Positions 1 through 64,000 of a stretch of DNA of 64,000 nt are shown here, one piece after another. Below the pieces are notes generated by a model. The model was not told the DNA's origin. It was given only the letters and a program-made list of their open reading frames with translations, and did not search any database. Positions within the stretch are counted from its first letter, which is position 1. Each line of letters opens with the position of its first letter. Source of the stretch: a virus; IMG/VR virus record IMGVR_UViG_3300023109_000021, positions 1-64,000 of that record, one strand, 5' to 3'. Both the position numbers and the translations under genes were made by a program.

Positions 1-515
1 ACTACACCACCTAAGGTATGAATTCTACTAGTTAATGTTGTATCACCTCCTGCGTTCTCTAAAGGACTCTTACCTATTCTTTCCCACACATCTTTACTGT
101 ACACTATACCTGAGTTACCCACTCCAGTTATAGCTGTAATACTAGGTTCATTATAGAAAACACCTGTTTCCCAATGAATAATGTTAGTATCCTCTTTCCA
201 ATGATTAGCTATATTCATTAGATGATTAGACATAGCTACATCATCATCATCCCATACAGCAATAAGATCTCCATTACATCTTTCAATAGCGTAGTTTTCT
301 TTCTCTCCTATTAAAGGAAAAGTTTCATCTAGGTTATATATAGTAACTTGTGGGTGATCAAAGATGAGTTTCTGCTCAGGATAGTCATTAACTATTATAA
401 GCTCACATCTATCTGCTGGATACTCTTGTATAAGAAAACTATGTAGAGCTTCCACTAACGTGTCCACTCTACCATAGGTTATACATTTACATGATATAAA
501 AGGAAGAAGTTTCAT
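1..515 (-). CDS. Family 2-like glycosyltransferase, N-terminal part (3' end beyond the left edge)
   Basis: The reading frame opens at an ATG at 515-513 and stays open to the window edge (about 171 codons). The N-terminus shows the GT-A pattern: a beta strand with CKCITYGRVDTLVEAL, then LIIVNDYP, and a WDDDD acidic motif near residue 92 that fits the metal/nucleotide-sugar DxD site. It would transfer a sugar from an activated nucleotide sugar to an unknown acceptor in the cytoplasm. Its ATG overlaps the stop of the gene upstream (TAATG), so it is the distal gene of this operon. A phage glycosyltransferase could modify virion proteins or host glycans; the target cannot be read from sequence. 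The fold call is fairly safe, the substrate is unknown. Confidence 0.75.
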   Translation of the reverse strand, partial: MKLLPFISCKCITYGRVDTLVEALHSFLIQEYPADRCELIIVNDYPEQKLIFDHPQVTIYNLDETFPLIGEKENYAIERCNGDLIAVWDDDDVAMSNHLMNIANHWKEDTNIIHWETGVFYNEPSITAITGVGNSGIVYSKDVWERIGKSPLENAGGDTTLTSRIHTLGGV

Positions 516-811
516 TACCAGACATGTATTACATCAAAAGGAGATACTAATAATACATCTAAGTCTTCACTCAATGGGATTAACATTGCTTCTTTTAGTT
601 TAGCAGGATCTACAAGAATGCGATCTCCACTTTTTACAATACTAACTGATTCACCTACATCATAAACTGTAAGCTTAGACATCTTTTTCAACATCTCTCT
701 TTGTAGTTCTTCTTTAGTAGCTGAATCAACTATAATTTTACTTTTCTCTTCTTTTTTAGGAACATTAACGTATATTCTATTTCCTAAAAGTTTTTTGTAC
801 GGTTTTGCCAT
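515..811 (-). CDS. GroES-like co-chaperonin candidate
   Basis: 98 residues. The layout resembles Hsp10/GroES: a first strand with GNRIYVNVP, a central VYDVGESVSIVKSGDRILVDP segment that matches the VGxxVKxGDxVLF region, and a C-terminal strand ending in LLVSPFDVIHVW like the EEVLIMSESDILAIV end of GroES. The middle section, where the mobile loop would lie, is more charged than usual. If correct it would cap the host GroEL and help fold capsid proteins, as T4 gp31 does. The gene sits between a short hypothetical gene and the glycosyltransferase. The match is by pattern only, so a structure prediction would decide. Confidence 0.5.
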   Translation of the reverse strand: MAKPYKKLLGNRIYVNVPKKEEKSKIIVDSATKEELQREMLKKMSKLTVYDVGESVSIVKSGDRILVDPAKLKEAMLIPLSEDLDVLLVSPFDVIHVW

Positions 812-812
812 T

Positions 813-1109
813 TTATTCTATGTTTGTTAGTTTTTTAAATCTTACTATATCTTCTCCATGTAAATAAGCTTCCGTTTGAAACACTTCAACCTTCTTCTTT
901 GTACCAATCACTTTGTTAGTCTTGGTGTTGATGTTAGGCACTTCTGTAACACGCTCATGCATGTCATCTAAGAGCACTACAATAGTGTCACTTGATGTTT
1001 GTACACTTCTAATTATCTTGTTTACATTAATACTATCAGTAAACTCTGCATATTCTACAGGGTCTGTACCTTCGATAGGTTCTTTTCTTGTGTAATAAAA
1101 TTGATTCAT
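813..1109 (-). CDS. Hypothetical protein, 98 residues
   Basis: No family recognised. The protein is small and charged, with no membrane segment or cysteine pair; the second half carries a lysine-rich stretch around KTNKVIGTKKKVEV. It lies 11 bases downstream of the thioredoxin gene and 1 base upstream of the GroES-like gene, so it is co-transcribed with them. The spacing on both sides supports it as a real gene. Confidence 0.6.
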   Translation of the reverse strand: MNQFYYTRKEPIEGTDPVEYAEFTDSINVNKIIRSVQTSSDTIVVLLDDMHERVTEVPNINTKTNKVIGTKKKVEVFQTEAYLHGEDIVRFKKLTNIE

Positions 1110-1120
1110 TGTTTTTGGTT

Positions 1121-1387
1121 TTATTTATTTTTCCACCTTACATCAGCGGCTAATTCATTTATAATATCTTCGTACTTCTTTAGAGATATAAGTCCAACTT
1201 CTCGATGAACTTCTTCACCCTCAATTTTAAATATCATAGCAGGTACACTTCTTACATTGTACTCTTTTGCTAAATCCATTTGTGTATCTATATCTACATT
1301 TGTAATACCTTTTACACCTTCTAAGGTTTTTGATAACATTTTACAAGGTCCACACCAAGTGGCACTAAATTTTAATACTTCAATCAT
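1121..1387 (-). CDS. Thioredoxin / glutaredoxin-like protein
   Basis: 88 residues with the classic active site WCGPCK at residues 11-16, after the strand IEVLKFSAT, and the cis-proline segment RSVPAMIFK. Slightly shorter than E. coli thioredoxin (about 109). The likely role is to return electrons to the phage ribonucleotide reductase encoded at 3312-6080. Its ATG overlaps the stop of the upstream HNH-like gene by four bases (ATGA), showing translational coupling. Confidence 0.92.
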   Translation of the reverse strand: MIEVLKFSATWCGPCKMLSKTLEGVKGITNVDIDTQMDLAKEYNVRSVPAMIFKIEGEEVHREVGLISLKKYEDIINELAADVRWKNK

Positions 1388-1794
1388 GAGAGATTATATT
1401 TTTTTAATAAGTGATTACGTCTTTTATTAACTTCATCATACCTATAGATATCTGCCTCTACATTAGCATGTTCGTCAACTGTCAAAAATATAATATTTTC
1501 TTCGTCCAACCTAATATCTGGATATTTATTTTTTGGTAGAATATGGTGAAAGTAAGTGCTAAGAGCTTCTGTTCCTAAATAAGTATTACTTACTTCAGAT
1601 CTGTGAGGTCTTTTACTCCACAAAGTTTTAAAAAATGTATGATCAGAATTTGGTTGGGATTTTCCAACACTAACCCTTTTTTTAAGAGCTAGTGTTGGTT
1701 TTTTAAATCCTTTGTTGACAGATAATTGTTTTCTAGGTTTATGTTGAAAGCAATACTCAGAGTTTGAGTTCTTTCCACAAACTAAACATTTCAT
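1384..1794 (-). CDS. Zinc-ribbon plus HNH-like nuclease (NinG-type layout)
   Basis: 136 residues. The N-terminus has a small metal-binding knuckle (CLVCGKNSNSEYCFQHK). The C-terminal half carries FHHILPK, then ENIIFLTVDEHANVE, which gives the H-H...N...H order of an HNH site. The architecture recalls the NinG/Rap group of phage recombination nucleases, which act on recombination intermediates; adjacency to recA (four-base overlap upstream) fits that role. A homing HNH endonuclease is the main alternative. The basic linker between the two parts (residues 20-65) is probably disordered. Confidence 0.6.
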   Translation of the reverse strand: MKCLVCGKNSNSEYCFQHKPRKQLSVNKGFKKPTLALKKRVSVGKSQPNSDHTFFKTLWSKRPHRSEVSNTYLGTEALSTYFHHILPKNKYPDIRLDEENIIFLTVDEHANVEADIYRYDEVNKRRNHLLKKYNLS

Positions 1795-2948
1795 AAATCA
1801 GATGCGTCAAATAAATCAGGTGATAATGTTTGAGGTGCAACAACATTTATATCCTTTGCTGCTTCATAATGTATACCATCATTACCGTTTTGCCCTATAA
1901 TATTCATTCTTTCATCATTTTCTACAATTGGTTCTGGTTCTACTTCAGATTCCTCTTCAATACCTTTAATTGCAGAAACTAATGTAGACTTTATTGTATC
2001 AAAAAAGTTTACATCTTCTAATACCATTTGTTTAAATTCTTCTAAGTCATATTTTACACCGTCAAATGTATATGTTTTACCATACTTACGACCTAGCTCA
2101 AAATCATGTAGCATTTGTAATGCTTCTCCTACTCTATCAATACCTATACCGTATATAATATCAAATTGATGCTTCTGGTATGGAGGTGTCATCTTGTTCT
2201 TTGTACATCTAACTTTAGTAATGTTACCGTACACATCTTGACCATCTTTTGCTAGTGACCTGCTAACTTCTATTCTTACATCAGAATAAAACTTTAGTGC
2301 ATGACCACCTTGTGTAGTTGTAGGATTACCAAACATAACACCAATCTTTTCTCTGTATTGAGATATTACTATAAGACATGTGTTTGTATTATGTGCAATA
2401 GACTTTAGTTTTGGGTAAGCGCTACTGTTCAATCTAGCTTTCTTACCTATTGCATGTTCTCCTACTTCTCCATCTAATACAGCTTTAGGTATTAACGATG
2501 AGTCTGAATCTATAATAATAAGATCCACCTCTCCAGATGACATTAACTCTACAGCAATGTTAAAACCTTCTTCTCCAGATGATGGTTGTGCAATTAACAT
2601 ACTTCCTGTGTCAACACCTAGAGCTTCAAAGTAATTTTTATCAACAGCATGTTCGCCATCAATATAAACCACTTTACCTCCTTTAGCTTGAGCGCTAGCT
2701 ACAGCATGTCCACATATAGTAGATTTACCTGTACCTTCCCAGCCCATAAGCTCGTACATTTTACCTTTTGCAAAACCACCTATCCCTAAGGTGATCCAAT
2801 CGAAACCTATTGATCCTGTACTAATCAGGTCATAGTCCCCTCCTGTTTTACTGTTTAAAGCTAATACAGTACCTTGACCGTATTGCTTGTTCAATTTTTC
2901 CAGCGCATCCTGGAACTTATTCCCTGTTTCTTTTAGCTTTTTTGCCAT
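1791..2948 (-). CDS. recA: RecA-family recombinase
   Basis: 385 residues. Walker A is at residues 69-77 (GWEGTGKST), followed by VVYIDGEHAVD with the catalytic glutamate region, the Walker B strand LIIIDSDSSLIP, and the loop region VISQYREKIG...TTQGGHALKFYSDVRIEV typical of bacterial RecA rather than T4 UvsX. The C-terminal tail (from about residue 315) is acidic and phage-specific. It would form filaments on single-stranded DNA and drive strand exchange during phage replication and repair. Transcription likely starts from the promoter at 2972-3002, just after a terminator that isolates it from the RNR side. Confidence 0.93.
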   Translation of the reverse strand: MAKKLKETGNKFQDALEKLNKQYGQGTVLALNSKTGGDYDLISTGSIGFDWITLGIGGFAKGKMYELMGWEGTGKSTICGHAVASAQAKGGKVVYIDGEHAVDKNYFEALGVDTGSMLIAQPSSGEEGFNIAVELMSSGEVDLIIIDSDSSLIPKAVLDGEVGEHAIGKKARLNSSAYPKLKSIAHNTNTCLIVISQYREKIGVMFGNPTTTQGGHALKFYSDVRIEVSRSLAKDGQDVYGNITKVRCTKNKMTPPYQKHQFDIIYGIGIDRVGEALQMLHDFELGRKYGKTYTFDGVKYDLEEFKQMVLEDVNFFDTIKSTLVSAIKGIEEESEVEPEPIVENDERMNIIGQNGNDGIHYEAAKDINVVAPQTLSPDLFDASDL

Positions 2949-2971
2949 ATTTAATTGTTTTTAATTATGTT

Positions 2972-3002
2972 CAAATATACAAAATTCCACTCTATTTTAC
3001 AA
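2972..3002 (-). promoter_or_regulatory. Bacteroidota-type promoter for recA
   Basis: Read on the minus strand: TTG at 3002-3000, a 20-base spacer, and TATATTTG at 2979-2972, matching the host consensus TTG...TAnnTTTG. The recA ATG lies at 2948, so the expected start of transcription leaves a leader of roughly 15-20 nt. A terminator sits immediately upstream (3004-3032), the usual arrangement between transcription units. Confidence 0.75.
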
Positions 3003-3003
3003 G

Positions 3004-3032
3004 CAAAAAAAAGCCTTAGATTACTCCAAGGC
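3004..3032 (-). terminator. Intrinsic terminator upstream of recA
   Basis: On the minus strand the stem GCCTTGGA / TCTAAGGC (arms at 3025-3032 and 3013-3020, one mismatch) with a GTAA loop is followed by eight T residues (3005-3012). It would end the transcript coming from 3067-3234. Confidence 0.8.
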
Positions 3033-3066
3033 CCTTCTTCACAATTAAAAAACAGAACAGAAAATT

Positions 3067-3234
3067 TTAATCCAACTCATCTCTGAGTTTTATATTACCT
3101 TTTATGGGTAAATCATATGGACAATGTCTGCAACTTCCACCACAACATGGCCCTCTATGAAGTAGATACTCGTTTGTAAAGTGAACTCTACCTTTTTCAA
3201 GGTAGTAATCACTATCCTTTATATCTCTTTTCAT
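3067..3234 (-). CDS. Small CCGGxCRHCPY protein (DUF5522-like)
   Basis: 55 residues. The central motif CCGGSCRHCPY with preceding HFTNEYLLHRG closely fits the short DUF5522 family found across Bacteroidota, whose function is unknown and which probably binds a metal through its cysteines and histidine. It lies between promoter 3239-3268 and terminator 3004-3032, so it may form its own transcription unit. A host-like single-gene cassette in a phage suggests recent capture from the host lineage. Confidence 0.75.
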   Translation of the reverse strand: MKRDIKDSDYYLEKGRVHFTNEYLLHRGPCCGGSCRHCPYDLPIKGNIKLRDELD

Positions 3235-3238
3235 TTTT

Positions 3239-3268
3239 CAAATGTATGAAATGTAAAATAAACCACAA
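3239..3268 (-). promoter_or_regulatory. Bacteroidota-type promoter for the DUF5522-like gene
   Basis: Minus strand: TTG at 3268-3266 (in a TTTTG run), a 19-base spacer, and TACATTTG at 3246-3239, a perfect TAnnTTTG. The ATG of the downstream gene starts only four bases after the -7 element, so the transcript would be leaderless or nearly so. Confidence 0.7.
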
Positions 3269-3311
3269 AATCTTATTGGAAGATTCTAAAGATTTATTAT
3301 CACTAATTTAG

Positions 3312-4937
3312 TTAGCCTTCACAACTTGCACACTCTAAAATATTACGTGCAAATGCTTGAGCTGAACTTTGACTAAACTGATAGTAAAGAGTCTTAACTC
3401 CTTCCTGGTGAGCATAAAGGTAAAGTTGATTTATATCTTTAGCAGGTACACTAGGATCTATCATAAGATTTAAACTCTGCGACTGATCAATAAACTTTTG
3501 TCTCTGAGCAGCTTGTAGTATTATTTCCTTAGGACTAATCTCTATAAAGGACTTAAACACTTTTTTAGTAGGAAACTTTAAATGCTGTACAGACCCATCC
3601 TTCTTTAAAATAGAATCCCAGGTCTTTTCGTTATTCATTTCATACTTTTCCAATTCAGCTTCTAAGAAAGGGTTCTTGTAAATAGTCTTAGACTTAGCAA
3701 GATCTTTAATAAAGTAATTAGACTTGATAGGCTCTATACCCATAGACACAGCACCGTGTATAAATGAACTAGACTTAGTAGGAGCAATGGCCATAAGAGT
3801 AGTGTTAGCATACCCTTCTCTAATTGATGTGTATCCTTTAGCATCGTGTAACCATTTAGAGGCAGCCTCACTTCTTTCTTTAATAGTACTAAAGATTTCA
3901 TGATTAATTTGCTTAGCTTCTAAAGATTCAAACTCTATAAGTTTTGACTGAAACAAAGAATGATATCCTAATACTCCTAGGCCTATAGCTCTGTGTTCTT
4001 TTGCAAACTTAAAAGCTCTTCGCATTCCTGGTAAGTGCTCTGCTTTTTTTATAAACTCATTCATTACAGCATTTAAGAACAAAACATAAGTTTCAACAGC
4101 GTCTGTCTTCTTTATTTCATCCCAATGCAATGCATTTATAGATCCTAAACAACAAACAAAGCTATGAAAGCTATCAGTTGGTAACTGTATCTCACTACAT
4201 AAGTTTGATGCAGTTATTTTATAACCAAGTTCCTCGTAAGGTGTATTCTTATTAGAATTATCAGAGAACATGATGTATGGAAATCCAAACTCATTACGTC
4301 TTTGTATAATCTTGGCCCATATCTTACGTTTCTCTTTACTACCAGACTTCATAGATTTTAACCAAGCGTCTGTAACAGTAATACCGTATTGTAAATTCTG
4401 AATAGGGTTACCTTCTGTACCTATGTCTAGAAATTCTTCTATATCATCATGCTCTACTGGTAAGTATACAGCACACGCTCCACGTCTAGCAGCAGATTGT
4501 TTACACACATCCACTACAGTGTCATACATTCTAGCATAGTGAATAGGTCCGTCTGCTTGACCTCCTGTACTAATAGATGATCCTCTAGGTCTTATGTTTC
4601 CTAGGTAAGCACTTGTACCTCCACCATATTTTGACATCATTCCTATCTCACGTCCTGCATTTAGTATGCTATCTAGTGTGTCATCCACATTAGATCCATA
4701 ACAACTAATGGGTAAACCTTTTGATTTACCAAAGTTGATCCATACAGGAGTTGACAAACTATAATATCCCTTTGCCATATAATCCTCAAACTTATGTGCA
4801 AAGTCTTTTATATTTAGATATTTCTCAGCAATATTTGCTATGTCTCTAATTCTTTGTTCAGGTTCCTCATCTAAGTATCCTCTGGACAAAAACTTTCTAC
4901 TGTCCTCGTTGAGCCAGTAATATCTTTTGTACTCCAT
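3312..4937 (-). CDS. nrdA: Ribonucleoside-diphosphate reductase, large subunit (class I)
   Basis: 541 residues, catalysing reduction of ribonucleotides to deoxyribonucleotides with the small subunit at 5100-6080. Visible landmarks are LPISCYG with the first redox cysteine, NLCSEI carrying the Asn/Cys/Glu catalytic set, CCLGS with the partner cysteine, TLYYQ with the tyrosine pair of the radical path, and a C-terminal CASC pair that thioredoxin reduces. It is shorter than cellular NrdA (about 700-760) because the N-terminal ATP-cone is missing, so dATP feedback through that domain is not expected. The start is set by homology of the N-terminus and an A-rich leader. Confidence 0.93.
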   Translation of the reverse strand: MEYKRYYWLNEDSRKFLSRGYLDEEPEQRIRDIANIAEKYLNIKDFAHKFEDYMAKGYYSLSTPVWINFGKSKGLPISCYGSNVDDTLDSILNAGREIGMMSKYGGGTSAYLGNIRPRGSSISTGGQADGPIHYARMYDTVVDVCKQSAARRGACAVYLPVEHDDIEEFLDIGTEGNPIQNLQYGITVTDAWLKSMKSGSKEKRKIWAKIIQRRNEFGFPYIMFSDNSNKNTPYEELGYKITASNLCSEIQLPTDSFHSFVCCLGSINALHWDEIKKTDAVETYVLFLNAVMNEFIKKAEHLPGMRRAFKFAKEHRAIGLGVLGYHSLFQSKLIEFESLEAKQINHEIFSTIKERSEAASKWLHDAKGYTSIREGYANTTLMAIAPTKSSSFIHGAVSMGIEPIKSNYFIKDLAKSKTIYKNPFLEAELEKYEMNNEKTWDSILKKDGSVQHLKFPTKKVFKSFIEISPKEIILQAAQRQKFIDQSQSLNLMIDPSVPAKDINQLYLYAHQEGVKTLYYQFSQSSAQAFARNILECASCEG

Positions 4938-4947
4938 GTTGATTTAT

Positions 4948-5088
4948 TTAAATTGTTCTGTTTCTTCTTTTACCGTCCCATTGGACTTTCTTGGATTTAC
5001 CCAACATTAAGAACTTAGAAACTCTTTTATTAAAGTTTCCTCTTTCTGTGTTAAGCTGAGTGTTACCATTAGTTTGCTCTGTTATCAT
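4948..5088 (-). CDS. Possible 46-residue basic protein between nrdB and nrdA
   Basis: An ATG at 5088 opens a 46-codon frame rich in Lys/Arg/Asn (for example KRVSKFLMLGKSKKVQWDGKRR). It fills the gap between nrdB (stop 5100) and nrdA (start 4937), where other gaps in this operon are only a few bases, which argues for a real gene. There is no recognisable domain. A nucleic-acid or nrd-associated role would be a guess. Confidence 0.4.
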   Translation of the reverse strand: MITEQTNGNTQLNTERGNFNKRVSKFLMLGKSKKVQWDGKRRNRTI

Positions 5089-5099
5089 TGTATTATTAT

Positions 5100-6080
5100 T
5101 TAAAATAGATCATCTTCAGTGATGCTCTTACTTTTCTTATTGTAGTCCACACTTTTCTTATAGAAGAAGTCTCCTTCTTTAGTCCCTGTAATTTCTATGT
5201 CAAACCACTTAGTTGATGATATCAGATCTTTATCTACATCAAATATAGAATCCATACCTATTTTTTCTAGAGAGTTGTTAAATCTGTTCATGATAAAGTG
5301 TTGTATTGTTTCTTTGGGTAGAAAACTAAGTTCTCCTTTCTCAAAGATCCAATCTAATATATCACACTCAGCAATATAAGCTTTCTTACAAGCTGAATAG
5401 ATTAAGTTCTCAAACTCTGCATCAAACCAATCAGGATTCTCTTTCTTAATGATGTTAATAATCTCAGCTCCAAAGTTACCGTGTATCTCTTCTTCCTTAC
5501 TAGTAGCCTCAACAACATTAGATATACCCTTGAGTACATTCTTTTCTTTGTTAAAGCTCATCATAATTAGAAACTGACTAAATAAACTTACGTGCTCTAT
5601 AAATAGTGAAAACAATAACACAGACTTAGTGTACATCTTATTATCTCTAGAGCGTGTACCATCTAGGTATTTATTTAAATACTTAAGTCTACCTTCTATT
5701 GCAGGAACTTCTATAACTTTCTGAAATTCTTTTTCAAGACCTAATATCCTTAATAATCTAGCATAAGCATCTTTGTGTCTTACCTCTGACTCAGCAAACG
5801 TCATTCCCACATCACCCACTTCTGTAATAGGCATACGTTTATACATATCAGCCCAGAACGTCTTTACATTAACTTCTATCTGTGCAATTGCAAGCATAGT
5901 CTTCTTAATAACATCACGCTCTTCAGGAGAGATTGTTACTTTAAAGTCTTGTATGTCTTCTGTAAAGTTGAATTCTGTATCAATCCAGTAGGAGTGTCTG
6001 ATAGCGTCTTTGTAGTCTAATAGTTGTGGGTACTCATAAGGTAGTATATTTACTCTACCTTTAAAGATGTCTTTATTCAT
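5100..6080 (-). CDS. nrdB: Ribonucleoside-diphosphate reductase, small subunit
   Basis: 326 residues. The motif ESEVRHKDAY (around residues 97-106) supplies a metal-binding Glu and His plus the Tyr that carries the stable radical at the usual spacing, and EEEIHGNFG gives the second Glu/His ligand pair. Membership of class I (di-metal, tyrosyl radical) is therefore well supported. It pairs with NrdA downstream, and the ATGA-style four-base overlap with the gene upstream shows operon organisation. Confidence 0.93.
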   Translation of the reverse strand: MNKDIFKGRVNILPYEYPQLLDYKDAIRHSYWIDTEFNFTEDIQDFKVTISPEERDVIKKTMLAIAQIEVNVKTFWADMYKRMPITEVGDVGMTFAESEVRHKDAYARLLRILGLEKEFQKVIEVPAIEGRLKYLNKYLDGTRSRDNKMYTKSVLLFSLFIEHVSLFSQFLIMMSFNKEKNVLKGISNVVEATSKEEEIHGNFGAEIINIIKKENPDWFDAEFENLIYSACKKAYIAECDILDWIFEKGELSFLPKETIQHFIMNRFNNSLEKIGMDSIFDVDKDLISSTKWFDIEITGTKEGDFFYKKSVDYNKKSKSITEDDLF

Positions 6081-6406
6081 ATTTCTAAGGGTTTACCGTT
6101 TTTATCTAGGTTTATTGATCTTAATCTTTCCTCTATTTCAAATTCCACCTTTAGTATTAAAGATATCTTTTCTTCTAGCTCGCTGTGTATAACATGACCT
6201 ACATATGGCATTATCTCAGTTAGGTTTGTTTCTACTCTAGGTATCCCACGAATAGTTGACACTTGTTTGTATCTAAAACCATCTACTTTTAAAAAGTCAG
6301 TAAATGCAACATTTAAAAATTGTACAACAGCTGGAACATCTATTACAAGTCCTCCACCCTCACAAATTAATTCATAAGAGTCATTAAATTCTTTTGCTGT
6401 TCTCAT
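6077..6406 (-). CDS. Hypothetical protein, 109 residues
   Basis: The frame is open further upstream to 6430, but the ATG at 6406 is preferred because it overlaps the stop of the upstream small gene as ATGA, the coupling pattern used throughout this operon. The protein contains GGGLVIDVPAVVQFLN and a charged C-terminal helix (EEKISLILKVEFEIEERLR). It is directly upstream of nrdB. No family is recognised. Confidence 0.55.
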   Translation of the reverse strand: MRTAKEFNDSYELICEGGGLVIDVPAVVQFLNVAFTDFLKVDGFRYKQVSTIRGIPRVETNLTEIMPYVGHVIHSELEEKISLILKVEFEIEERLRSINLDKNGKPLEI

Positions 6407-6570
6407 GACCATGTTATTGTTTGATACCAATAGGGACTAGAAGTCTTCTCAGGTTGTGTACCTAAGGGCTCTTTTTTCTCTGAAAGGTGTGTGATTAACA
6501 TTTCAGCCTCTTGGTCTGAAATTTGATTATCGGACAGCAAATCTACTATTATTTTTCCAATTGTTCTCAT
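6403..6570 (-). CDS. Hypothetical protein, 55 residues
   Basis: A short gene not obvious from length alone, but both ends overlap neighbours as ATGA: its ATG (6570-6568) overlaps the stop of 6567-6992 and its stop (6405-6403) overlaps the start of 6077-6406. The N-terminus is hydrophobic (TIGKIIVDLLSDNQ) and the tail is rich in Pro, Ser and Trp. Function unknown. Confidence 0.55.
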   Translation of the reverse strand: MRTIGKIIVDLLSDNQISDQEAEMLITHLSEKKEPLGTQPEKTSSPYWYQTITWS

Positions 6571-6992
6571 AATTCTTCATCTTTTTTTACACCTTCCACA
6601 ACTTCCTGATTCTCAGCAGCTGCAAGGTTTTCCTCAAGAAGAGGTAGAGCTATTTTCATTGCAGATACATCAAACTCTTTTCTGGTAGTATGTTTATTAA
6701 CGTCAACCTTTTCTTCTGTTCGAGCGTTAAATACATCTCCTAAGAACTTTTCATCTTTTACAACTATACTTATTAGCACACCTTGACTGTCTAGTATATC
6801 TAGTATATTTCTAGGAGCCTGTGATATAATGTTTTCTATTTGCTCGTCTGTAACTGTTGTATTAGCCATAGCCTGTTTAAAGTCATCATCATCCTTAAAG
6901 TTTTTTATATTAGTTGCTAATCTTTCTAAAAACCACTCTTTGATATATTTTGCAGCTCTTTTGTTTTCTTTTAAAATTTCAATTGTTTTCAT
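6567..6992 (-). CDS. Hypothetical protein, 141 residues
   Basis: A charged, mostly helical protein: an N-terminal Lys/Arg-rich helix (KENKRAAKYIKEWFLERL), a DDDDF acidic patch and an acidic C-terminal tail rich in Glu. There are no cysteines. It sits between two hypothetical genes with four-base overlaps on both sides, upstream of the RNR genes. The acidic tail could be a partner-binding or DNA-mimic element, but nothing in the sequence names a function. Confidence 0.6.
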   Translation of the reverse strand: MKTIEILKENKRAAKYIKEWFLERLATNIKNFKDDDDFKQAMANTTVTDEQIENIISQAPRNILDILDSQGVLISIVVKDEKFLGDVFNARTEEKVDVNKHTTRKEFDVSAMKIALPLLEENLAAAENQEVVEGVKKDEEL

Positions 6993-7540
6993 ACTAATTC
7001 AGTGTTTGTTATTAATTCAATGTTTAATGTTTCTTTTGCTATATCAAAACCATCCCATACTTCAAGATCTTTAGACCATTCAATGCCAATCTTATCTTCC
7101 CAATATTTAATCATATCTTCTGTTTTGTTAAAGATTCTATATTGCAAAGACACTTGATCTTTATGAAGGCCATTCTTTTTAATCTTTACTACTCTTGAGA
7201 ATGATTCTTGAAATTCGTTTGATGTTTCAGAATATTTACCTTCTTTAACAAGATTAAAATCTTCTTTAAAGTTAGAATTTAGTTTATATACTATTACTAC
7301 ATATCCATTTGGATAATCATAATCATCTATAACAGACTCTGTTCTATCATATTCATCATCTAGAAACTCTCTAAATTGCTCTATATCTTTAGGTAGAAAT
7401 AAAAGATATACAGAATCTGGGTATTGTATATCTCTATCTACATCACTAATATAGGCATTTACAAATCCATTATTTAATAATGAATCTTTTGGCACTTTTA
7501 GAGTGGGTACCATAAATATGCTTGTTATTGTTTTTTTCAT
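6989..7540 (-). CDS. Hypothetical protein, 183 residues
   Basis: Mixed alpha/beta character with strands such as SVYLLFLP and GYVVIVYKL and a long acidic loop (DDEYDRTESVIDDYDYP). There is no signal peptide, metal motif or NTP-binding motif. Its ATG overlaps the stop of the exonuclease gene by one base (TAATG), so it is expressed with it; a role in DNA metabolism is possible only by position. Confidence 0.6.
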   Translation of the reverse strand: MKKTITSIFMVPTLKVPKDSLLNNGFVNAYISDVDRDIQYPDSVYLLFLPKDIEQFREFLDDEYDRTESVIDDYDYPNGYVVIVYKLNSNFKEDFNLVKEGKYSETSNEFQESFSRVVKIKKNGLHKDQVSLQYRIFNKTEDMIKYWEDKIGIEWSKDLEVWDGFDIAKETLNIELITNTELV

Positions 7541-8379
7541 TAGCGTTTATTAATTGTTTCAAGTTCATCTTGTGTGTATAGTTTTAATATACTGTAATTT
7601 AATCTAGCTTGTTCTTTAGCTATCTTACCATTACCACCGCTTGCTTTTAGATATCCTCTAAATATAGCTTTAGTAAATTGATAGTCTGTCATTCCCAGAT
7701 GCATGTTATCTCTACACCACGCTTTACCAACCCTGTAAGCTCCAGGTATACCATCACCACTGTCACCTATTACCACTTGAGAAGCTATAGCTAGTCTACT
7801 TTCTTCCTTAGAGATCTGTTTAAACTCTCCTAGAGTGTCTCCATGGCTCCTATAATTATAAAATGGTACATCAGGACAGTTATATAGTACATCTTTATCT
7901 ATAGCTGCTACAACACAATTACCTTCGCTTAATAAATAAGCATCATACACGTAATCATCAGCCTCAGCTCCTATAGATGGTATAGCATTTAATTCTTCTA
8001 ACATGTAAAGTGATATTATTGGTATAAGATCATTTTTTTGCTTTCTGTTAGACTTATAATCAGGGTAAAGTTTATATCTAAAGTTACCACGACCTCTTAC
8101 AAATATAAAAGTTTCTTGTATGTTATAAAACTCTTCTATGTTATTATGAATCTCTTCCAACTTAGTTCTAGTTCTATACTTAGCTTCTTCTATTCTTTCT
8201 TCTTCTGTTGGAAACTCCATCAGAGAGTCTTCAGGAAAGTGTGATGCAAAATACATAATACTATCAGCATCTATTATCAATACTCTTTCTGTGTTGTCAT
8301 ACTTAAGAGGACAGTTCTTAACTTCTTTTACAACTATATCAACTTCTTGAATAGTTTCTGCTTTAACTCCCTTTATCAT
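7540..8379 (-). CDS. 5'-3' exonuclease / flap endonuclease-like
   Basis: 279 residues of the FEN/PIN superfamily (T4 RNase H, T5 exonuclease, DNA polymerase I N-domain). Key acidic clusters are LIIDADSI at the start, RYKLYPDYKSNRKQ (the bridge region binding the 5' end), IGAEADDYVYD and AAIDKDVLYN for the first metal sites, and VIGDSGDGIPGAYRVGKAW, which is the acidic pair followed by the helix-hairpin-helix DNA clamp. It would remove RNA primers and flaps during phage replication. The four-base overlap with the DUF3310-like gene upstream indicates coupling. Confidence 0.88.
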   Translation of the reverse strand: MIKGVKAETIQEVDIVVKEVKNCPLKYDNTERVLIIDADSIMYFASHFPEDSLMEFPTEEERIEEAKYRTRTKLEEIHNNIEEFYNIQETFIFVRGRGNFRYKLYPDYKSNRKQKNDLIPIISLYMLEELNAIPSIGAEADDYVYDAYLLSEGNCVVAAIDKDVLYNCPDVPFYNYRSHGDTLGEFKQISKEESRLAIASQVVIGDSGDGIPGAYRVGKAWCRDNMHLGMTDYQFTKAIFRGYLKASGGNGKIAKEQARLNYSILKLYTQDELETINKR

Positions 8380-8615
8380 AACTTCCCTTTTGATTTAACG
8401 TACTCAATTTCTCTCTGTAAATAATCTAAAGCTTTATGTAAATCCTTTAGCTCGTTCTCTTTCTTTCCTGCTCTAGCTATATATTTTAGAACATTACCCC
8501 TGTTGAACGAAAGAGAGTAATCGTTACACACGTCTATAATATCATACTCTTTTCCATTTTCATAATGTTCAGGCGTTTTAAAATACTTAATAGCATTATT
8601 CATAAAATGTTTCAT
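8376..8615 (-). CDS. DUF3310-like phage protein
   Basis: 79 residues with the family layout: a Tyr/His start (KYFKTPEHYENGKEYDIIDVC), then FNRGNVLKYIARAGKKENELKDLHKALDYLQREIEY. This short family is common in phages and has been linked by annotation to T7 gp1.7-type nucleotide kinase activity, but it lacks a P-loop. It probably acts in nucleotide metabolism, matching neighbouring RNR and exonuclease genes. It overlaps genes on both sides by four bases. Confidence 0.72.
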   Translation of the reverse strand: MKHFMNNAIKYFKTPEHYENGKEYDIIDVCNDYSLSFNRGNVLKYIARAGKKENELKDLHKALDYLQREIEYVKSKGKL

Positions 8616-9013
8616 TTTTTAAACTGTTTTAATTGTTTTTCTAATTGTGTTTTTTCATCATGACATGTTTTACAGAGCACCTGTAAGTTTTCCTGTTCAC
8701 AAAATAAAGTATCTACGAAAGCTGGAAGATCATTTGAGCAATTTAAGCTACCTGCAGGCTCTATATGATCAACATTAACTTGATCACTTTTAAACCAGCT
8801 TTTACACTTATTACAATGGTATTCCCACTTCTGTCTTTTGTTCTTTCCTTTGTAAGCTCTTCTTGCTAATTTTTTACACTCAGCAATTGGTTTCCACCAT
8901 CTACTCTTTTGTCTTAATGCACTTCTAATCATAGACCAAAACATTGATTCTGTCATTGTTCCAGCATTTTTAGTGCGAGGTACTCTTGGTTTTTTTACTG
9001 CTCTTTTTGCCAT
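8612..9013 (-). CDS. HNH endonuclease
   Basis: 133 residues from the ATG at 9013. The frame extends 12 codons further upstream, but those codons would fall in the hairpin/promoter-like region 9029-9063 and the ATG at 9013 follows a typical A-rich leader. The domain is complete: CNKCKSWF zinc pair, VDHIEPAGS with the catalytic His, ENLQVLCKTCHDEKT with Asn, second zinc pair and last His. The N-terminus is strongly basic. It could be a free-standing homing-type nuclease or a packaging/recombination nuclease; position in the replication block favours the former two over packaging. Confidence 0.82.
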   Translation of the reverse strand: MAKRAVKKPRVPRTKNAGTMTESMFWSMIRSALRQKSRWWKPIAECKKLARRAYKGKNKRQKWEYHCNKCKSWFKSDQVNVDHIEPAGSLNCSNDLPAFVDTLFCEQENLQVLCKTCHDEKTQLEKQLKQFKK

Positions 9014-9028
9014 AATTTTAAAATTAAA

Positions 9029-9063
9029 GGGATAACAAATATAATTCAAATAAATGTTATCCC
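9029..9063 (-). promoter_or_regulatory. Perfect 8-bp inverted repeat around a TATATTTG element
   Basis: GGGATAAC (9029-9036) and GTTATCCC (9056-9063) are perfectly complementary and 19 bases apart. On the minus strand the hairpin is followed by TTTAATTTT, so it may be a weak terminator for the rIIB-like gene. The same interval contains TATATTTG (9043-9036), a perfect -7 element, without a clear TTG at -33. An operator overlapping a promoter is the alternative. Confidence 0.45.
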
Positions 9064-9071
9064 CTAATTTA

Positions 9072-10595
9072 TTAATCTACCATACGAACTCTTGCAGTAA
9101 TCTCAGCTTTCATCTCTTCAAGACTTCCAATAATATTACGTACATCTATAGAAGATATATTTGGTAAGCTAAACTCATATTTGTTAGATTCCTTTGCGAA
9201 ACCTTGTTTAACTTTGTCCTGTAGATCATCAAGCTCACGTACAGCATAGACTTCATCCAACTGAAGAGTGTCAAACTCATTGTCATGAAGAATACTTGTA
9301 GCTTCTTCTCTTGGTACAGTCATAATTGGAAGATACTCATAGCATCTACCTTTGTGTGTACCAATACCAACCACCTTCATAGGGTTGATAAGAACAAGAA
9401 CAGACTGATCACCACATCCTACATAGTGTATCTGGTCAGAAGTAAAATGTAAACCAGCTGCAGCACAATCTTGTGTTGACCAGTTACATTCTTCTTGTGG
9501 CATGTTCACCACTTTACCAATACGTATGTCAAATGTTTTAGTCCAATCATCTGTAAAACGATTCTCATGTCTGTTAGGTAGATCTAGGTATAAAGCTGTA
9601 AGTTTACCTATTTCTTCTCCATGGTCTACTTTCACAGAAGTTGTATACTCATAAGGTTCTACCTCACCTGTACCATCACATGTTTCACATTCTACCCACT
9701 GTTCTTCATTCCATTCATCTTCATCATCATAACAGTCACCATCATCATAGTAGCCACCTTCTCCATCACAATCTGAACACACTGTAGTAGTGTGTGTTTC
9801 TTCATTGTACAATCTATCTACATGTACAATCTTATATTCACCATCTTGTAAGAATACAGTATAATCATCTGGACTTTTCTTCCATACAGCTTTTACTTTG
9901 TTATATGTATTAGATATAAAATGTACAAGCTCTGGAGATCCATGTAGTGTAACAACATTACGTAGCGCTACAAAGAATCCCTGCTTAGTTATACGAAAGC
10001 TGTTCTCTTTTAAGAATCTATACAGCTCATGTGCAACCTCAGCTCTTGGGTTAAGTGCACACCACATAAAGAAGCGCTTTAAAGATTGATATCCATCATA
10101 ATCATTTAATGGAATACCTAAAGCTTTAGCACGACTCACTTCATCAATTAGTTCTTCAACTAATAGCTGTGGTAGAGATCTAGATATACCTTTAAAGTAT
10201 ACTGAATCTCCATCAATTACAAACTCACTACACTCTTCTAGGACAGTAAAGCCCTTTCTAAGAGCCTTTAGTCTTCTTTCTGATTCATCTCTCTCTGCAA
10301 CTTCAGAAACTACATTAGGATCACTAACGATTGTATAGAGGTGTCCAATGGTAACAGCTGACTCTGCAGCATGATAATCATCTTCAGTAGCATTTACCTT
10401 AGATATTATAGAATTATCATGTAGCACAATAGTAAGCACATCATTTACTAACTTTATAGTCTTGTAGGGATTTTCTTGAGGAGAACTATCGTTGTCTACC
10501 TCTTCAACTAATTTATCAAGTTTTTTCTCGATAACCTTTTCAATTGAGTGGTCCACTTTATTTTTGAACCACTCTAAACTTAGAAATTTACTCAT
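9072..10595 (-). CDS. rIIB-like protein with DnaJ-type zinc motifs
   Basis: 507 residues. The C-terminal half resembles T4 rIIB (FDIRIGKVVNMPQEEC through CAAAGLHFTS and VLVLINPMKVVGIG), and the gene directly follows an rIIA-like gene, as in T4. Two CxxCxGxG repeats at residues 273-280 and 303-310, separated by a very acidic loop, match the zinc-binding region of DnaJ and may bind an unfolded or partner protein. The rII pair is known from T4 to protect against exclusion systems and to be membrane-associated; the biochemical role is not settled. The zinc insert is not part of classical rIIB. Confidence 0.72.
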   Translation of the reverse strand: MSKFLSLEWFKNKVDHSIEKVIEKKLDKLVEEVDNDSSPQENPYKTIKLVNDVLTIVLHDNSIISKVNATEDDYHAAESAVTIGHLYTIVSDPNVVSEVAERDESERRLKALRKGFTVLEECSEFVIDGDSVYFKGISRSLPQLLVEELIDEVSRAKALGIPLNDYDGYQSLKRFFMWCALNPRAEVAHELYRFLKENSFRITKQGFFVALRNVVTLHGSPELVHFISNTYNKVKAVWKKSPDDYTVFLQDGEYKIVHVDRLYNEETHTTTVCSDCDGEGGYYDDGDCYDDEDEWNEEQWVECETCDGTGEVEPYEYTTSVKVDHGEEIGKLTALYLDLPNRHENRFTDDWTKTFDIRIGKVVNMPQEECNWSTQDCAAAGLHFTSDQIHYVGCGDQSVLVLINPMKVVGIGTHKGRCYEYLPIMTVPREEATSILHDNEFDTLQLDEVYAVRELDDLQDKVKQGFAKESNKYEFSLPNISSIDVRNIIGSLEEMKAEITARVRMVD

Positions 10596-10614
10596 TTTTA
10601 ATTGTATTTAATTG

Positions 10615-12930
10615 TTAATTATTCTCTTGTTCTTGTTCTTGTTTATGTTTAAGAAACTGATAATGATTGTTTATAGCAACACCATTGCATTTAAAAAGCT
10701 GAGCTAAACAGTCTAAAAGACCGTTTTGTCTGTGACTTTCACCAGTTCTTAAACTAGATGCAATAGTATTTACATAAGCATGCTCTTTTAGGAAAGCTTC
10801 TAATTCTTGTATCAAATCATATATCTCAGCGTTAAATAGATTATCATCTTTAGCAAGTTCAAGTAATTTCTCTCCATGTTTAAAAGATTGATATCTACCA
10901 CCTCCAATATACGTTTTCTGATATTCAGATATTTTCTTAAATTTATCTGATAATTTAGACTTAACTCTATCAATTAGATAACTTTTCTCAAATAGATCAA
11001 CATTATAGTCCTTGTTTATAAACTTCCAGCAAAGTAATGCAGTCATATATTTAATAAACATATCATCACCCTTTATAAAGTCATCATAAGAAACTAAATT
11101 ATCAATTTTAGGAGACTTCTCTAATGCTTCTAACTCCCTCGTTGAAAACGTAATATACTTTATACTCATGCGCTTAGTTTCTTCATACAAATTATCAAGC
11201 AGCATGTAATCATCATGATTAGTGTATACGTAAGTACAACTTCCCCCTTCTACAGACTCAATATTGATTCTATGTGATACAAATTTACAGTTCCTGCCAT
11301 CGCTATATCTGAGAAGCTCTTCACCTATTTTACAATTGAAGTCTCCTGCAACCTTTTCACCTTTAGCAGCTTTAGTAGCTCGCATCTTAGATACAGTGTT
11401 AGCTTTTCTATCATCTATCCAGTGTTGAGGTACTATAATAGCATCAGCATCTCTAAGAGATTTTAAAAGTAATGACTCTACATACTGAAAGTCTTTAATT
11501 ACACCTCTCCACTGAGATTTAGGGTAATTAATTAACTTTAGAATCTCATAGTAACTATCTTTACCAGTGATACTTTTTAGAGGATAAGACTTTGACTTGC
11601 GAATAAATGTAACTCTTCTAGAATTACTATTATTATTTTTAGCCTTTTCAGTAATTATATCTTCACAAAGCTCTCTAAGATACGCCTTTTTATGACCTCT
11701 CATTGAATCTTGCATCTTGAATGTATATTTTTCCATATCATTCCAGTTTACATTTCTTCCCCAATGGCTTTCTTTTATCTGATACATTCTAGTATTTTCA
11801 TACCTATAGTTAGCTTTGTATTCTCCCAAAAGATAACTAAACTCATGTCTACTAAACGTAGAGATGTCCCAGTTGTCTACTCCTTCAAGTTTTGGTTTGG
11901 CAAAAGGAATTGTTATGTAGTTCTTTAAACCTTCCAAATCAAACTTTTTTCCAAACAGATCTATTTCTCTCTTAGAGTTGTAGTAGTAATTTAGAAAACT
12001 CATAACATCATCACTATCTGTAACATTTTCATTATACTTTTGTACATAATAGTCAGAAAACTCAGATAATTTACTAAGAATCTTTGACTTTGTTTCCTTT
12101 GTGTAAATCAAAGATTCCCTGTTTGGAGTTGGAAACAAACCATCTGTCAGTTTAAATCTTAAACCCAGTGGCAAATATATAGTGTCTATACCTAGTTTGT
12201 CAAAATCAATAGGGTAATAAACATTATCAAGACAAATGTGTAACTTATCATCATCAGCTATTTCAGAGAATTGAAATAGTTTAGATCTATGAATAGTAAA
12301 GTTGTTATCAACATCATCTACATTAAAGTATACATCCTCAAAGTATGCAAGCTGTTGCTTTATCTTTTTCAGAAAATCATACTTATCACCCCATTTTATA
12401 GGTACAATAACTTTTACACCATTACACTCTGTTGTAGGAGTTTCGTTAATTAAATCAATAGTGTTAGTTTCTTCACCTTCGTACATCATATACTTACGTT
12501 CCATACCATCTTTTCTACATGTAAAATAGAAACTACTAGCATATGCTAAAGGAGCTTTGAAACCAAGACCCATCATACCAAGCTCTGTATCACTATCACG
12601 TTTAGTAGACTTACCATACTTACTGATAATGTTTTCTACATCGTGGTGATCTAGACCTGTACCAAAATCCTCAACAGAGAATTCCCAGTTATTAGAATTA
12701 TTCTGTACCAGTGACACAACTATAGGTTTATCAACTCCAGCTCGTCTGTGGCTATCAAGTGCATTACTTGCACATTCTCTAATAGTTGAACCTATTGCAT
12801 CTGAATAAAGGTTCTTACTTAACATCTGCATTAATACTTGTGCAGAATCCATGTCTAGTGACATACCTATACTCTCATTTTTCTGTCCTGAGTATAGAAC
12901 ATGTGCCTGTTTTTGTTTTTCTAATCGCAT
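10615..12930 (-). CDS. rIIA-like GHKL ATPase
   Basis: 771 residues. The N-terminal GHKL ATPase fold shows its N-box (STIRECASNALDSH, residues 48-61, with Glu52 and Asn56), G1 box (EDFGTGL, 87-93) and G2 box (GMMGLGFKAPLAY, 118-130). The rest is long and charged, without further recognised motifs, and the last residues are Gln/Glu-rich. Together with the rIIB-like gene it forms the T4-style rII pair, which counters prophage exclusion. An MutL/Hsp90-like function is less likely given the partner gene. It is preceded by the A-rich leader typical of this phage. Confidence 0.78.
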   Translation of the reverse strand: MRLEKQKQAHVLYSGQKNESIGMSLDMDSAQVLMQMLSKNLYSDAIGSTIRECASNALDSHRRAGVDKPIVVSLVQNNSNNWEFSVEDFGTGLDHHDVENIISKYGKSTKRDSDTELGMMGLGFKAPLAYASSFYFTCRKDGMERKYMMYEGEETNTIDLINETPTTECNGVKVIVPIKWGDKYDFLKKIKQQLAYFEDVYFNVDDVDNNFTIHRSKLFQFSEIADDDKLHICLDNVYYPIDFDKLGIDTIYLPLGLRFKLTDGLFPTPNRESLIYTKETKSKILSKLSEFSDYYVQKYNENVTDSDDVMSFLNYYYNSKREIDLFGKKFDLEGLKNYITIPFAKPKLEGVDNWDISTFSRHEFSYLLGEYKANYRYENTRMYQIKESHWGRNVNWNDMEKYTFKMQDSMRGHKKAYLRELCEDIITEKAKNNNSNSRRVTFIRKSKSYPLKSITGKDSYYEILKLINYPKSQWRGVIKDFQYVESLLLKSLRDADAIIVPQHWIDDRKANTVSKMRATKAAKGEKVAGDFNCKIGEELLRYSDGRNCKFVSHRINIESVEGGSCTYVYTNHDDYMLLDNLYEETKRMSIKYITFSTRELEALEKSPKIDNLVSYDDFIKGDDMFIKYMTALLCWKFINKDYNVDLFEKSYLIDRVKSKLSDKFKKISEYQKTYIGGGRYQSFKHGEKLLELAKDDNLFNAEIYDLIQELEAFLKEHAYVNTIASSLRTGESHRQNGLLDCLAQLFKCNGVAINNHYQFLKHKQEQEQENN

Positions 12931-12945
12931 TTTACTATTTATTTA

Positions 12946-13230
12946 TTAATTATTATCTCCTCGTTTTACTAACCAGATTGATTTATAACAAAAATCAAAT
13001 CTTACGTTTTGTTTATTATCTGCAAACCTTTGTCCAAATTTGCTGTTGATTCTATTACATACAGCTGATGTAAATGCCATATAGGGTGCTCCTTGAAAAT
13101 CTTTGTATTGTTTCTGTTTTGGTGGTCTTACAATTTGCATGTAGTTGAGGTCTATACCTCGTACAATTACTTCATCTCCTACTTGGAGATCTTCCATTTC
13201 AATGGCTCTGTTTACATTATTATTCATCAT
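12946..13230 (-). CDS. Small protein with LQVGDEVIV motif, related to 13220-13561
   Basis: 94 residues. It begins with an LQVGDEVIVRG beta-hairpin-like segment and ends with a strand-rich tail (NVRFDFCYKSIWLVKRG). The neighbouring gene has the same order (LQPGDEIITNQG ... IVKVDLNWKQVYITNR), so the two look like diverged tandem copies. The fold suggests an OB/SH3-like small barrel. The gene overlaps the stop of its neighbour by 11 bases; a second ATG three bases later is possible. Confidence 0.6.
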   Translation of the reverse strand: MMNNNVNRAIEMEDLQVGDEVIVRGIDLNYMQIVRPPKQKQYKDFQGAPYMAFTSAVCNRINSKFGQRFADNKQNVRFDFCYKSIWLVKRGDNN

Positions 13231-13561
13231 AATTAAATCTATTAGTTATATATACTTGTTTCCAGTTTAAATCCACTTTTACTATTGGATCATTTTCATT
13301 AGGTATTCTAAACTCATAAGTTTTATAAGTGTTACTCCAAGGTTGCTTAGTGTAATGATTAATACCTGTAGTTGTCTTCATAGTTATAGCAGCTCTACAC
13401 TTTACAGCTATGTATCGTGTTTTACCATTGTGCCATGTTTTTAACTTACTAACTCTTGGAACTTCTTCCACTATATAACATCTCATCTCTGAGCCTTGGT
13501 TAGTAATGATTTCGTCTCCTGGTTGTAATTTACCAGTATCTTCTGTTAATATTCCGTTCAT
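13220..13561 (-). CDS. Small protein with LQPGDEIIT motif, related to 12946-13230
   Basis: 113 residues. It shares with its downstream neighbour an N-terminal GDEII hairpin and a hydrophobic C-terminal strand followed by basic residues. The middle has many aromatic and basic positions (KTWHNGKTRYIAVKCRAAITMK), which could contact nucleic acid. There are no catalytic motifs. It lies between the UDG-like gene and the rII pair. Confidence 0.6.
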   Translation of the reverse strand: MNGILTEDTGKLQPGDEIITNQGSEMRCYIVEEVPRVSKLKTWHNGKTRYIAVKCRAAITMKTTTGINHYTKQPWSNTYKTYEFRIPNENDPIVKVDLNWKQVYITNRFNYDE

Positions 13562-13573
13562 TTTCTTGTTTTT

Positions 13574-14296
13574 TTAAAATGGATCTTCACAATCTTTTAG
13601 CCAATTGATGCTATATCCGTTGTTTTCATAAATTAATGTATCTGCTTTTGTAAACACTCCTTCACTATCCCAGTCTACTCCTTTGTAAGAAGCGCTAGCT
13701 GGGTGGCTTACTGTAAAGACGTGTGAAAATATTCCTGCATATCTCTTATACCTACTTGCATCTTTACCAAGAAATACATATGGCACACCTAGAGGATTAA
13801 GAACTTCTTCAAACAAATATTTTGTAAAAGGTTCCCAAGTCTGTATGTGACTACCAGCTTTGTTCTTTTCTGTGGTCAGTGCTACGTTTAGCATGAGTAT
13901 CCCCTGTTTTGCTAAATAAGCTACATCAGGTGATGGGTCGTAAACTAAATTAAGGCCTCTGTGAAACTCAGTTTCTAGTGCCTTATAAAAATTGTCTAGA
14001 GATGGTTGTATATACCCTGTCACAGAGCAACCCATAAGCAGACCATCTGCTACAGGTAACCCATTCTTAAACGTGTGGTATGGACACATCCCTACAATTA
14101 CTGCTTTCACTTCATCTAGTGGTGTTTCTTTAAAACATCTATAGACTTGAGATGACAAAGGAGCAATCTGTTTGCCCCTTTTACTCTCTTTCTTTAAGAA
14201 TGCATATATATCATCGCACTCATTGCTTTCTATAAAAGTTTTCATCTTTCCATGCCACGATGGATGAAAGTGAGCTTTAAAATTATCCCATTTCAT
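13574..14296 (-). CDS. Uracil-DNA glycosylase family protein with altered catalytic motif
   Basis: 240 residues matching family 1 UDG in order: GMCPYH at residues 69-74 (consensus GQDPYH), ADGLLMGCSV, then IQPSLDNFYKALE, LMLNVALTT (consensus LLLNxxLTV) and SHPASASYKG (consensus HPSPLS). The uracil-reading Asn and the second-motif His are kept, but the general-base Asp of GQDPYH is Cys here. UDG removes uracil from DNA; this homologue may be weak, may use another residue, or may serve as a replication or structural factor, as poxvirus D4 also does. UDG-like genes are common in crAss-like phages. Confidence 0.85.
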   Translation of the reverse strand: MKWDNFKAHFHPSWHGKMKTFIESNECDDIYAFLKKESKRGKQIAPLSSQVYRCFKETPLDEVKAVIVGMCPYHTFKNGLPVADGLLMGCSVTGYIQPSLDNFYKALETEFHRGLNLVYDPSPDVAYLAKQGILMLNVALTTEKNKAGSHIQTWEPFTKYLFEEVLNPLGVPYVFLGKDASRYKRYAGIFSHVFTVSHPASASYKGVDWDSEGVFTKADTLIYENNGYSINWLKDCEDPF

Positions 14297-14297
14297 A

Positions 14298-14681
14298 TTA
14301 ATAGTTTTTATAAGATTTCTCTTCAGTTAAATTAGAATTAGTTAATTGATTAATTTGCTTTTTAATTAGAGCTCGTTTGTCATTAGTAACATAAACAGAT
14401 CTTGCTAAGTCTATAAACTTTTGACTAAAGTCTTTATCTCTTTCACAATCACGAATGTCATCTTCTATATCCCATAATAAGGAATTTACTTTGACAAGTT
14501 CATCATAGAGTTGTTGAAGTGGTGATTGATGAAGATCTAACAACACTAAAATATAAGGATAAAGTGTTTCATGTTCATTTTTAACATTAACAAGTTTATC
14601 TTCATTATCTATTTTTAAAAGTTTGATATCTAAAATCGACAATTTGTCTACTATCTCACCGTTTGATACTTCTATTTTCAT
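14298..14681 (-). CDS. DUF6165-like protein
   Basis: 127 residues from the ATG at 14681, chosen because it overlaps the stop of the epimerase gene as ATGA and because the family begins with MKIEVSNGEIVDKL. The protein is helical and ends with KRALIKKQINQL. DUF6165 proteins have unknown function and usually sit among glycan or glycosyltransferase genes, in line with the sugar epimerase immediately upstream here. Confidence 0.65.
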   Translation of the reverse strand: MKIEVSNGEIVDKLSILDIKLLKIDNEDKLVNVKNEHETLYPYILVLLDLHQSPLQQLYDELVKVNSLLWDIEDDIRDCERDKDFSQKFIDLARSVYVTNDKRALIKKQINQLTNSNLTEEKSYKNY

Positions 14682-15556
14682 TTTATTGATTTTATCCAAT
14701 TGATTAAACTTACTTGTGGTGTCCAACCCAAGTCTTTCTTTATTTTACTTATGTTGCTTAAAGATCTCTTAGCTTCTTTTCTAGCAGGTATAAATTTTAT
14801 ATTATTACTAAATGCTTTAGCAATATCTATGATCTTTACTTCCTGACCAGAACCAACGTTCCAAGTTCCTTTAGTTCCTATTGCAGCTATTATAGCATCA
14901 ACTACATCTTTAACATATACAAAGTCTCTAGTCTGTTGACCATCTCCTGTTACTGTTAGCTCAAGATTATTCTTAAATTGATTCAGAAAGATAGGTACAG
15001 CTGATAGGTATCCACCTTCATTGAGCTGTCTCTCTCCAAAAACATTAAAGAATCTTAATACTGCTACAGAAACATGATCTGGTACTGCTTTACAGAGTGC
15101 TTCCATCATATACTTAGATGTTGCATATGGGTTCAATGGGTCTAAATCACTATTTTCTGATAGAGGAAAGCTTCTTGAATTACCATACACAGCAGCTGTA
15201 GAAGCTACAACTATCTTTTTACAACCACACTGTTTAATAGCCCATTCAAATAAAAGAGCTGAACCATCAACAATTTGATCATGGTACTTCTGTTTATTAT
15301 TTAAACTTTCTTCTACAGACACAGGCGCTGCTAAATGAATAAGTGTATCAAACTGCATATCAGGTAAATGTCCCCACATAGTGTTACCTACCTCGTAGAT
15401 TATCACTAAAGGTTGAGGTTTTAATGGAAATAAGTTCTTAAGCTTCCCAGTGCTAAAGTTATCAAGGATTACTATCTCTTCCCCTAGCTTCTGTAGTTGT
15501 TCACATAAATGACTTCCAATAAAACCTGCTCCTCCTGTTATTAATACCCTACTCAT
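14678..15556 (-). CDS. NAD-dependent nucleotide-sugar epimerase/dehydratase
   Basis: 292 residues of the extended short-chain dehydrogenase family (GalE/WbpP type). The Rossmann motif GGAGFIGSH is at residues 8-16, DNFST follows at the end of the second strand, and the catalytic set is STAAVY plus YATSK near residue 145; RFFNVFGERQ and GDGQQTRDFVYVKDV are family signatures. It interconverts nucleotide sugars in the cytoplasm, supplying precursors for glycan modification. It is shorter than GalE (about 340) at the C-terminus. It is coupled to DUF6165, and a glycosyltransferase lies at the left edge of the window. Confidence 0.9.
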   Translation of the reverse strand: MSRVLITGGAGFIGSHLCEQLQKLGEEIVILDNFSTGKLKNLFPLKPQPLVIIYEVGNTMWGHLPDMQFDTLIHLAAPVSVEESLNNKQKYHDQIVDGSALLFEWAIKQCGCKKIVVASTAAVYGNSRSFPLSENSDLDPLNPYATSKYMMEALCKAVPDHVSVAVLRFFNVFGERQLNEGGYLSAVPIFLNQFKNNLELTVTGDGQQTRDFVYVKDVVDAIIAAIGTKGTWNVGSGQEVKIIDIAKAFSNNIKFIPARKEAKRSLSNISKIKKDLGWTPQVSLINWIKSIK

Positions 15557-15780
15557 TAGTTAATACAAAGGGCATTAGCTTCATCATCTACTGTCAAAAT
15601 TGGTTTAACTTCTAAATAAGCATTATCAAACCCATCTGCTACTACAATAGTAGGTGAGTAATACACCTTTTGATAAGTATTTCCCTCAGAGTCTGAAGAG
15701 TATATCACTTCATAGTCTTCTATCTCTGGGTTTCTTTTTACGATCTCTATTAGAGTATTTATATATTTCTTGACTTTCAT
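15556..15780 (-). CDS. Small conserved phage protein, 74 residues
   Basis: The beginning (MKVKKYINTLIEIVKRNPEIEDYEVIYSSDSEGN) has the pattern of a widespread group of short phage/prophage proteins in which a helix is followed by a strand and an SDSEGN turn. No function is established. Its stop and the epimerase ATG overlap by one base (TAATG), so the two are co-translated. Confidence 0.6.
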   Translation of the reverse strand: MKVKKYINTLIEIVKRNPEIEDYEVIYSSDSEGNTYQKVYYSPTIVVADGFDNAYLEVKPILTVDDEANALCIN

Positions 15781-15782
15781 AA

Positions 15783-16571
15783 TTAAAACATTTCTAATTG
15801 GTTATCTGTATATCCTAAAATCTCATGCATAGCTAAAGGTTCATCTTTAATGGGTGTACCTTCTATTCCTAGAAAGAAATCATGAATGTTTACATGATCT
15901 TGCATCCATCTTTGTGGATGAGCATCTTTCATTGCAAATGTAACATGATTGTAAAGTTCCCACATACTTCCTTGAGCCCCATAATCATGAGTTGGCTTTC
16001 TAAGCTCTCTTTTAATTGTAGATAGTTGTGTAGCACTAACTATACTTTCTTGAACAAACAATCTACCTAACAACTCTGCTTGAGTTTGTTCTGTAGCTTC
16101 ATATGTTTTTAACTTATCACGATCTAACTGTAAGTTTCTGAATGTATCTCCACCACCTTTTATATATTCTGATATAGCTGAGGGTGTAAATGTCTGTATA
16201 TCTCCTTGATGCTTCTTTCTAAATGCACCGTGATCACCTTTCACCATACCATTAGAACAAATAATAATAGTTGTACCAAGTGCAAACTTAAGTGCTAAAC
16301 TCCTATCATAACTGTTCTGCCATCCAATTTGTAATTTCATTTCAGAATCAGCAACGTTGGATATTGTGTAACGGCCATTTGCTATTTCTCCATCCTTTGC
16401 AGTAGAGTAACTTTGACTCTCTAGCGTATAACCTGATTGGTATATGCTCTCAAGAGTTAAATCTATTAACTGTTGATGACTTACAGGTTTGTAAGTTTTT
16501 GTCTGTTTTGGCACTGGTGCTGTTAACATTATGTCTCTTGCTGTACTGCTGTTTTTAGTTCTTGCTTTCAT
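15783..16571 (-). CDS. DUF932-like phage protein with a C-terminal clamp-binding-like tail
   Basis: 262 residues. The core NSYDRSLALKFALGTTIIICSNGMV fits DUF932, a phage and plasmid family of unknown function often found beside replication genes. The last residues, NQLEMF, resemble the QLxLF peptide that binds the bacterial beta sliding clamp; the DNA polymerase of this phage ends in a similar NQLNLF. It is co-transcribed with the primase upstream (one-base overlap). Confidence 0.72.
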   Translation of the reverse strand: MKARTKNSSTARDIMLTAPVPKQTKTYKPVSHQQLIDLTLESIYQSGYTLESQSYSTAKDGEIANGRYTISNVADSEMKLQIGWQNSYDRSLALKFALGTTIIICSNGMVKGDHGAFRKKHQGDIQTFTPSAISEYIKGGGDTFRNLQLDRDKLKTYEATEQTQAELLGRLFVQESIVSATQLSTIKRELRKPTHDYGAQGSMWELYNHVTFAMKDAHPQRWMQDHVNIHDFFLGIEGTPIKDEPLAMHEILGYTDNQLEMF

Positions 16572-17584
16572 TATTTTAAAATTTGTTTATTTATTAGATA
16601 TTCTTCTATTACTTTAAGGCCATGAACCTTTGCTAGGTCTGCCCAATCATTTATACCATCTTTTAGATACTTCTTAGGTACATTACAGTACTCAAAACCA
16701 AACTTGTTAGTTATATTAGTACTGTTCTTTACACCTACTTCATCTGAATCAAAAGATAATATCTGCTTCTCAGAGTTTGCTTTAATATATTCCACATTCT
16801 CATCAGAGAAACACCCTGCACCCTCATTTTGTACAGCACATACAGTTGGAAATATCTTTTTCATTACCATGTAATCTTTCTTGCTTTTTGTAATAAAAGC
16901 TGTATGGCAATCTTTAATATCATCCAAACCATCCATTGCTGTAATTGGCACATTGTTAGGCATCCATTTCCACCGTCTATCTGACAGAGGTCTATATATT
17001 TTCCAGTGTCCATTGTATAGATAACCAAATCTAAGCTCATCGTTTTTTATAATAATTCGCTTTTTGTTTAAATACACTTCACTTATAGAAAACACATTAT
17101 TGTTTTTAAGATCTTCTATATCTTGATAATAATCATTCCAGTAACTCAATTCTCGTGTTGTAAACTTTCTAGTCTTTACTTGTATAAAAGAATAGTCTTT
17201 AGCCACTATAGTTGGTTTACTGTAACTCTTAATTATCTTTTCATATCTTTTTGTTGTAGTACCTGTAGAGAAACCTAAGTCAAAGTCTTTATCAATCTTT
17301 ACTAGGGTTTGATGAAAAGTTGGTACATTGTGAATCTTTTGCACAAATGTAAACGCATCACCCTTGAGACTAGTGTCAGCAAAATCAATAAATAGTAAGG
17401 CTCCACCTTCTCCTTTAGGACCTATAATAAATGATGGGTTTTTCTCATTCCTAAAAGGAGAAAGACTTACCACATTTATTTGCCAGTCCTTATCAGGCAT
17501 ATAAAACTTAAAGATATCGTAAGAAGATATTTTAGAAAGAATAAGCTCTTTTGTTAGAATTACTCTTTTTGTTCCTTTAATCAT
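16571..17584 (-). CDS. DnaG-type primase
   Basis: 337 residues. The N-terminus has LSPFRNEKNPSFII, equivalent to the CHC2 motif CPFHxEKTPSF but without the zinc cysteines. The C-terminal half has the Toprim signature ILSFDSDEVGVKN (acidic DxD) followed by the DINDWADL-type NDWADL. It would make RNA primers for lagging-strand synthesis with the DnaB-type helicase at 20518-21582. It is shorter than cellular DnaG (about 600) and lacks the helicase-binding C-domain. The ATG follows a terminator (17596-17629) with no obvious new promoter, so its level may depend on read-through. Confidence 0.82.
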   Translation of the reverse strand: MIKGTKRVILTKELILSKISSYDIFKFYMPDKDWQINVVSLSPFRNEKNPSFIIGPKGEGGALLFIDFADTSLKGDAFTFVQKIHNVPTFHQTLVKIDKDFDLGFSTGTTTKRYEKIIKSYSKPTIVAKDYSFIQVKTRKFTTRELSYWNDYYQDIEDLKNNNVFSISEVYLNKKRIIIKNDELRFGYLYNGHWKIYRPLSDRRWKWMPNNVPITAMDGLDDIKDCHTAFITKSKKDYMVMKKIFPTVCAVQNEGAGCFSDENVEYIKANSEKQILSFDSDEVGVKNSTNITNKFGFEYCNVPKKYLKDGINDWADLAKVHGLKVIEEYLINKQILK

Positions 17585-17595
17585 TCTTCTTGAAA

Positions 17596-17629
17596 TTAAA
17601 AAGCCCCCAACATTTCTGAAGAGGGCTTT
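17596..17629 (-). terminator. Intrinsic terminator or attenuator after the SSB-like gene
   Basis: Minus strand: AGCCCTC ... GGGGGCT (arms at 17621-17627 and 17602-17608; one G-T pair) with a 12-base loop, then T residues (17597-17601). It lies between the SSB-like gene and primase, in a gap without a TAnnTTTG element, so it probably lowers rather than abolishes downstream expression. Confidence 0.7.
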
Positions 17630-17649
17630 GTTTAAATTTATTTATTTCT

Positions 17650-18531
17650 TTAGTAGTCTGACCCATCATCTGATATATAACTATCAGAGGCCACAAGGTT
17701 ATCACCAGGATTATATTCCTCTATTTCTTTAAGAATATAATAGTCTTTACAACCGTACTCACCACTTACACGAACTGCAAAACGTTCATGTGGTTTAAGG
17801 TCACGAGGTTTTCTAGATCTCAAACTATCTAATGTTCTCTTGTCTGTATAGTCTACTAGTCTAAACTGTTTCATAGTATAACCACCTAGGAATCCTTTGT
17901 TGTAGATACCTTGGTACTCTTTAGTTTCACCATCACGTTCTTTAACAACAACAGTTGCTAATGATACAACAGTGTTACACCATTCACCATCTACCTCACC
18001 TTTAAGATCACCAATGTTACCACGCATAAGTTTCTTCCAGTCTAACTGTAGTACTGTGTCTGCATGACGATAATCTAGTTTAGATAACCATGTTCTCATG
18101 AAATCATATAATTCTTCCTCACCAATGTACGCTACACGATAGTCACGCTCTTTAGTAAACCAGTCCCATAGATCAGCTTCATCAGCAGCCCAAGCACACA
18201 TACCTACACTGTTGATATATTGTTTCTTAGTTTGATCTCTGTTCTCACGCTCTCTATCTTCTAGAAAGAAGCTAACTTTGAAAAGATTCTCAGTTTTAAC
18301 TTGTTTTAACCACACGTCTACACGTAGGTATGTATTACCATCTTTTGTTGTTCCAAGATAGTCTGTTGCTTTACTGTCTGGTTTTAAATCCATTCCTAGC
18401 ACTGTACTATATTCCTCTATTGTAGGATTAATAGTTACAATGTTTGCTTCAAATAAACCAACTTTCTTAGGAAAATTAGTGTTTTCACTATTGCTTGCGG
18501 ATTCTCTTTTTACTCCTCCAATTGTACTCAT
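17650..18531 (-). CDS. Putative single-stranded DNA-binding protein
   Basis: 293 residues, no clear family motif. The reasons for the call are position between primase and a Sak4-like recombination ATPase, a mixed beta-rich body with many aromatic and basic residues (YLRVDVWLKQVKTENLFKVSFFLEDRERENRD), and a short acidic Ser/Asp/Tyr C-terminus (SYISDDGSDY) like the partner-binding tails of SSB proteins. A strong terminator straight after it suggests high expression, which suits a stoichiometric ssDNA binder. The gene is certain; the function is inference. Confidence 0.5.
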   Translation of the reverse strand: MSTIGGVKRESASNSENTNFPKKVGLFEANIVTINPTIEEYSTVLGMDLKPDSKATDYLGTTKDGNTYLRVDVWLKQVKTENLFKVSFFLEDRERENRDQTKKQYINSVGMCAWAADEADLWDWFTKERDYRVAYIGEEELYDFMRTWLSKLDYRHADTVLQLDWKKLMRGNIGDLKGEVDGEWCNTVVSLATVVVKERDGETKEYQGIYNKGFLGGYTMKQFRLVDYTDKRTLDSLRSRKPRDLKPHERFAVRVSGEYGCKDYYILKEIEEYNPGDNLVASDSYISDDGSDY

Positions 18532-18554
18532 AAGTTTTAATTTTTATTTATTTA

Positions 18555-19223
18555 TTAATTATAATACTCTACTATACTATCTCTTACCATCTGTAAGTTG
18601 TTTGGTATTCTTGTTGATTCAAACATACCATCTGGACTCTTTGCAGGCTTCTTACGAAATCTATTTGTTAGAAATTCATAAGTAGCTCCACTCTTAGTTT
18701 CTTCTACATGAGTATACAAACATACAGTTAATAATCCTTCTAACAACACTTGATTGTCAATAAGCTTACCAGCTGTTTTAATTTTGTATCCTACTATCTC
18801 TCCACTGTCTTCTATAGTTTCAGGGTGAGAGAAATAAAAGATAACTAGGTCATCACGTAGTGCTCTAGCTGTTCTAAACATGTCAACCATGTCTTTAGCC
18901 ATTACACTAAACTTTGTAAATCCAGTCTCCATAGCTTTCTCTACCATTCTGAAACCCATTAAGTAATTACTGTCTTCTATGACAATAGTTTTGATGTGTG
19001 GGGCTTTCTCCGAGATAGTTCTAAGCAACCTTGTAATGTCAGTTGGATCATCTACTTCTTTGTAATTTTTGTTTTCTGTGTTGTAAAGTTTCTGAGAACC
19101 TTTAAAGGGTAACTCTTTCTTTGCAACGTTAATAATGTAAGTTTCTTCAGGGTTTAAGTGCTTTACTGCTGTTGACTTACCTGTCCCTGTTTCGCCAACA
19201 ACTCCAATTAATTTTGAACTCAT
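18555..19223 (-). CDS. Sak4-like P-loop ATPase
   Basis: 222 residues. Walker A is GETGTGKST at residues 10-18, the Walker B strand is TIVIEDSNYLM, and VIFYFSHPE follows as sensor-like strand. Length and layout fit phage AAA-type ATPases of the Sak4 group, RecA-core proteins that aid single-strand annealing together with a phage SSB; the SSB-like gene directly downstream agrees. A generic AAA_24 nucleotide-binding protein is the alternative. The ATG is preceded by five ATAA-type repeats, the strongest A-rich leader of the window. Confidence 0.65.
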   Translation of the reverse strand: MSSKLIGVVGETGTGKSTAVKHLNPEETYIINVAKKELPFKGSQKLYNTENKNYKEVDDPTDITRLLRTISEKAPHIKTIVIEDSNYLMGFRMVEKAMETGFTKFSVMAKDMVDMFRTARALRDDLVIFYFSHPETIEDSGEIVGYKIKTAGKLIDNQVLLEGLLTVCLYTHVEETKSGATYEFLTNRFRKKPAKSPDGMFESTRIPNNLQMVRDSIVEYYN

Positions 19224-19254
19224 TTTATTTATTTATTTATTAATATTAGGTTTA

Positions 19255-19262
19255 CAAATATA
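19255..19262 (-). promoter_or_regulatory. Possible -7 promoter element before the Sak4-like gene
   Basis: TATATTTG on the minus strand (19262-19255) lies 32 bases upstream of the ATG at 19223, in the only gap of this stretch. A TTG at -33 is not seen, since that part falls within the end of the helicase gene. It may be an internal promoter raising Sak4 and SSB levels. Confidence 0.35.
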
Positions 19263-19268
19263 CGACTT

Positions 19269-20354
19269 TTATACGTATTTAATCTTAGTTTTATCAAAGA
19301 ATTCAAGGGCCTTATCAAGCCATTTGCCTTCTACTTTCTCATCAGATGATATAATATATATCTGTGCTTTTTTATCTGGAGTGTCATATTCCATAGCCAT
19401 ACATCTGTTAATCTTCTGAGCTAGATTCTCACCATTACTATCGAAGTAATTAATGATTACCTTATTTAATGGCTTGTATGTAACTCCTGTATTACCAATC
19501 TTTACAACTGCCATGTGTGTACCCTCTCCTTCTGCAAAATTCTTAAGAGCATCTTTGTCTTTAGATTTGCTATGATAAGAAGGAATACCAAGACTATCTG
19601 CAATTGATGTAACACCACAGAACACTAGTATTCTTTGTTCCATGTTATCACTCAATATTTGCTTAGTCTTTTGTTGCTTAGCTAAACTATTTTGAATTAG
19701 TCTCATACGTGCTAAGCGCATAAACATACTGTTCCCACCAGAGTACATCATCTTGTTTATAACACCGCTGAGGTATTTAAACTGTTGAAGTTCTGTTTTT
19801 TTAATCTTACCCTTACCATACTCATTACGAGTTATGTTATCTAGAGGCACCTTAATTACATTTATCTGGTAGTCAGCTATAACACCTTCTTCAATAGCTT
19901 TTTCTATAGGATAGTGTGCAATTACTGATATACCAAGTTCATCTCTTAAGGTTCTGGTGGTCCATTTAGATAAAGTGCCTGTAAGGCCAAGTATGTTATC
20001 ATTGACAGAAAATAAATCTACACAGACACCTATCTGGGCCTCTGATAGCAAATGTATCTCATCAATAATAACAATGTCAAACTCTGTACCTGCCTGCTTA
20101 TGTAAGGACCTGTGAGTAGTGTAAGTTATGTTATCATTAATGTAGCCCATCTCTTCAAATTCCTCTATCCAAGATTGTTTAATCTTGTTATCAGGATATG
20201 CAACTAACATAGTACAATTGTCATTCATCTGGTTAAGGATGTTGATGGTCGTTCTAATCTTACCAAACCTAGGGCATAAGTTTAGGATCCCAAACTTACC
20301 ATGGTTAAGCCAAGTGTCTGCAAACTCTGCTTGTCTTTTGTCTCTTAGTGTCAT
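19269..20354 (-). CDS. Superfamily 2 (SNF2/DEAD-like) helicase
   Basis: 361 residues. Motif Ia region LVAYPDNKIKQSW, motif II DEIH at residues 98-101, motif III LTGT (124-127), a second RecA-like domain from about 190 with RILVFCG, and motif VI QKINRCMAM. Motif I reads CPRFGKIRTT (27-36): the lysine is present but the following Thr/Ser is Ile, then Arg-Thr. SF2 helicases of this size are a conserved replication-block gene of crAss-like phages. It would remodel DNA or protein-DNA complexes using ATP. It overlaps the small upstream gene by four bases. Confidence 0.8.
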   Translation of the reverse strand: MTLRDKRQAEFADTWLNHGKFGILNLCPRFGKIRTTINILNQMNDNCTMLVAYPDNKIKQSWIEEFEEMGYINDNITYTTHRSLHKQAGTEFDIVIIDEIHLLSEAQIGVCVDLFSVNDNILGLTGTLSKWTTRTLRDELGISVIAHYPIEKAIEEGVIADYQINVIKVPLDNITRNEYGKGKIKKTELQQFKYLSGVINKMMYSGGNSMFMRLARMRLIQNSLAKQQKTKQILSDNMEQRILVFCGVTSIADSLGIPSYHSKSKDKDALKNFAEGEGTHMAVVKIGNTGVTYKPLNKVIINYFDSNGENLAQKINRCMAMEYDTPDKKAQIYIISSDEKVEGKWLDKALEFFDKTKIKYV

Positions 20355-20521
20355 ACCGTTCTTTTATATTTTTTTAGTTCTTCTATACATACATAGTACC
20401 TGTTATAAAGCTCAGTTATTTTTGATCTCTCTTTTAAAGGTAAACTATATTTTATAGCTCTATCTTTAGCCTCTCTAATCTCAGTAAGCCTTGCGTGTAA
20501 TAATTCTATTGGTTCTGTCAT
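20351..20521 (-). CDS. Hypothetical protein, 56 residues
   Basis: A short gene bracketed by two ATGA overlaps, with the stop of the DnaB-type helicase at its start and with the start of the SF2 helicase at its end, which strongly suggests it is translated. The protein is a charged helix (LLHARLTEIREAKDRAIKYS) followed by another (TELYNRYYVCIEELKKYKR), probably a helical hairpin or coiled coil. Placement between two helicases invites, but does not prove, a helicase accessory role. Confidence 0.65.
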   Translation of the reverse strand: MTEPIELLHARLTEIREAKDRAIKYSLPLKERSKITELYNRYYVCIEELKKYKRTV

Positions 20522-21582
20522 GATATAAAGAATGATTTATTAACTACTGAAGCATAATCTGCCTCTGTTATATTTCTACGCTTAGGTAATTCTTTGAACA
20601 TACCTATCTGGCCAAGGAATGCAAGACCAATCCTGATATCATCTTCACCATAACTATTTTTTATAAGTCTGAGGCTCCTAAAATACTTGCCACCAAACTC
20701 ATCTCTAAGTTTGTTAGTGTCATACCCTGATGGATCTGCTACATTATAACGCATAGGGTCAAACAAAGCCATAACTACATCAGCATCGTTCTGAGTAGTA
20801 GAACTATCAGCAAAGTCTTCCAGTTGTGGTTCAACATCACCATTCTTTATCCTGATAGGATTAGATATAGATCGATTGAACTGACTAACTACTACTGGTG
20901 AGTGACCATAGAAGTCACGTGCATAACGTAACTCATCACTCATCTTGTCAATAGCTGCTTTCTTTGTTGGTTGATCTCTGGTAGTCTTTAATAAACCAAT
21001 ATGATCTAACACTACAATAGTTATCTCACTAGGATCATTAGGTATATATACCTTGTTGTACTTGTCCTGCTGTATTATCTCACCACGTTCTAGTGCATAA
21101 GCTTTTAGCTCTTTAGCAATACCTACAGGATTCTCAGGACCGTCAATGATTGTAACTACATCCTCAAGCTTTGTCATATAGTCTTCATACATAAGAAACA
21201 AATCATGCTCATCCTTAGTCATCTTCTCTGTCCAACCAAGCAATTTATTTACAGGTATAATTATACCCTGGTCTAGAAATATCTTACGAGATGTCCATTT
21301 TGCAAGCTTGTAAGTTCTACTACGCTCCATAGATCTATACCATACCTTCACCTTTATACCAGACTTCTGTCCTTCTTCAGACATAGCCCAGTCTACAGGG
21401 TTAAGTACAAACGCATCATCAATGAAGCTAGTCTTACCTGAACCAGTCAACCCACCAATCAAATAGTACATTGACTTTCTAATGCCAACATACCTATTGA
21501 GCCTGTCAAAGCCCATAGGTATACCACCATTTCTTCCATCAAGGCCCTTCTGGACCTCTTCTTTTAGTAACTGAAAACTCAT
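20518..21582 (-). CDS. DnaB-type replicative helicase
   Basis: 354 residues. Walker A GGLTGSGKT is at residues 43-51, Walker B is in TIVVLDHIGLL, and the segment PVVVSQFNRSI plus DFADSSTTQNDADVVMAL reproduces the DnaB/KaiC motif 3 and SxxIxxDAD region. The N-terminal DnaB domain is absent, leaving a minimal ATPase, as in other phage helicases. It unwinds the template at the fork with the primase and polymerase of the same operon. The stop/start overlaps at both ends show tight coupling. Confidence 0.85.
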   Translation of the reverse strand: MSFQLLKEEVQKGLDGRNGGIPMGFDRLNRYVGIRKSMYYLIGGLTGSGKTSFIDDAFVLNPVDWAMSEEGQKSGIKVKVWYRSMERSRTYKLAKWTSRKIFLDQGIIIPVNKLLGWTEKMTKDEHDLFLMYEDYMTKLEDVVTIIDGPENPVGIAKELKAYALERGEIIQQDKYNKVYIPNDPSEITIVVLDHIGLLKTTRDQPTKKAAIDKMSDELRYARDFYGHSPVVVSQFNRSISNPIRIKNGDVEPQLEDFADSSTTQNDADVVMALFDPMRYNVADPSGYDTNKLRDEFGGKYFRSLRLIKNSYGEDDIRIGLAFLGQIGMFKELPKRRNITEADYASVVNKSFFIS

Positions 21583-21698
21583 TAGTATCTTAAATTGTTA
21601 TCAAAGTCATCTTTATCTTCTGGCCAGATGTATCCACCTATCCACATAAATATCCTTGCTACTACTATCCATAATATTATACTAAGTATTATTTTCAT
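21582..21698 (-). CDS. One-helix membrane protein, 38 residues
   Basis: Residues 3-24 form a single hydrophobic segment (IILSIILWIVVARIFMWIGG) followed by a short acidic tail (WPEDKDDFDNN). The stop overlaps the DnaB-type helicase ATG by one base (TAATG), and the start overlaps the upstream small gene out of frame. Such a peptide could sit in the inner membrane; linkage to replication genes is only positional. Confidence 0.5.
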   Translation of the reverse strand: MKIILSIILWIVVARIFMWIGGYIWPEDKDDFDNNLRY

Positions 21699-21828
21699 CT
21701 GTCCAGTTTTTATTGTTTGCTAATTGTTTTAATTTATTAAAAGCATTATTCATCCTTTCATCATCTGAATAATAATCGCTTCTGATTTTTTTCATCCACT
21801 CGTTAAATTCTGTTGCTGTATTTTCCAT
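21682..21828 (-). CDS. Hypothetical protein, 48 residues
   Basis: A small, hydrophilic, probably helical protein (NEWMKKIRSDYYSDDERMNNAFNKLKQL). It starts three bases after the stop of 21832-22455 and its TAG stop lies inside the following small membrane gene. There are no motifs. It is retained because it fills the gap exactly in an operon with almost no spare sequence. Confidence 0.4.
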   Translation of the reverse strand: MENTATEFNEWMKKIRSDYYSDDERMNNAFNKLKQLANNKNWTDENNT

Positions 21829-21831
21829 AAA

Positions 21832-22455
21832 TTATATGTCTGTTGGTCCTGATGTTGGTTCAGGTGGATTATCTTTCTGTTGATCCATGAGCTCTATAAA
21901 AGCTTCAAAGGTTCTTTGATTCAAGTAAGTTATACTGCCTTGCATGAAACTCATTATGTTTTTTCTCTCTTTGATTGAACGTTGAACTTTTACATCCACT
22001 TCATACTTGAGAGCTCCTATGAGCTGCTGTGCTGTATAATCTCCTTCTTCAATGATTGATTTAAACTTCCTTCTACATTCCTCCTTACCTCTACGTAAAG
22101 CTCTAGTACCTTTAAACTTATGAGCATCTAGTGACCAGGTATCTGTAGTTGGATAGTTTTTCCACCATTCTTCAAAATCAGTTGTTACAGGTTTTCGTTT
22201 AATTATTTTTTTATTATCAGTACTTCCAATAAACTTTAATAAGTCTTTACCTGCTGTAGTAAGTTTCTCTTCATCTTTAGTTATGAGACCTTTTCTAAGT
22301 AAAGATTGATAAAGAGCAGCAATCTTCATACTATCCTTATATAAAGGTTGTATGTCATACTGCTCATCTATCATCTTTAGTAAATAAATTATATCAAGGT
22401 TATAACTTCTCTTGATGATCTCTTGAAACATCTGAGGGCTTATATGCATTTTCAT
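21832..22455 (-). CDS. Replisome organiser / helicase-loader-like protein
   Basis: 207 residues. The N-terminal part contains a winged-helix-like stretch (AALYQSLLRKGLITKDEEKLTTAGKDLLKF). The C-terminal part has the pattern FEEWWKNYP ... SLDAHKFKGTRALRRGKEECRRKF ... SITYLNQRTFEAF, which resembles the C-domain shared by many phage replication proteins and DnaT/loader-type proteins (FWxxYP then WLNQxxW). It lies between the DNA polymerase and the DnaB-type helicase, which fits origin recognition or helicase loading. The start overlaps the upstream gene by 56 bases, so a later ATG (22431) is possible. Confidence 0.5.
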   Translation of the reverse strand: MKMHISPQMFQEIIKRSYNLDIIYLLKMIDEQYDIQPLYKDSMKIAALYQSLLRKGLITKDEEKLTTAGKDLLKFIGSTDNKKIIKRKPVTTDFEEWWKNYPTTDTWSLDAHKFKGTRALRRGKEECRRKFKSIIEEGDYTAQQLIGALKYEVDVKVQRSIKERKNIMSFMQGSITYLNQRTFEAFIELMDQQKDNPPEPTSGPTDI

Positions 22456-22621
22456 TGGCCTTCGGTTTATTTACTATTATTATTGCAGGTTTTTTGTCTT
22501 TCTGACTTTGCAAGTATTCCCACTCTTGCCATTCTAGTTCTGCTATATATTGGCGTTCTGCAGCATACATTTCATCATTAGCAGCTGCATGTTCCCAGTC
22601 TTCGTTGATTAACTTAGACAT
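22400..22621 (-). CDS. Hypothetical acidic protein, 73 residues
   Basis: The start at 22621 (MSKLINEDWEHA) is chosen over the longer frame because it lies eight bases inside the end of the previous gene, while the longer version would overlap that gene by over 100 bases. It is rich in Glu, Gln and aromatic residues (AERQYIAELEWQEWEYLQSQ), suggesting an amphipathic helix, followed by KPAIIIVNKPKAN. No known family. Confidence 0.5.
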   Translation of the reverse strand: MSKLINEDWEHAAANDEMYAAERQYIAELEWQEWEYLQSQKDKKPAIIIVNKPKANENAYKPSDVSRDHQEKL

Positions 22622-22880
22622 TCTTCTTAGCTTTTGGCTTGTTCTTAGAACCTTTTGGTCTACCTCTGCCTCTTTTAGGTTTCTTACCACCTTCCCAGGC
22701 TTCATTAACTTTAGGTGTGCTCTTATCATCACCTATATACTCACCTTTCTTGTTACGAGCTCTCTTTGGCTCTTCATAAGGATCTGGTTCTGCTTTAAAT
22801 AATTGATAAATTGTGAATAAGATACCCACGATCATAACTGTTGCCCACACATAGGCTGATGTACTTAAATTTAACTCCAT
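22614..22880 (-). CDS. Membrane-anchored protein with an AT-hook tail
   Basis: 88 residues. Residues 10-28 form one transmembrane segment (VWATVMIVGILFTIYQLF). The C-terminus is highly basic, with GRGRPKGSK at 71-79, the RGRP core of an AT-hook that binds the minor groove of AT-rich DNA. The linker is acidic then basic. An inner-membrane anchor carrying a DNA-binding hook could tether the AT-rich phage genome or replisome to the membrane; this is inference. Genes on either side encode replication proteins. Confidence 0.65.
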   Translation of the reverse strand: MELNLSTSAYVWATVMIVGILFTIYQLFKAEPDPYEEPKRARNKKGEYIGDDKSTPKVNEAWEGGKKPKRGRGRPKGSKNKPKAKKNV

Positions 22881-22904
22881 TTTTCTGGTTTTTAATTATT
22901 AATA

Positions 22905-23168
22905 TTAATCTTTGATTCTTAATCCAAACTGATTGTTAAACCAACTTGTATTCTCTTTTGCTTTACTCGTATTAAACTTGAAAACTTTCTTCATAGTTTT
23001 AACTGCGTATTTATTAAATTCATTAGACTGTTCAGTTGTCATAGTCCAATTAAAATACCACTTGTCATCATCGAGAGTATCAACTAATCGTTTGCCAACC
23101 ATATCTAATTGATACTCAATAAGATGTCTCATGATATTACTTCTGTTAATTTTTGCTTTTTTCTTCAC
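22905..23168 (-). CDS. Hypothetical protein, 87 residues
   Basis: Basic, helical protein starting MKKKAKINRSNIMRHLIEYQ with an aromatic centre (DDDKWYFNWTMTTEQ). No cysteines or membrane segment. It starts four bases after the stop of the polymerase gene, so it is expressed with it and may be a replication accessory protein; nothing specific shows a function. Confidence 0.6.
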   Translation of the reverse strand: MKKKAKINRSNIMRHLIEYQLDMVGKRLVDTLDDDKWYFNWTMTTEQSNEFNKYAVKTMKKVFKFNTSKAKENTSWFNNQFGLRIKD

Positions 23169-23172
23169 AAGC

Positions 23173-25131
23173 TTAAAATAGATTTAGTTGATTAGGAACT
23201 ACAGTGTTCTTCTTACGCTTGCCTTTTGTAAGAATTTTTACAATCATGCTCTCCGCTTGGTCTATGTAGTATTTATAGTTTATATTATCTATTGGAGAAT
23301 CTTTCTCCAGATAATTGCAAACATGACACACCCACTCACCAGCTTCCACCTGACTTCTCTTAGCAGCTTTACTATCAGAGTCATGGTTCTTTACCTTGTA
23401 AACTTTCTCACCAACCTTAGCCACATAATATCTAATCAATTTGTTATACTTCGTTTTAACATTAGTTACTTTATTGATTCCCTCGTAGTGGAAATCTCTA
23501 GATGCTTTCTTCCTGATACAGAAATCATACAAATTCTTATGATTCATAATGGTATCTTTAACAGGAGTACCGTGCACATAGTACTGCTCAAGAGCAATGG
23601 GAACTATCCTACCTGACTTGTTCTTATGAAGCTCAAAGTCTGTAAGAAAGTCCCCCTTTTTCTTGACATAACCATCAGGCATGATGGCTAGGTAGTCATT
23701 AACAGTGGAAAACAAGATCTTTGTATAGTCTGTACGTTCTAGTACATACTGTGTGGTCTTACACCACCAGTCATTGATCTCATGCATCTTGGGAATCAAG
23801 TCTTTTCTCACTTTAACTGTTACACCGTCTGTGTTGGCAGAGATAATCTTGATATCATTGAGCTCATACTTCTCAATAAGCATCATTAAGCTAAACTCAC
23901 CAGTTATAGTGGTGAACATAGTTAACTGCCTATCATATATCCATGAGTTCATGTCAGATGATTTACCATACACAGAATTGACTGCAAGCTTAAGCGCTCC
24001 TACAATTCCCTTAATCCTCCTGTCACCCTTAGCTTGTGGTTTAAGCTCTAGTCGTTTCTCAAACATACGTTTGTATCCATTCAAGAACTCTTTACCCAGG
24101 TGAGCAGGATATTTCTCATTGTTAATTATTATAGCAGGATAGTAGCTAGCTACATCCCAATCTATAATCTCATGATCTTCATCTTCTTCAAACACCTCTG
24201 GTTTGTTTTCTGTATGAAGACCACCTTTCATAAAAGAATACACATTATCATAGAAATGTACATGCTCTTTAAAGTTATCCATAAGGCCTAGCTTACGCTT
24301 CTTGACACTGCTTAACAGGTCCTGTAGCTGCTTGGTCTCAAACTTAACATAATGAGCAATACAGTTCTTCATATTGATACTCTTTCTAAAATATCCCTTA
24401 CGTGGAAGCTCACGTATATCTATACCCTTTTCTTGACAGTAATACTTCTTGATGATCTCGTCACCAATCTTACTATCAGAGTAATTAAGACAGCTTATAC
24501 CAAACTCTTCTTCTATATCTCTACGAAGCTGCACTTGGTTGTTACCCTTATATAAAGGGTGCTCTGTCTCTCCTATTGTAATCTTGTAGAACTCATAGGT
24601 TGCATCAACATCATTAAAACAATACTGCAATGACAAGAATACTTCATCCTTAGTCATGTTTGTCTTAGTGTGATGTATAGGCATCTCCTCTATGTTCTCA
24701 AGATCCATTTCAAACTCTAACCTCTTCAGGCTAACACGTCTGTTCTTATTATCATAGTGGTGTATCTTAAATAGGTCCATTTGCTTTAGAGAAAGCTCGT
24801 GCTCTCTATACTCTGCAAACACATCATAGTTAGCATCATGTATAACATCCTGAGCCTTCTGTGCAATCTTAGCACATATCTCTAGTCCTGTACAATCATG
24901 CCACTGCTCATAGTTTCTAAGTATCCACTCAACAACTTGACTATCAAAGCGTAGATTATTATAACCTACCCAATATAAGTTCTTATTGTCTTCAGTGTAC
25001 TTAACAAATGCATCCAGCTGATTCTGCCACTTACTAACTGTAAAGCTCTTAGGTGTGTCCTCAGGCTTCATACATACAACTATAAAGCATTCCTGCATAG
25101 TTTCTATGTCATAAATAATTACATCACTCAT
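23173..25131 (-). CDS. Family B DNA polymerase with 3'-5' exonuclease
   Basis: 652 residues. Exonuclease motifs: YDIET (Asp8/Glu10), YNNLRFDS (Asp63) and YCFND (Tyr170/Asp174). Polymerase motifs: A DVASYYPAII (326-335), B KLAVNSVYGK (381-390) and C SANTDGV (431-437), where the usual DTD is NTD with the essential second Asp kept. The size and the KGGLH segment suggest the compact phage PolB type seen in many crAss-like phages. The C-terminus ends in NQLNLF, a good match to the beta-clamp binding peptide, implying use of the host sliding clamp for processivity. It replicates the phage genome with the helicase and primase of this operon. Confidence 0.9.
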   Translation of the reverse strand: MSDVIIYDIETMQECFIVVCMKPEDTPKSFTVSKWQNQLDAFVKYTEDNKNLYWVGYNNLRFDSQVVEWILRNYEQWHDCTGLEICAKIAQKAQDVIHDANYDVFAEYREHELSLKQMDLFKIHHYDNKNRRVSLKRLEFEMDLENIEEMPIHHTKTNMTKDEVFLSLQYCFNDVDATYEFYKITIGETEHPLYKGNNQVQLRRDIEEEFGISCLNYSDSKIGDEIIKKYYCQEKGIDIRELPRKGYFRKSINMKNCIAHYVKFETKQLQDLLSSVKKRKLGLMDNFKEHVHFYDNVYSFMKGGLHTENKPEVFEEDEDHEIIDWDVASYYPAIIINNEKYPAHLGKEFLNGYKRMFEKRLELKPQAKGDRRIKGIVGALKLAVNSVYGKSSDMNSWIYDRQLTMFTTITGEFSLMMLIEKYELNDIKIISANTDGVTVKVRKDLIPKMHEINDWWCKTTQYVLERTDYTKILFSTVNDYLAIMPDGYVKKKGDFLTDFELHKNKSGRIVPIALEQYYVHGTPVKDTIMNHKNLYDFCIRKKASRDFHYEGINKVTNVKTKYNKLIRYYVAKVGEKVYKVKNHDSDSKAAKRSQVEAGEWVCHVCNYLEKDSPIDNINYKYYIDQAESMIVKILTKGKRKKNTVVPNQLNLF

Positions 25132-25321
25132 TTTCTGTCTTTTTTAAATCTTTCCACTCTAAATAAAAACCAATTGCCACAATAACATTCATGCCTACAC
25201 TACTGAGTATTTCGTATAGGTCATGAAAGTTATGTATAGACAAATGCACATGTCCAACTACCCAGAAAGGTATAGACAAGTTACCTGCTACCCATCTAAT
25301 CAAAAAGGTTATAAATTTCAT
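25124..25321 (-). CDS. Small membrane protein, 65 residues
   Basis: Two hydrophobic stretches (ITFLIRWVAGNLSIPFWVVG and VGMNVIVAIGFYLEW) separated by a His-rich loop predict two membrane helices with a charged KDLKKTENE tail. The stop lies eight bases inside the polymerase gene, so the pair is coupled. No family is recognised; a holin-like or membrane-anchoring role cannot be told apart from sequence. Confidence 0.5.
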   Translation of the reverse strand: MKFITFLIRWVAGNLSIPFWVVGHVHLSIHNFHDLYEILSSVGMNVIVAIGFYLEWKDLKKTENE

Positions 25322-25363
25322 AAAGCTATTAGTGAGCCTACAAAAGTAATCAATTTAATGAGA

Positions 25364-25939
25364 TTACCAAATCGAAAACCCACCACAATTTCTAAGAAAC
25401 TTAATAAACTCTCTAATTAACCACAATGGTGTACCGTGTGAAGGATGATAGACATTCCCATCAGCACCAACAACACTAGTAAACATAATTGTACCATAAG
25501 GAAAATCATCGTTAAGTTTATCTGTTAATTCATCATCAAGTAAACCGTTAGTTCCTGTTTGACTCCAAGAATTCATGTTACAATAAATTTTATCTTCAGG
25601 ATCTATTAAATTATCTTCTTGATCAACAACTTTTTCTAGTGCATCTGCCATAGCATTACACTCTTGCCAGTTATCTAACCCCAGTCCATCATTACCCATC
25701 CATGAATTAAAATCAAAGTTGAGATCATGTTGTTCTGCTGCATGTTTACATAACATGACTATTGGTCTCCAAGACCACCAATTACTTCTAAAGTAATAAC
25801 CAGGATTTTTATCTTCCCACTTCTCTAGTGCATCCCAGTACTCTTTCTTTTGATCTTCAGTAATGTTATCATCACTGTAATCAAGCTCAGGCTTCTTGCC
25901 TATTAACTTTGGCGCTTTGCCATAAATATCTACTCCCAT
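25364..25939 (-). CDS. Conserved phage hypothetical protein (MGVDIYG type)
   Basis: 191 residues beginning MGVDIYGKAPK and containing an unusual tryptophan-rich centre (YYFRSNWWSWRPIVML) and an acidic C-terminal half. Proteins with an MGxDIYG start and an NWWWRP-like motif recur in unrelated phages, without a known role. The start is firm because the motif is N-terminal. Confidence 0.65.
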   Translation of the reverse strand: MGVDIYGKAPKLIGKKPELDYSDDNITEDQKKEYWDALEKWEDKNPGYYFRSNWWSWRPIVMLCKHAAEQHDLNFDFNSWMGNDGLGLDNWQECNAMADALEKVVDQEDNLIDPEDKIYCNMNSWSQTGTNGLLDDELTDKLNDDFPYGTIMFTSVVGADGNVYHPSHGTPLWLIREFIKFLRNCGGFSIW

Positions 25940-25941
25940 AT

Positions 25942-26049
25942 TTATTCTTCGTTTTCTTCGTTAAACTCTGCATGTTCCTTACAATCAGAGCATCTATCTG
26001 TGTCATACCATCTGTATGCGCCACAGCAATTACTTAGTTCTTCTTCCAT
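25942..26049 (-). CDS. Mini zinc-ribbon protein, 35 residues
   Basis: A 35-codon gene starting one base before the stop of the following unit, with CC and CSDC pairs (NCCGAYRWYDTDRCSDCKEH) that can form a single zinc knuckle, then an all-acidic tail. It fits exactly between two genes with 1-3 base spacing. Likely a structural zinc peptide that binds a partner; function unknown. Confidence 0.55.
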   Translation of the reverse strand: MEEELSNCCGAYRWYDTDRCSDCKEHAEFNEENEE

Positions 26050-26050
26050 A

Positions 26051-26515
26051 TTAATTAATGTCTTGCCAATTTAAAACTTGTTCGTTATCATCTAAAAACT
26101 TCATTATAACCTGACCATCATCTAGTACAGGTAAAGTTATTCCTTCTTCATATTTATCCTCATCAACAAATACTTCAAGTAGTCCATCAAACTCTTGCAT
26201 GATGAAGTTCATCTCTTTGACACCAAAGTCTATGAGGTTATCTGATATATCACCTGGATCAAACAAACCTATCTCTTCAGGCGTTGCTACAACAGCACCC
26301 TCTAAATCTAATAAATATGGATAAACAGGAAATCCGTTCTCCATAAACATTAGTTCTGGTGTGACTTGTTCGTGTATTGATTCTTGAGTAAGCTCAAATA
26401 TCTCTATGTGCTCTCTTCCTTCATTACCAGGATACAAATGATTCATGAACAACATACCTGCTCTTAACTCTTCTGGATCATAGTGACGAAAGTGTAATTC
26501 TACAGCCACAAACAT
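26051..26515 (-). CDS. Hypothetical acidic protein, 154 residues
   Basis: Very acidic, with segments such as EEIGLFDPGDISDNLIDFG and a beta-rich end (ITLPVLDDGQVIMKFLDDN). No cysteines and no known motif. The charge suggests a DNA-mimic or anti-host protein, but this is only a possibility. Its ATG overlaps the stop of the zinc-ribbon gene upstream (TAATG). Confidence 0.55.
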   Translation of the reverse strand: MFVAVELHFRHYDPEELRAGMLFMNHLYPGNEGREHIEIFELTQESIHEQVTPELMFMENGFPVYPYLLDLEGAVVATPEEIGLFDPGDISDNLIDFGVKEMNFIMQEFDGLLEVFVDEDKYEEGITLPVLDDGQVIMKFLDDNEQVLNWQDIN

Positions 26516-26688
26516 TAGACAAATCTTATACTATTACCACGTTTGGTAAATTGTGTACCACAATGGTCACAAGATCCTTCATTAGTAATAAAGTTAAACT
26601 TAACACTTCCTTTGAAGCATTCTGGGCACATAACGTGTGGCTGCTTGTTGCTAGCCATTTCTTCTGGTAATCCTTTTTGTCCTTCCAT
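26515..26688 (-). CDS. Small zinc-ribbon protein, 57 residues
   Basis: Contains CPEC and CDHCG pairs 19-20 residues apart (MCPECFKGSVKFNFITNEG then SCDHCG), a typical zinc ribbon, and a short basic end. A second ATG at residue 11 could be the true start. The one-base overlap with the next gene supports it. Such ribbons often contact nucleic acids or RNA polymerase. Confidence 0.6.
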   Translation of the reverse strand: MEGQKGLPEEMASNKQPHVMCPECFKGSVKFNFITNEGSCDHCGTQFTKRGNSIRFV

Positions 26689-26698
26689 TTTTATTTAT

Positions 26699-26932
26699 TT
26701 ATAGTATTGTTACTTCTACCCAACCTTTCTCAGAGTGGTTTGCATCTGCAACATAACCATCATCTTTTAGTTGTTGTTCTAATTCTAGAGCTGCTTCCCA
26801 TAGTCCTGGTTCAGGGATCTCATCATGTTCATCATCATAATAAACATCACCACGACATTGATAGAATCTATCATCTGGTGCTTGATCTACAAATTCAAAC
26901 TCATAACCTTTTACTCTTCTTATTCTTTCCAT
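26699..26932 (-). CDS. Hypothetical protein, 77 residues
   Basis: Basic start (MERIRRVKGYEFEFVD), acidic centre (DVYYDDEHDEIPEPG) and a helical LWEAALELEQQLKDDGY stretch. No family recognised. It lies two bases downstream of the radical SAM gene. Confidence 0.55.
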   Translation of the reverse strand: MERIRRVKGYEFEFVDQAPDDRFYQCRGDVYYDDEHDEIPEPGLWEAALELEQQLKDDGYVADANHSEKGWVEVTIL

Positions 26933-26934
26933 TT

Positions 26935-27780
26935 TTAAAATATATATCTAATTGTTTCTAATTCAAAATACTGATTGTACAACTGCTTCCAAAATGTTAG
27001 CAGTTTAGTCTTATCACGTATTGGATATCTCATAACACCACTGTTATTCTTGATCTCACAACTGTGTTTCATCATGTCTTGTGCTTCTGGTGAAGCTTTA
27101 GCCATTTGGTTCCTATGATTGGTGAGTACTATCACCTCACATTTATTATCTCTACCTGCATACTTTACTACCTGTGCAAACATCTCATCATAATGTTGTA
27201 TCCAACGTCTGTTAAACACAACAGGTGAATAGTTTATGTGCACTTCCCATCCTAAATCTTTAAGACGGTTGATATCTTGTATTCTAGACTCTATCTTTTG
27301 CATCTTAGGCTCAAGTACATCAGAGTATGCTTGTGGCATAAGACTTACACGAACTCTTGGAGGCTTGTTGAAATGCCTAACGTCTAACGTTAGTAGTCCT
27401 GGGTACTTTGTAGCCATTGTTGTGTTAAGATTTTCGTGTTTATCATACATAAGCAAGTAATCGTGTAAAGAAACTCCTGTTTTCTTTACATGTTTCTGCA
27501 TAAGTACTAAGTCTGTATTGCATGCAACATCTACCATAGTGTAGATTGGATCCTGTTGGTCAGGCACTTTGTTGTAAGTCTTCTCCCATTCAACAACTGA
27601 TTCAAATATCTCATCAACATTAGTGTTGACAAACACTCTGGTCCCATTGTAACGTGACATATAACAATAAGTGTTAACACAACCACCAAAGCAACCATAG
27701 ATGAGGTTTGGAGCAATGCAATTAGCACTATTGTTATTGTCTTTAGTTACAAGCGTCTTTGTTTTCTGTATTTTTATCAT
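26935..27780 (-). CDS. Radical SAM protein resembling spore photoproduct lyase
   Basis: 281 residues. The cluster motif GCFGGCVNTYCYMSRY gives Cys30, Cys34 and Cys39, spaced CX3CX4C rather than the usual CX3CX2C, and is followed by the aromatic residue common in radical SAM enzymes. Later segments (LLTLDVRHFNKPPRVRVSLMPQ, VHINYSPVVFNRRW, CEVIVLTNHRNQ) resemble the barrel strands of the spore photoproduct lyase group. The reaction would start from an iron-sulphur cluster cleaving S-adenosylmethionine; repair of UV-damaged thymines is a reasonable guess but not proven. An HTH gene lies immediately upstream (four-base overlap). Confidence 0.75.
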   Translation of the reverse strand: MIKIQKTKTLVTKDNNNSANCIAPNLIYGCFGGCVNTYCYMSRYNGTRVFVNTNVDEIFESVVEWEKTYNKVPDQQDPIYTMVDVACNTDLVLMQKHVKKTGVSLHDYLLMYDKHENLNTTMATKYPGLLTLDVRHFNKPPRVRVSLMPQAYSDVLEPKMQKIESRIQDINRLKDLGWEVHINYSPVVFNRRWIQHYDEMFAQVVKYAGRDNKCEVIVLTNHRNQMAKASPEAQDMMKHSCEIKNNSGVMRYPIRDKTKLLTFWKQLYNQYFELETIRYIF

Positions 27781-27995
27781 GATAATTTAGTAATCCTCTT
27801 TCTTCTTTGTTTAATCTCTTGTTTATTAACACTTGCCTCATACAATCCCTCAACCTTTGTAATGTTAAAGTCTTTTATGTATCTATACAGAGTTCTCTCT
27901 GTTATGCCTAGCCTTTCAGCTGCATGAGCTCTATGTCCACAACACTTGTTCATGGCCTTAATAATCAATGCTACATGTGCTTCTCTAATTGTCAT
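27777..27995 (-). CDS. Fis-like helix-turn-helix protein
   Basis: 72 residues. HRAHAAERLGITERTLYRYIKDF is a clean Fis-family (HTH_8) helix-turn-helix with the GITERTLYRYIK recognition helix, followed by a basic tail (KQRRKRITK). It probably binds DNA as a dimer and could regulate phage promoters. It is coupled to the radical SAM gene downstream by ATGA. Confidence 0.8.
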   Translation of the reverse strand: MTIREAHVALIIKAMNKCCGHRAHAAERLGITERTLYRYIKDFNITKVEGLYEASVNKQEIKQRRKRITKLS

Positions 27996-28135
27996 GACCC
28001 TAAGAGATTACAAATTATCATAACCCACAAAAGAGCCATTAAAAAAATGATTACTGGTAAACATCCTTTCATGTTACGCTGGTACTGCTCTTTTGAGCGT
28101 CCTTGGTATTCCCACTTCTCCTTTTTCTTACTCAT
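27992..28135 (-). CDS. One-helix membrane protein, 47 residues
   Basis: A basic N-terminus (MSKKKEKWEYQGRSKEQYQR) followed by a single hydrophobic segment (CLPVIIFLMALLWVMIICNLLG). Start and stop both overlap neighbours by a few bases. With a positive cytoplasmic side it would insert with the C-terminus outside. Function unknown. Confidence 0.55.
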   Translation of the reverse strand: MSKKKEKWEYQGRSKEQYQRNMKGCLPVIIFLMALLWVMIICNLLGS

Positions 28136-28283
28136 AGCTAAAGTATTTAGATTTCATTCTCTTCCACCATGGATTCAGAATTGATATTGTGTTATACTCT
28201 TCCTCTGTGTAAACTTCTACACGCCCTTTGTCATCAATTAGACAATGCAAACCTGTTTCAAGTACTATATGTTCTTTAATCAT
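28128..28283 (-). CDS. Hypothetical protein, 51 residues
   Basis: A short gene with MIKEHIVLETGLHCLIDDKGRVEVYTEEEYN, likely one beta-hairpin and a helix, then a Trp-Trp pair and a basic end. It overlaps the preceding and following genes by eight bases each. No known family. Confidence 0.5.
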   Translation of the reverse strand: MIKEHIVLETGLHCLIDDKGRVEVYTEEEYNTISILNPWWKRMKSKYFSYE

Positions 28284-28521
28284 GCTCGTAGTATTTATTT
28301 AAGATTAATGTTTCTATCTCTGCTATTGTATCATAATGTAGAATGCCAATGATATCTTGGCCTCCACATGATATAATGTGTGATTCAAACTCTGCAGGTG
28401 CTCCTGGATAACCAGCCATATCTGCATCATATGTTATTTCTTTCTCCTCTGGTGCATAAAAACCAGTGACATTGAGTACAACATTGTCATACTCAATCTC
28501 ATGTGTGGTTCCATTAGCCAT
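28276..28521 (-). CDS. Hypothetical protein, 81 residues
   Basis: Beta-rich acidic protein (EYDNVVLNVTGFYAPEEKEITYD ... GQDIIGILHYDTIAEIETLI). Similar short proteins occur in phage accessory regions, without function. It is one base away from the upstream gene. Confidence 0.55.
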   Translation of the reverse strand: MANGTTHEIEYDNVVLNVTGFYAPEEKEITYDADMAGYPGAPAEFESHIISCGGQDIIGILHYDTIAEIETLILNKYYEHD

Positions 28522-28522
28522 G

Positions 28523-28669
28523 TTAATAGCCTATTTGTTCTAGCGCTTCATCTTCTGCTTCTACTGTATACATAGTATTAGCAATGTTGCACATAAATAG
28601 CACTCCAAATAGGAATGCTGCTTTTCTAAATTTGTAAAACTCCGTGGGTGTTAACTTAATTTTTCTCAT
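28523..28669 (-). CDS. Small protein with a hydrophobic segment, 48 residues
   Basis: A basic start (MRKIKLTPTEFYKFRK) followed by AAFLFGVLFMCNIANTMY, a possible membrane helix or signal peptide, and an acidic tail. The AATAAATAC leader before its ATG is typical for the phage. Function unknown. Confidence 0.5.
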   Translation of the reverse strand: MRKIKLTPTEFYKFRKAAFLFGVLFMCNIANTMYTVEAEDEALEQIGY

Positions 28670-28831
28670 TTTGTATTTATTAATGGTTTAACTTATTTAT
28701 TCTTTAGTCTATAGCAATCATTCAGGTTTTAACGCATAACCTTATTCCCCTGATTCTTTACTCACTCAACCAATTGTTATGGTATCTACCCTTGTTTTAC
28801 AAGTGAGGTTATCTCTGCTTTTAGACTTTAT
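28670..28831. other. Intergenic region with inverted repeats
   Basis: 162 bases without an open frame. Inverted repeats are visible: ATAACCT (28736-28742) with AGGTTAT (28806-28812), and inside it CTTGT/ACAAG (28791-28795 / 28799-28803). On the minus strand it would be transcribed between two small genes. No TAnnTTTG element is seen on either strand. Confidence 0.4.
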
Positions 28832-29077
28832 CTAGTAATCTTTACCCATATCCATATCATTAATCATATCTTCTTGGAAGTTACGGTCAATGCCTGTTAG
28901 AGGTATTTTACCTCTGTTTGGATTTTTTGGTTGAAGAGCAATCTTTTCAAAAAGCTCTTTTTCAAGAGATTTATACACTTGCATAAACTCTTCTACATTC
29001 ATATCTCCTGCTTCTTGGCAGATAGCATCAAGTTGTAGTTTTACCTTGTGATGCACATTATATAAGTTATTTATCAT
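28832..29077 (-). CDS. Hypothetical protein, 81 residues
   Basis: Helical, with LYNVHHKVKLQLDAICQEAGDM then VEEFMQVYKSLEKELFEKI and a Pro/Asn-rich middle. No known family. Its leader (29078-29117) shares a GCT(G/C)xAGAGCATxxTACT element with the leader of the gene at 29114-29347. Confidence 0.55.
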   Translation of the reverse strand: MINNLYNVHHKVKLQLDAICQEAGDMNVEEFMQVYKSLEKELFEKIALQPKNPNRGKIPLTGIDRNFQEDMINDMDMGKDY

Positions 29078-29088
29078 AATATAGTGAG

Positions 29089-29117
29089 TATGATGCTCTC
29101 CAGCTTTAACTTATTAA
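29089..29117 (-). repeat. Leader repeat, copy 1
   Basis: On the minus strand this reads TTAATAAGTTAAAGCTGGAGAGCATCATA in front of the ATG at 29077. A similar sequence (copy 2 at 29348-29387) precedes the neighbouring gene at nearly the same distance from its ATG. It may be a shared promoter or RNA element. Confidence 0.5.
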
Positions 29118-29347
29118 CTATAATCTTTCTGACTTGTTAGAATACCAGCAGCCTCCCAAAACAATATTTTAGTCTCAGGATTACTTACTGGTCTTAGTAT
29201 ATCAAGCTGTTGAGCTAAATTTATACTAAATGGTATAAGACTTAACATGAAAGTCTCATATATTTCATTATCTAATTGCTCTAATAGTTTAGGACTATTA
29301 ATAGCTCTTGTAGCTAAACTAATAGCTTTATCTTTTAAATTTGACAT
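29114..29347 (-). CDS. Hypothetical protein, 77 residues
   Basis: The start at 29347 (MSNLKDKAISLATRAINS) is preferred over one five codons upstream because it aligns with the start of 28832-29077 when their repeated leaders are aligned. The protein is helical with a hydrophobic middle (YETFMLSLIPFSINLAQQLDIL). It could associate with membranes weakly. No family recognised. Confidence 0.55.
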   Translation of the reverse strand: MSNLKDKAISLATRAINSPKLLEQLDNEIYETFMLSLIPFSINLAQQLDILRPVSNPETKILFWEAAGILTSQKDYS

Positions 29348-29387
29348 GATATAATAGTACAATGCTCTACAGCGTTAAGTTATTAAA
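29348..29387 (-). repeat. Leader repeat, copy 2
   Basis: Minus strand reads TAATAACTTAACGCTGTAGAGCATTGTACT followed by the gene start. It matches copy 1 at most positions from TAATAA through AGAGCAT and TACT. Confidence 0.5.
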
Positions 29388-29389
29388 TA

Positions 29390-29515
29390 TATACTTGCAC
29401 CAACCACTTAAGGTTTACATGTCCTACCTTGTAGGTCCACAGTCTGTTTTTTGGCTATGTTAACTAAACAGCAAGTCTAAGTTGATCAACACTTATTTTG
29501 CCCAGTGCAAGTATA
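29390..29515. ncRNA. Candidate structured RNA closed by an 11-bp stem
   Basis: TATACTTGCAC (29390-29400) and GTGCAAGTATA (29505-29515) are perfectly complementary and 104 bases apart; with one gap, pairing extends about five more pairs outward into TTAAAT/ATTTAA. Inside are CCTAC-CTT-GTAGG (29423-29435), CTGTTT/AAACAG (29444-29449 with 29466-29471) and the palindrome GTTGATCAAC. This gives a multibranched fold with three inner hairpins. The strand is not settled and no promoter was identified, so this is a candidate only. Confidence 0.45.
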
Positions 29516-29565
29516 ATTTAAGTATTTAGAGCTCCCTAACTTAATATAAGCATAGAGAGAAAGTT

Positions 29566-29604
29566 AAAAAAAAAGCCAGTCTATTTTATCCAACTTCAAC
29601 TGGC
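29566..29604 (-). terminator. Intrinsic terminator, minus strand
   Basis: GCCAGT (minus strand from 29604) pairs with ACTGGC (29580-29575), with an 18-base loop, followed by nine T residues (29574-29566). It would stop leftward transcripts that pass 29977, leaving a long 3' region of about 370 nt. Confidence 0.7.
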
Positions 29605-29936
29605 ATGGTTGTCCTATGAATACTCATAGTTAGGAATAAGTCATTTGATTATCAGGTGAGACCAACACCTACCAACATACTCATTGGTTGATTAGACACT
29701 ATAGGTAATTAACCTATTTCACTTCATGTGTGTCACACTAGTCTAGAATTACTTAGACACGTATCTTTGTAGCATGTTAATGCTATATTTATTTAGTATG
29801 CAACAGTGAATGTTACAGCTGTCAAAAAGTGTTGAAATGTGCTGTATGTGAACACGTACAAGTTATCACACACACAAAACACTTACGTTTTATGGTTTTT
29901 AAAGGCCCAACCCTATAATCCCACCCTGTATATAAA

Positions 29937-29958
29937 GGAGAGAGCTGTTACACTCTCC
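29937..29958 (-). terminator. Weak terminator-like hairpin after 29977-30396
   Basis: GGAGAG/CTCTCC six-pair stem with a ten-base loop, 19 bases after the stop codon, followed on the minus strand by TTTAT only. The T-tract is poor, so it may mark the 3' end of an abundant message or act as a stability hairpin. Confidence 0.4.
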
Positions 29959-29976
29959 CCTTTTGAGGGTTGTTGC

Positions 29977-30396
29977 TTAGAAAGCAACCAACTCGTCCAA
30001 CTTAATTGTTGGTGCTACAAACTCTTGTGCTTCATCTTCCGTGATGGCAAAGTCTTCCACTTGAGTTCCACCAGGTAATGACACAAAGTTTCCTGTCACT
30101 ACTTTAGTTTCCCCTGTGTTTTCATCGATTGCATCCCAAGATGTTTCAAGTATTGGAAACCCTTGAACTTGTGAAAGGGTGATTTCTTGGTCACGCATTC
30201 CACGACTAACTGCTTTTGAACAAGCAACTACTGCGCTCATTCCGTCAGCACGCTTAACTACAAGAGCAACACGCTTTGTGTGGTCTTTGAAGTTCTTGTC
30301 AATTAATGTAATTGCTCCGCCCTTACCTGCGTTGCTTGCTACTGTACCTAATGTTTTTAGGTTTTCTCTCTGGTAATCTTTAAATTGTAATCCCAT
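29977..30396 (-). CDS. Hypothetical protein, first gene of the leftward block, 139 residues
   Basis: The ATG at 30396 (MGLQFKDYQREN) is preferred; upstream codons to 30447 run into a GGGGG-CTA-CCCCC hairpin. The protein has RVALVVKRADGMSAVVACSKAVSRGM and an acidic Glu/Asp-rich second half ending in KLDELVAF. No known family. Base composition is visibly more GC-rich than most neighbours, and being nearest the divergent control region with hairpins on both flanks suggests early, high-level expression. It may be a DNA-binding or host take-over protein, but no motif shows this. Confidence 0.65.
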   Translation of the reverse strand: MGLQFKDYQRENLKTLGTVASNAGKGGAITLIDKNFKDHTKRVALVVKRADGMSAVVACSKAVSRGMRDQEITLSQVQGFPILETSWDAIDENTGETKVVTGNFVSLPGGTQVEDFAITEDEAQEFVAPTIKLDELVAF

Positions 30397-30431
30397 CTTG
30401 TTTCTGTTTTTTAATGGATTATTGTGAAGAA

Positions 30432-30446
30432 TGGGGGCTACCCCCA
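30432..30446. promoter_or_regulatory. GC-rich hairpin in the leader of 29977-30396
   Basis: TGGGGG-CTA-CCCCCA: six pairs with a three-base loop, striking in so AT-rich a genome. On the minus strand it lies 36-50 bases upstream of the ATG, so it may be an mRNA-stabilising leader hairpin or a protein-binding site. Confidence 0.5.
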
Positions 30447-30447
30447 A

Positions 30448-30752
30448 TCGTCAATTTTTGTTTGGGGTATTCAATTGGTAGGGGTCTCCTATCTTACACA
30501 CACGGTGGGGTGGGGCGTTTTTAAAAAAAAGTTTTAAGAAAATTTGGTTGGCATAGTAAAAATGATTTACCTTTGGTGGGTGGGTGGGCTATTAGTTATT
30601 ATTATTATTTTCTTCTTTTACATGTTCCTAATAAGGATAACTTAATCATACAAGTATACATAATATAGCATTGAAATATACCATATGTTGTGTATATAGA
30701 TTTTTATTGTATATTTGTGATTATATGATATGTAATTATATATAACTAAATC
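30448..30752. other. Divergent control region between the two gene blocks
   Basis: About 300 bases without a gene. It contains two G-rich runs on the plus strand: GGTGGGGTGGGG (30504-30515) and GGTGGGTGGGTGGG (30575-30588), the latter with four G-runs separated by single T residues, an eight-A tract (30523-30530), TTATTATTATTATTATTTT (30596-30613) and, at its right end, a consensus promoter. This is the place where the leftward and rightward units diverge and a plausible replication origin. Confidence 0.55.
30688..30717 (+). promoter_or_regulatory. Bacteroidota-type promoter of the rightward block
   Basis: TTG at 30688-30690, 19-base spacer, TATATTTG at 30710-30717, a perfect TAnnTTTG. The first plus-strand ATG (30753) is 35 bases further on, giving a leader of roughly 28 nt. 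Confidence 0.8.
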
Positions 30753-31214
30753 ATGGAAAAAAGAAATATAGTCATACAAGAACTAAAGAAGAGTTTAGAA
30801 GATGAGTATGTAGTAGCACAAAAGTATTATTCTATACTATCTGCTATCAATAACCTTAACTTAACAAAGAGGGAGATTGAACTAATAGCATTTACAGCAG
30901 TAAAGGGTACTATATCCTATGCAAACTCAAGAGCACAGTTTTGTGAGAAGTACAATACAACTACAGCTACGATTAACAACATAGTGTCAAAGCTAAAAAA
31001 AATCGGAATCTTTGTAAAGCATCTAGGTAAGATAAAGGTTAATCCTATTATTGTTATAGACTTCAAAAAAAATTTAAACCTAGTAATTAGATTAGTTCAT
31101 AATGAAGAAACCAAAAAAACTATCCTTAAAGGAGAGATTAATCAAGAGGATGTCAACAAAGCTGATAGTGTCAGAAGTGGTGCTCAATCAAGTGATAACT
31201 CACCAGTTCAATAG
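30753..31214 (+). CDS. Winged-helix-like regulator, first gene of the virion block
   Basis: 153 residues. ANSRAQFCEKYNTTTATINNIVSKLKKIGIFVKHLGKIKVNP fits a helix-turn-helix with a following wing, similar in shape to MarR or RepL-type regulators, preceded by long helices. The last 25 residues are low-complexity and overlap the next gene. Being first after the promoter at 30688 it may autoregulate the late block; a small terminase-type protein is an alternative. Function not proven. Confidence 0.55.
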   Translation: MEKRNIVIQELKKSLEDEYVVAQKYYSILSAINNLNLTKREIELIAFTAVKGTISYANSRAQFCEKYNTTTATINNIVSKLKKIGIFVKHLGKIKVNPIIVIDFKKNLNLVIRLVHNEETKKTILKGEINQEDVNKADSVRSGAQSSDNSPVQ

Positions 31215-31461
31215 TGCTCACGATGCATTAAAGGATAACAATAGTATAGAGATATCTGGTTACGGTAAGTTTTTGTTTAACAAGAAAAAAGCTAAAACTA
31301 AGGTAAAGAATTTAGAAAAAGTAAAAAATTCTTACGAAAAGATCTTAACAGATGATGATATCTCGTTAAAAAGATCTAACTTTATCAAAAGTAAATTAAG
31401 TTCTATAAACTTAACTTTGAACTCACTAAAACCAAAAATAAAAGAAGATGAAACTATCTGA
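31102..31461 (+). CDS. HU/IHF-like DNA-binding protein
   Basis: 119 residues. VSEVVLNQVITHQFNSAHDALKDNN then SIEISGYGKFLFNKKKAK corresponds to helix 2 and the first strand of the HU/IHF fold, where E(I/L)xGFGxF is the hallmark; the rest is very basic. IHF-like genes in the virion block are a known feature of crAss-like phages. It would bend DNA, perhaps for packaging or condensation. It overlaps the upstream frame by 113 bases; an ATG at 31150 would lower this to 65. Confidence 0.65.
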   Translation: MKKPKKLSLKERLIKRMSTKLIVSEVVLNQVITHQFNSAHDALKDNNSIEISGYGKFLFNKKKAKTKVKNLEKVKNSYEKILTDDDISLKRSNFIKSKLSSINLTLNSLKPKIKEDETI

Positions 31462-31744
31462 AGTATACGAAGGATGGAGAAATAAAATTCTTCCTCCTGA
31501 GAAGTTAAAAGATAAGATTGCAGAAGTTAGTAATGAAAGAATAACAATCTGTGATAGTTGTGACAATCATTCTAAGAATCACAAAACAATAAGGCCAGAT
31601 GCACATTGTGTAAGTTGTGGATGTACATTATCTGCAAAAACAAAATGTTTATCGTGCTCATGTCCTATTAACAAGTGGCAAGCTGTACTAACATCAGAGC
31701 AAGAAGGTAAATATAAAGAATATGAAAAAACAACTACGACTTAA
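31448..31744 (+). CDS. Multi-cysteine zinc-binding protein
   Basis: 98 residues with CDSC, then HCVSCGC and CLSCSCPINKW, seven to eight cysteines in CxxC pairs plus histidines, enough for two zinc sites. Sets of this type (RPDxHCxxCGC then CPINKW) recur in Bacteroidota phages next to packaging genes. It overlaps both neighbours. A role in packaging or assembly is inference. Confidence 0.6.
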   Translation: MKLSEVYEGWRNKILPPEKLKDKIAEVSNERITICDSCDNHSKNHKTIRPDAHCVSCGCTLSAKTKCLSCSCPINKWQAVLTSEQEGKYKEYEKTTTT

Positions 31745-32012
31745 TAAAGTATCAGTATCATCATTGATCCAAGTACTAAGCCAACTGTTTGAAGATGGTG
31801 CAGATTTTATTGACATAGAAGGAGAACCTCAAGAAGGTAAAGAAAATGATATTATAAAGGTTACTGTTCGCCCTGAGTATTATATTGATGCTGAGGGACA
31901 TACAGAAAGTGATGAAGATGATCCAGAATACTTATTTACAGAGCAACCTTATGAAGCACCTGACGAAGAACTAAATCCACTTTCAGATGAAGATATAAAT
32001 GACTTAATTTAA
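31722..32012 (+). CDS. Acidic hypothetical protein, 96 residues
   Basis: The N-terminal third is basic and helical; the remainder is very rich in Asp/Glu (ESDEDDPEYLFTEQPYEAPDEEL). It overlaps the zinc protein by 23 bases and lies eight bases before the next gene. No known family. Confidence 0.55.
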   Translation: MKKQLRLNKVSVSSLIQVLSQLFEDGADFIDIEGEPQEGKENDIIKVTVRPEYYIDAEGHTESDEDDPEYLFTEQPYEAPDEELNPLSDEDINDLI

Positions 32013-32019
32013 GTAACTA

Positions 32020-32295
32020 ATGAAAAAACCAATCAACACATATATGCAAAAAATCGTAAAGATTATTAACCAACTAACTGTAAATCATCCTAAGATTAAT
32101 CTTGGAAAACACATAGATACAGCTTTAGATGGAGAAGACATATGGTCATTGAGTAATGAAAAGTTTTACTCTTTATTACGTAACTATCAAGCTAAATTAG
32201 ATGCAGTAGAGTTATCTAATGATGATTGGGAAATGGATAAAATACTAAAAGATGGAATGGACTTGAGTTTAGAAGACCATGACGAACTCTACTAA
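32020..32295 (+). CDS. Hypothetical protein, 91 residues
   Basis: Helical protein: IVKIINQLTVNHPKINLGKHIDTALDG then FYSLLRNYQAKLDAVELS and an acidic end. No recognisable motif. It is part of the run of short genes leading to the terminase. Confidence 0.55.
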   Translation: MKKPINTYMQKIVKIINQLTVNHPKINLGKHIDTALDGEDIWSLSNEKFYSLLRNYQAKLDAVELSNDDWEMDKILKDGMDLSLEDHDELY

Positions 32296-32371
32296 TAATA
32301 ATTACGTCTTTATATATTGGGAAGACGAATGGAATCAAGAACAAGATGATAAAAAAAACTACATACATTAA
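32279..32371 (+). CDS. Possible 30-residue peptide
   Basis: ATG at 32279 overlaps the end of the previous gene and the TAA at 32369-32371 lies inside the start of the next, so the frame bridges the 50-base gap exactly. The peptide is aromatic and acidic (YVFIYWEDEWNQEQDD). Its shortness makes it uncertain. Confidence 0.3.
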   Translation: MTNSTNNNYVFIYWEDEWNQEQDDKKNYIH

Positions 32372-32675
32372 TGCAGAGCTTGATTGGGCAGAGCAGCAGT
32401 TAATCTCTTGGAAAGAGTACGTTGATGCTAACCCCTTACATAAGCTTGACGATAGAGTAAAATACAAAGAAACTTCTAACGGTGGTCAAATACCAATGGT
32501 TGTTGCAAGTATAGAATCTCAAGGAAAATTTGTACAAGATACAATGAAAAACTACTTGTCTCTCTTAGAACAAGTTGATAAACTTCGTGAAAAAGAAGCA
32601 AAGAAGAAGATAGAAACTAGAGGTGGCCAAGAACTAGGTAGTATGGCTGAAGAGTTTATCAAGAGTAGAAAATAA
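32346..32675 (+). CDS. Small helical protein before TerL, possible small terminase
   Basis: 109 residues, mostly helical with a coiled-coil-like stretch (YLSLLEQVDKLREKEAKKKIET). Its stop overlaps the TerL ATG by one base (TAATG), the position usually taken by the small terminase subunit, which recognises the packaging site as a ring. It lacks a clear N-terminal HTH, so the assignment is positional. Confidence 0.4.
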   Translation: MIKKTTYINAELDWAEQQLISWKEYVDANPLHKLDDRVKYKETSNGGQIPMVVASIESQGKFVQDTMKNYLSLLEQVDKLREKEAKKKIETRGGQELGSMAEEFIKSRK

Positions 32676-34696
32676 TGGAGATAAAAAGTGTAGACTACAA
32701 AGATTGGATGATTAATCAGAAGAGAATTCCTGATAAGGAGTCTGATGAATACAAAGCATTCTTTGACTACCATAAAGATTTGTGTATGAATGGGTGCATG
32801 ATGGACGGTACATACATAAATCCATTCCTATATTGGCACTTAAATGCCTGGCATACAGAAGTTGATATCATAGATGAGTATGGTAGAATTAATCAGAAGT
32901 ATGCTAATCCACTACTTAGAGATAATGAATGGTTAGTAACTAATGAAATAGATAGAGCACATAAAGAAAAGAAAGGACTAATAATACTAGGAATTAGACG
33001 TTTTGCTAAGTCTGTTATAGAAGCAAGTTACATTGCTCAAGGTGCAACCTTTGATGAGAACTCTCAAAACATTATAGCAGGACTAAATGCTCCTGATATT
33101 AAGTTAATTACAGATAAGATTGACAAAGGTTTAAACTTCTTACCTAAAGCTTGGAGATGGCAAAGAGTAGAAGACAACTGGAAAAATCAAGTAACGTTAG
33201 GTATTAAAACTAGAGGTGGTGAAAGAATACCGTTTTCACAAATCCTTATACGTAACTTAGATGATGGTAACAACGAAGAAGCAATTGCAGGTACTAAGCC
33301 TAGAAGATTAATTATTGATGAGATAGGTAAAGGTAATTTTCTAAGAGGATTACAAGCAGCCATACCTGGATTTACAACACCATTTGGTTGGGGTTGTAGC
33401 CCCATATTGACAGGGACAGGTGGAGACATGAAGAAGTTTATGGATGCAAAGTCTTTAATGTTTGACGTAGAAAACTTTAATTTTCTTACGTACAATAATT
33501 CAAAAGATGATAAGCGTATTCATGGATTATTTATTGGTCATGAATATAGAATGGAGGCTAAAGAAGATAGTTCACTTGGAGCGTTTTTAAACAAGTCAAA
33601 AAAATCATCTTTGCAAAAGATACCAATGATGGTGTCTAATAAGGAAAAGGCTGATAAGGTTACTAACGATAACTTAGAAAGATTAAAAAAGGCTGGAGAT
33701 AGATTAGCTTACTTAAAAGAAAAGATGTATTATCCACAAGAGGTGGATGATATCTTTTTAAATGAGGATACAAATATATTTGACATTAGTTCAGCTAAGC
33801 GTCAAAAAAATAGATTATTAGAAAATGATAAAACAGGTACGCCTGTTATATTATATGATGATGGTGAAGGTGTAAAGCACGAGTTTACAGATAAAATGCC
33901 AATATCTAACTTTCCACTAAAAGCAACGGATTTAAAAGATGCTCCTGTAGTTATATATGAGTTTCCTGTAGAAAATCCACCTTATGGCCTATATGTTGCA
34001 GGTATTGACCCTTACAGACAAGGTAAATCAGCATATAGCTCATCATTAGGATCTGTATACATATATAAGCGTATGCATGCTATATCTGGTGATAAGTACC
34101 AAGATATGTTTGTAGCTAGCTATTGTGCTAGACCAGAGAAGAAAGAAACATGGGAAAACCAAGCTCGTTATCTAATTAAGTACTTTAATGCAAGAGCGCT
34201 GTGTGAAAATGATGAAATCTCTTTTATAGATCATATGATTAGTAAAGGAGATGCTCAATATTTAGAAAGACAACCTAGTTGGCTAAAAGAAATAGTTCCT
34301 ACTACAACTGTAAGAAGGGATTATGGAATACACAGATCATCAGAAAAGATTAGAGACTTTTTACATGGGTGTCTTAAAAAATACTCAGAAGAAATTATAC
34401 ATTCTGAGACTGATGATGATGGAGAAGTTGTATCTCAAACAAAAGGTATGGCTAAAATATTAGATCCATTACTGTTAGAAGAAATGATACAGTACAATGA
34501 GTCTGGTAACTTTGATAGAATTATTGCAGCTGAGTTAGCCGTTGCGCTAGCTATGAAGCTTGACCCTATTCTAGGAAAAGTAGGAAGCAAAGAAGATGTT
34601 AGGTTAACATCTATGTTTAACAAGAACAAAAAAAACAAGCTATTTACAGAGTCAAGAGGGCTCTTTAATAGAAAGAAAAACAAACTTTTTTCATAA
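32675..34696 (+). CDS. terL: Terminase large subunit
   Basis: 673 residues. The ATPase domain has a deviant Walker A GIRRFAKS (106-113, Ala where Gly is usual), Walker B LIIDEIG (212-218) and the coupling motif TGTGGD. The C-terminal nuclease begins with YVAGIDPYRQGKS (first acidic residue), with ALCENDEIS as the second acidic site. It pumps the genome into the capsid through the portal and cuts it. Order TerL-portal-scaffold-capsid is the tailed phage norm. Its stop overlaps the portal ATG. Confidence 0.93.
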   Translation: MEIKSVDYKDWMINQKRIPDKESDEYKAFFDYHKDLCMNGCMMDGTYINPFLYWHLNAWHTEVDIIDEYGRINQKYANPLLRDNEWLVTNEIDRAHKEKKGLIILGIRRFAKSVIEASYIAQGATFDENSQNIIAGLNAPDIKLITDKIDKGLNFLPKAWRWQRVEDNWKNQVTLGIKTRGGERIPFSQILIRNLDDGNNEEAIAGTKPRRLIIDEIGKGNFLRGLQAAIPGFTTPFGWGCSPILTGTGGDMKKFMDAKSLMFDVENFNFLTYNNSKDDKRIHGLFIGHEYRMEAKEDSSLGAFLNKSKKSSLQKIPMMVSNKEKADKVTNDNLERLKKAGDRLAYLKEKMYYPQEVDDIFLNEDTNIFDISSAKRQKNRLLENDKTGTPVILYDDGEGVKHEFTDKMPISNFPLKATDLKDAPVVIYEFPVENPPYGLYVAGIDPYRQGKSAYSSSLGSVYIYKRMHAISGDKYQDMFVASYCARPEKKETWENQARYLIKYFNARALCENDEISFIDHMISKGDAQYLERQPSWLKEIVPTTTVRRDYGIHRSSEKIRDFLHGCLKKYSEEIIHSETDDDGEVVSQTKGMAKILDPLLLEEMIQYNESGNFDRIIAAELAVALAMKLDPILGKVGSKEDVRLTSMFNKNKKNKLFTESRGLFNRKKNKLFS

Positions 34697-37281
34697 TGGC
34701 AATTATAAGATATACAAAAGAAGAAAACATTAGGTATGCTTACCTGAACATCTTTCCTGATCAGTTTAAAAGTGCAAAACAAAAGCAAGATGATAGTTGG
34801 GTTAAGAATACTATGGATTACTTCTCAAACAAATCATATGCTGAGTATATAAAGAACAGAGAAACATTTGTAAAGAATTATGACCTGATGAAAGGTATAT
34901 TAAGAAGAGAAGACTTCATGATAGACCAACCAGACGTAAAAAGTTTTACAGACATGTTACAAGAAGATTTAGATCTTCCTTCTTATGTAAAGCACTACTC
35001 AATAATGACAACACCTATTAATGAATTAGTAGGAGAGATTTCTAAAAGACCAGATTCATTTAGAGTTAAAGCTTTTGATGATGATAGTCAAGCTCAGGAG
35101 TTACAGTTTAAAACAGATACGTTACAAGCTTATGTAATATCTCAAGTTAAAGAGCAAGTAGCTGCAAAAGCTGCTATATCTGGACAAGAGTTAAATCAAG
35201 AAGATCTTGAAAAGATAACATTTGAACAAGTTCAAGATCAATTAGATTCTTACACTTCAGTAGCTGAAAAATGGGCTAATCACACACTTACATGTCAAAA
35301 GGCAGACTTTAATTTAAAAGAGAAGAGTGAAGATGCATTTAGAGACTTACTAATTTCAGCAAGAGAGTTCTATCATATATATGAGGATAATTCAAAAGTG
35401 GGATATAATGTAGAAGTAGCAAATCCAAAGAATACTTGGTTTTTAACTACACCAGATAAAAAATACATCTCTGATCCATCAGGTAGAAACCAAGGAGCCT
35501 ATGCTGCTGGTACTGTGGAAGTTATGGAGATTTCAGAAATAATAGAAGCATTTCCAGATTTACAAAAAGATGAAATAGATCATCTAAGAAGCTCATTGCA
35601 AGACTATGGACTTATAAACGTAAGAGAATCTAATCTAGGTAATGCAGATGTTACTCCTGGTATAGACTCAATTAATTATGATACGTATGATCCACTAGTG
35701 TTACAAACACGTATGATTCTCGAATCAGAAATGAAGGAAAACAATGATGGATTACAAGATTTCTTAGGTCTTACAAGTAATGTGTCTTCATTTGGATATA
35801 AGTATGTTGTTGTAAGAAGCTATTGGATATCTAAAAAGAAAATAGGTAAACTAGTATACACTGATGAATTAGGTAATGAACAATCAACACTTGTAGATGA
35901 ATCTTACAAGTCAGGAGATATGCCTACACAGTTATCTTTAGAGTGGGGATGGATTAACCAATGGTATCAAGGAATTAAAATTGGACCAGACATTTATCAT
36001 GTTAAACCTTATAATCTTTTAGACTACTGTCCAATTATAGGTACTACTTATGAAGTAAAGAACACAGAGGCACGATCTCTAGTAGATCTAATGAAACCCT
36101 TCCAAGTTATTTATAACGTCTGCATGAACCAGTTATATAAGCTTCTTGAAAAAGAAGTTGGTAAGGTTCAATTAATGTCACTCAGACATATACCAGTTCC
36201 TAAAGATGGTGATGCTCAAGATGCATTAGATATATGGGAAATGGAAGCAAGAGAACGTGGTGTTGTATTTATAGATGATAGCCCAGAGAACTTAAAATCT
36301 CCAAGCTCATTTAATCAGTTTACATCTTTAGATCTTACACGTACACAGGAAATACAATCTCGTTATACATTAGCTCAGCAAATGAAGGTGGAATGTTGGG
36401 AACTTATAGGTATGTCTAAACAACGTATGGGATCAATAGCTGCATCAGAAACAGCTACAGGTACAAATACTGCTATGCAACAGAGTTACTCTCAGACAGA
36501 GCCTTTATTTATTGCACACGAGTATGTATTAGGACAATTATATCAAGGTATCATCGATGCATCATTATACACAGAAAGCACAAAGCCTCAATCTACATTA
36601 TCGTATATAACTAATGAAGGAGAGTCTGCATTTGTACAAGTAAATGGAACAGAGTTAAAGCTTAGAGATTTAAAAGTATTCTTAACTAATAGACCAGAAG
36701 ACACTCAAATGTTTAATGAGCTTAGACAATTATCTCAAGCTATTATACAAAACGGTGGCACATTATATGATGTAATTGAATTGTACAGTACTAAATCAAT
36801 GAGAGAAATGAAAAAGACTTTCAAAGATCTTAGAGATAGACAAGTTCAACAACAAGAACAACAACAACAATTACAGCAGCAACAACAAGAACAAGCTGGT
36901 CAAATTGCACAAGCTCAAATGCAACAAACACAACAATTGGCTGCAGCAGAGCAAGCAAATGATAATTATCAAAATGAACTAGATCGTGTCAATAAAAAAG
37001 AAATTGCAATGATAAATGCAATGTCTAAAGAAGGTGGAGCGTCTGCTGATGTAGATAATTCAGGAACACCAGATGCATTAGAGATAGAAAACTTAGCGTT
37101 GCAACAAACAAAAGCTACAAAAGATTATGATGCTAAGATGGCAGACATAAACTCTAAGAATAGTTTAGCTCAGCAAAAGTTACAGATTGAAAGAGAAAAG
37201 ATTAAACTAGCTCGTGACAATCAAGCAAACGATCTAGCTGTTGCTAAAATGAATGCAAAAGGTAGAGATAAGAAAAACTAA
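34696..37281 (+). CDS. Portal protein
   Basis: 861 residues, positioned straight after TerL. Typical portal features are a large alpha/beta body (WGWINQWYQGIKIGPDIYHVKPY, PFQVIYNVCMNQLYKLLEKEVG) and the helical ETATGTNTAMQQSYSQTEPLF stretch seen in crAss-like portals. The last 150 residues are a Gln-rich coiled coil (for example QQQEQQQQLQQQQQEQ) suited to the barrel inside the capsid. The dodecameric ring forms the genome entry vertex. Confidence 0.88.
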   Translation: MAIIRYTKEENIRYAYLNIFPDQFKSAKQKQDDSWVKNTMDYFSNKSYAEYIKNRETFVKNYDLMKGILRREDFMIDQPDVKSFTDMLQEDLDLPSYVKHYSIMTTPINELVGEISKRPDSFRVKAFDDDSQAQELQFKTDTLQAYVISQVKEQVAAKAAISGQELNQEDLEKITFEQVQDQLDSYTSVAEKWANHTLTCQKADFNLKEKSEDAFRDLLISAREFYHIYEDNSKVGYNVEVANPKNTWFLTTPDKKYISDPSGRNQGAYAAGTVEVMEISEIIEAFPDLQKDEIDHLRSSLQDYGLINVRESNLGNADVTPGIDSINYDTYDPLVLQTRMILESEMKENNDGLQDFLGLTSNVSSFGYKYVVVRSYWISKKKIGKLVYTDELGNEQSTLVDESYKSGDMPTQLSLEWGWINQWYQGIKIGPDIYHVKPYNLLDYCPIIGTTYEVKNTEARSLVDLMKPFQVIYNVCMNQLYKLLEKEVGKVQLMSLRHIPVPKDGDAQDALDIWEMEARERGVVFIDDSPENLKSPSSFNQFTSLDLTRTQEIQSRYTLAQQMKVECWELIGMSKQRMGSIAASETATGTNTAMQQSYSQTEPLFIAHEYVLGQLYQGIIDASLYTESTKPQSTLSYITNEGESAFVQVNGTELKLRDLKVFLTNRPEDTQMFNELRQLSQAIIQNGGTLYDVIELYSTKSMREMKKTFKDLRDRQVQQQEQQQQLQQQQQEQAGQIAQAQMQQTQQLAAAEQANDNYQNELDRVNKKEIAMINAMSKEGGASADVDNSGTPDALEIENLALQQTKATKDYDAKMADINSKNSLAQQKLQIEREKIKLARDNQANDLAVAKMNAKGRDKKN

Positions 37282-37291
37282 TTAATTAAAT

Positions 37292-37385
37292 TAGGAGAGG
37301 TATAAATATTAATGCTATATTATTTAAAAAAGTTCTAATAATATGCAAATAATGTTTTGATAATACATACTCTTCTCCTATTTTT
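37292..37385 (+). terminator. Long-loop terminator-like hairpin after the portal gene
   Basis: TAGGAGA (37292-37298) pairs with TCTCCTA (37374-37380), directly followed by TTTTT (37381-37385). The loop is about 75 bases and AT-rich, so this is weaker than the other terminators; it lies in a 142-base gap between portal and scaffold. Confidence 0.45.
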
Positions 37386-37423
37386 ACGTAAAGAAACCAA
37401 ATAGTAATAAAATATAACTACAT

Positions 37424-38689
37424 ATGTCTGATAATTTAGATAACATGGGCAATTTTGGTATTGAAAATACTCTTGACAATGGTGCAGGAGATGCTCAATT
37501 ACTTAATGATTTATTAGCCCCAGAAACAGCTTCAGGTAATCCTGATGATATTGAACCTATAGTTAACGAAGTTGATTCTCCAAAGGAAGAGAATAACAAT
37601 GAAGTAAAAAAAGGAAAAGATATTATACCACCTAAAAGTGTAGATGGTAAAACAGATAAAGAAAAGCAAACAGGAGAATCTCTAGTCGCTGACTTCTTAA
37701 GTGCTTCTGAGGATGATGAGAGTGAGGAAGAACCTCAACCTATAGAAAAGCCTATTGACGAACAATCTAATGATGATGAGCAAGATGATGAACCTCAAGA
37801 AGGTAATCAATTTTCTGCACTTGCAAGTGATCTACTAGAACTAGGAGTCTTTACAAAAAATAGTGAAGATGAAGAAGTGTCAATTAATACACCTGAAGAA
37901 TTCTTAGAAAGGTTTAATGCTGAAAAGAAAAAAGGTGCATCTGAATTAGTTCAAAACTTCATTGGTCAATTTGGAGAAGATTACCAAAATGCATTTGAGT
38001 CTATATTTGTAAAAGGTGCAGATCCAAAAGAATACTTTGGAGCATACAATCAAGTTGTAGCTTTTACTGAAATGGATTTATCTAAAGAGAATAATCAAAA
38101 GCAGATCATGAGTCAAGCACTTACCGATCAAGGTTTTGAAAAAGAAGACATAGTTAAAGAAATAGAAAGATTACAAAACTACGGTGATTTAGAATCCGTA
38201 GCTGCTAGACACCATAAGGTTCTAGTCAAAAAAGAAGCTGCAAAGCTTCAACAATTAGATCAGGAAGCGTCAGAAGTTCAAGAGCAAAAAATGGCAATCA
38301 AAAACCAATATGTTCAGAACGTACAGACAATCCTTACTGATAAGCTAAAAGAAAAAGAGTTTGATGGGATTCCAATAAATTCTAACTTAGCAAACGAACT
38401 ACAAGACTTCCTATTGGTAGATAAGTGGAAAACTCCTGCTGGAGAAAATCTCACTGACTTTGATCGTGCTATCTTAGATTTGAAAAGACCTGAGAACCAT
38501 GAAATGAAAGTTAAGTTAGGCCTTTTACTTAAGGTATTAGAAAAAGACCCTACGTTATCTACAATACAAAGAACAGGGATTACTAAAAAATCTAATCAAC
38601 TGTTTGGTCAAGTAGCAAGACAAGTGACTAAAAGCAAAACTGCTAAGTCATCAGGAAATAAATCTAAACCTAATTCATGGTTTATATAA
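37424..38689 (+). CDS. Capsid scaffold-like protein
   Basis: 421 residues between portal and major capsid genes, the usual scaffold position. The first 130 residues are disordered and acidic (EDDESEEEPQPIEKPI), the middle is helical with a coiled-coil segment (EAAKLQQLDQEASEVQEQKMAIKNQY), and the C-terminus is basic (RQVTKSKTAKSSGNKSK), the layout of scaffolding proteins whose basic tail grips the capsid shell. It would guide procapsid assembly and then leave or be cleaved. Confidence 0.7.
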   Translation: MSDNLDNMGNFGIENTLDNGAGDAQLLNDLLAPETASGNPDDIEPIVNEVDSPKEENNNEVKKGKDIIPPKSVDGKTDKEKQTGESLVADFLSASEDDESEEEPQPIEKPIDEQSNDDEQDDEPQEGNQFSALASDLLELGVFTKNSEDEEVSINTPEEFLERFNAEKKKGASELVQNFIGQFGEDYQNAFESIFVKGADPKEYFGAYNQVVAFTEMDLSKENNQKQIMSQALTDQGFEKEDIVKEIERLQNYGDLESVAARHHKVLVKKEAAKLQQLDQEASEVQEQKMAIKNQYVQNVQTILTDKLKEKEFDGIPINSNLANELQDFLLVDKWKTPAGENLTDFDRAILDLKRPENHEMKVKLGLLLKVLEKDPTLSTIQRTGITKKSNQLFGQVARQVTKSKTAKSSGNKSKPNSWFI

Positions 38690-38719
38690 ATAGTAATTAA
38701 TAACAAAAAACGAATAAAA

Positions 38720-40285
38720 ATGGCAATTCAAACAATCCCAGGTTTAACTGGTTTTACTTATGCGCGAGTAGCGTCTATGGACAAGCGTGCTGTAGGTAAA
38801 CTTACAGATTCAAACCACTTAGAGTCTTTTCACTCTTCAGAGCCTGCGGACTATGATAAAAAAATCATTAGTCTGTATACTCAATCTTCATTGTATAGCA
38901 ATGATTTCTTAGACATGATTAATAAGAGTACTCCTTATTTCATTGACACAAACAGTGATGCGTGGAAATGGAACATTGCAGTTCCTTACAAATTCCCAAA
39001 AATTCTTGATGTTCCAAGTTCTACACAAGCTATCATTGATGGTACTGGAAAAGTAGGTATTGATGGACAAGAATTTGAGTTAATTTTAGATACAAACGAG
39101 TTTTCTAAAAATGCAATTATTTCTGTAGGAACACGTCAGTACGGACCACGTTTCTACGTAATCAAAGATCCACAGCCTTGGAATGCTGGATTTATTTATA
39201 AATTTACATTAGTAAGTGATAACCCAACGGTAGACTTCGTAAACACTACATTCTTAGCAGTAGGTACTGAATTAGAATTAGTTGATGCAGCTATTGGAGA
39301 ATTTGATCAAGACTTATTAGGTCTTCCAAGATTAGGTGAGCAAATCACAATGTTTGAATCTTTAGGTTCTGCATATGGTTATGAGCACAAAATTACAGAA
39401 TGGGCTGATGATAAAATGATGCGTGATGCTTCTGGTAAGCCATTAGATATTTTAGTCTATGCTCCACAGAGACGTAATCAACTTCCTTTAACTCGTAATG
39501 ATGTTAAATGGGAGCCTTTTATTGAGTTCTGGATGCGTAAGTCTATGTTAGAATTAAAAGTTAAGAGAATGATCTGGGCTAAGCCTGGAACAGTTAAGAC
39601 TAATGGTTCTAAACAAGAATTAAAAAGAACTTCTGCTGGTGTATACCACAGAATGCGTAACAACGGAAACTTAGTACAATACAATAGAGGTGAGTTCTCT
39701 GCAAACTTGATTCGTTCAGTATTTGGAGACTTGTTCTATAGACGAGTGGATGTTAAAGATCGTAGAGTTAAAATGTATACTAATGAGGCTGGATTCGATG
39801 TATTCCAACAAGCTCTTAAAAATGATGCATTAAACTCTGGATTAACTTTTACAGCAGATTCTGGAGACAGATATATGCAAGGGTCTGGACAAAACATTAC
39901 TTATAACTTTGCATTTGATGCAATGGTAACAAGAGAGACTGGACGTGTAGAACTTGTTCACTTAAGAGAGTTAGATTTACCACAAACTAACTTAGAATTT
40001 GGACAAAACAAAAAGTCTACTCCTGTATTTATGGTATTTGATGTATCTCCATCATCTGATGGATCAATGGTCAATAACATTCGTGAAGTACGTATGAAGG
40101 GTGCACCTTCTATGACTTGGGGTTATATTGATGGAACTCGTCATCACTTAGGATTTGCAAAATCTCAAGGAATGAGCTCTGCTAATAAATTCCCAGGATA
40201 CGAACTATGGATGAAAGATCGTTGTGATGTATTCATTGAGGACTTATCTAGAACTGTACTAATAGAAGAAATTCCACAGTTCTAA
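38720..40285 (+). CDS. Major capsid protein
   Basis: 521 residues, just downstream of the scaffold-like gene. The start FTYARVASMDKRAVGKLTDSNHLESFHS, the LLGLPRLGEQITMFESLGSAYGYEHK segment and the C-terminal RCDVFIEDLSRTVLIEE part resemble crAss-like capsid proteins of the HK97 fold, which form the icosahedral head. The 150-base region after the gene holds two strong hairpins. Short gaps and high content of preferred codons suit high expression. Confidence 0.85.
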   Translation: MAIQTIPGLTGFTYARVASMDKRAVGKLTDSNHLESFHSSEPADYDKKIISLYTQSSLYSNDFLDMINKSTPYFIDTNSDAWKWNIAVPYKFPKILDVPSSTQAIIDGTGKVGIDGQEFELILDTNEFSKNAIISVGTRQYGPRFYVIKDPQPWNAGFIYKFTLVSDNPTVDFVNTTFLAVGTELELVDAAIGEFDQDLLGLPRLGEQITMFESLGSAYGYEHKITEWADDKMMRDASGKPLDILVYAPQRRNQLPLTRNDVKWEPFIEFWMRKSMLELKVKRMIWAKPGTVKTNGSKQELKRTSAGVYHRMRNNGNLVQYNRGEFSANLIRSVFGDLFYRRVDVKDRRVKMYTNEAGFDVFQQALKNDALNSGLTFTADSGDRYMQGSGQNITYNFAFDAMVTRETGRVELVHLRELDLPQTNLEFGQNKKSTPVFMVFDVSPSSDGSMVNNIREVRMKGAPSMTWGYIDGTRHHLGFAKSQGMSSANKFPGYELWMKDRCDVFIEDLSRTVLIEEIPQF

Positions 40286-40297
40286 ATTATAATATCC

Positions 40298-40396
40298 GAG
40301 AAGTGTCCCCTCATCCCACACTGTCCCTCCTCAGAGGGGACTACTTTCTCAACTAGAGTACTGGACTAAGATCCTACCTGTTTAATCAGAGTACTC
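40298..40396 (+). other. Two hairpins in the gap after the major capsid gene
   Basis: GAGAAGTGTCCCCT (40298-40311) pairs with AGGGGACTACTTTCTC (40335-40350) over about 14 pairs with small bulges; GAGTACT (40356-40362) pairs perfectly with AGTACTC (40390-40396). Neither has a T-tract, so these are more likely to stabilise the 3' end of the capsid message or act as RNA-processing sites than to terminate. Confidence 0.55.
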
Positions 40397-40433
40397 AACA
40401 AGAAAAATAAAACCAAAAATTAATAACTACATT

Positions 40434-41402
40434 ATGGGTAAATTAGGAAAGATCTCTACTATAAAGAGACAATTTAACAGTTCGCAGTTGCAAACTATGG
40501 ATAGTAATCTTGCTCAGCAAGGTATGACAAGGATTCCTGGAACAGGAGTTTTTAAGTATCCTTATAAAGAACTAGATGGTAAATATAGAACAGGATTAGA
40601 TCCTGACGCTGGATATATTAAAAGGATTCAAGATTCAACTGAAAGAGAGTTGGAAACTGAGCGTGTAACAAAACTTAGAGATAAATTACAAGCATCGTTA
40701 GGAGATATTGATTTAGGACCAAGAGCAAAATTCTGGAACTATGGATTATCTACTGGAACAAATGATGATTTACATGTTCAACCTGTCAAGTTATTAGACG
40801 GTGATAACTATTATGATCTAAATCTAACAATGCAAGAATTAGCATTTGCTTGGTTGAGAGTACATCCAACTATTGCATCTTCTTTTCAAGCTTGGGAGAG
40901 AGGAGAATTTCCTGCAGATACACAATTTTACGTTGTTAATGATGATATTGAGAATGCAATTGTATACAAGAAAAAACAACTAATCAATAAAGCTATTATT
41001 AAGTTTGATAGCATGTCTCCTGAGAAGAAGAAAAAAGTTGCAAGACTTTTAGGACTTCCTGTTACAGATGACACAAAAGAAGAAGTTGTATATAATAAAG
41101 TAGATAATGTATTAAAGCAGTCAGAAATGAAAAGTGGAAGCTTTAGAGGATTGAATCCTGTAGAAGTATTTACTAGATTTGCTGATATGCAAGATAATTT
41201 ACTCCATATAAAAGATTTAGTTAAACAAGCTATTCAACATTCTATATATAGAGCTAAGCCAAATGGAAGAATTTTTGAAGGAGAATATGAAATAGCAAAA
41301 GAAGAAGAAGATTTAATTAAATTCTTAGCTGATGAAGATAATCAAGAAGATTTATTATTATTAGAAAGCAAGTTAAAAGGTAAAAAGCTAGCTTCTATTT
41401 AG
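40434..41402 (+). CDS. Conserved virion-block protein, 322 residues
   Basis: Follows the capsid gene. Helical with an N-terminal extended arm (NSSQLQTMDSNLAQQGMTRIPGTG) and a charged C-terminal coiled part rich in Glu/Lys. In crAss-like phages this slot holds a conserved structural protein of the head or connector. No catalytic motif. The last codons overlap a strong terminator at 41388-41414, so the gene closes the capsid sub-operon. Confidence 0.55.
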   Translation: MGKLGKISTIKRQFNSSQLQTMDSNLAQQGMTRIPGTGVFKYPYKELDGKYRTGLDPDAGYIKRIQDSTERELETERVTKLRDKLQASLGDIDLGPRAKFWNYGLSTGTNDDLHVQPVKLLDGDNYYDLNLTMQELAFAWLRVHPTIASSFQAWERGEFPADTQFYVVNDDIENAIVYKKKQLINKAIIKFDSMSPEKKKKVARLLGLPVTDDTKEEVVYNKVDNVLKQSEMKSGSFRGLNPVEVFTRFADMQDNLLHIKDLVKQAIQHSIYRAKPNGRIFEGEYEIAKEEEDLIKFLADEDNQEDLLLLESKLKGKKLASI

Positions 41403-41414
41403 AGGCTAGTTTTT
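41388..41414 (+). terminator. Intrinsic terminator overlapping the stop of 40434-41402
   Basis: CTAGCTTCT (41388-41396) pairs with AGAGGCTAG (41401-41409; one T-G pair), loop ATTT, followed by five T. The TAG stop of the gene (41400-41402) is within the hairpin. Confidence 0.75.
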
Positions 41415-41430
41415 ATAAACATAATAAAAT

Positions 41431-42162
41431 ATGATACCAGTAGATAGTTTATTGTACAAAATAGACCAAAAACTAAATAAACTATCAACTAACGAGCATC
41501 AACAGATTCAATTAGAAGACAAAATCTTAGCTTTGAATGAGGCTCAGATTAAGTTGATAAAACAAAAAGTTGATGGATTTAGTGTCGCTAATCGATTAGG
41601 TTATGATTCCTTTAAAAAAAGGTATGAAGATTTACAAAATTTAGTTATAGATTTTATAAATCAACCATTATCGTTAGTAGAAACAAATAAAGAACTACAT
41701 CAATGGGATGCTGACCTAACTGTACTAAAACCTAAATATATGTTTTATGTAGACAGTTATGTTTTAGCAAATAAAGGTAGATGTAAGGATCGTAAAATAT
41801 GGATCAATCAAGACCTAAGTAAACACGGAGACCTATCCTTATTACTTAATAATGACCATTACAAACCTAGCTTTGAGTATCAAGAGACTCTCAACGCTAT
41901 ATCATCTAACACTATTAGTATATATACTGATGGTACATTTACTCCTACTGATATTTACATAATGTATATGAGATATCCTGTCTATATTAACAAAGCAGGT
42001 TATATCATGATGGACGGTACACCATCTACTAATCAAGATTGTGAGCTTGAAGAATATTTAGAAGATGAACTTCTAGATCTAACAGTTCAAAATCTTGCAA
42101 TGTACACAGAAAATAGTGCAGCTGTACAAAGTGCACAGTTTAGAATACAAACAAATGAATAA
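41431..42162 (+). CDS. Connector/ring-type virion protein
   Basis: 243 residues. A helical N-terminal half with coiled-coil character is followed by beta-rich segments (KPKYMFYVDSYVLANKG, TISIYTDGTFTPTDIYIMYMRYPVYINKAG) and an acidic helix at the end. In crAss-like phages the head-to-tail connector is built from several ring proteins encoded after the capsid, and this fits one by layout. The exact ring cannot be assigned without a structure search. Confidence 0.5.
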   Translation: MIPVDSLLYKIDQKLNKLSTNEHQQIQLEDKILALNEAQIKLIKQKVDGFSVANRLGYDSFKKRYEDLQNLVIDFINQPLSLVETNKELHQWDADLTVLKPKYMFYVDSYVLANKGRCKDRKIWINQDLSKHGDLSLLLNNDHYKPSFEYQETLNAISSNTISIYTDGTFTPTDIYIMYMRYPVYINKAGYIMMDGTPSTNQDCELEEYLEDELLDLTVQNLAMYTENSAAVQSAQFRIQTNE

Positions 42163-42188
42163 TAATTATTAACCTTAAATCATAAAAT

Positions 42189-43316
42189 ATGTCTGATTTT
42201 TCATTAACCACGTTATTCGTGGTGCCAGTGGGGCAAACTACTGTTCCTAGCTCTGGTTCGACTCAAGATTTAACTGCAGGTACTGTAGGGATCTTTGATC
42301 AAAATTATGCAACTGTAACCGCAGTAAATGCTTCGGATGCAAAATACCTCTACATTGCTCAAGGTAGGGCAAACACTTACCTACAAGGATCTAAAAGATC
42401 TGATAAGATCTCAGGATCATTAAATGCAGGAAGTGGTAGTAATGTAACAGAATGGTACAAAGTATCAGGATGTTCTCAAGTATCAAATCAAATCACTGAT
42501 GTAAGTGATTTCAAAGTACAGTGTGGTGAAGTTGTAACTTTAACGTTACGTGCTCACTCTTCTTACATTGATACTCTTTATTTCAATGGATTTACTAGAT
42601 CAGTAACTGTACAAGCTCCATGTTGTGAATGTGGTGGTGATGTATGTGTTGATGTAGATGATAACGCATTAATCAATCAACTTATTGTTAAACTAGAACA
42701 ACAAGCTCCTGGAGATAATCCAGATAACGTTTCTTTTAATAGCTTCTTTACATTTGAAAATGTAGGTGGAACTAAACTTAGAATCCACGGTAAGCCATTA
42801 ACTAAATATGGACAGCCTTGTGATGTTGCTGCATTCCCATGGGAATATGACAGAATGTACTTTAGTACTTTTGTATACGATGGACCTGCTACAACTGCTG
42901 ACTTTATTGTTGCTGATGCTTGTAATATTGTTGCAACTGCTTCTGTAATTCAAACTTCAAACTACCCATCAGGAACTGCTGATGAATTCAAACAATTAGA
43001 GAAAAACTTCTATAGCTACCAAGCTGGATATTTAAAATCTCTATATAGAATGGGTGGATACAATGAAAACTTTGAATCTTATGTAACTAATGGAACTGTT
43101 TATGATAGTTACTACATCAGATTTAACCAGTATGATAAAGCTGCCTACCAATGGGGAGATTATATCATGCAAGATTCAACTGTAATCATCGCTGTACCTA
43201 ACGCTACAACTAGTGGCATTGCTGCTTTAATAGAGCCAATATTAGTAGATGCATTAGGAGCTGTTGCTGATAACAATGTATGTATTACAACTACTACAAC
43301 TACAACAGCTGCGTAA
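42189..43316 (+). CDS. Putative abundant virion protein
   Basis: 375 residues, beta-rich, with a central cysteine cluster (CCECGGDVCVD) and a C-terminal threonine run (ITTTTTTTAA). The gene has good codon use, is free of rare-looking stretches and is followed by the best terminator of the window. It may be an auxiliary capsid or tail tube-like protein. The Thr run links it to the fibre proteins downstream, which use the same linker. Confidence 0.5.
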   Translation: MSDFSLTTLFVVPVGQTTVPSSGSTQDLTAGTVGIFDQNYATVTAVNASDAKYLYIAQGRANTYLQGSKRSDKISGSLNAGSGSNVTEWYKVSGCSQVSNQITDVSDFKVQCGEVVTLTLRAHSSYIDTLYFNGFTRSVTVQAPCCECGGDVCVDVDDNALINQLIVKLEQQAPGDNPDNVSFNSFFTFENVGGTKLRIHGKPLTKYGQPCDVAAFPWEYDRMYFSTFVYDGPATTADFIVADACNIVATASVIQTSNYPSGTADEFKQLEKNFYSYQAGYLKSLYRMGGYNENFESYVTNGTVYDSYYIRFNQYDKAAYQWGDYIMQDSTVIIAVPNATTSGIAALIEPILVDALGAVADNNVCITTTTTTTAA

Positions 43317-43357
43317 GCACTGTTAGATGTAGGCAGAGAATAAATAATAATAAACCT

Positions 43358-43404
43358 ATGCCAGAGGTGAGAGGATTATCTCATATCCTCTGGCATTTTT
43401 TTTT
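43358..43404 (+). terminator. Strong intrinsic terminator
   Basis: ATGCCAGAGG (43358-43367) pairs perfectly with CCTCTGGCAT (43387-43396) and is followed by a run of nine T residues. It separates the capsid/connector genes from the fibre locus. Confidence 0.9.
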
Positions 43405-43415
43405 AAAACAATAAT

Positions 43416-43982
43416 ATGGCAGCTAATCTACAATTAGATATAATAGTTCCTCCTAGTTATAGTGTCAATATACTTGCTGTTACAGATGCATCTATCTACC
43501 CTGATAGCCCACCTCTGATATCAGCACCTACTATTGAGATAGAGGTTCCAAACTTTGGTAAAAAGATTCTACCTTTTGTACCATTGGATACAAATATATT
43601 TGGCTCTGACACTTTAGGAATAACTGAAGTAGGGTGCCAACAAAAATTACCTGATGGAATATACCATCTAAAATACTCAGTTGCTCCAGCATACTTAAAT
43701 TTTGTGGAGAAGACTATAATGCGTGTTGACAGACTACAAGAGAAGTTTGACAATGCGTTTTTGCAGCTTGATATGATGCAGTGTGATTCGGCACTAAGAA
43801 CTCAAGCTAGTATAAATCTAAATACAATAAACTTTTTTATACAAGGAGCTCTTGCAGCAGCTAATAACTGTGCAGAGGTAGAAGCTCTTAAGTTATATAA
43901 ACAAGCAGACAATATGCTTGACACATTTTTAAAATCCAACTGTGGTTGTTCAGGAAACAACTATGTATTAAACTTTAGATAA
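43416..43982 (+). CDS. Fibre-locus virion protein, 188 residues
   Basis: N-terminal half beta-rich (LDIIVPPSYSVNILAVTDASIY, PTIEIEVPNFGKKILPFVPL), C-terminal half helical (VDRLQEKFDNAFLQLDMMQC) with several cysteines. It opens the fibre locus, directly after a terminator, so an unseen promoter or read-through is needed. Probably an adaptor for fibre attachment; inference from position. Confidence 0.5.
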   Translation: MAANLQLDIIVPPSYSVNILAVTDASIYPDSPPLISAPTIEIEVPNFGKKILPFVPLDTNIFGSDTLGITEVGCQQKLPDGIYHLKYSVAPAYLNFVEKTIMRVDRLQEKFDNAFLQLDMMQCDSALRTQASINLNTINFFIQGALAAANNCAEVEALKLYKQADNMLDTFLKSNCGCSGNNYVLNFR

Positions 43983-43983
43983 T

Positions 43984-44082
43984 ATGGCTCAATGTGCAAA
44001 TTGTGGAGCAAAAGTGGGATGTGGATGTCAGTTAACAAACGGTCTATGTGCTCATTGTAATGGTAATTCCAAAAAAGAATAA
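43984..44082 (+). CDS. Cysteine-rich mini protein, 32 residues
   Basis: CANCG, CGC and CAHC pairs in only 32 codons give a zinc-ribbon-like peptide. It starts one base after the previous stop and ends 18 bases before the next gene. Similar mini ribbons lie at 25942 and 26515. Function unknown. Confidence 0.55.
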   Translation: MAQCANCGAKVGCGCQLTNGLCAHCNGNSKKE

Positions 44083-44100
44083 TAAACACCAAAAAGTATT

Positions 44101-46983
44101 ATGTTAACACCTAGATTAACAAATTGTCAGGATTGTCATAAAATTCCTGACTTACTTAAGAGTATAGATTGTAAGCTTGCAGAGCTTGGTAATAACATGT
44201 ATAACAATGTTGTATTCATGTTAGGTCGTGATGTACCTGCTTACACGATTACTCAGTTGATAGCGTATAAACGTATATTAACATTTAAGTATTGTAATCC
44301 TAATTATGCAGGATCAGTCTGTGTTAATGATATTGCTAGTAAAGTGATTAGATTAACCTCTGGTTGCGTTAGTAGATGTAACGAACCTACAGTATGTGAA
44401 ATTACTACATGTTGTGTAACTGTGGTACCAAACCCAAGCACAACAACTACAAGTACATCTAGTACAAGTACAACAAGTACAACAAGTACGTCTAGTACTA
44501 CAACTACTACAACTTCAATCTTCCCAGATTGTAGAGTGGAAGGATGTTTTGAATTAGTATCTACCTATGAATTAAGCTGTGTTATGTACTCTAATAGTAG
44601 TCAAGATTTTATATACGATGTAAGTAATAACACTACTACTGCAGTTATACTTAACAATAATGAGTATGGAGATTTCTTTGCAAATGCCCACACTAACACA
44701 AGGTTATGGAAGGGTAATATGGGGACAGAAATTGTAGAATGGATTCCTTCAGCTGTAGAAAATGTACTTACTAGAAATAGAACTATAGTATTTAAAGATG
44801 GTGCTATTGGTGTAACTGTGGGTAGTAATGGACGCTGGGTTTATCTAGCTCCAGTAGCAAACAATCTTTTATTAACTACTGTGAGACGTGACATAAGTAC
44901 TAACGAATTAGTTTCTTTAGATATAACTGATGATGTTATATATGCTGATGACATTACAGTATTGTTTGCATTTGATGTATATGCTAAATGTTTAATGTAC
45001 ACATTAGATAATAAAATAATAACTGTAATTAATTCAGATGGATCATCTCAAGGAGATGTTATATTAAAACAATACTCATATCCAGATGGTGCATTAGAAG
45101 TTAGTCAAGTATTATCAGGAATAGATCCAATGGGTCAAGTAAATTTATTCCAAGATGGGGGTAAATTATACTTATCAGAAGAAGGAGGAAATTCATCCGC
45201 TCTAATAGATAAAGTGTATGAAGTTAATTTAACTACATATGCATTAACTTTAGTATGGGACAATGGGCTTGATTATGTAATACAACCATTCCATTCTTCA
45301 TTACAATGTAACGTTAACTCTTTAGGTACTCCTCAGACTACAACCACTACAACCTCCAGTGGTGATCTAGTTGGATGTTTGCAGTTTAATTGGACTAGTA
45401 GTTTAATACAGCAAGCTATATGGCGTGGTCCTGGAGGTCAACCAGTTCCAACTGTTGGTCAAGAATCATTAAAGGTGGGAGTTTTTACAGCATCTGCAGG
45501 CCCAACTACTAATACTACAGGTTATACAAACTGGAATCAAGTTCCAGATGTTGCTTATACTGTAATATTTAATATAGGAGGAGTAGATTATCCAATGACA
45601 TATAGACTAGAGAGTGGTGGTATCGGTTTTGAAGATGTTAATCATGGTTATTTTCATACAAATGCTGGAACGTTAGCAACCCAAAAAGATTTCCAATTTT
45701 CAAAAATAAATCAAGAAGGTGTTGATAATTCAGCAATACTTTCAGTTTTTGATGAGGCAGCTGGTGATTCAGTTTTAGTTACTGCAGCAGGAGACTGTGT
45801 TGCTCCTGATCCAGATATACCAGTTACAGGGAACTCATACTTTACTTTCTGGAGTGATACTTCAGGCTCTATGGATGATACAATATCAGTAACAGCACAG
45901 ATAGCTAGTGTTACAGGTGTAAAAAGTATGGTTTCAGGAACTCAAACAGCAGGGCAAGAGAAGATTAGGTTAGTTTCATCTACTAATGCAAATATTAGAG
46001 TTACTGAACAGCAAGGTGGTGTCGGTGATACAGCAAGTAAAGCATTTTTATGTATTGTAGATGGTATGGAAGCTATACACCCTTCAATACCTTCAGGAAC
46101 TTTTGTTGAATTTGCAGGATATGATTCTTCTACTAATCAACCTACTTTTGATCTTTTGGATAGTGGTGGAAACTCTGTTGCATTAACTGCAGACATTAAC
46201 GCAGGAGCTAATGGTGTTATTACTTTTAATCTAACAGATGCTCAGAAATCTATCGATTATGCAAATACATCTAATTTAAGAAACTTACTTCAAGATTTCT
46301 ATGCAACAGGAGGAACTGAAGCAAGTGGAAATACAGACAGAGCTACTAATGGTAGTGATGAGTTTGAAGCTCGTGTATACTGGTGTCATAGTGGTGTAGA
46401 AAGACAAATTTCAATGCTTTCAAATAAAGGCTTGGGAGGCACTATAGATGCAACAGGATATTTCCCTAATGCAGACAGTTTAGTAATTATGGCATTTGGT
46501 GATGAATCAGGTACAGGATATAATATGGATGGTGACTGGACTACAGGAAGTGCATGGGAAAATAGAGATGTTCTTACAAACGCAAGAATAAAAGAGGACA
46601 TAGCAAATTTAAGAGATTTTGTTGAGGATATAGAAACTGCAGCAGGAAACACTAATATATATAGAGCTAAGTTTTTCCATCCAGAAGCTACATCAGGATA
46701 TACTTTCTCAACAATAAAACCTTTAGTTTCACCTACTGGACTTCTTAATGCAGGAATTAATGGTGCAGATGTTCTTACAAGTTATAATGCAGGACAACCT
46801 GGACAACCTGCTAGCAAATCTGCTAGTGCATACGGTCCTGAACAGAATGTACAAGACTTCCCAAGCGCAAGTCCTGCAAGATTTGCATGGTCAGCGGATC
46901 TAGATAATAGTCCTGCCAATCCACAACAATACTGGTATGATGAAATAAGAAATGCATTAATAGCCTTTGGATATGGAGTTTAG
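44101..46983 (+). CDS. Large adhesin/fibre protein with von Willebrand A-like MIDAS domain
   Basis: 960 residues. Cys-rich head domain (1-115), Thr/Ser linker (116-140), a beta-rich propeller-like region (about 140-410), a second Thr linker, another beta domain (about 425-575), and a C-terminal domain starting YFTFWSDTSGSM. Asp586, Ser588 and Ser590 form a DxSxS metal site; ATGGTEASG near 735 and VIMAFGDESG further on supply the other metal-coordinating loops of a vWA fold. Such domains bind ligands through a divalent cation, so this is a candidate host-receptor binding or virion-decorating protein. It shares linker style with neighbours. Confidence 0.65.
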   Translation: MLTPRLTNCQDCHKIPDLLKSIDCKLAELGNNMYNNVVFMLGRDVPAYTITQLIAYKRILTFKYCNPNYAGSVCVNDIASKVIRLTSGCVSRCNEPTVCEITTCCVTVVPNPSTTTTSTSSTSTTSTTSTSSTTTTTTSIFPDCRVEGCFELVSTYELSCVMYSNSSQDFIYDVSNNTTTAVILNNNEYGDFFANAHTNTRLWKGNMGTEIVEWIPSAVENVLTRNRTIVFKDGAIGVTVGSNGRWVYLAPVANNLLLTTVRRDISTNELVSLDITDDVIYADDITVLFAFDVYAKCLMYTLDNKIITVINSDGSSQGDVILKQYSYPDGALEVSQVLSGIDPMGQVNLFQDGGKLYLSEEGGNSSALIDKVYEVNLTTYALTLVWDNGLDYVIQPFHSSLQCNVNSLGTPQTTTTTTSSGDLVGCLQFNWTSSLIQQAIWRGPGGQPVPTVGQESLKVGVFTASAGPTTNTTGYTNWNQVPDVAYTVIFNIGGVDYPMTYRLESGGIGFEDVNHGYFHTNAGTLATQKDFQFSKINQEGVDNSAILSVFDEAAGDSVLVTAAGDCVAPDPDIPVTGNSYFTFWSDTSGSMDDTISVTAQIASVTGVKSMVSGTQTAGQEKIRLVSSTNANIRVTEQQGGVGDTASKAFLCIVDGMEAIHPSIPSGTFVEFAGYDSSTNQPTFDLLDSGGNSVALTADINAGANGVITFNLTDAQKSIDYANTSNLRNLLQDFYATGGTEASGNTDRATNGSDEFEARVYWCHSGVERQISMLSNKGLGGTIDATGYFPNADSLVIMAFGDESGTGYNMDGDWTTGSAWENRDVLTNARIKEDIANLRDFVEDIETAAGNTNIYRAKFFHPEATSGYTFSTIKPLVSPTGLLNAGINGADVLTSYNAGQPGQPASKSASAYGPEQNVQDFPSASPARFAWSADLDNSPANPQQYWYDEIRNALIAFGYGV

Positions 46984-47007
46984 TAAAATCAAAAATTATA
47001 GATAGAG

Positions 47008-49905
47008 ATGACAATAATAATAACATTAAGTTTTGCAGGTAATGAAACAGGTCCTTTTGACTTGTATTCTAACGTTGATGGATTTACCACACCGTTTAAT
47101 ACAACTGGTCCTGTTTCTAAAGCTGATCTATTAGCAGGATTTCAGGTTAATGCACCTGCAGGAACTACTGTTGTTAGATTGGATGACTTAAGTGGTCTTT
47201 GTTTAAATACTGAAACAGATATTTACACTTGTGCTACACCAAATTGTGATTTTGCTGGAGAGATACTTTGTAATATTACAACTACAACTACTACATCTAC
47301 TCCACCAACAACTACCACAACAACAAGTTATTTCCCAGATCCATTTGGTATACCATGTTTATGGTCTACTGATGGTGGTAATTCAGGAAGTGTAGCTGTA
47401 TATAACTTTAATACTAACACAAGTACAACTGTATTAGTTCCCAATGACTTTACTGACACAGTAGGTATTGAAAGACCTATTTGTGCTACAGAAGATAAAC
47501 TATGGTTAGCTAGTATAGTTGATCAAGGTTCTAATCCAACTAATGATAATGATGATAAAGTATACATTAGAGAGTGGAATATAGATGGAACTACACCAAA
47601 TGCTCCTACATTAACTTATGTAAGAGAGATAACAGTTCCTATGGGACAGACTTATGGACATAATCTGGGAGGAACTTCTGTATGGGCTATGACTGCAATA
47701 GATAATAATACACTTATTGTTGGAACAGGTAATAGATATGCTCCAGCACCATCAGAAGGTACTGGTGGTAGTAATTCAATTTATGTTTCTGAATTTAGTA
47801 TTGCAGCCGTAGGAAACATTATGATTGACTCAAATGATATATCTTCTGAGTGGGCAGCTCATCCAGGAACTAATGCAAGTAAGTTGAGTAACCTTACTTA
47901 TACAAATTCAGGACAACTTGTATTAGGATGGAGATGTGATCTTACCCCTAGTGGAGGTGGTCAGGAATATGCAGTAGGTAATTATTTAGTCGTATTCCCT
48001 GTAACTCCATCTAGTCCTGACTTTAGTATAAACAATCAGGTTATGCCTAGAATATTACTTCAAGATTATGGATTGCCAGAATTTTCAGCAGGTTATAATG
48101 GACCTAAAGATGTACCTTTCTGGGGTGTAAATGGATTAGCACAAGTTTTACAACCAGAAACTTTAGAGGTATACACAGTAAATCAATCAATTCCTAATAA
48201 TGTAACATCCAATACTTTTGTAAATAGTTCAAATAACTGGTTAAGTTCAGCTACAAACTGTTCTAACATTAATTTTATATCAGGTGATCCTGACCCTAAT
48301 TGTGGTCTTACTTATTTCCCTAACCTATTTGATGGCGATGGTGGTAGTTCTAATAATAATTACCTAGGACCTCAGACATTTACTTACTTTGGAATGACGT
48401 GTACAGCAAGTTTATCTAATAACTTAGGTGCTTGGTTTGTAAGCAATACAGATGGTGGTTTCTTAGGATGTAGTGGACTTATGTCACCTGATTCTGAGGG
48501 AGAAGATGTACTTTTAGGTGTACAAGGTAATGACTTTAATATTACAATTAATTTCCCTGTAGCAGTTAATGATATTCCAATTAGAGCTAGTGTTCTAAAT
48601 AGTAGTGCAGACGGTACAGGTGGAGATGTATATTATGTAGAAACTAATGGTGGAACTCCAACACTTTCTATAAATCAAGGATGTTTAGTTCAAGTTGATG
48701 GTAATAAACTGTGGGGTGGAATGGTGAATCCTAATTTACCTGGTACTCCTGTTATTAATAATTCTGGAGATGGAGAGTTTAAAGTTACTGCTCTGGCTAA
48801 CTATACATCTATGACTATATATGGTAATGCTCCAACTGGTGGAAAATTATTCTTAGGATGTCGTCCTTTAAATTGCCATAATATGGTATACATAACATAT
48901 GGAGGATTGGGTTGTTCTGATCCTGAAGAAGCAGGACGTTGTGTAGCTCCACCAAATGTTCCAGTAGCACAAACTTCTTATCAGCCAATTAAGATATGGA
49001 ATAAAACAACAGGTGCAATTACAGAAGTAGGACCTCCACCAGGTGAAGGTTTTGCTTCTGGCGATATTGGTATAGGTAATAATATACTTGTAGTATCAGC
49101 TAACTTTAACTATCAAAATCCAGCAGCACCTCCTACAGATCAGTGTTTTATAAAATATAATTATGTTAATGAAGCTGAGGTTCCTACCAATTTAGAATGG
49201 GATGAGGTAAGATATGTATTACCTCCTGTCTGGGATCAGTTCAATAACGGTTTTATTCCAAACATTGAAGTAATAAATGATAACACAATAGGTTTAACTG
49301 TAAGTACAACAAGTGGTGGTTTTGATCCTTTATATGATACTAGATTCTTAGAGTGTACGTTCCCTGAAAATGGTACAGAAATGATTACTGTAGAAAAGTT
49401 TGCACTTGCTGGAGCAGGTATTAACAATGCTGGTAATGCAGGAGATTTACTAATTACATATAAAGAAGATGGTGTAACACCAAATAAAGTAATAACTGTA
49501 GGATCTGTAGATCCCTACGTTGTTAATAATGTTATAACTGGTCATCTTGCAGTTCAACAATATGATTATGAAACAGGAGTTTTAGAGGTAAGTACAAGAG
49601 CTGAAGACTTTGGGGTTGAGACTGGAGGAGCAGCAGCTATTGCTCTATTTGACGGAAAACTTTATGTAGGTGCTACTACATGGGCTACAGTAGATCTAGA
49701 GCCTCCATATGCATGGACTGAATTAGTACCTAATGCTCCTGGTACACCTGATGCAGCTGGTGGAGCAAGTCAAATACCTGGATGTAGAATAAGTGATGGA
49801 TTTATTGTAGATCCTAATGTATCAACTACAACTACTAGTACTACTCCTAGCCCATCAGGACCCAAGACAATTTGGACATGGTTTGAATCAGAAATAAATC
49901 AATAA
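47008..49905 (+). CDS. Large fibre protein with N-terminal GPFxLYSD module and propeller-like body
   Basis: 965 residues. Residues 1-70 hold the module GPFDLYSNVDGFTTPF ... TVVRLDDLSGLCLN, shared with four small genes downstream. A Thr/Ser/Pro linker (about 90-112) leads to a long beta-rich body with repeated WSTDGG, KLWLASI, AMTAIDNNTLIVG, which looks like beta-propeller blades, and a second such segment near the end. A Thr-rich tail closes it. The module could be the anchor to the virion and the body the variable ligand-binding part. It is likely a receptor-binding fibre. Confidence 0.6.
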   Translation: MTIIITLSFAGNETGPFDLYSNVDGFTTPFNTTGPVSKADLLAGFQVNAPAGTTVVRLDDLSGLCLNTETDIYTCATPNCDFAGEILCNITTTTTTSTPPTTTTTTSYFPDPFGIPCLWSTDGGNSGSVAVYNFNTNTSTTVLVPNDFTDTVGIERPICATEDKLWLASIVDQGSNPTNDNDDKVYIREWNIDGTTPNAPTLTYVREITVPMGQTYGHNLGGTSVWAMTAIDNNTLIVGTGNRYAPAPSEGTGGSNSIYVSEFSIAAVGNIMIDSNDISSEWAAHPGTNASKLSNLTYTNSGQLVLGWRCDLTPSGGGQEYAVGNYLVVFPVTPSSPDFSINNQVMPRILLQDYGLPEFSAGYNGPKDVPFWGVNGLAQVLQPETLEVYTVNQSIPNNVTSNTFVNSSNNWLSSATNCSNINFISGDPDPNCGLTYFPNLFDGDGGSSNNNYLGPQTFTYFGMTCTASLSNNLGAWFVSNTDGGFLGCSGLMSPDSEGEDVLLGVQGNDFNITINFPVAVNDIPIRASVLNSSADGTGGDVYYVETNGGTPTLSINQGCLVQVDGNKLWGGMVNPNLPGTPVINNSGDGEFKVTALANYTSMTIYGNAPTGGKLFLGCRPLNCHNMVYITYGGLGCSDPEEAGRCVAPPNVPVAQTSYQPIKIWNKTTGAITEVGPPPGEGFASGDIGIGNNILVVSANFNYQNPAAPPTDQCFIKYNYVNEAEVPTNLEWDEVRYVLPPVWDQFNNGFIPNIEVINDNTIGLTVSTTSGGFDPLYDTRFLECTFPENGTEMITVEKFALAGAGINNAGNAGDLLITYKEDGVTPNKVITVGSVDPYVVNNVITGHLAVQQYDYETGVLEVSTRAEDFGVETGGAAAIALFDGKLYVGATTWATVDLEPPYAWTELVPNAPGTPDAAGGASQIPGCRISDGFIVDPNVSTTTTSTTPSPSGPKTIWTWFESEINQ

Positions 49906-49908
49906 AAT

Positions 49909-51300
49909 ATGAAAGTAACAAAAGAAATAAAAGATAAAATAGATCATATAATAAAAACCTTTGCAAAAGGTAATACGACTATTGTTTCTGTTGGACTAGG
50001 TCAAAAGGTTTCTGCTGGTAAAGTTACAGGAGATGCTGCTATTGTAATTGGAGTTACTGAAAAGAAACCAATTGAAGAATTGTCTTCTGAGGAAATTATA
50101 CCAAGTGAAGTTACTGTAGGTAATGAAGTTATTAAGATAGATATAATGCAACAGTCTCCAGTTCAACTCTTTGCTACATGTTCTGATTGTGGAGGATGGA
50201 ATGGATCTAACTCTGGACAATTTACAAACAGACAATTTACTAGACCTTTAAGAGGAGGAGTAACAATGACTTCTATAAACAATACTCCTTCTGTTGGTAC
50301 ATTAGGAACATTTGTACAAGATATAGCATCAGGAGCTATAATAGCACTTACTAATAATCACGTAACTATAGAAAATCCTACATACACAAGCGATAGAAAC
50401 TTAGCTGCTGCTACTGTAGACAATGATTATGATCCAATAAATAGAATATATCAAGGTACAGAAGCAGTTGGTCAGGTTCAACCTGTTAATGAAGTAGGAA
50501 TAAGTTTAAGATATGTTCCAATTCATTTAACTAATACAGGATTTGTTAATCAAGTGGATGCTGCAATATACTCTGTAAACTTTCAAGACATTGAGACTGA
50601 AAGTGTACCTTCATCACAACAATATGCATCATGGCAACCTATAGGTCTTGAAGGTGTAATAACTAATCAAAATCCTCCGTTTGCTACAACAGCTGAATTA
50701 GATGATATATATAATACAAACCCAGACATTTGGACATCAGGAAGAACTTCAGGATCTAGAGGTAAAGGAGTATGTGGGCACCTAAGAGTGTATCAGGCAC
50801 CTGTTGCTTCTAATGTTGCTACTGCCATTGGGACTGCAAGCTACAATGATCTCATTGCTGTAATTCGACCAGACGATACTACTCCAGAATCTCAACAACC
50901 AGGATGTTTAAATCCAGGATTACCAGGAGACTCAGGTTCTGCTGTATATGCTGAATTTGGTGGTGTTAAGAAATTAATAGGTCTACTTTTTGCTGGTACT
51001 TGTAATATGGCAATGATGCCTGCAGAATATAATGGTAACCCATGTTGCTCTGGTACACCAGGATTAAATTCATGTAGTACAATTTTTTATCTTTGTAGAA
51101 TAGATAGAATTGCTGAACAGCTAGGGATTGAATGGTGGGATGCTGCAGCTGCAAATCAATACACTGTTAACAAAGATACTATGGAGTATGTAACAGAAGC
51201 TGGAGGAAGCGATCAAAGAACTAAATTCTGTAACGGTAAGTTACATTACCAAGCAGGATTAACTAATACATTAAATAACCCTTGTATACCAACACCTTAA
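49909..51300 (+). CDS. Trypsin-like serine protease in the fibre locus
   Basis: 463 residues. The triad is readable: His151 in ALTNNHV, Asp217 in VDAAIYSV and Ser342 in PGLPGDSGSAV. The first 85 residues (VSVGLGQKVSAGK ... AIVIGVTEKKPIEELSSEEIIPSEV) match the N-terminal part of the bacterial Nal1-like protease group. Eight or more cysteines (CSDCGG, NPCCSG) suggest disulphides or metal sites. Such a gene between fibres is unusual; it may mature fibre proteins or cut host surface proteins during adsorption. There is no signal peptide, consistent with release in the virion. Confidence 0.8.
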   Translation: MKVTKEIKDKIDHIIKTFAKGNTTIVSVGLGQKVSAGKVTGDAAIVIGVTEKKPIEELSSEEIIPSEVTVGNEVIKIDIMQQSPVQLFATCSDCGGWNGSNSGQFTNRQFTRPLRGGVTMTSINNTPSVGTLGTFVQDIASGAIIALTNNHVTIENPTYTSDRNLAAATVDNDYDPINRIYQGTEAVGQVQPVNEVGISLRYVPIHLTNTGFVNQVDAAIYSVNFQDIETESVPSSQQYASWQPIGLEGVITNQNPPFATTAELDDIYNTNPDIWTSGRTSGSRGKGVCGHLRVYQAPVASNVATAIGTASYNDLIAVIRPDDTTPESQQPGCLNPGLPGDSGSAVYAEFGGVKKLIGLLFAGTCNMAMMPAEYNGNPCCSGTPGLNSCSTIFYLCRIDRIAEQLGIEWWDAAAANQYTVNKDTMEYVTEAGGSDQRTKFCNGKLHYQAGLTNTLNNPCIPTP

Positions 51301-51314
51301 AAATATAAAATATC

Positions 51315-52472
51315 ATGTCAAATAATTGCTCAAATTGCTATAACGGATGTACTGAAGTATCTTCAGACAAATGCGTTAAATATACAGGAGTAGATGTCCC
51401 TGTCTTAGGAATAAAACATGGAGACTCTCTATCGTTTGTAGAACAATCTCTAATAACTTATTTATCATCAACTCTTAATGGGACAGGGGTATTTCCTATA
51501 ATTCCACCATCTATAATATGTCCTACAGTACAGAGTAACTTAGATGATTGTAATCCATTATCTTTAAATAATTATTTAGAGGGCATAATTAAATCATTGT
51601 GTCAAATTGAAGAAACTATAGGTGTTATTCAAGAAGAGGTGCCTACTGATCCATATATACTAGGATGTCTTAGTGTTCCAGGTATCACTGATGACCCTAA
51701 TGCTACAAGCACTGATACACAAGCTGTAATACAAGCTGTAATTAATAAGGTTTGTGAAGTTCAGCAGAATCTAAATAACTTTATAACATATGTAAATAAT
51801 ACTTTTGTTGCAATTTCAGATATAAATACATACATTGAAAACTACATAAATAATAATCCAACTCAAACTTTAATTAGCAACAGAATGGTTCCCTTTTCTG
51901 CTACACCATATTTTGGAAGCTTAGGTAACTTTAATGCTTCTGGTGCTGGTATAGGTGATTGGGATAGAATATTTTTATGTAATGGTGCTAATGGAACTCC
52001 AGATCTTAGAGGAAGAGTTGTTGTAGCATCTACAACAGGAATGCCTGGAGGTGGTGGTCTTGATCCAGCTGTAGTTCCAATACTTGGACAAGTTCCAGAA
52101 TGGAGTTTAGGTACTACTAGTGGAGCGTATAGAGTAACGCTAGACTCATCTGAAATACCTCCACATACACATGTTTCAACTGTAACCTCTAGTCTTACTC
52201 CAGAAAGTCATACTCACAAAGTAGTTTCATTAGGGACTGCTAATACTCAAGATCCAGTTCAAACTGACCAACAAATAAGACAAGGTTATTCAACTGGTGG
52301 TAATTTAGGATACGCAATGAGAGGAACATCTTCTCCAGCTACAAACGGATTAACAAGTGAAGTTACTCAAACTTTAAATGTTGGTGTATCACTAGCAGAT
52401 ACAGGAGGTGGACAAGATCATGCTAACTGGCAACCTGGATACGGAGCATATTATATAATTTACATACCTTAA
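51315..52472 (+). CDS. Tail fibre with collar domain
   Basis: 385 residues. The N-terminal part has cysteines (NCSNCYNGC) and helical coiled stretches (VCEVQQNLNNFITYVNNTF). From about residue 190 it follows the phage tail-collar pattern: WDRIFLCNGANGTPDLRGRVVVAS, then SSEIPPHTHVS and a closing HANWQPGYGAYYIIYIP. In T4-like short fibres this domain makes a trimeric knob with a metal-binding HxH. Receptor-binding or fibre tip role is likely. Confidence 0.8.
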   Translation: MSNNCSNCYNGCTEVSSDKCVKYTGVDVPVLGIKHGDSLSFVEQSLITYLSSTLNGTGVFPIIPPSIICPTVQSNLDDCNPLSLNNYLEGIIKSLCQIEETIGVIQEEVPTDPYILGCLSVPGITDDPNATSTDTQAVIQAVINKVCEVQQNLNNFITYVNNTFVAISDINTYIENYINNNPTQTLISNRMVPFSATPYFGSLGNFNASGAGIGDWDRIFLCNGANGTPDLRGRVVVASTTGMPGGGGLDPAVVPILGQVPEWSLGTTSGAYRVTLDSSEIPPHTHVSTVTSSLTPESHTHKVVSLGTANTQDPVQTDQQIRQGYSTGGNLGYAMRGTSSPATNGLTSEVTQTLNVGVSLADTGGGQDHANWQPGYGAYYIIYIP

Positions 52473-52484
52473 AATAAAAACAAA

Positions 52485-52811
52485 ATGGCATACTTACCTG
52501 TAAACCCTTGCTGCACTGATGTAGTTTTAAATAGCCCTTGTGGATGTACATCAAATTGTAACTGTTCTACAAACTCATGTGGAACAAATGGTCCTCTGTC
52601 AAGCACAGTTGTGTATGATGGTCCTACAACTCCATGTACAAACATAGAAGCTTGTGACACATTGAATGTAGCATTATCAAAAATAGATGCTCTTCTTTGT
52701 GCATTACAAGTTCAACAAGTTAAAAACACTCAAGAGATTGCTGCAATGAAAGCTCAAATAATTGATATAAATAATCAAATAACAAATATTAATAATAACT
52801 GTTGCTCATAA
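52485..52811 (+). CDS. Small Cys-rich fibre protein with coiled-coil tail
   Basis: 108 residues. First half: eleven cysteines (CCTDVVLNSPCGCTSNCNC). Second half: a heptad helix (LCALQVQQVKNTQEIAAMKAQIIDINNQI) ending in CC, fit for a trimer locked by disulphides or metal. It lies between the collar fibre and the GPFxLYSD genes, so it is probably a small fibre or a fibre trimerisation cap. Confidence 0.55.
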   Translation: MAYLPVNPCCTDVVLNSPCGCTSNCNCSTNSCGTNGPLSSTVVYDGPTTPCTNIEACDTLNVALSKIDALLCALQVQQVKNTQEIAAMKAQIIDINNQITNINNNCCS

Positions 52812-52813
52812 TT

Positions 52814-53032
52814 ATGACTGTACTTTTAACAATACCTACTATAGGTACCGATGCTGATAACTTTGAACTTTATTCAGATAAAGATAACTTTAGTGATCCT
52901 TTTGAAACAGGTATATCTAGAGCAGATTTATTAATTGGATATACTAGTTCTGTTGTACCAGACTATTCAAGTATAGTAAGAGTTACATCTAGCTTTAAGT
53001 GTATTAATTCTTTAGATATTACACTACAATAA
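52814..53032 (+). CDS. GPFxLYSD-module protein A, 72 residues
   Basis: Start at 52814 is chosen two bases after the previous stop. The module runs as DNFELYSDKDNFSDPF ... RADLLIGY ... SIVRVTSSFKCINS. It is one of five copies in the window (see 47008, 53060, 54190, 54427), here standing alone. Predicted all-beta, no signal peptide. Likely a virion decoration or adaptor domain. Confidence 0.6.
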   Translation: MTVLLTIPTIGTDADNFELYSDKDNFSDPFETGISRADLLIGYTSSVVPDYSSIVRVTSSFKCINSLDITLQ

Positions 53033-53059
53033 ATTAAAATAAACACAACAATATAAGAT

Positions 53060-54172
53060 ATGTTAATACAAATAACCATAACTATTCCTCCGTCTGGCAT
53101 TGCTGGACCGTTTGATTTATTTTCAGATGCAAATGGATATGTTTCCCCTTTTGAAACACAAGTACCAGCTACAGAATTAGAGTCTGGTTATGTTGTAGAA
53201 CTTCCTATAGGTGCAACTATTATTAGAGTTTGCTCTGTAGGTGACTGTGAAAATTGTATTGACATACCAACTAATTGCCCAACTACTACAACAACATCAT
53301 CTAGTAGTACAACAACTACAAGTACTAGTAGTACATCTACTACTACATCAACTAGTTCAACAACAACAACAAGCACTACAGCACCACCTCCTTATAAGTT
53401 TAACTGGGAGTTGCGAAGTCAAACTCCATCAACTATAGGAACTGTAAATCTTAAAATAACTGTAGACGGAATATCTGTTGTAAATTCTACAATAACTGTA
53501 GGTAATACTATACAATCTGGTCAATTACTTATCCAAGCTGGAGCTATTGTACAAGCAACTATGACTAATGAAAAAGTTGGATCTTGGGATTTTGGAAACA
53601 AGGTAGTTAAAAATGGAAGTTTATATCAACCAAATGATACATGTAATCCTTGTGTTGATGAATTAATAACTCCACTTTTCCAATCTTATGTAATGGAATC
53701 TTTCGATCAAGACTGGTTTTTCGATGGTGTAATTATAGTTCCAACCACAACTACTACTACAAGTTCTTCAAGTACAAGTACAACAACAAGTACAAGTACA
53801 TCTAGTACCACAACTACTACAACTACGTGTGATTGTAGCTTAAATGGTCTTTCTGCGGTATATGTAGTACCACCAACTACTACAACAACAACAAGTTCTA
53901 ATCCAATTGTAGATCCAGGAGCAATATCATCTCAAACAAATCCAAGTATATCAGATTGTTCCTTAGTACTAGATAGTCTTTGTTATATACAACATCAAGC
54001 AGTAGGAACAATAAGTGTAAATGATAGAATATTTAATAATCCTGGAGCTACTAACCCATTTAATGGAAATGGAAACTTTTATAAAATACGACTTAATACA
54101 AATGCTAGTCAATACTCTGCTAGAGTAAACAGTAGCGGATATATATTAGCTCCAATATCAATATGTTTCTAA
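53060..54172 (+). CDS. GPFxLYSD-module fibre protein with Thr-rich linkers
   Basis: 370 residues. Module at 1-72 (GPFDLFSDANGYVSPF ... IIRVCSVGDCENC), Thr/Ser linker (75-110), a beta domain (115-225), second Thr/Ser linker (228-250), short Cys segment, third Thr run, and a C-terminal beta domain. This modular chain of domain-linker-domain is typical of fibres that reach out from the virion. Confidence 0.6.
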   Translation: MLIQITITIPPSGIAGPFDLFSDANGYVSPFETQVPATELESGYVVELPIGATIIRVCSVGDCENCIDIPTNCPTTTTTSSSSTTTTSTSSTSTTTSTSSTTTTSTTAPPPYKFNWELRSQTPSTIGTVNLKITVDGISVVNSTITVGNTIQSGQLLIQAGAIVQATMTNEKVGSWDFGNKVVKNGSLYQPNDTCNPCVDELITPLFQSYVMESFDQDWFFDGVIIVPTTTTTTSSSSTSTTTSTSTSSTTTTTTTCDCSLNGLSAVYVVPPTTTTTTSSNPIVDPGAISSQTNPSISDCSLVLDSLCYIQHQAVGTISVNDRIFNNPGATNPFNGNGNFYKIRLNTNASQYSARVNSSGYILAPISICF

Positions 54173-54189
54173 ATAAAAAAAAATAAACT

Positions 54190-54423
54190 ATGGCAGCATC
54201 AAATGTAAGAATTAGCTTAACTTCAGCAGGAGTCTGTTCTGGACCTGTAAATATATTTTCAAATGCAGATGGTTTTACAACACCATTTGCAACAGGTATC
54301 TCAATAGCAATATTAACAGGACTCTTTGGTTTTTTAACACCTGTTCCTGCTGGTACAACTATAGTTAGAGTTCAGAACGCAAATCTTAATTGTCAAAATT
54401 ACGAACAAGTACTAATAACATAA
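54190..54423 (+). CDS. GPFxLYSD-module protein B, 77 residues
   Basis: Stand-alone copy: GPVNIFSNADGFTTPF ... PAGTTIVRVQNANLNCQN. It is closest to the module of 47008-49905, including FTTPF and PAGTT(I/V)VR. It lies four bases before the next copy, so both are translated together. Confidence 0.6.
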   Translation: MAASNVRISLTSAGVCSGPVNIFSNADGFTTPFATGISIAILTGLFGFLTPVPAGTTIVRVQNANLNCQNYEQVLIT

Positions 54424-54426
54424 CAA

Positions 54427-54651
54427 ATGACAGGAGCAATACAATTTTCACAACTAGGTGTAGATACAGGACCTTTTTACTTGTACTCAGATGTAAATGA
54501 CTACACAGCACCAATTGAATCAGGTATAACTAGAGATCAATTAATAGCAGGTTATCCAACAGATCAAATACCTGACAATACACAAATTATTAGAGTAGTC
54601 TCTTTTGGAAGCTGTATAAATACTGTAGAAATAATAGTAGAACCTCAATAA
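54427..54651 (+). CDS. GPFxLYSD-module protein C, 74 residues
   Basis: Stand-alone copy: GPFYLYSDVNDYTAPI ... RDQLIAGY ... TQIIRVVSFGSCINT. Last gene of the fibre locus, followed after 34 bases by an intrinsic terminator. Confidence 0.6.
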   Translation: MTGAIQFSQLGVDTGPFYLYSDVNDYTAPIESGITRDQLIAGYPTDQIPDNTQIIRVVSFGSCINTVEIIVEPQ

Positions 54652-54685
54652 TAAAAAGTCTTGTTTTGTTGGTTTTACAAGGCTT

Positions 54686-54717
54686 CTCCTAGGGTGTAAT
54701 AGCCCTGGGAGTTTTTT
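54686..54717 (+). terminator. Intrinsic terminator ending the fibre locus
   Basis: CTCCTAGGG (54686-54694) pairs with CCCTGGGAG (54703-54711; one T-G pair), eight-base loop, followed by six T (54712-54717). Confidence 0.85.
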
Positions 54718-54765
54718 ATTTATAACTAAACTAGTTATAAAGAATAACCATCCTTAGTAAATTTA

Positions 54766-54798
54766 TTTGTAATATCCAAAATAAATTTCATATCTTTA
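54766..54798 (+). promoter_or_regulatory. Probable promoter for the tail-adaptor unit
   Basis: TTTG at 54766-54769, 21-base spacer, TATCTTTA at 54791-54798 (TAnnTTTG with a changed last base). It follows the terminator at 54686 and precedes the ATG at 54824 by 25 bases. Confidence 0.45.
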
Positions 54799-54823
54799 CC
54801 ATATTTAACTAAACCCACACCTT

Positions 54824-56065
54824 ATGTCTTACTCTGAAGATTTACTTGTCCAGTTAAAATCATTACTAGCTTGGAAGAAAAGTAAAAAGTTTTATGCTGA
54901 TAAATTAAATATTACAGAAGATGAAGTAAATGAGTTACTGAAAGAAATAAAAAAGCAAGATGAAGATCCTGCAGAAAACTTTATTAAAGAGGCTGGTAAA
55001 CTTAATGAGCAAATTGAGTTTGTAAAAAAAGTAAACAATGAAAAGGGAACAATAGAGAGCACAATAACTCTTGACTTTGAGCCAAAGAATGATATAGAGC
55101 TAGCAGAGTTACACAAGATAGATTTAGAAAAGTATATAATTACTAACTATTGGTCTAAAGTTCTACCTACTGGAAAGTTTACATCTTCTATCTTTTCTAA
55201 AAGAAAAGGTCCACAAGATTACACAGCTGATGATTTCAGCAAGTTCTTAGAGAACTATAAATCAAACTACATTCCTATTCCTGCTCCTGAGATGGAGCTA
55301 AAACCTCTGGTAGATATTGAGTTATCTTTATCAGATTATCACTTAGCTAAAAGATATGTTGATGGAGATAATGATCCACAAACTAGAGCTAATAGATTTG
55401 TGCAAATAGCAGAAGCTTTAACTCATAAAGTTAGATCTATTTATAATATAAATAAAGTGGTGTTTCCTATATCTAATGATTTCTTTCATACAGATAATTA
55501 TCAGAACACTACAACTAATGGTACTCCTCAAGATATAATATTAGATTATGCATCAGAGTACGAGATGGGATTTAATCTTTTAGTAGATACTATTAAAATG
55601 TTAAAGACCAATTCTAAACATGTTGAGGTTATTTTAGTACAAGGTAATCACGATAGAACTAAATCATATTACTTAGCCCATGCGCTAGATATATTCTTTA
55701 AAAAAGATGATAATATATCATTTGTTAGAGAAGAAGGATTGATTAAAGCAACTGTAGTGGGTAATACGTTTATTGGATTCCATCATGGTAACTGTAAGAT
55801 TGATGCCTTACCTTTACTATTTGCTACACATCCAACTTATAGTAAGTGGTTTGGAGATGCTACGTATAGAGAAGTTCATACAGGTGACAAGCATCATTAT
55901 ATGGCAAAGGAAATAAAAGGAGTTAGGATACAACAAATGCCTAGTTTATCTGGAACAGATAGGTGGCATAAAGATAATAATTTTGTACATAGTGTACGAG
56001 CTGCTCTAGCTTTGGTTTATGATTTTAAAGTAGGCAAAGTAGCTGAATTTGAAGAAAGAATATAA
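54824..56065 (+). CDS. Calcineurin-like metallophosphoesterase
   Basis: 413 residues. An N-terminal helical HTH-like segment (SLLAWKKSKKFYADKLNITEDEVNELL) precedes the phosphoesterase core: DYH at 171-173, NDFFHTD at 218-224, GNHD at 274-277, FHHGN and HTGDKHH. These give the di-metal site of Mre11/SbcD-type enzymes. Such genes sit among tail genes in crAss-like phages. It may be a nuclease acting on DNA during packaging or entry, or a 2',3'-phosphoesterase; the substrate is unknown. Confidence 0.8.
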   Translation: MSYSEDLLVQLKSLLAWKKSKKFYADKLNITEDEVNELLKEIKKQDEDPAENFIKEAGKLNEQIEFVKKVNNEKGTIESTITLDFEPKNDIELAELHKIDLEKYIITNYWSKVLPTGKFTSSIFSKRKGPQDYTADDFSKFLENYKSNYIPIPAPEMELKPLVDIELSLSDYHLAKRYVDGDNDPQTRANRFVQIAEALTHKVRSIYNINKVVFPISNDFFHTDNYQNTTTNGTPQDIILDYASEYEMGFNLLVDTIKMLKTNSKHVEVILVQGNHDRTKSYYLAHALDIFFKKDDNISFVREEGLIKATVVGNTFIGFHHGNCKIDALPLLFATHPTYSKWFGDATYREVHTGDKHHYMAKEIKGVRIQQMPSLSGTDRWHKDNNFVHSVRAALALVYDFKVGKVAEFEERI

Positions 56066-56067
56066 TT

Positions 56068-56796
56068 ATGGCAACATTGAGAAAATTAGTTTCAGATATA
56101 AGATCTACACATAAGATCTTATCTACTGATGCGCTTATAACTGATAGAGCAATAGCATCTGAAGTTAGAGTTAACGCATTGACTTTAATTAAAAGAGAAA
56201 CTAATATAAGAAAACTCTGGGCCAGTGATACTTTATTTACTACTATTCCTTGTTTGGAAATGGTTGAAGTCCCTATATCTGAATGTTGTGAGTTTGCTGA
56301 TGAGTGTACAGTTGCAAGAACAAAATATAAACTCCCAAGAATGTCTGAAGGAAATTACCAATATGTAATTCAAGGTGTATATTCTATAAATGCTATGGGA
56401 GGAAAGGGTACTAAATTAAAAGAGATAACAATAAATAGATACTTAAATTTATTAAAGTTACCAATAATTAAAAAGCAAAGTTACTTTTGGATATCTAATG
56501 GTTATATGTACATTAACAATCCTTTATTAAAGTCAATAAGATTAGCTGCTTTATTTGAAGAAGATGTACCTAATGAAATAATGTATCCAGATTGTGATTG
56601 TGGAAGTTCTAGTTATACTGACGAGGATTACTGTAAGAACCCTTTAGATAAAGAGTATGCTCTTCCAGGTTACTTAGAACAACAAGTACTAGCTATGACA
56701 TCTACAAAACTTTTATCTACATACTTCCAACTTAAAGATGACATGAGCAATGAAGGTATAGATGGTCAAGCTCCTAATGCACAACCTACTAATTAA
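56068..56796 (+). CDS. Connector/tail-adaptor-like virion protein
   Basis: 242 residues, starting two bases after the phosphoesterase stop. Mixed fold with LWASDTLFTTIPCLEMVEVPISECC near residue 50-75 and a Cys/Asp patch (YPDCDCGSSS). It precedes an IHF-like gene and another adaptor-like gene, an order known from crAss-like phages, where ring proteins between portal and tail are found here. The exact ring is uncertain. Confidence 0.5.
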   Translation: MATLRKLVSDIRSTHKILSTDALITDRAIASEVRVNALTLIKRETNIRKLWASDTLFTTIPCLEMVEVPISECCEFADECTVARTKYKLPRMSEGNYQYVIQGVYSINAMGGKGTKLKEITINRYLNLLKLPIIKKQSYFWISNGYMYINNPLLKSIRLAALFEEDVPNEIMYPDCDCGSSSYTDEDYCKNPLDKEYALPGYLEQQVLAMTSTKLLSTYFQLKDDMSNEGIDGQAPNAQPTN

Positions 56797-56807
56797 AAAT
56801 TGTATAA

Positions 56808-57287
56808 ATGTCTAGAGTCTCTGTGGATTGGAGAAGTGCAAGTAAAGATAACTACAAAGATTTTTGTAAGAATAACCCTCTTGTAAATTTAAACTTTGAT
56901 GAGTGGAGAAATATACTCTATACATTTAATGATTCCTTTAAACATCACATACTAGAAACAGGTGAAAAAGAAAAACTTCCCTGTGGGTTTGGAGACTTCT
57001 CAATAAATAAGAAGAAAAGAAGAAAAGTTAAAGGAGTAGGAGGAAAAGAGTTTATCAATCTTCCTATTGATTGGCAAAAAACTAAAGAGAAAGGTAAAGT
57101 TATATACAACTTTAATTATCATACTGAAGGATATTTCTTTGGATGGTTATGGTTTAAAGAGTCTGCAAGATTTAGAAATGCAGACCTTTGGTATTTTAAA
57201 CCATCTAGAGACACATCAAGATTACTATCTCATTATATAAAAACTGATAAAAAGTACCAACATACGTACAACGAATGGAAAAAATAA
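56808..57287 (+). CDS. IHF-like virion-block protein
   Basis: 159 residues. FKHHILETGEKEKLPCGFGDFSINKKKRRKV shows the GFGxF strand and basic arm of HU/IHF, here followed by a longer C-terminal domain rich in Trp and Lys (GYFFGWLWFKESARFRN). With 31102-31461 it gives the phage two HU/IHF-like genes. It may help condense or position DNA near the connector; alternatively it is a structural protein built on the fold. Confidence 0.5.
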   Translation: MSRVSVDWRSASKDNYKDFCKNNPLVNLNFDEWRNILYTFNDSFKHHILETGEKEKLPCGFGDFSINKKKRRKVKGVGGKEFINLPIDWQKTKEKGKVIYNFNYHTEGYFFGWLWFKESARFRNADLWYFKPSRDTSRLLSHYIKTDKKYQHTYNEWKK

Positions 57288-57290
57288 GTT

Positions 57291-58265
57291 ATGTCATACT
57301 ATTATAAATATAATTTCGTATCACCAGAGCCTCTATATGCAACTGTAAAAGAAGAACTTAAAAGTTACTTTGATACTGGTGCAGTAGATGATTTGTTATT
57401 CCCTACATATTTAGACAAATGTTTAAAGAAGCTGGGAAGAACTACTTACATAATTAGTGAACAAGTTTTATTTATAGAAGACTTTGAAGCAAGATTACCA
57501 GATAACTTTCATGCAGTTAGAGAAGCGTGGATGTGTACATCTATACCAGGCAACCCTTATCCTTCTGCTACATCATTTTATTCACAAGCAGCTAACGCAA
57601 CAACAATACAAATATCTCCACTAACAATAGGAGGAACTCCTTGTAATAATCCTGAGTGTCAACATCCAAGTTGTGATGGTACGTGTATGCCTGAATTAGT
57701 TCAAGCTGTATACAAAACAAACAATGAAATAGCTAGATCATATAGACATAGCTATTTATTAAAACCAGGAAATATATCTACTAGAAAACAATGCGATGTA
57801 AATTATAGAAGTGACTGGAACAATTTTGCTCCACCAGTTCGTGAGTTTACTCCTGGTTCTGCTACTTATGATTCTTTTGATATTAGAGACAATAAGTTTG
57901 TCACTAATTTTAGAAATGGTGTAGTTCATTTATTGTTTTATTCTGCTGAGTATGATGATATAGGTAACCAATTGGTTCCTGATAACTATCGTATAGCTGA
58001 ATATGTAGAAGCTTTTATTAAATTTAAAGTGTTTGAAATATTAACTAATCAAACAAATGATGAAACTTTTAATCAGCTTCAACAGAAGTTAGCATACTAT
58101 AAGCAGGAATATAATGAAAAATATATAGAGGCAGAGATTGAGGTTAAAAAACAAACACCTTGGGAAAAGCAAAGAAGAATTAAAAAAGATTTAAACAGGT
58201 TCAATATGTATGAGTTACCTAATCGAACCAATAGATACGGAAGTAGAAGAAGACGCAATAATTAA
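57291..58265 (+). CDS. Tail-adaptor/tail-tube-like protein
   Basis: 324 residues. Helical start (LYATVKEELKSYFDTGAVDDLLFPTYLDKCLKKLG), central beta region and a Cys-rich loop (CNNPECQHPSCDGTC), helical end with coiled coil and a basic tail (RTNRYGSRRRRNN). The layout fits podovirus adaptor or tube proteins of the P22 gp4/T7 gp11 type, which crAss-like phages encode next to their largest tail protein. The cysteine loop may bind zinc. Confidence 0.55.
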   Translation: MSYYYKYNFVSPEPLYATVKEELKSYFDTGAVDDLLFPTYLDKCLKKLGRTTYIISEQVLFIEDFEARLPDNFHAVREAWMCTSIPGNPYPSATSFYSQAANATTIQISPLTIGGTPCNNPECQHPSCDGTCMPELVQAVYKTNNEIARSYRHSYLLKPGNISTRKQCDVNYRSDWNNFAPPVREFTPGSATYDSFDIRDNKFVTNFRNGVVHLLFYSAEYDDIGNQLVPDNYRIAEYVEAFIKFKVFEILTNQTNDETFNQLQQKLAYYKQEYNEKYIEAEIEVKKQTPWEKQRRIKKDLNRFNMYELPNRTNRYGSRRRRNN

Positions 58266-58270
58266 GAACT

Positions 58271-61200
58271 ATGGCTAAAGATCAATCAAATGGTACTTCT
58301 GGGACATCTGGAAACTCAAGAAGAACCAATATAACGATGAACTCTGCAACTGCTAGAACAGGATTAAATCTAGACAGTTCAATCAATCAGGTTGGTCCTG
58401 GAAGGCTTACGTATGCTTTAAATGCTGCTATAGAAAACTTTGACTCTAGTTCTGTTAATTATCAGAATGAGCCAGGTAATGAGTTATGTCTTGTTTTTAC
58501 TACTGGTTATAAATTAATTGGGGAACATTTTATTCCAGAAAAAAGAAAGAATATTTTCTTTTTATCAAACCCTGACACAGGAGGAAGTGAGATAGGATAC
58601 ATGGATAATAATGATTGTGTATATCGTGTATTAGTTAATGCACCTTGTTTAAACTTTAACACACAGCATCCTATTCCTAAAATTGTACACAGAATAACTA
58701 ATTGTACAACAGAGATATACTGGACAGACGGAATTAACTCTAGAAGATACCTAGATATAGAAAACATTCCTTATAAACTTATAGCAGGAACACCTAGTTG
58801 TGATCCTGTATATGGTAATGAATTAGATTGTAACCAAATTAAATTACAACCTAATTTTTCCATACCTTCTTTAGAAGTTTCCAAAGTTGAAAATGTAGGA
58901 TCTTTAGTTGCAGGAACTTATCAGTTTGCAGTTCAATACGCAGATGCAAGTGGTAATGAACTTACATCGTACTACTCTGTAACAAACCCAACACCTATTG
59001 CTGATGAGTTTGTAACAACAGTAAACTTTGACTATCCTGTTGGAAAGTCTATTGTTATAAGTGTAAATGATTTAGATATAACAGGGCAGTTTCAGTACTT
59101 TAATTTAGCTGTAATAAAAACTATTAATAATATAAGCTCTGCTGAATTAGTAGGTACTTATAATATTGAAGAATCCTTTAAAGATATTACTTATACAGGA
59201 GCAGATCAAACACCTATTCAATTAGCAATGATTGATATTTTTGAAAAGTTTCCATATTATGATATAGCTCAAGATGTTACAGCTGTGCAAGATGTTCTTG
59301 TATGGGACAACCTTACATCTATTGATAGAATTAATTATCAGTCTATTGCAAGTCAAATAAACCTTAAGTGGGAGACATATAGAATTCCAGCAAGTGAAAA
59401 CTATGCAGATGAACTAAATGCTACTCACTTACGTGGGTACATGCGTGATGAGGTATATGCATTTGAAATAGTATTCTTACTACGAAACGGTAAACAAACA
59501 GATGGTTTTCATATTCCAGGTAGAGAAGTTAATCAACCTGTAGACAACCCTCAAGATATACCAAGTACAAATAGTGATTTTATTGGTGAACCTGATTACT
59601 ATATAGGTGATGTAGGATATAAATCATATTGGAAAGTTTATAATACAGCAACAGTTTCTGAGTTTTCTTCAGGTTATGATTCTACAGATACAAGTTATAA
59701 AGGACCTTATCAATATGGTGAATTTGCATTTTGGGAATCTACAGAAGAATACCCTTGTCAAGATGATGTGTGGGGAAATTTAGCTGGACAAAAAATTAGA
59801 CATCATAAATTTCCAGATGTTTTAGTTAGCCCTATTATTGAGAACGGTCAAATTGTTTATGATAATGATCAGATTGTACCTACTATACAAGATGATGCAG
59901 TATTTCCATTAGGTGTTCGCATTAGTAATAGTGAACTTAATTCATTAATTTCTACGTCTGATTTATCAGATGATTTAAAAGATAATATTGTTGGATATAA
60001 GATTATAAGAGCAGACAGAGGAACTAATAAGTCTGTGATAGCAAAGGGTATGCTCAGGAATGTAAACACGTACACTCGAGATGATCAAGAATATTATTAT
60101 CCAAATTATCCTTATAATGATTTAGGGGTTGATCCTTATGTATCAGCATCTAATAACGCTTGGACTGATGAATCAGAACCTTGGTTACTATATTTACCTT
60201 CAACTGAAACAATATTCTCTTGGGAGGATTTTCTTGGTGGTGGTAGTGGATTTATTGAAATTACAATAAATGATGAGCAAGGAGTATATGAATATACAAG
60301 CGCAGCAAATGGTAGAGTTGCACAAGCAGCTATTGAATTAGACACACAGATTGAAATATGTTCTCTTACAAGACCAACTGCTCTTCTTGGTAGGATTCTA
60401 ATAGGCCCTGGTAATTATGACGTGTGGGCAGTGTCCGCACCAAACTGTGGAAGTTGGGGAGTTGACTGGTATGATCCTTTTACAGATGATAATAGTGCAG
60501 AGATTTATAAGAAAAAATGGTTAAAGGGTTGGATTTGTTTTTGTTCTGCAGCTAATGACCAACATTTTCCAAGAGTAGCAGTGGGGCAAGAGACAGGTAC
60601 TTATGATGCAGGTACAACATGTTGGGCATGTCCTTGCCAATCTAATAAAAACAGAAATTTACAAGAAGCAATAGAAATGCCTCCTGGAGAAATAACTAAT
60701 ACTAAAAAGTCTAGAAGATCTACATTAGGTTGTAAAATAGAACAACCAGTTAAACCAATTACAGAACTAAATGATGAAGAAGGTCTTTCTTATAGACAAA
60801 TATTTAACTCACCAGATACATCTTTTGGACAACCATTCTTAGGAAATGTATTAAAACTTGAAAGTGTAATGTTTGGTGCAGGTAAAGGTCACTTTGCTGA
60901 AGTCAAAGATAATGCTAAATATAAACTTCTTTCTTTAGAAGCACAGCAAGATGCATTAAAGAGCGCTCAAGATGTTGCAGGTCTTACAAATCCTTTTAAT
61001 ATAGGTGTAGCATTTACTGTATATCAAACATACTTAACAATATATATAAACGGTATAACTAGAAGAAACTATGCACAGTCATATAACTCTAGAGCTAGTT
61101 ATGATTATTCATTTGATATTGGTAATAATAAATCTGGTAGTGGTAGTGGAACTTCTTTTGTAGGTATTAAACAAAGAGATATTGACTTTGCAAGATACTT

Positions 61201-64000
61201 AATACCTGGAGTACAATCCCTTGCACCAAATGAATATAATGTAAACAATTGGAATAGAGAAAGCTCAGTGTTTATAAAAACAATTGAGAATAGAGATTTT
61301 ACAAATAATTCTAGTGTAAGTCACATACCTTTTCCAAGTGATACGAATAGTTTGAAAACTCCTTCTGGAGAACCTTCTATTATAGATAAATCAAGATATA
61401 CTATTGGTAGTGCTGGAACATGTGGAACTCCTGAAAAAGAATTTGACCTTTCTGTTGTATCATATTATGCATCAATGAAAAATATTGTAGTTAATCAATA
61501 CGGACAGATATACTCTTACAGCACTGTAGACACAGGTTATCAAGTTCCTAAACAAACTGGTGGAACATCAACAGTGTTTGGAGGAGATACATTTATTTCT
61601 AGGTTTGCATATAAAACTAAACTTCCTTTCTTTATTGATAATAGAGTGGGTGCTCCTGTTGATAGTGATGTGTTCTTTGATGAAATTGGAAACATAGCAT
61701 ATCCTAGGTTTTGGCATTCTTCAAGATCAATACTAGAAAATGCTGAAATTGATAACACTATAGCTGCAAACTTCTTTTCATATAAAGCTCACAATTTAGA
61801 TTGTCCTAATGATCCATCTTCAATAGATCCTATTACAGGAGGTTCTTATAGAACTTTTTATGATGGGTTTATGTATTTATTTGCATACGGTATTCCTAAT
61901 TTTTATTGTGAGACTGTATATAATACAGATTTACGTCAAGCATTTAATAATAAAGAAGGAGACTTCTGGCCTCATGTAAGTAGCGGTATTCCTGATGATT
62001 GGTTACAAGAAACAAATGTACCTATTGTTCAAGATAACACATATTATTACAATGTAACATTTTCTAAACAAAACAAAGAAAATGTATTTACACATCTTCC
62101 TCCTGATTGGAAAGAAGATTTATGCTATACGGTGTATCCTTTTAGAGCTATTTATTCTGATGCTGCTACTGCAAGTGCTGATGTTAGGGTAAACAACTGG
62201 CTAGTTTATAGAGCATTATCTTTTCATGATTTTCCACAAAACTATGGGAATCTTACATCATTAGATGGTATTCAAAACAAAGCGATACTTGCACGATTTG
62301 AGAATAAGTCACTATTGTATAACAACTTGCTAACCATTGATACTAGTAATCCTCAAGCGGCTTATATAGGTAACCCTAATCTATTTGATTCATCTCCACC
62401 TATTGATTTTGCTGAAACAGATCTTGGATATGTAGGAAGTCAGAACAAATTTATGTTGAAGATTCCTCAAGGTCAAATCACTGTAGATGCTAAGAGAGGT
62501 CAAGTGTTTTTAGTGAAAGGTGGTCAGGTGGCAGACCTTACTGGATATGGTTCTGGTGTAAATAGATTTATGACAGATCACTTACCTTTTAAAATATTAC
62601 AACACTTTCCTAATGTAGATACTGACAATCATTTTAATGGTATTGGATTACATGGTGTATATGATAGTAAGTTTGAAAGAATAATTATTACTAAACTTGA
62701 TTACACACCTCTTAGTGATGATATTAAATATAATGAAGAAACAGGAGATTTTTATATTGAGCTAGCAACAGGTGCATCCTCATTTAGTTCAAAGGTACCT
62801 ACACCAATACAGTCAGTTTGTAATGAGTTTACAAGTTTACCTTTTAATGAAAGTATAAGTGTAAAATATATTCCTTGTGGTACTGAGTGGGTAGTACAAA
62901 GTATAAATCTTCAATGTGATTTAGAGAATGGAGAGTTTTGTAAACCGCTTGTGTTATGTGCTAGAGAGATTTTATCTTCAAATGTAAGAATGCTTCCAAG
63001 TGGTAATTGTGATATTGATTTAACAACTACAACAACTACTACTGGTAAAGAAGAAATTACAACTTCAACTACTACTACTGTTGAAGATTCAATTGGAGAT
63101 GATACAACAACAACTACTACAACGTATAGAGAGACAGATCCACCAATAAGAATAATTTCTTTAGATGATGAAAGTTATTTCTGTAATAAGTCTTGGACAA
63201 TGTCTTTTGATTTTAATAGTAACAGTTGGATATCGTTTCACTCATACCTACCTAATTTTTACGTAGGGGAAAACAATTTTTATTACTCAGGTACAAACAC
63301 ATGCTGTGTAACACAAACACCTTTATCAGTAATAGCAGGGCCAGTTAAAAGTCCTTTAATTATTACAACTTCAACCACTACTACAAGTAATCCTTTATTT
63401 CCAACTACAACAACTACTACTACAGTTAAAGATTGTACTATGAAAGGTGGATTCTTTATACCAACAAACTGTGAACTTTCAGGTGGTACTGGAATTATTA
63501 CTGTTCCTCCTACTACCACTACAACAATATGTGCAAGACCTTCAACAGTAGTTGAAGAAGTAATATTTGAAGGTTATCAAATAGTTGGACAGTCTGCAGT
63601 TATAAGTTCTGGAAATGCAAAAGATGCTTGTGCTGCAGCAGGTTTTGTTACACTTACAAGTAATGTTCAAGATCCTACAAATTCCACACTTCCTATTTCT
63701 TTTACCATACAAGTAAATTATAGTTTAGAAGTAGGTCAACAAGCATTCTTAGGAGACGATGGTGATTGCACCCCTGCTCCTGATGGGTGGTATTGGACAA
63801 ACGAAACTTATGGATCTAACAATAGTGTGTTTCAAATATATAATGGAATAATATCTGACATGTACGATTGTAGTTGTGTACAGACAACCACAACTACCAC
63901 TACTGCAGTTCCTTTTATAGAGGAGTGTGATGCTATATTATTTGACATGGGAACTAATAAAATTGGTGCAATTAATAGAAACGCACAAAGTTTAATAAAC
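58271..64000 (+). CDS. Very large tail protein (muzzle/stabilisation type), 3' end beyond the right edge
   Basis: The frame opens at ATG 58271 and stays open to the window end, giving at least 1910 residues. The body (about 1-1580) is beta-rich, with TYQFAVQYADASGNELTSYYSVTN early and GQITVDAKRGQVFLVKGGQ near residue 1400, which resembles the large tail (muzzle) proteins of crAss-like phages. From about residue 1585 the style changes to short Cys-containing domains joined by Thr-rich runs, as in the fibre locus. Short minus-strand frames inside it are shadows. It probably forms the tail nozzle and may carry fused fibre-like tips. Confidence 0.75.
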   Translation, partial: MAKDQSNGTSGTSGNSRRTNITMNSATARTGLNLDSSINQVGPGRLTYALNAAIENFDSSSVNYQNEPGNELCLVFTTGYKLIGEHFIPEKRKNIFFLSNPDTGGSEIGYMDNNDCVYRVLVNAPCLNFNTQHPIPKIVHRITNCTTEIYWTDGINSRRYLDIENIPYKLIAGTPSCDPVYGNELDCNQIKLQPNFSIPSLEVSKVENVGSLVAGTYQFAVQYADASGNELTSYYSVTNPTPIADEFVTTVNFDYPVGKSIVISVNDLDITGQFQYFNLAVIKTINNISSAELVGTYNIEESFKDITYTGADQTPIQLAMIDIFEKFPYYDIAQDVTAVQDVLVWDNLTSIDRINYQSIASQINLKWETYRIPASENYADELNATHLRGYMRDEVYAFEIVFLLRNGKQTDGFHIPGREVNQPVDNPQDIPSTNSDFIGEPDYYIGDVGYKSYWKVYNTATVSEFSSGYDSTDTSYKGPYQYGEFAFWESTEEYPCQDDVWGNLAGQKIRHHKFPDVLVSPIIENGQIVYDNDQIVPTIQDDAVFPLGVRISNSELNSLISTSDLSDDLKDNIVGYKIIRADRGTNKSVIAKGMLRNVNTYTRDDQEYYYPNYPYNDLGVDPYVSASNNAWTDESEPWLLYLPSTETIFSWEDFLGGGSGFIEITINDEQGVYEYTSAANGRVAQAAIELDTQIEICSLTRPTALLGRILIGPGNYDVWAVSAPNCGSWGVDWYDPFTDDNSAEIYKKKWLKGWICFCSAANDQHFPRVAVGQETGTYDAGTTCWACPCQSNKNRNLQEAIEMPPGEITNTKKSRRSTLGCKIEQPVKPITELNDEEGLSYRQIFNSPDTSFGQPFLGNVLKLESVMFGAGKGHFAEVKDNAKYKLLSLEAQQDALKSAQDVAGLTNPFNIGVAFTVYQTYLTIYINGITRRNYAQSYNSRASYDYSFDIGNNKSGSGSGTSFVGIKQRDIDFARYLIPGVQSLAPNEYNVNNWNRESSVFIKTIENRDFTNNSSVSHIPFPSDTNSLKTPSGEPSIIDKSRYTIGSAGTCGTPEKEFDLSVVSYYASMKNIVVNQYGQIYSYSTVDTGYQVPKQTGGTSTVFGGDTFISRFAYKTKLPFFIDNRVGAPVDSDVFFDEIGNIAYPRFWHSSRSILENAEIDNTIAANFFSYKAHNLDCPNDPSSIDPITGGSYRTFYDGFMYLFAYGIPNFYCETVYNTDLRQAFNNKEGDFWPHVSSGIPDDWLQETNVPIVQDNTYYYNVTFSKQNKENVFTHLPPDWKEDLCYTVYPFRAIYSDAATASADVRVNNWLVYRALSFHDFPQNYGNLTSLDGIQNKAILARFENKSLLYNNLLTIDTSNPQAAYIGNPNLFDSSPPIDFAETDLGYVGSQNKFMLKIPQGQITVDAKRGQVFLVKGGQVADLTGYGSGVNRFMTDHLPFKILQHFPNVDTDNHFNGIGLHGVYDSKFERIIITKLDYTPLSDDIKYNEETGDFYIELATGASSFSSKVPTPIQSVCNEFTSLPFNESISVKYIPCGTEWVVQSINLQCDLENGEFCKPLVLCAREILSSNVRMLPSGNCDIDLTTTTTTTGKEEITTSTTTTVEDSIGDDTTTTTTTYRETDPPIRIISLDDESYFCNKSWTMSFDFNSNSWISFHSYLPNFYVGENNFYYSGTNTCCVTQTPLSVIAGPVKSPLIITTSTTTTSNPLFPTTTTTTTVKDCTMKGGFFIPTNCELSGGTGIITVPPTTTTTICARPSTVVEEVIFEGYQIVGQSAVISSGNAKDACAAAGFVTLTSNVQDPTNSTLPISFTIQVNYSLEVGQQAFLGDDGDCTPAPDGWYWTNETYGSNNSVFQIYNGIISDMYDCSCVQTTTTTTTAVPFIEECDAILFDMGTNKIGAINRNAQSLIN

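Follow-up and report, generated by a model that had tools for sequence, protein, structure and literature searches.

A candidate structured RNA module, exchangeable between phages, in an operon leader of a crAss-like phage

What does a long-range inverted repeat in a non-coding gap of a phage operon stand for: a structured RNA, a DNA signal, or chance pairing? This question was raised by a 64,000-nt stretch of DNA (positions 1 to 64,000 of IMG/VR record IMGVR_UViG_3300023109_000021; hereafter the window), which is part of a 70.8-kb virus record. A perfect 11-bp inverted repeat (TATACTTGCAC and GTGCAAGTATA, with 104 nt between the arms) lies in a gap of about 614-630 nt (29348-29976) inside a minus-strand operon. 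The preliminary description had placed this repeat in a gene-free gap, and we confirmed both the repeat and the lack of any plausible gene within 29348-29976. In an inverted-repeat search, the arms reached outward to 20 nt at 80%.

PHROG matches in the window include a terminase (32675-34693, plus strand), a portal protein (34696-37278, plus strand), and a DNA polymerase (23176-25131, minus strand). The nearest terminases in GenBank were those of Leptolyngbya phage Lbo-JY46 (39%) and of Cellulophaga phages phi17:2 and phi4:1 (30%), together with those of gut crAss-like phages. Based on these matches and this kinship, the source is a crAss-like phage belonging to an uncultivated, apparently environmental group. 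GenBank phages gave no meaningful match, whether searched with DNA or with the protein encoded just upstream of the gap. The small ORF downstream of the gap had no PHROG match, and no tRNA or tmRNA was found in the window. Two further signals were noted around the gap. On the minus strand, at about 29890-29965, a hairpin lies past the stop codon of the gene upstream and precedes TATA(TA)nAGGGTGGG ... AGGGTTGGGCC. This sequence is conserved even in distant relatives while its surroundings vary, and it could be a phage promoter or some different signal at the DNA level. On the plus strand, the G-rich runs GGTGGGGTGGGGCG and GGTGGGTGGGTGGGC (30500-30600), upstream of the plus-strand operon, could be a promoter or a quadruplex-forming signal.

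The repeat had initially been judged unlikely to arise by chance, a judgment that the window sequence by itself does not bear out. Indeed, among 5000 dinucleotide shuffles of the gap, 202 (4%) contained an equal repeat (11 bp, loop of 40-200 nt), as did 90 of 5000 when at least four G/C were required. The whole window held five such repeats of any G/C content, versus 5.25 expected in shuffles. Taken alone, the inverted repeat is weak evidence, and it is comparison with relatives that rescues it.

We aligned the site in the window with that of seven relatives, which revealed two fixed blocks and a variable insert (Table 1). The upstream block (42 nt), of which GTDB genomes contained no copy, is predicted to form a hairpin at about 29533-29558 that includes a minus-strand G-U pair; the variant block of L016 could still form this hairpin. 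The downstream block has the consensus GCTG[N]AGAGC[A/C]TTGTACTA. In four relatives (L012, L013, L022, and L058), the two blocks are directly joined and the element is absent, which may reflect simple dispensability. Between the blocks, the window and L005 carry the element, and L004 and L009 carry unrelated sequences. Beyond these eight genomes, L015 carries a different insert with a long closing stem followed by a second block of the upstream type, and L007 carries what reads as a small ORF. The absence of the element from close relatives, at an otherwise conserved site, speaks against an essential signal for packaging or replication, one of the roles first proposed for it.

Table 1 Features of the leader site and its neighboring genes in the window
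Feature	Position	Strand	Remark
Gene upstream of the gap, conserved	29977-30405	-	
Conserved upstream block AACTTTCTCTCTATGCTTATATTAAGTTAGGGAGCTCTAAA	29525..29566	-	Near-identical in 8 aligned genomes
Outer clamp (predicted), 5' side GCUCUA	29527..29532	-	Pairs with 29364-29369 in the whole-leader fold
Exchangeable element (cassette): A/T-rich linkers, closing stem, predicted branched interior	29378..29524	-	Absent or replaced in relatives
5' arm of the 11-bp closing stem	29505..29515	-	Compensatory changes in L005
3' arm of the 11-bp closing stem	29390..29400	-	Compensatory changes in L005
Outer clamp (predicted), 3' side UAGAGC	29364..29369	-	Whole-leader fold
Conserved downstream leader block AACTTAACGCTG[N]AGAGCATTGTACTA	29355..29381	-	Alignment; ends about 7 nt before the start codon
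Downstream small ORF (MSNLKDKA...)	29114..29347	-	Homologue with empty leader in L022

When the entire leader of the window is folded, GCUCUA and UAGAGC are predicted to pair as a clamp whose loop contains the element. Pairing of GCUCU with AGAGC is also possible at the empty sites; in L009, the upstream side of the clamp is off consensus, yet its new sequence is predicted to pair with the downstream side. Folding and sequence together thus suggest a leader clamp. A second insert of about 200 nt (29567-29765, minus strand), ending in GCCAGT...ACTGGC-TTTTTTTTT, adjoins the upstream block in the window and is missing at that spot in L004 and L005; a copy about 83% identical occurs in L015 (1458-1662), about 3 kb from the leader site of that phage.

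The alignment also separates the element from the gene that follows it. The window and L022 share a downstream gene, preceded by the element in the window and by an empty leader in L022. Another gene is common to L005 (filled) and L012 (empty), and a third to L009 (filled) and L013 (empty), such that every filled site except that of L004 is matched by an empty one upstream of the gene in question. Conversely, the homologous element of the window and L005 stands before two different genes. As for the downstream block, related phages have it in front of a wide range of small ORFs, where its 5' context is a terminator-like hairpin, another gene, or other structured stretches. Judging from these comparisons, the element is not tied to one gene. 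Regulation of the specific downstream gene, one form that a regulatory RNA could have taken here, is disfavored, as the presence or absence of the element is independent of that gene.

Among the relatives, L005 holds a homologous element at the same place, and its closing stem is kept by compensatory change. Of the 15 pairs compared between the two sequences, two changed in a compensatory manner (A-U to G-C and C-G to U-A) and none was broken. If two changed positions were placed at random in each 11-bp arm, we calculate that they would match about once in 55 cases, and complementary letters at these positions would be rarer still. It should be noted that this covariation amounts to two changed pairs, since the module is known in two sequences, and that an inverted repeat maintained as DNA would show covariation too. 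TGTTTAGTTAA occurs in both interiors, as does a small hairpin of the CCTA type. A covariance model built from the window and L005 gave no other match when run on loci totaling about 3 Mb and on 50 whole records, and a pattern scan with the interior string GTTTAGTTAA..AAAAACA returned loci without a model match, except L166, which is on the same contig as L005.

The element is about 147 bp long and encodes no protein of at least 40 aa. On the minus strand, its predicted closing stem comprises 15-17 pairs with one bulge. Compared with shuffled sequences, the minus-strand core folded with a z-score of -2.4, and with the flanking A/T arms the score was -3.6, with 0 of 200 shuffles as good. The plus-strand core folded similarly (z -2.6), and therefore the strand is not chosen by folding alone. 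The element very probably folds as a branched RNA, as had been proposed. Of the three further hairpins that the preliminary description had placed inside the stem, CCTAC-AAG-GTAGG recurs in L005 with a one-base shift, while the remaining interior is predicted to fold differently there; a helix common to both interiors would form only at an energy cost and is not adopted. Because the two interiors are predicted to fold differently, we make no claim on the inner hairpins.

A search of Rfam 15 at gathering and relaxed thresholds, covering the window and its relatives, returned nothing for this element. The suggestion of a new phage RNA family therefore holds narrowly, insofar as the element lacks an Rfam match; such a family has two known members. 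The compensatory changes in the closing stem of L005 and the conserved-leader setting support a structured phage RNA.

Long-range stems of this kind form a class in related phages. A perfect stem of 11 bp or more with 40-200 nt enclosed was present in 18 of 397 intergenic segments of related loci, some of which are mutual homologues, versus 0.8 in shuffles; with near-duplicates removed, the count was 7 of 170 versus 0.3. In a strand test, G-U and A-C were found next to stems 9 and 6 times, respectively, which is uninformative and does not favor the operon strand. Cassettes are also reused elsewhere: one closed by ACTTTTGT occurs with different neighbors in L298 and L300, and the shell CATCCAATTGCAGGTG...CAAGGATTGCAACC encloses one interior in L009 and L013 and a different one in L014, with one of its interiors reappearing within another shell in L027 and L030.

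Other recurrent non-coding motifs were observed in the same phages. One of them is built on the invariant core CAACGCTGCAGGAGAGCA, often preceded by ACTAACAATCnTGGnTTCTAGATAA, whereas its outer stems and inner hairpin vary; it is intergenic in L027, L023, L041, L043, L009, L012, L004, L033, L013, L014, and L100, has no Rfam match in the loci scanned, and looks like a real, unlisted RNA family. At about 28700-28800 of the window (minus strand), CTCACTTGTAAAACAAGGGTAGATACC...GGTTGAGTGAG...CAGGGGAATAAGGTTATGCGTTAAAACCTGAATG is nearly identical to intergenic stretches of L009, L012, L013, L015, and L093. Finally, an element of about 74 nt closed by ATTCTCAGT.../...ACTGAGAAT, mostly with an inner CTTTCTACGAGGAGCGTAATAAC, is intergenic in L020, L028, L034, L038, L048, and L064; the loop-side end of its stem differs between L020 and L038 with complementarity kept.

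The covariation with L005, the site alignment, the independence from the downstream gene, the enrichment of stems, and the reuse of cassettes elsewhere lead us to propose, with about an even chance of being right, that the element is a cis-acting RNA module, structured and exchangeable, within a leader that separates two cistrons in the minus-strand operon of a crAss-like phage. The other inserts vary in predicted fold energy (z -3.0 in L015, -1.4 to -2.2 in L004, and -0.4 to -1.4 in L009), which counts against this proposal. We infer that the leader is transcribed and that the fixed upstream hairpin block and the fixed block before the start codon would pair as a short clamp (GCUCU/AGAGC), with the module in the clamp loop, closed by its own stem of 11-17 bp. 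From phage to phage, modules would come, go, or give way to others whatever gene lies downstream; recombination at joints that are short and conserved, or A/T-rich, is the most likely route. The element would most likely act as RNA on its own transcript, not as a gene-specific sensor, and as a compact domain it could influence how stable the transcript is, how it is processed, or how ribosomes reach the start codon that follows.

An alternative that we regard as unlikely, although it deserves some weight, is that the module acts in trans as a small RNA in its own right, either excised from the operon transcript or independently transcribed, for which the leader is only a landing site. The element is compact, closed, and unlinked to the downstream gene, the site accepts unrelated modules as well, and cassettes with their own closing stems lie at other intergenic places. 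However, the sequence contains no terminator directly after the element, no separate promoter was identified, and the element lies inside the predicted clamp, a few nucleotides before the start codon. That same position, immediately 5' of a start codon on the transcribed strand, is what a riboswitch-like cis-regulator of the specific downstream gene would occupy. Such a regulator is highly improbable here, since L022 has this gene behind an empty leader and L005 has the module in front of another gene; there is no match to an Rfam family and no consistent association with one gene family, and the indifference of the element to its downstream gene argues against a riboswitch.

The clean empty and filled sites, the end-to-end inverted repeats, and the patchy distribution would also suit a miniature transposable element or a recombination site, in which the inverted repeat would matter as DNA and have no role as RNA. 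We consider this quite unlikely. The inserts of L004, L009, and L015 have unrelated stems and thus offer no common end for one enzyme, and the common terminal repeats of a miniature inverted-repeat transposable element are absent; no target-site duplication was seen between filled and empty sites, which have only a short TAAA in common at the joint. Unrelated ends at one site and the lack of target duplication argue against one transposable element, as does the copy number: one in the 70.8-kb record and, among 49 related records, only that of L005. In addition, the conserved upstream hairpin needs a minus-strand G-U pair, which points to RNA for the leader. As for a chance repeat in A/T-rich filler DNA, the shuffled gaps and the lack of excess over the whole window are what it would predict, but the stem preserved by compensatory change in L005 and the enrichment of the class in related phages make it very improbable.

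The nearest published idea known to us is that of the mobile promoter/stem-loop cassettes (PeSLs) of T4-type phages, reportedly described by Arbiol et al. 2010. These are said to be short intergenic stem-loop modules shuffled among related phages, beside small accessory genes. The element resembles them as an intergenic stem-loop module that some close relatives have, others lack, and others replace at a single site. It differs in its large, branched predicted fold, which would lie within the loop closed by a conserved leader clamp, in its occurrence in crAss-like phages, and in the variety of unrelated modules at one site; PeSLs also carry an early promoter.

Candidate structured RNAs have also been drawn from human-microbiome sequence in a metagenome survey (PMC8040213), the main text of which does not mention crAss. 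As with those candidates, a structured RNA is predicted in or near phages of Bacteroidetes, whereas the present element is defined by replacement at one site. Some crAss-like phages carry group I introns and inteins, which interrupt genes and are recognized by endonuclease or splicing domains (PMC7886860). These are likewise mobile sequences infiltrating crAss-like phage genomes, but the element described here is intergenic, about 147 bp long, and codes for no protein of at least 40 aa.

A broader reading, which is possible but doubtful, is that this environmental crAss-like group has dedicated leader sites hosting many unrelated, self-contained structured RNAs, which together form a shared mobile non-coding pool that parallels the set of small accessory genes found there; the modules of this pool could possibly act in trans, for example against host defense. 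The non-coding regions of this phage group have been little studied, as far as we could find. If the proposal of an exchangeable module is true, these phages swap non-coding RNA domains at fixed leader sites as they do small accessory genes, and the same gene with and without a module would offer a simple comparative handle on the roles of phage intergenic RNA.
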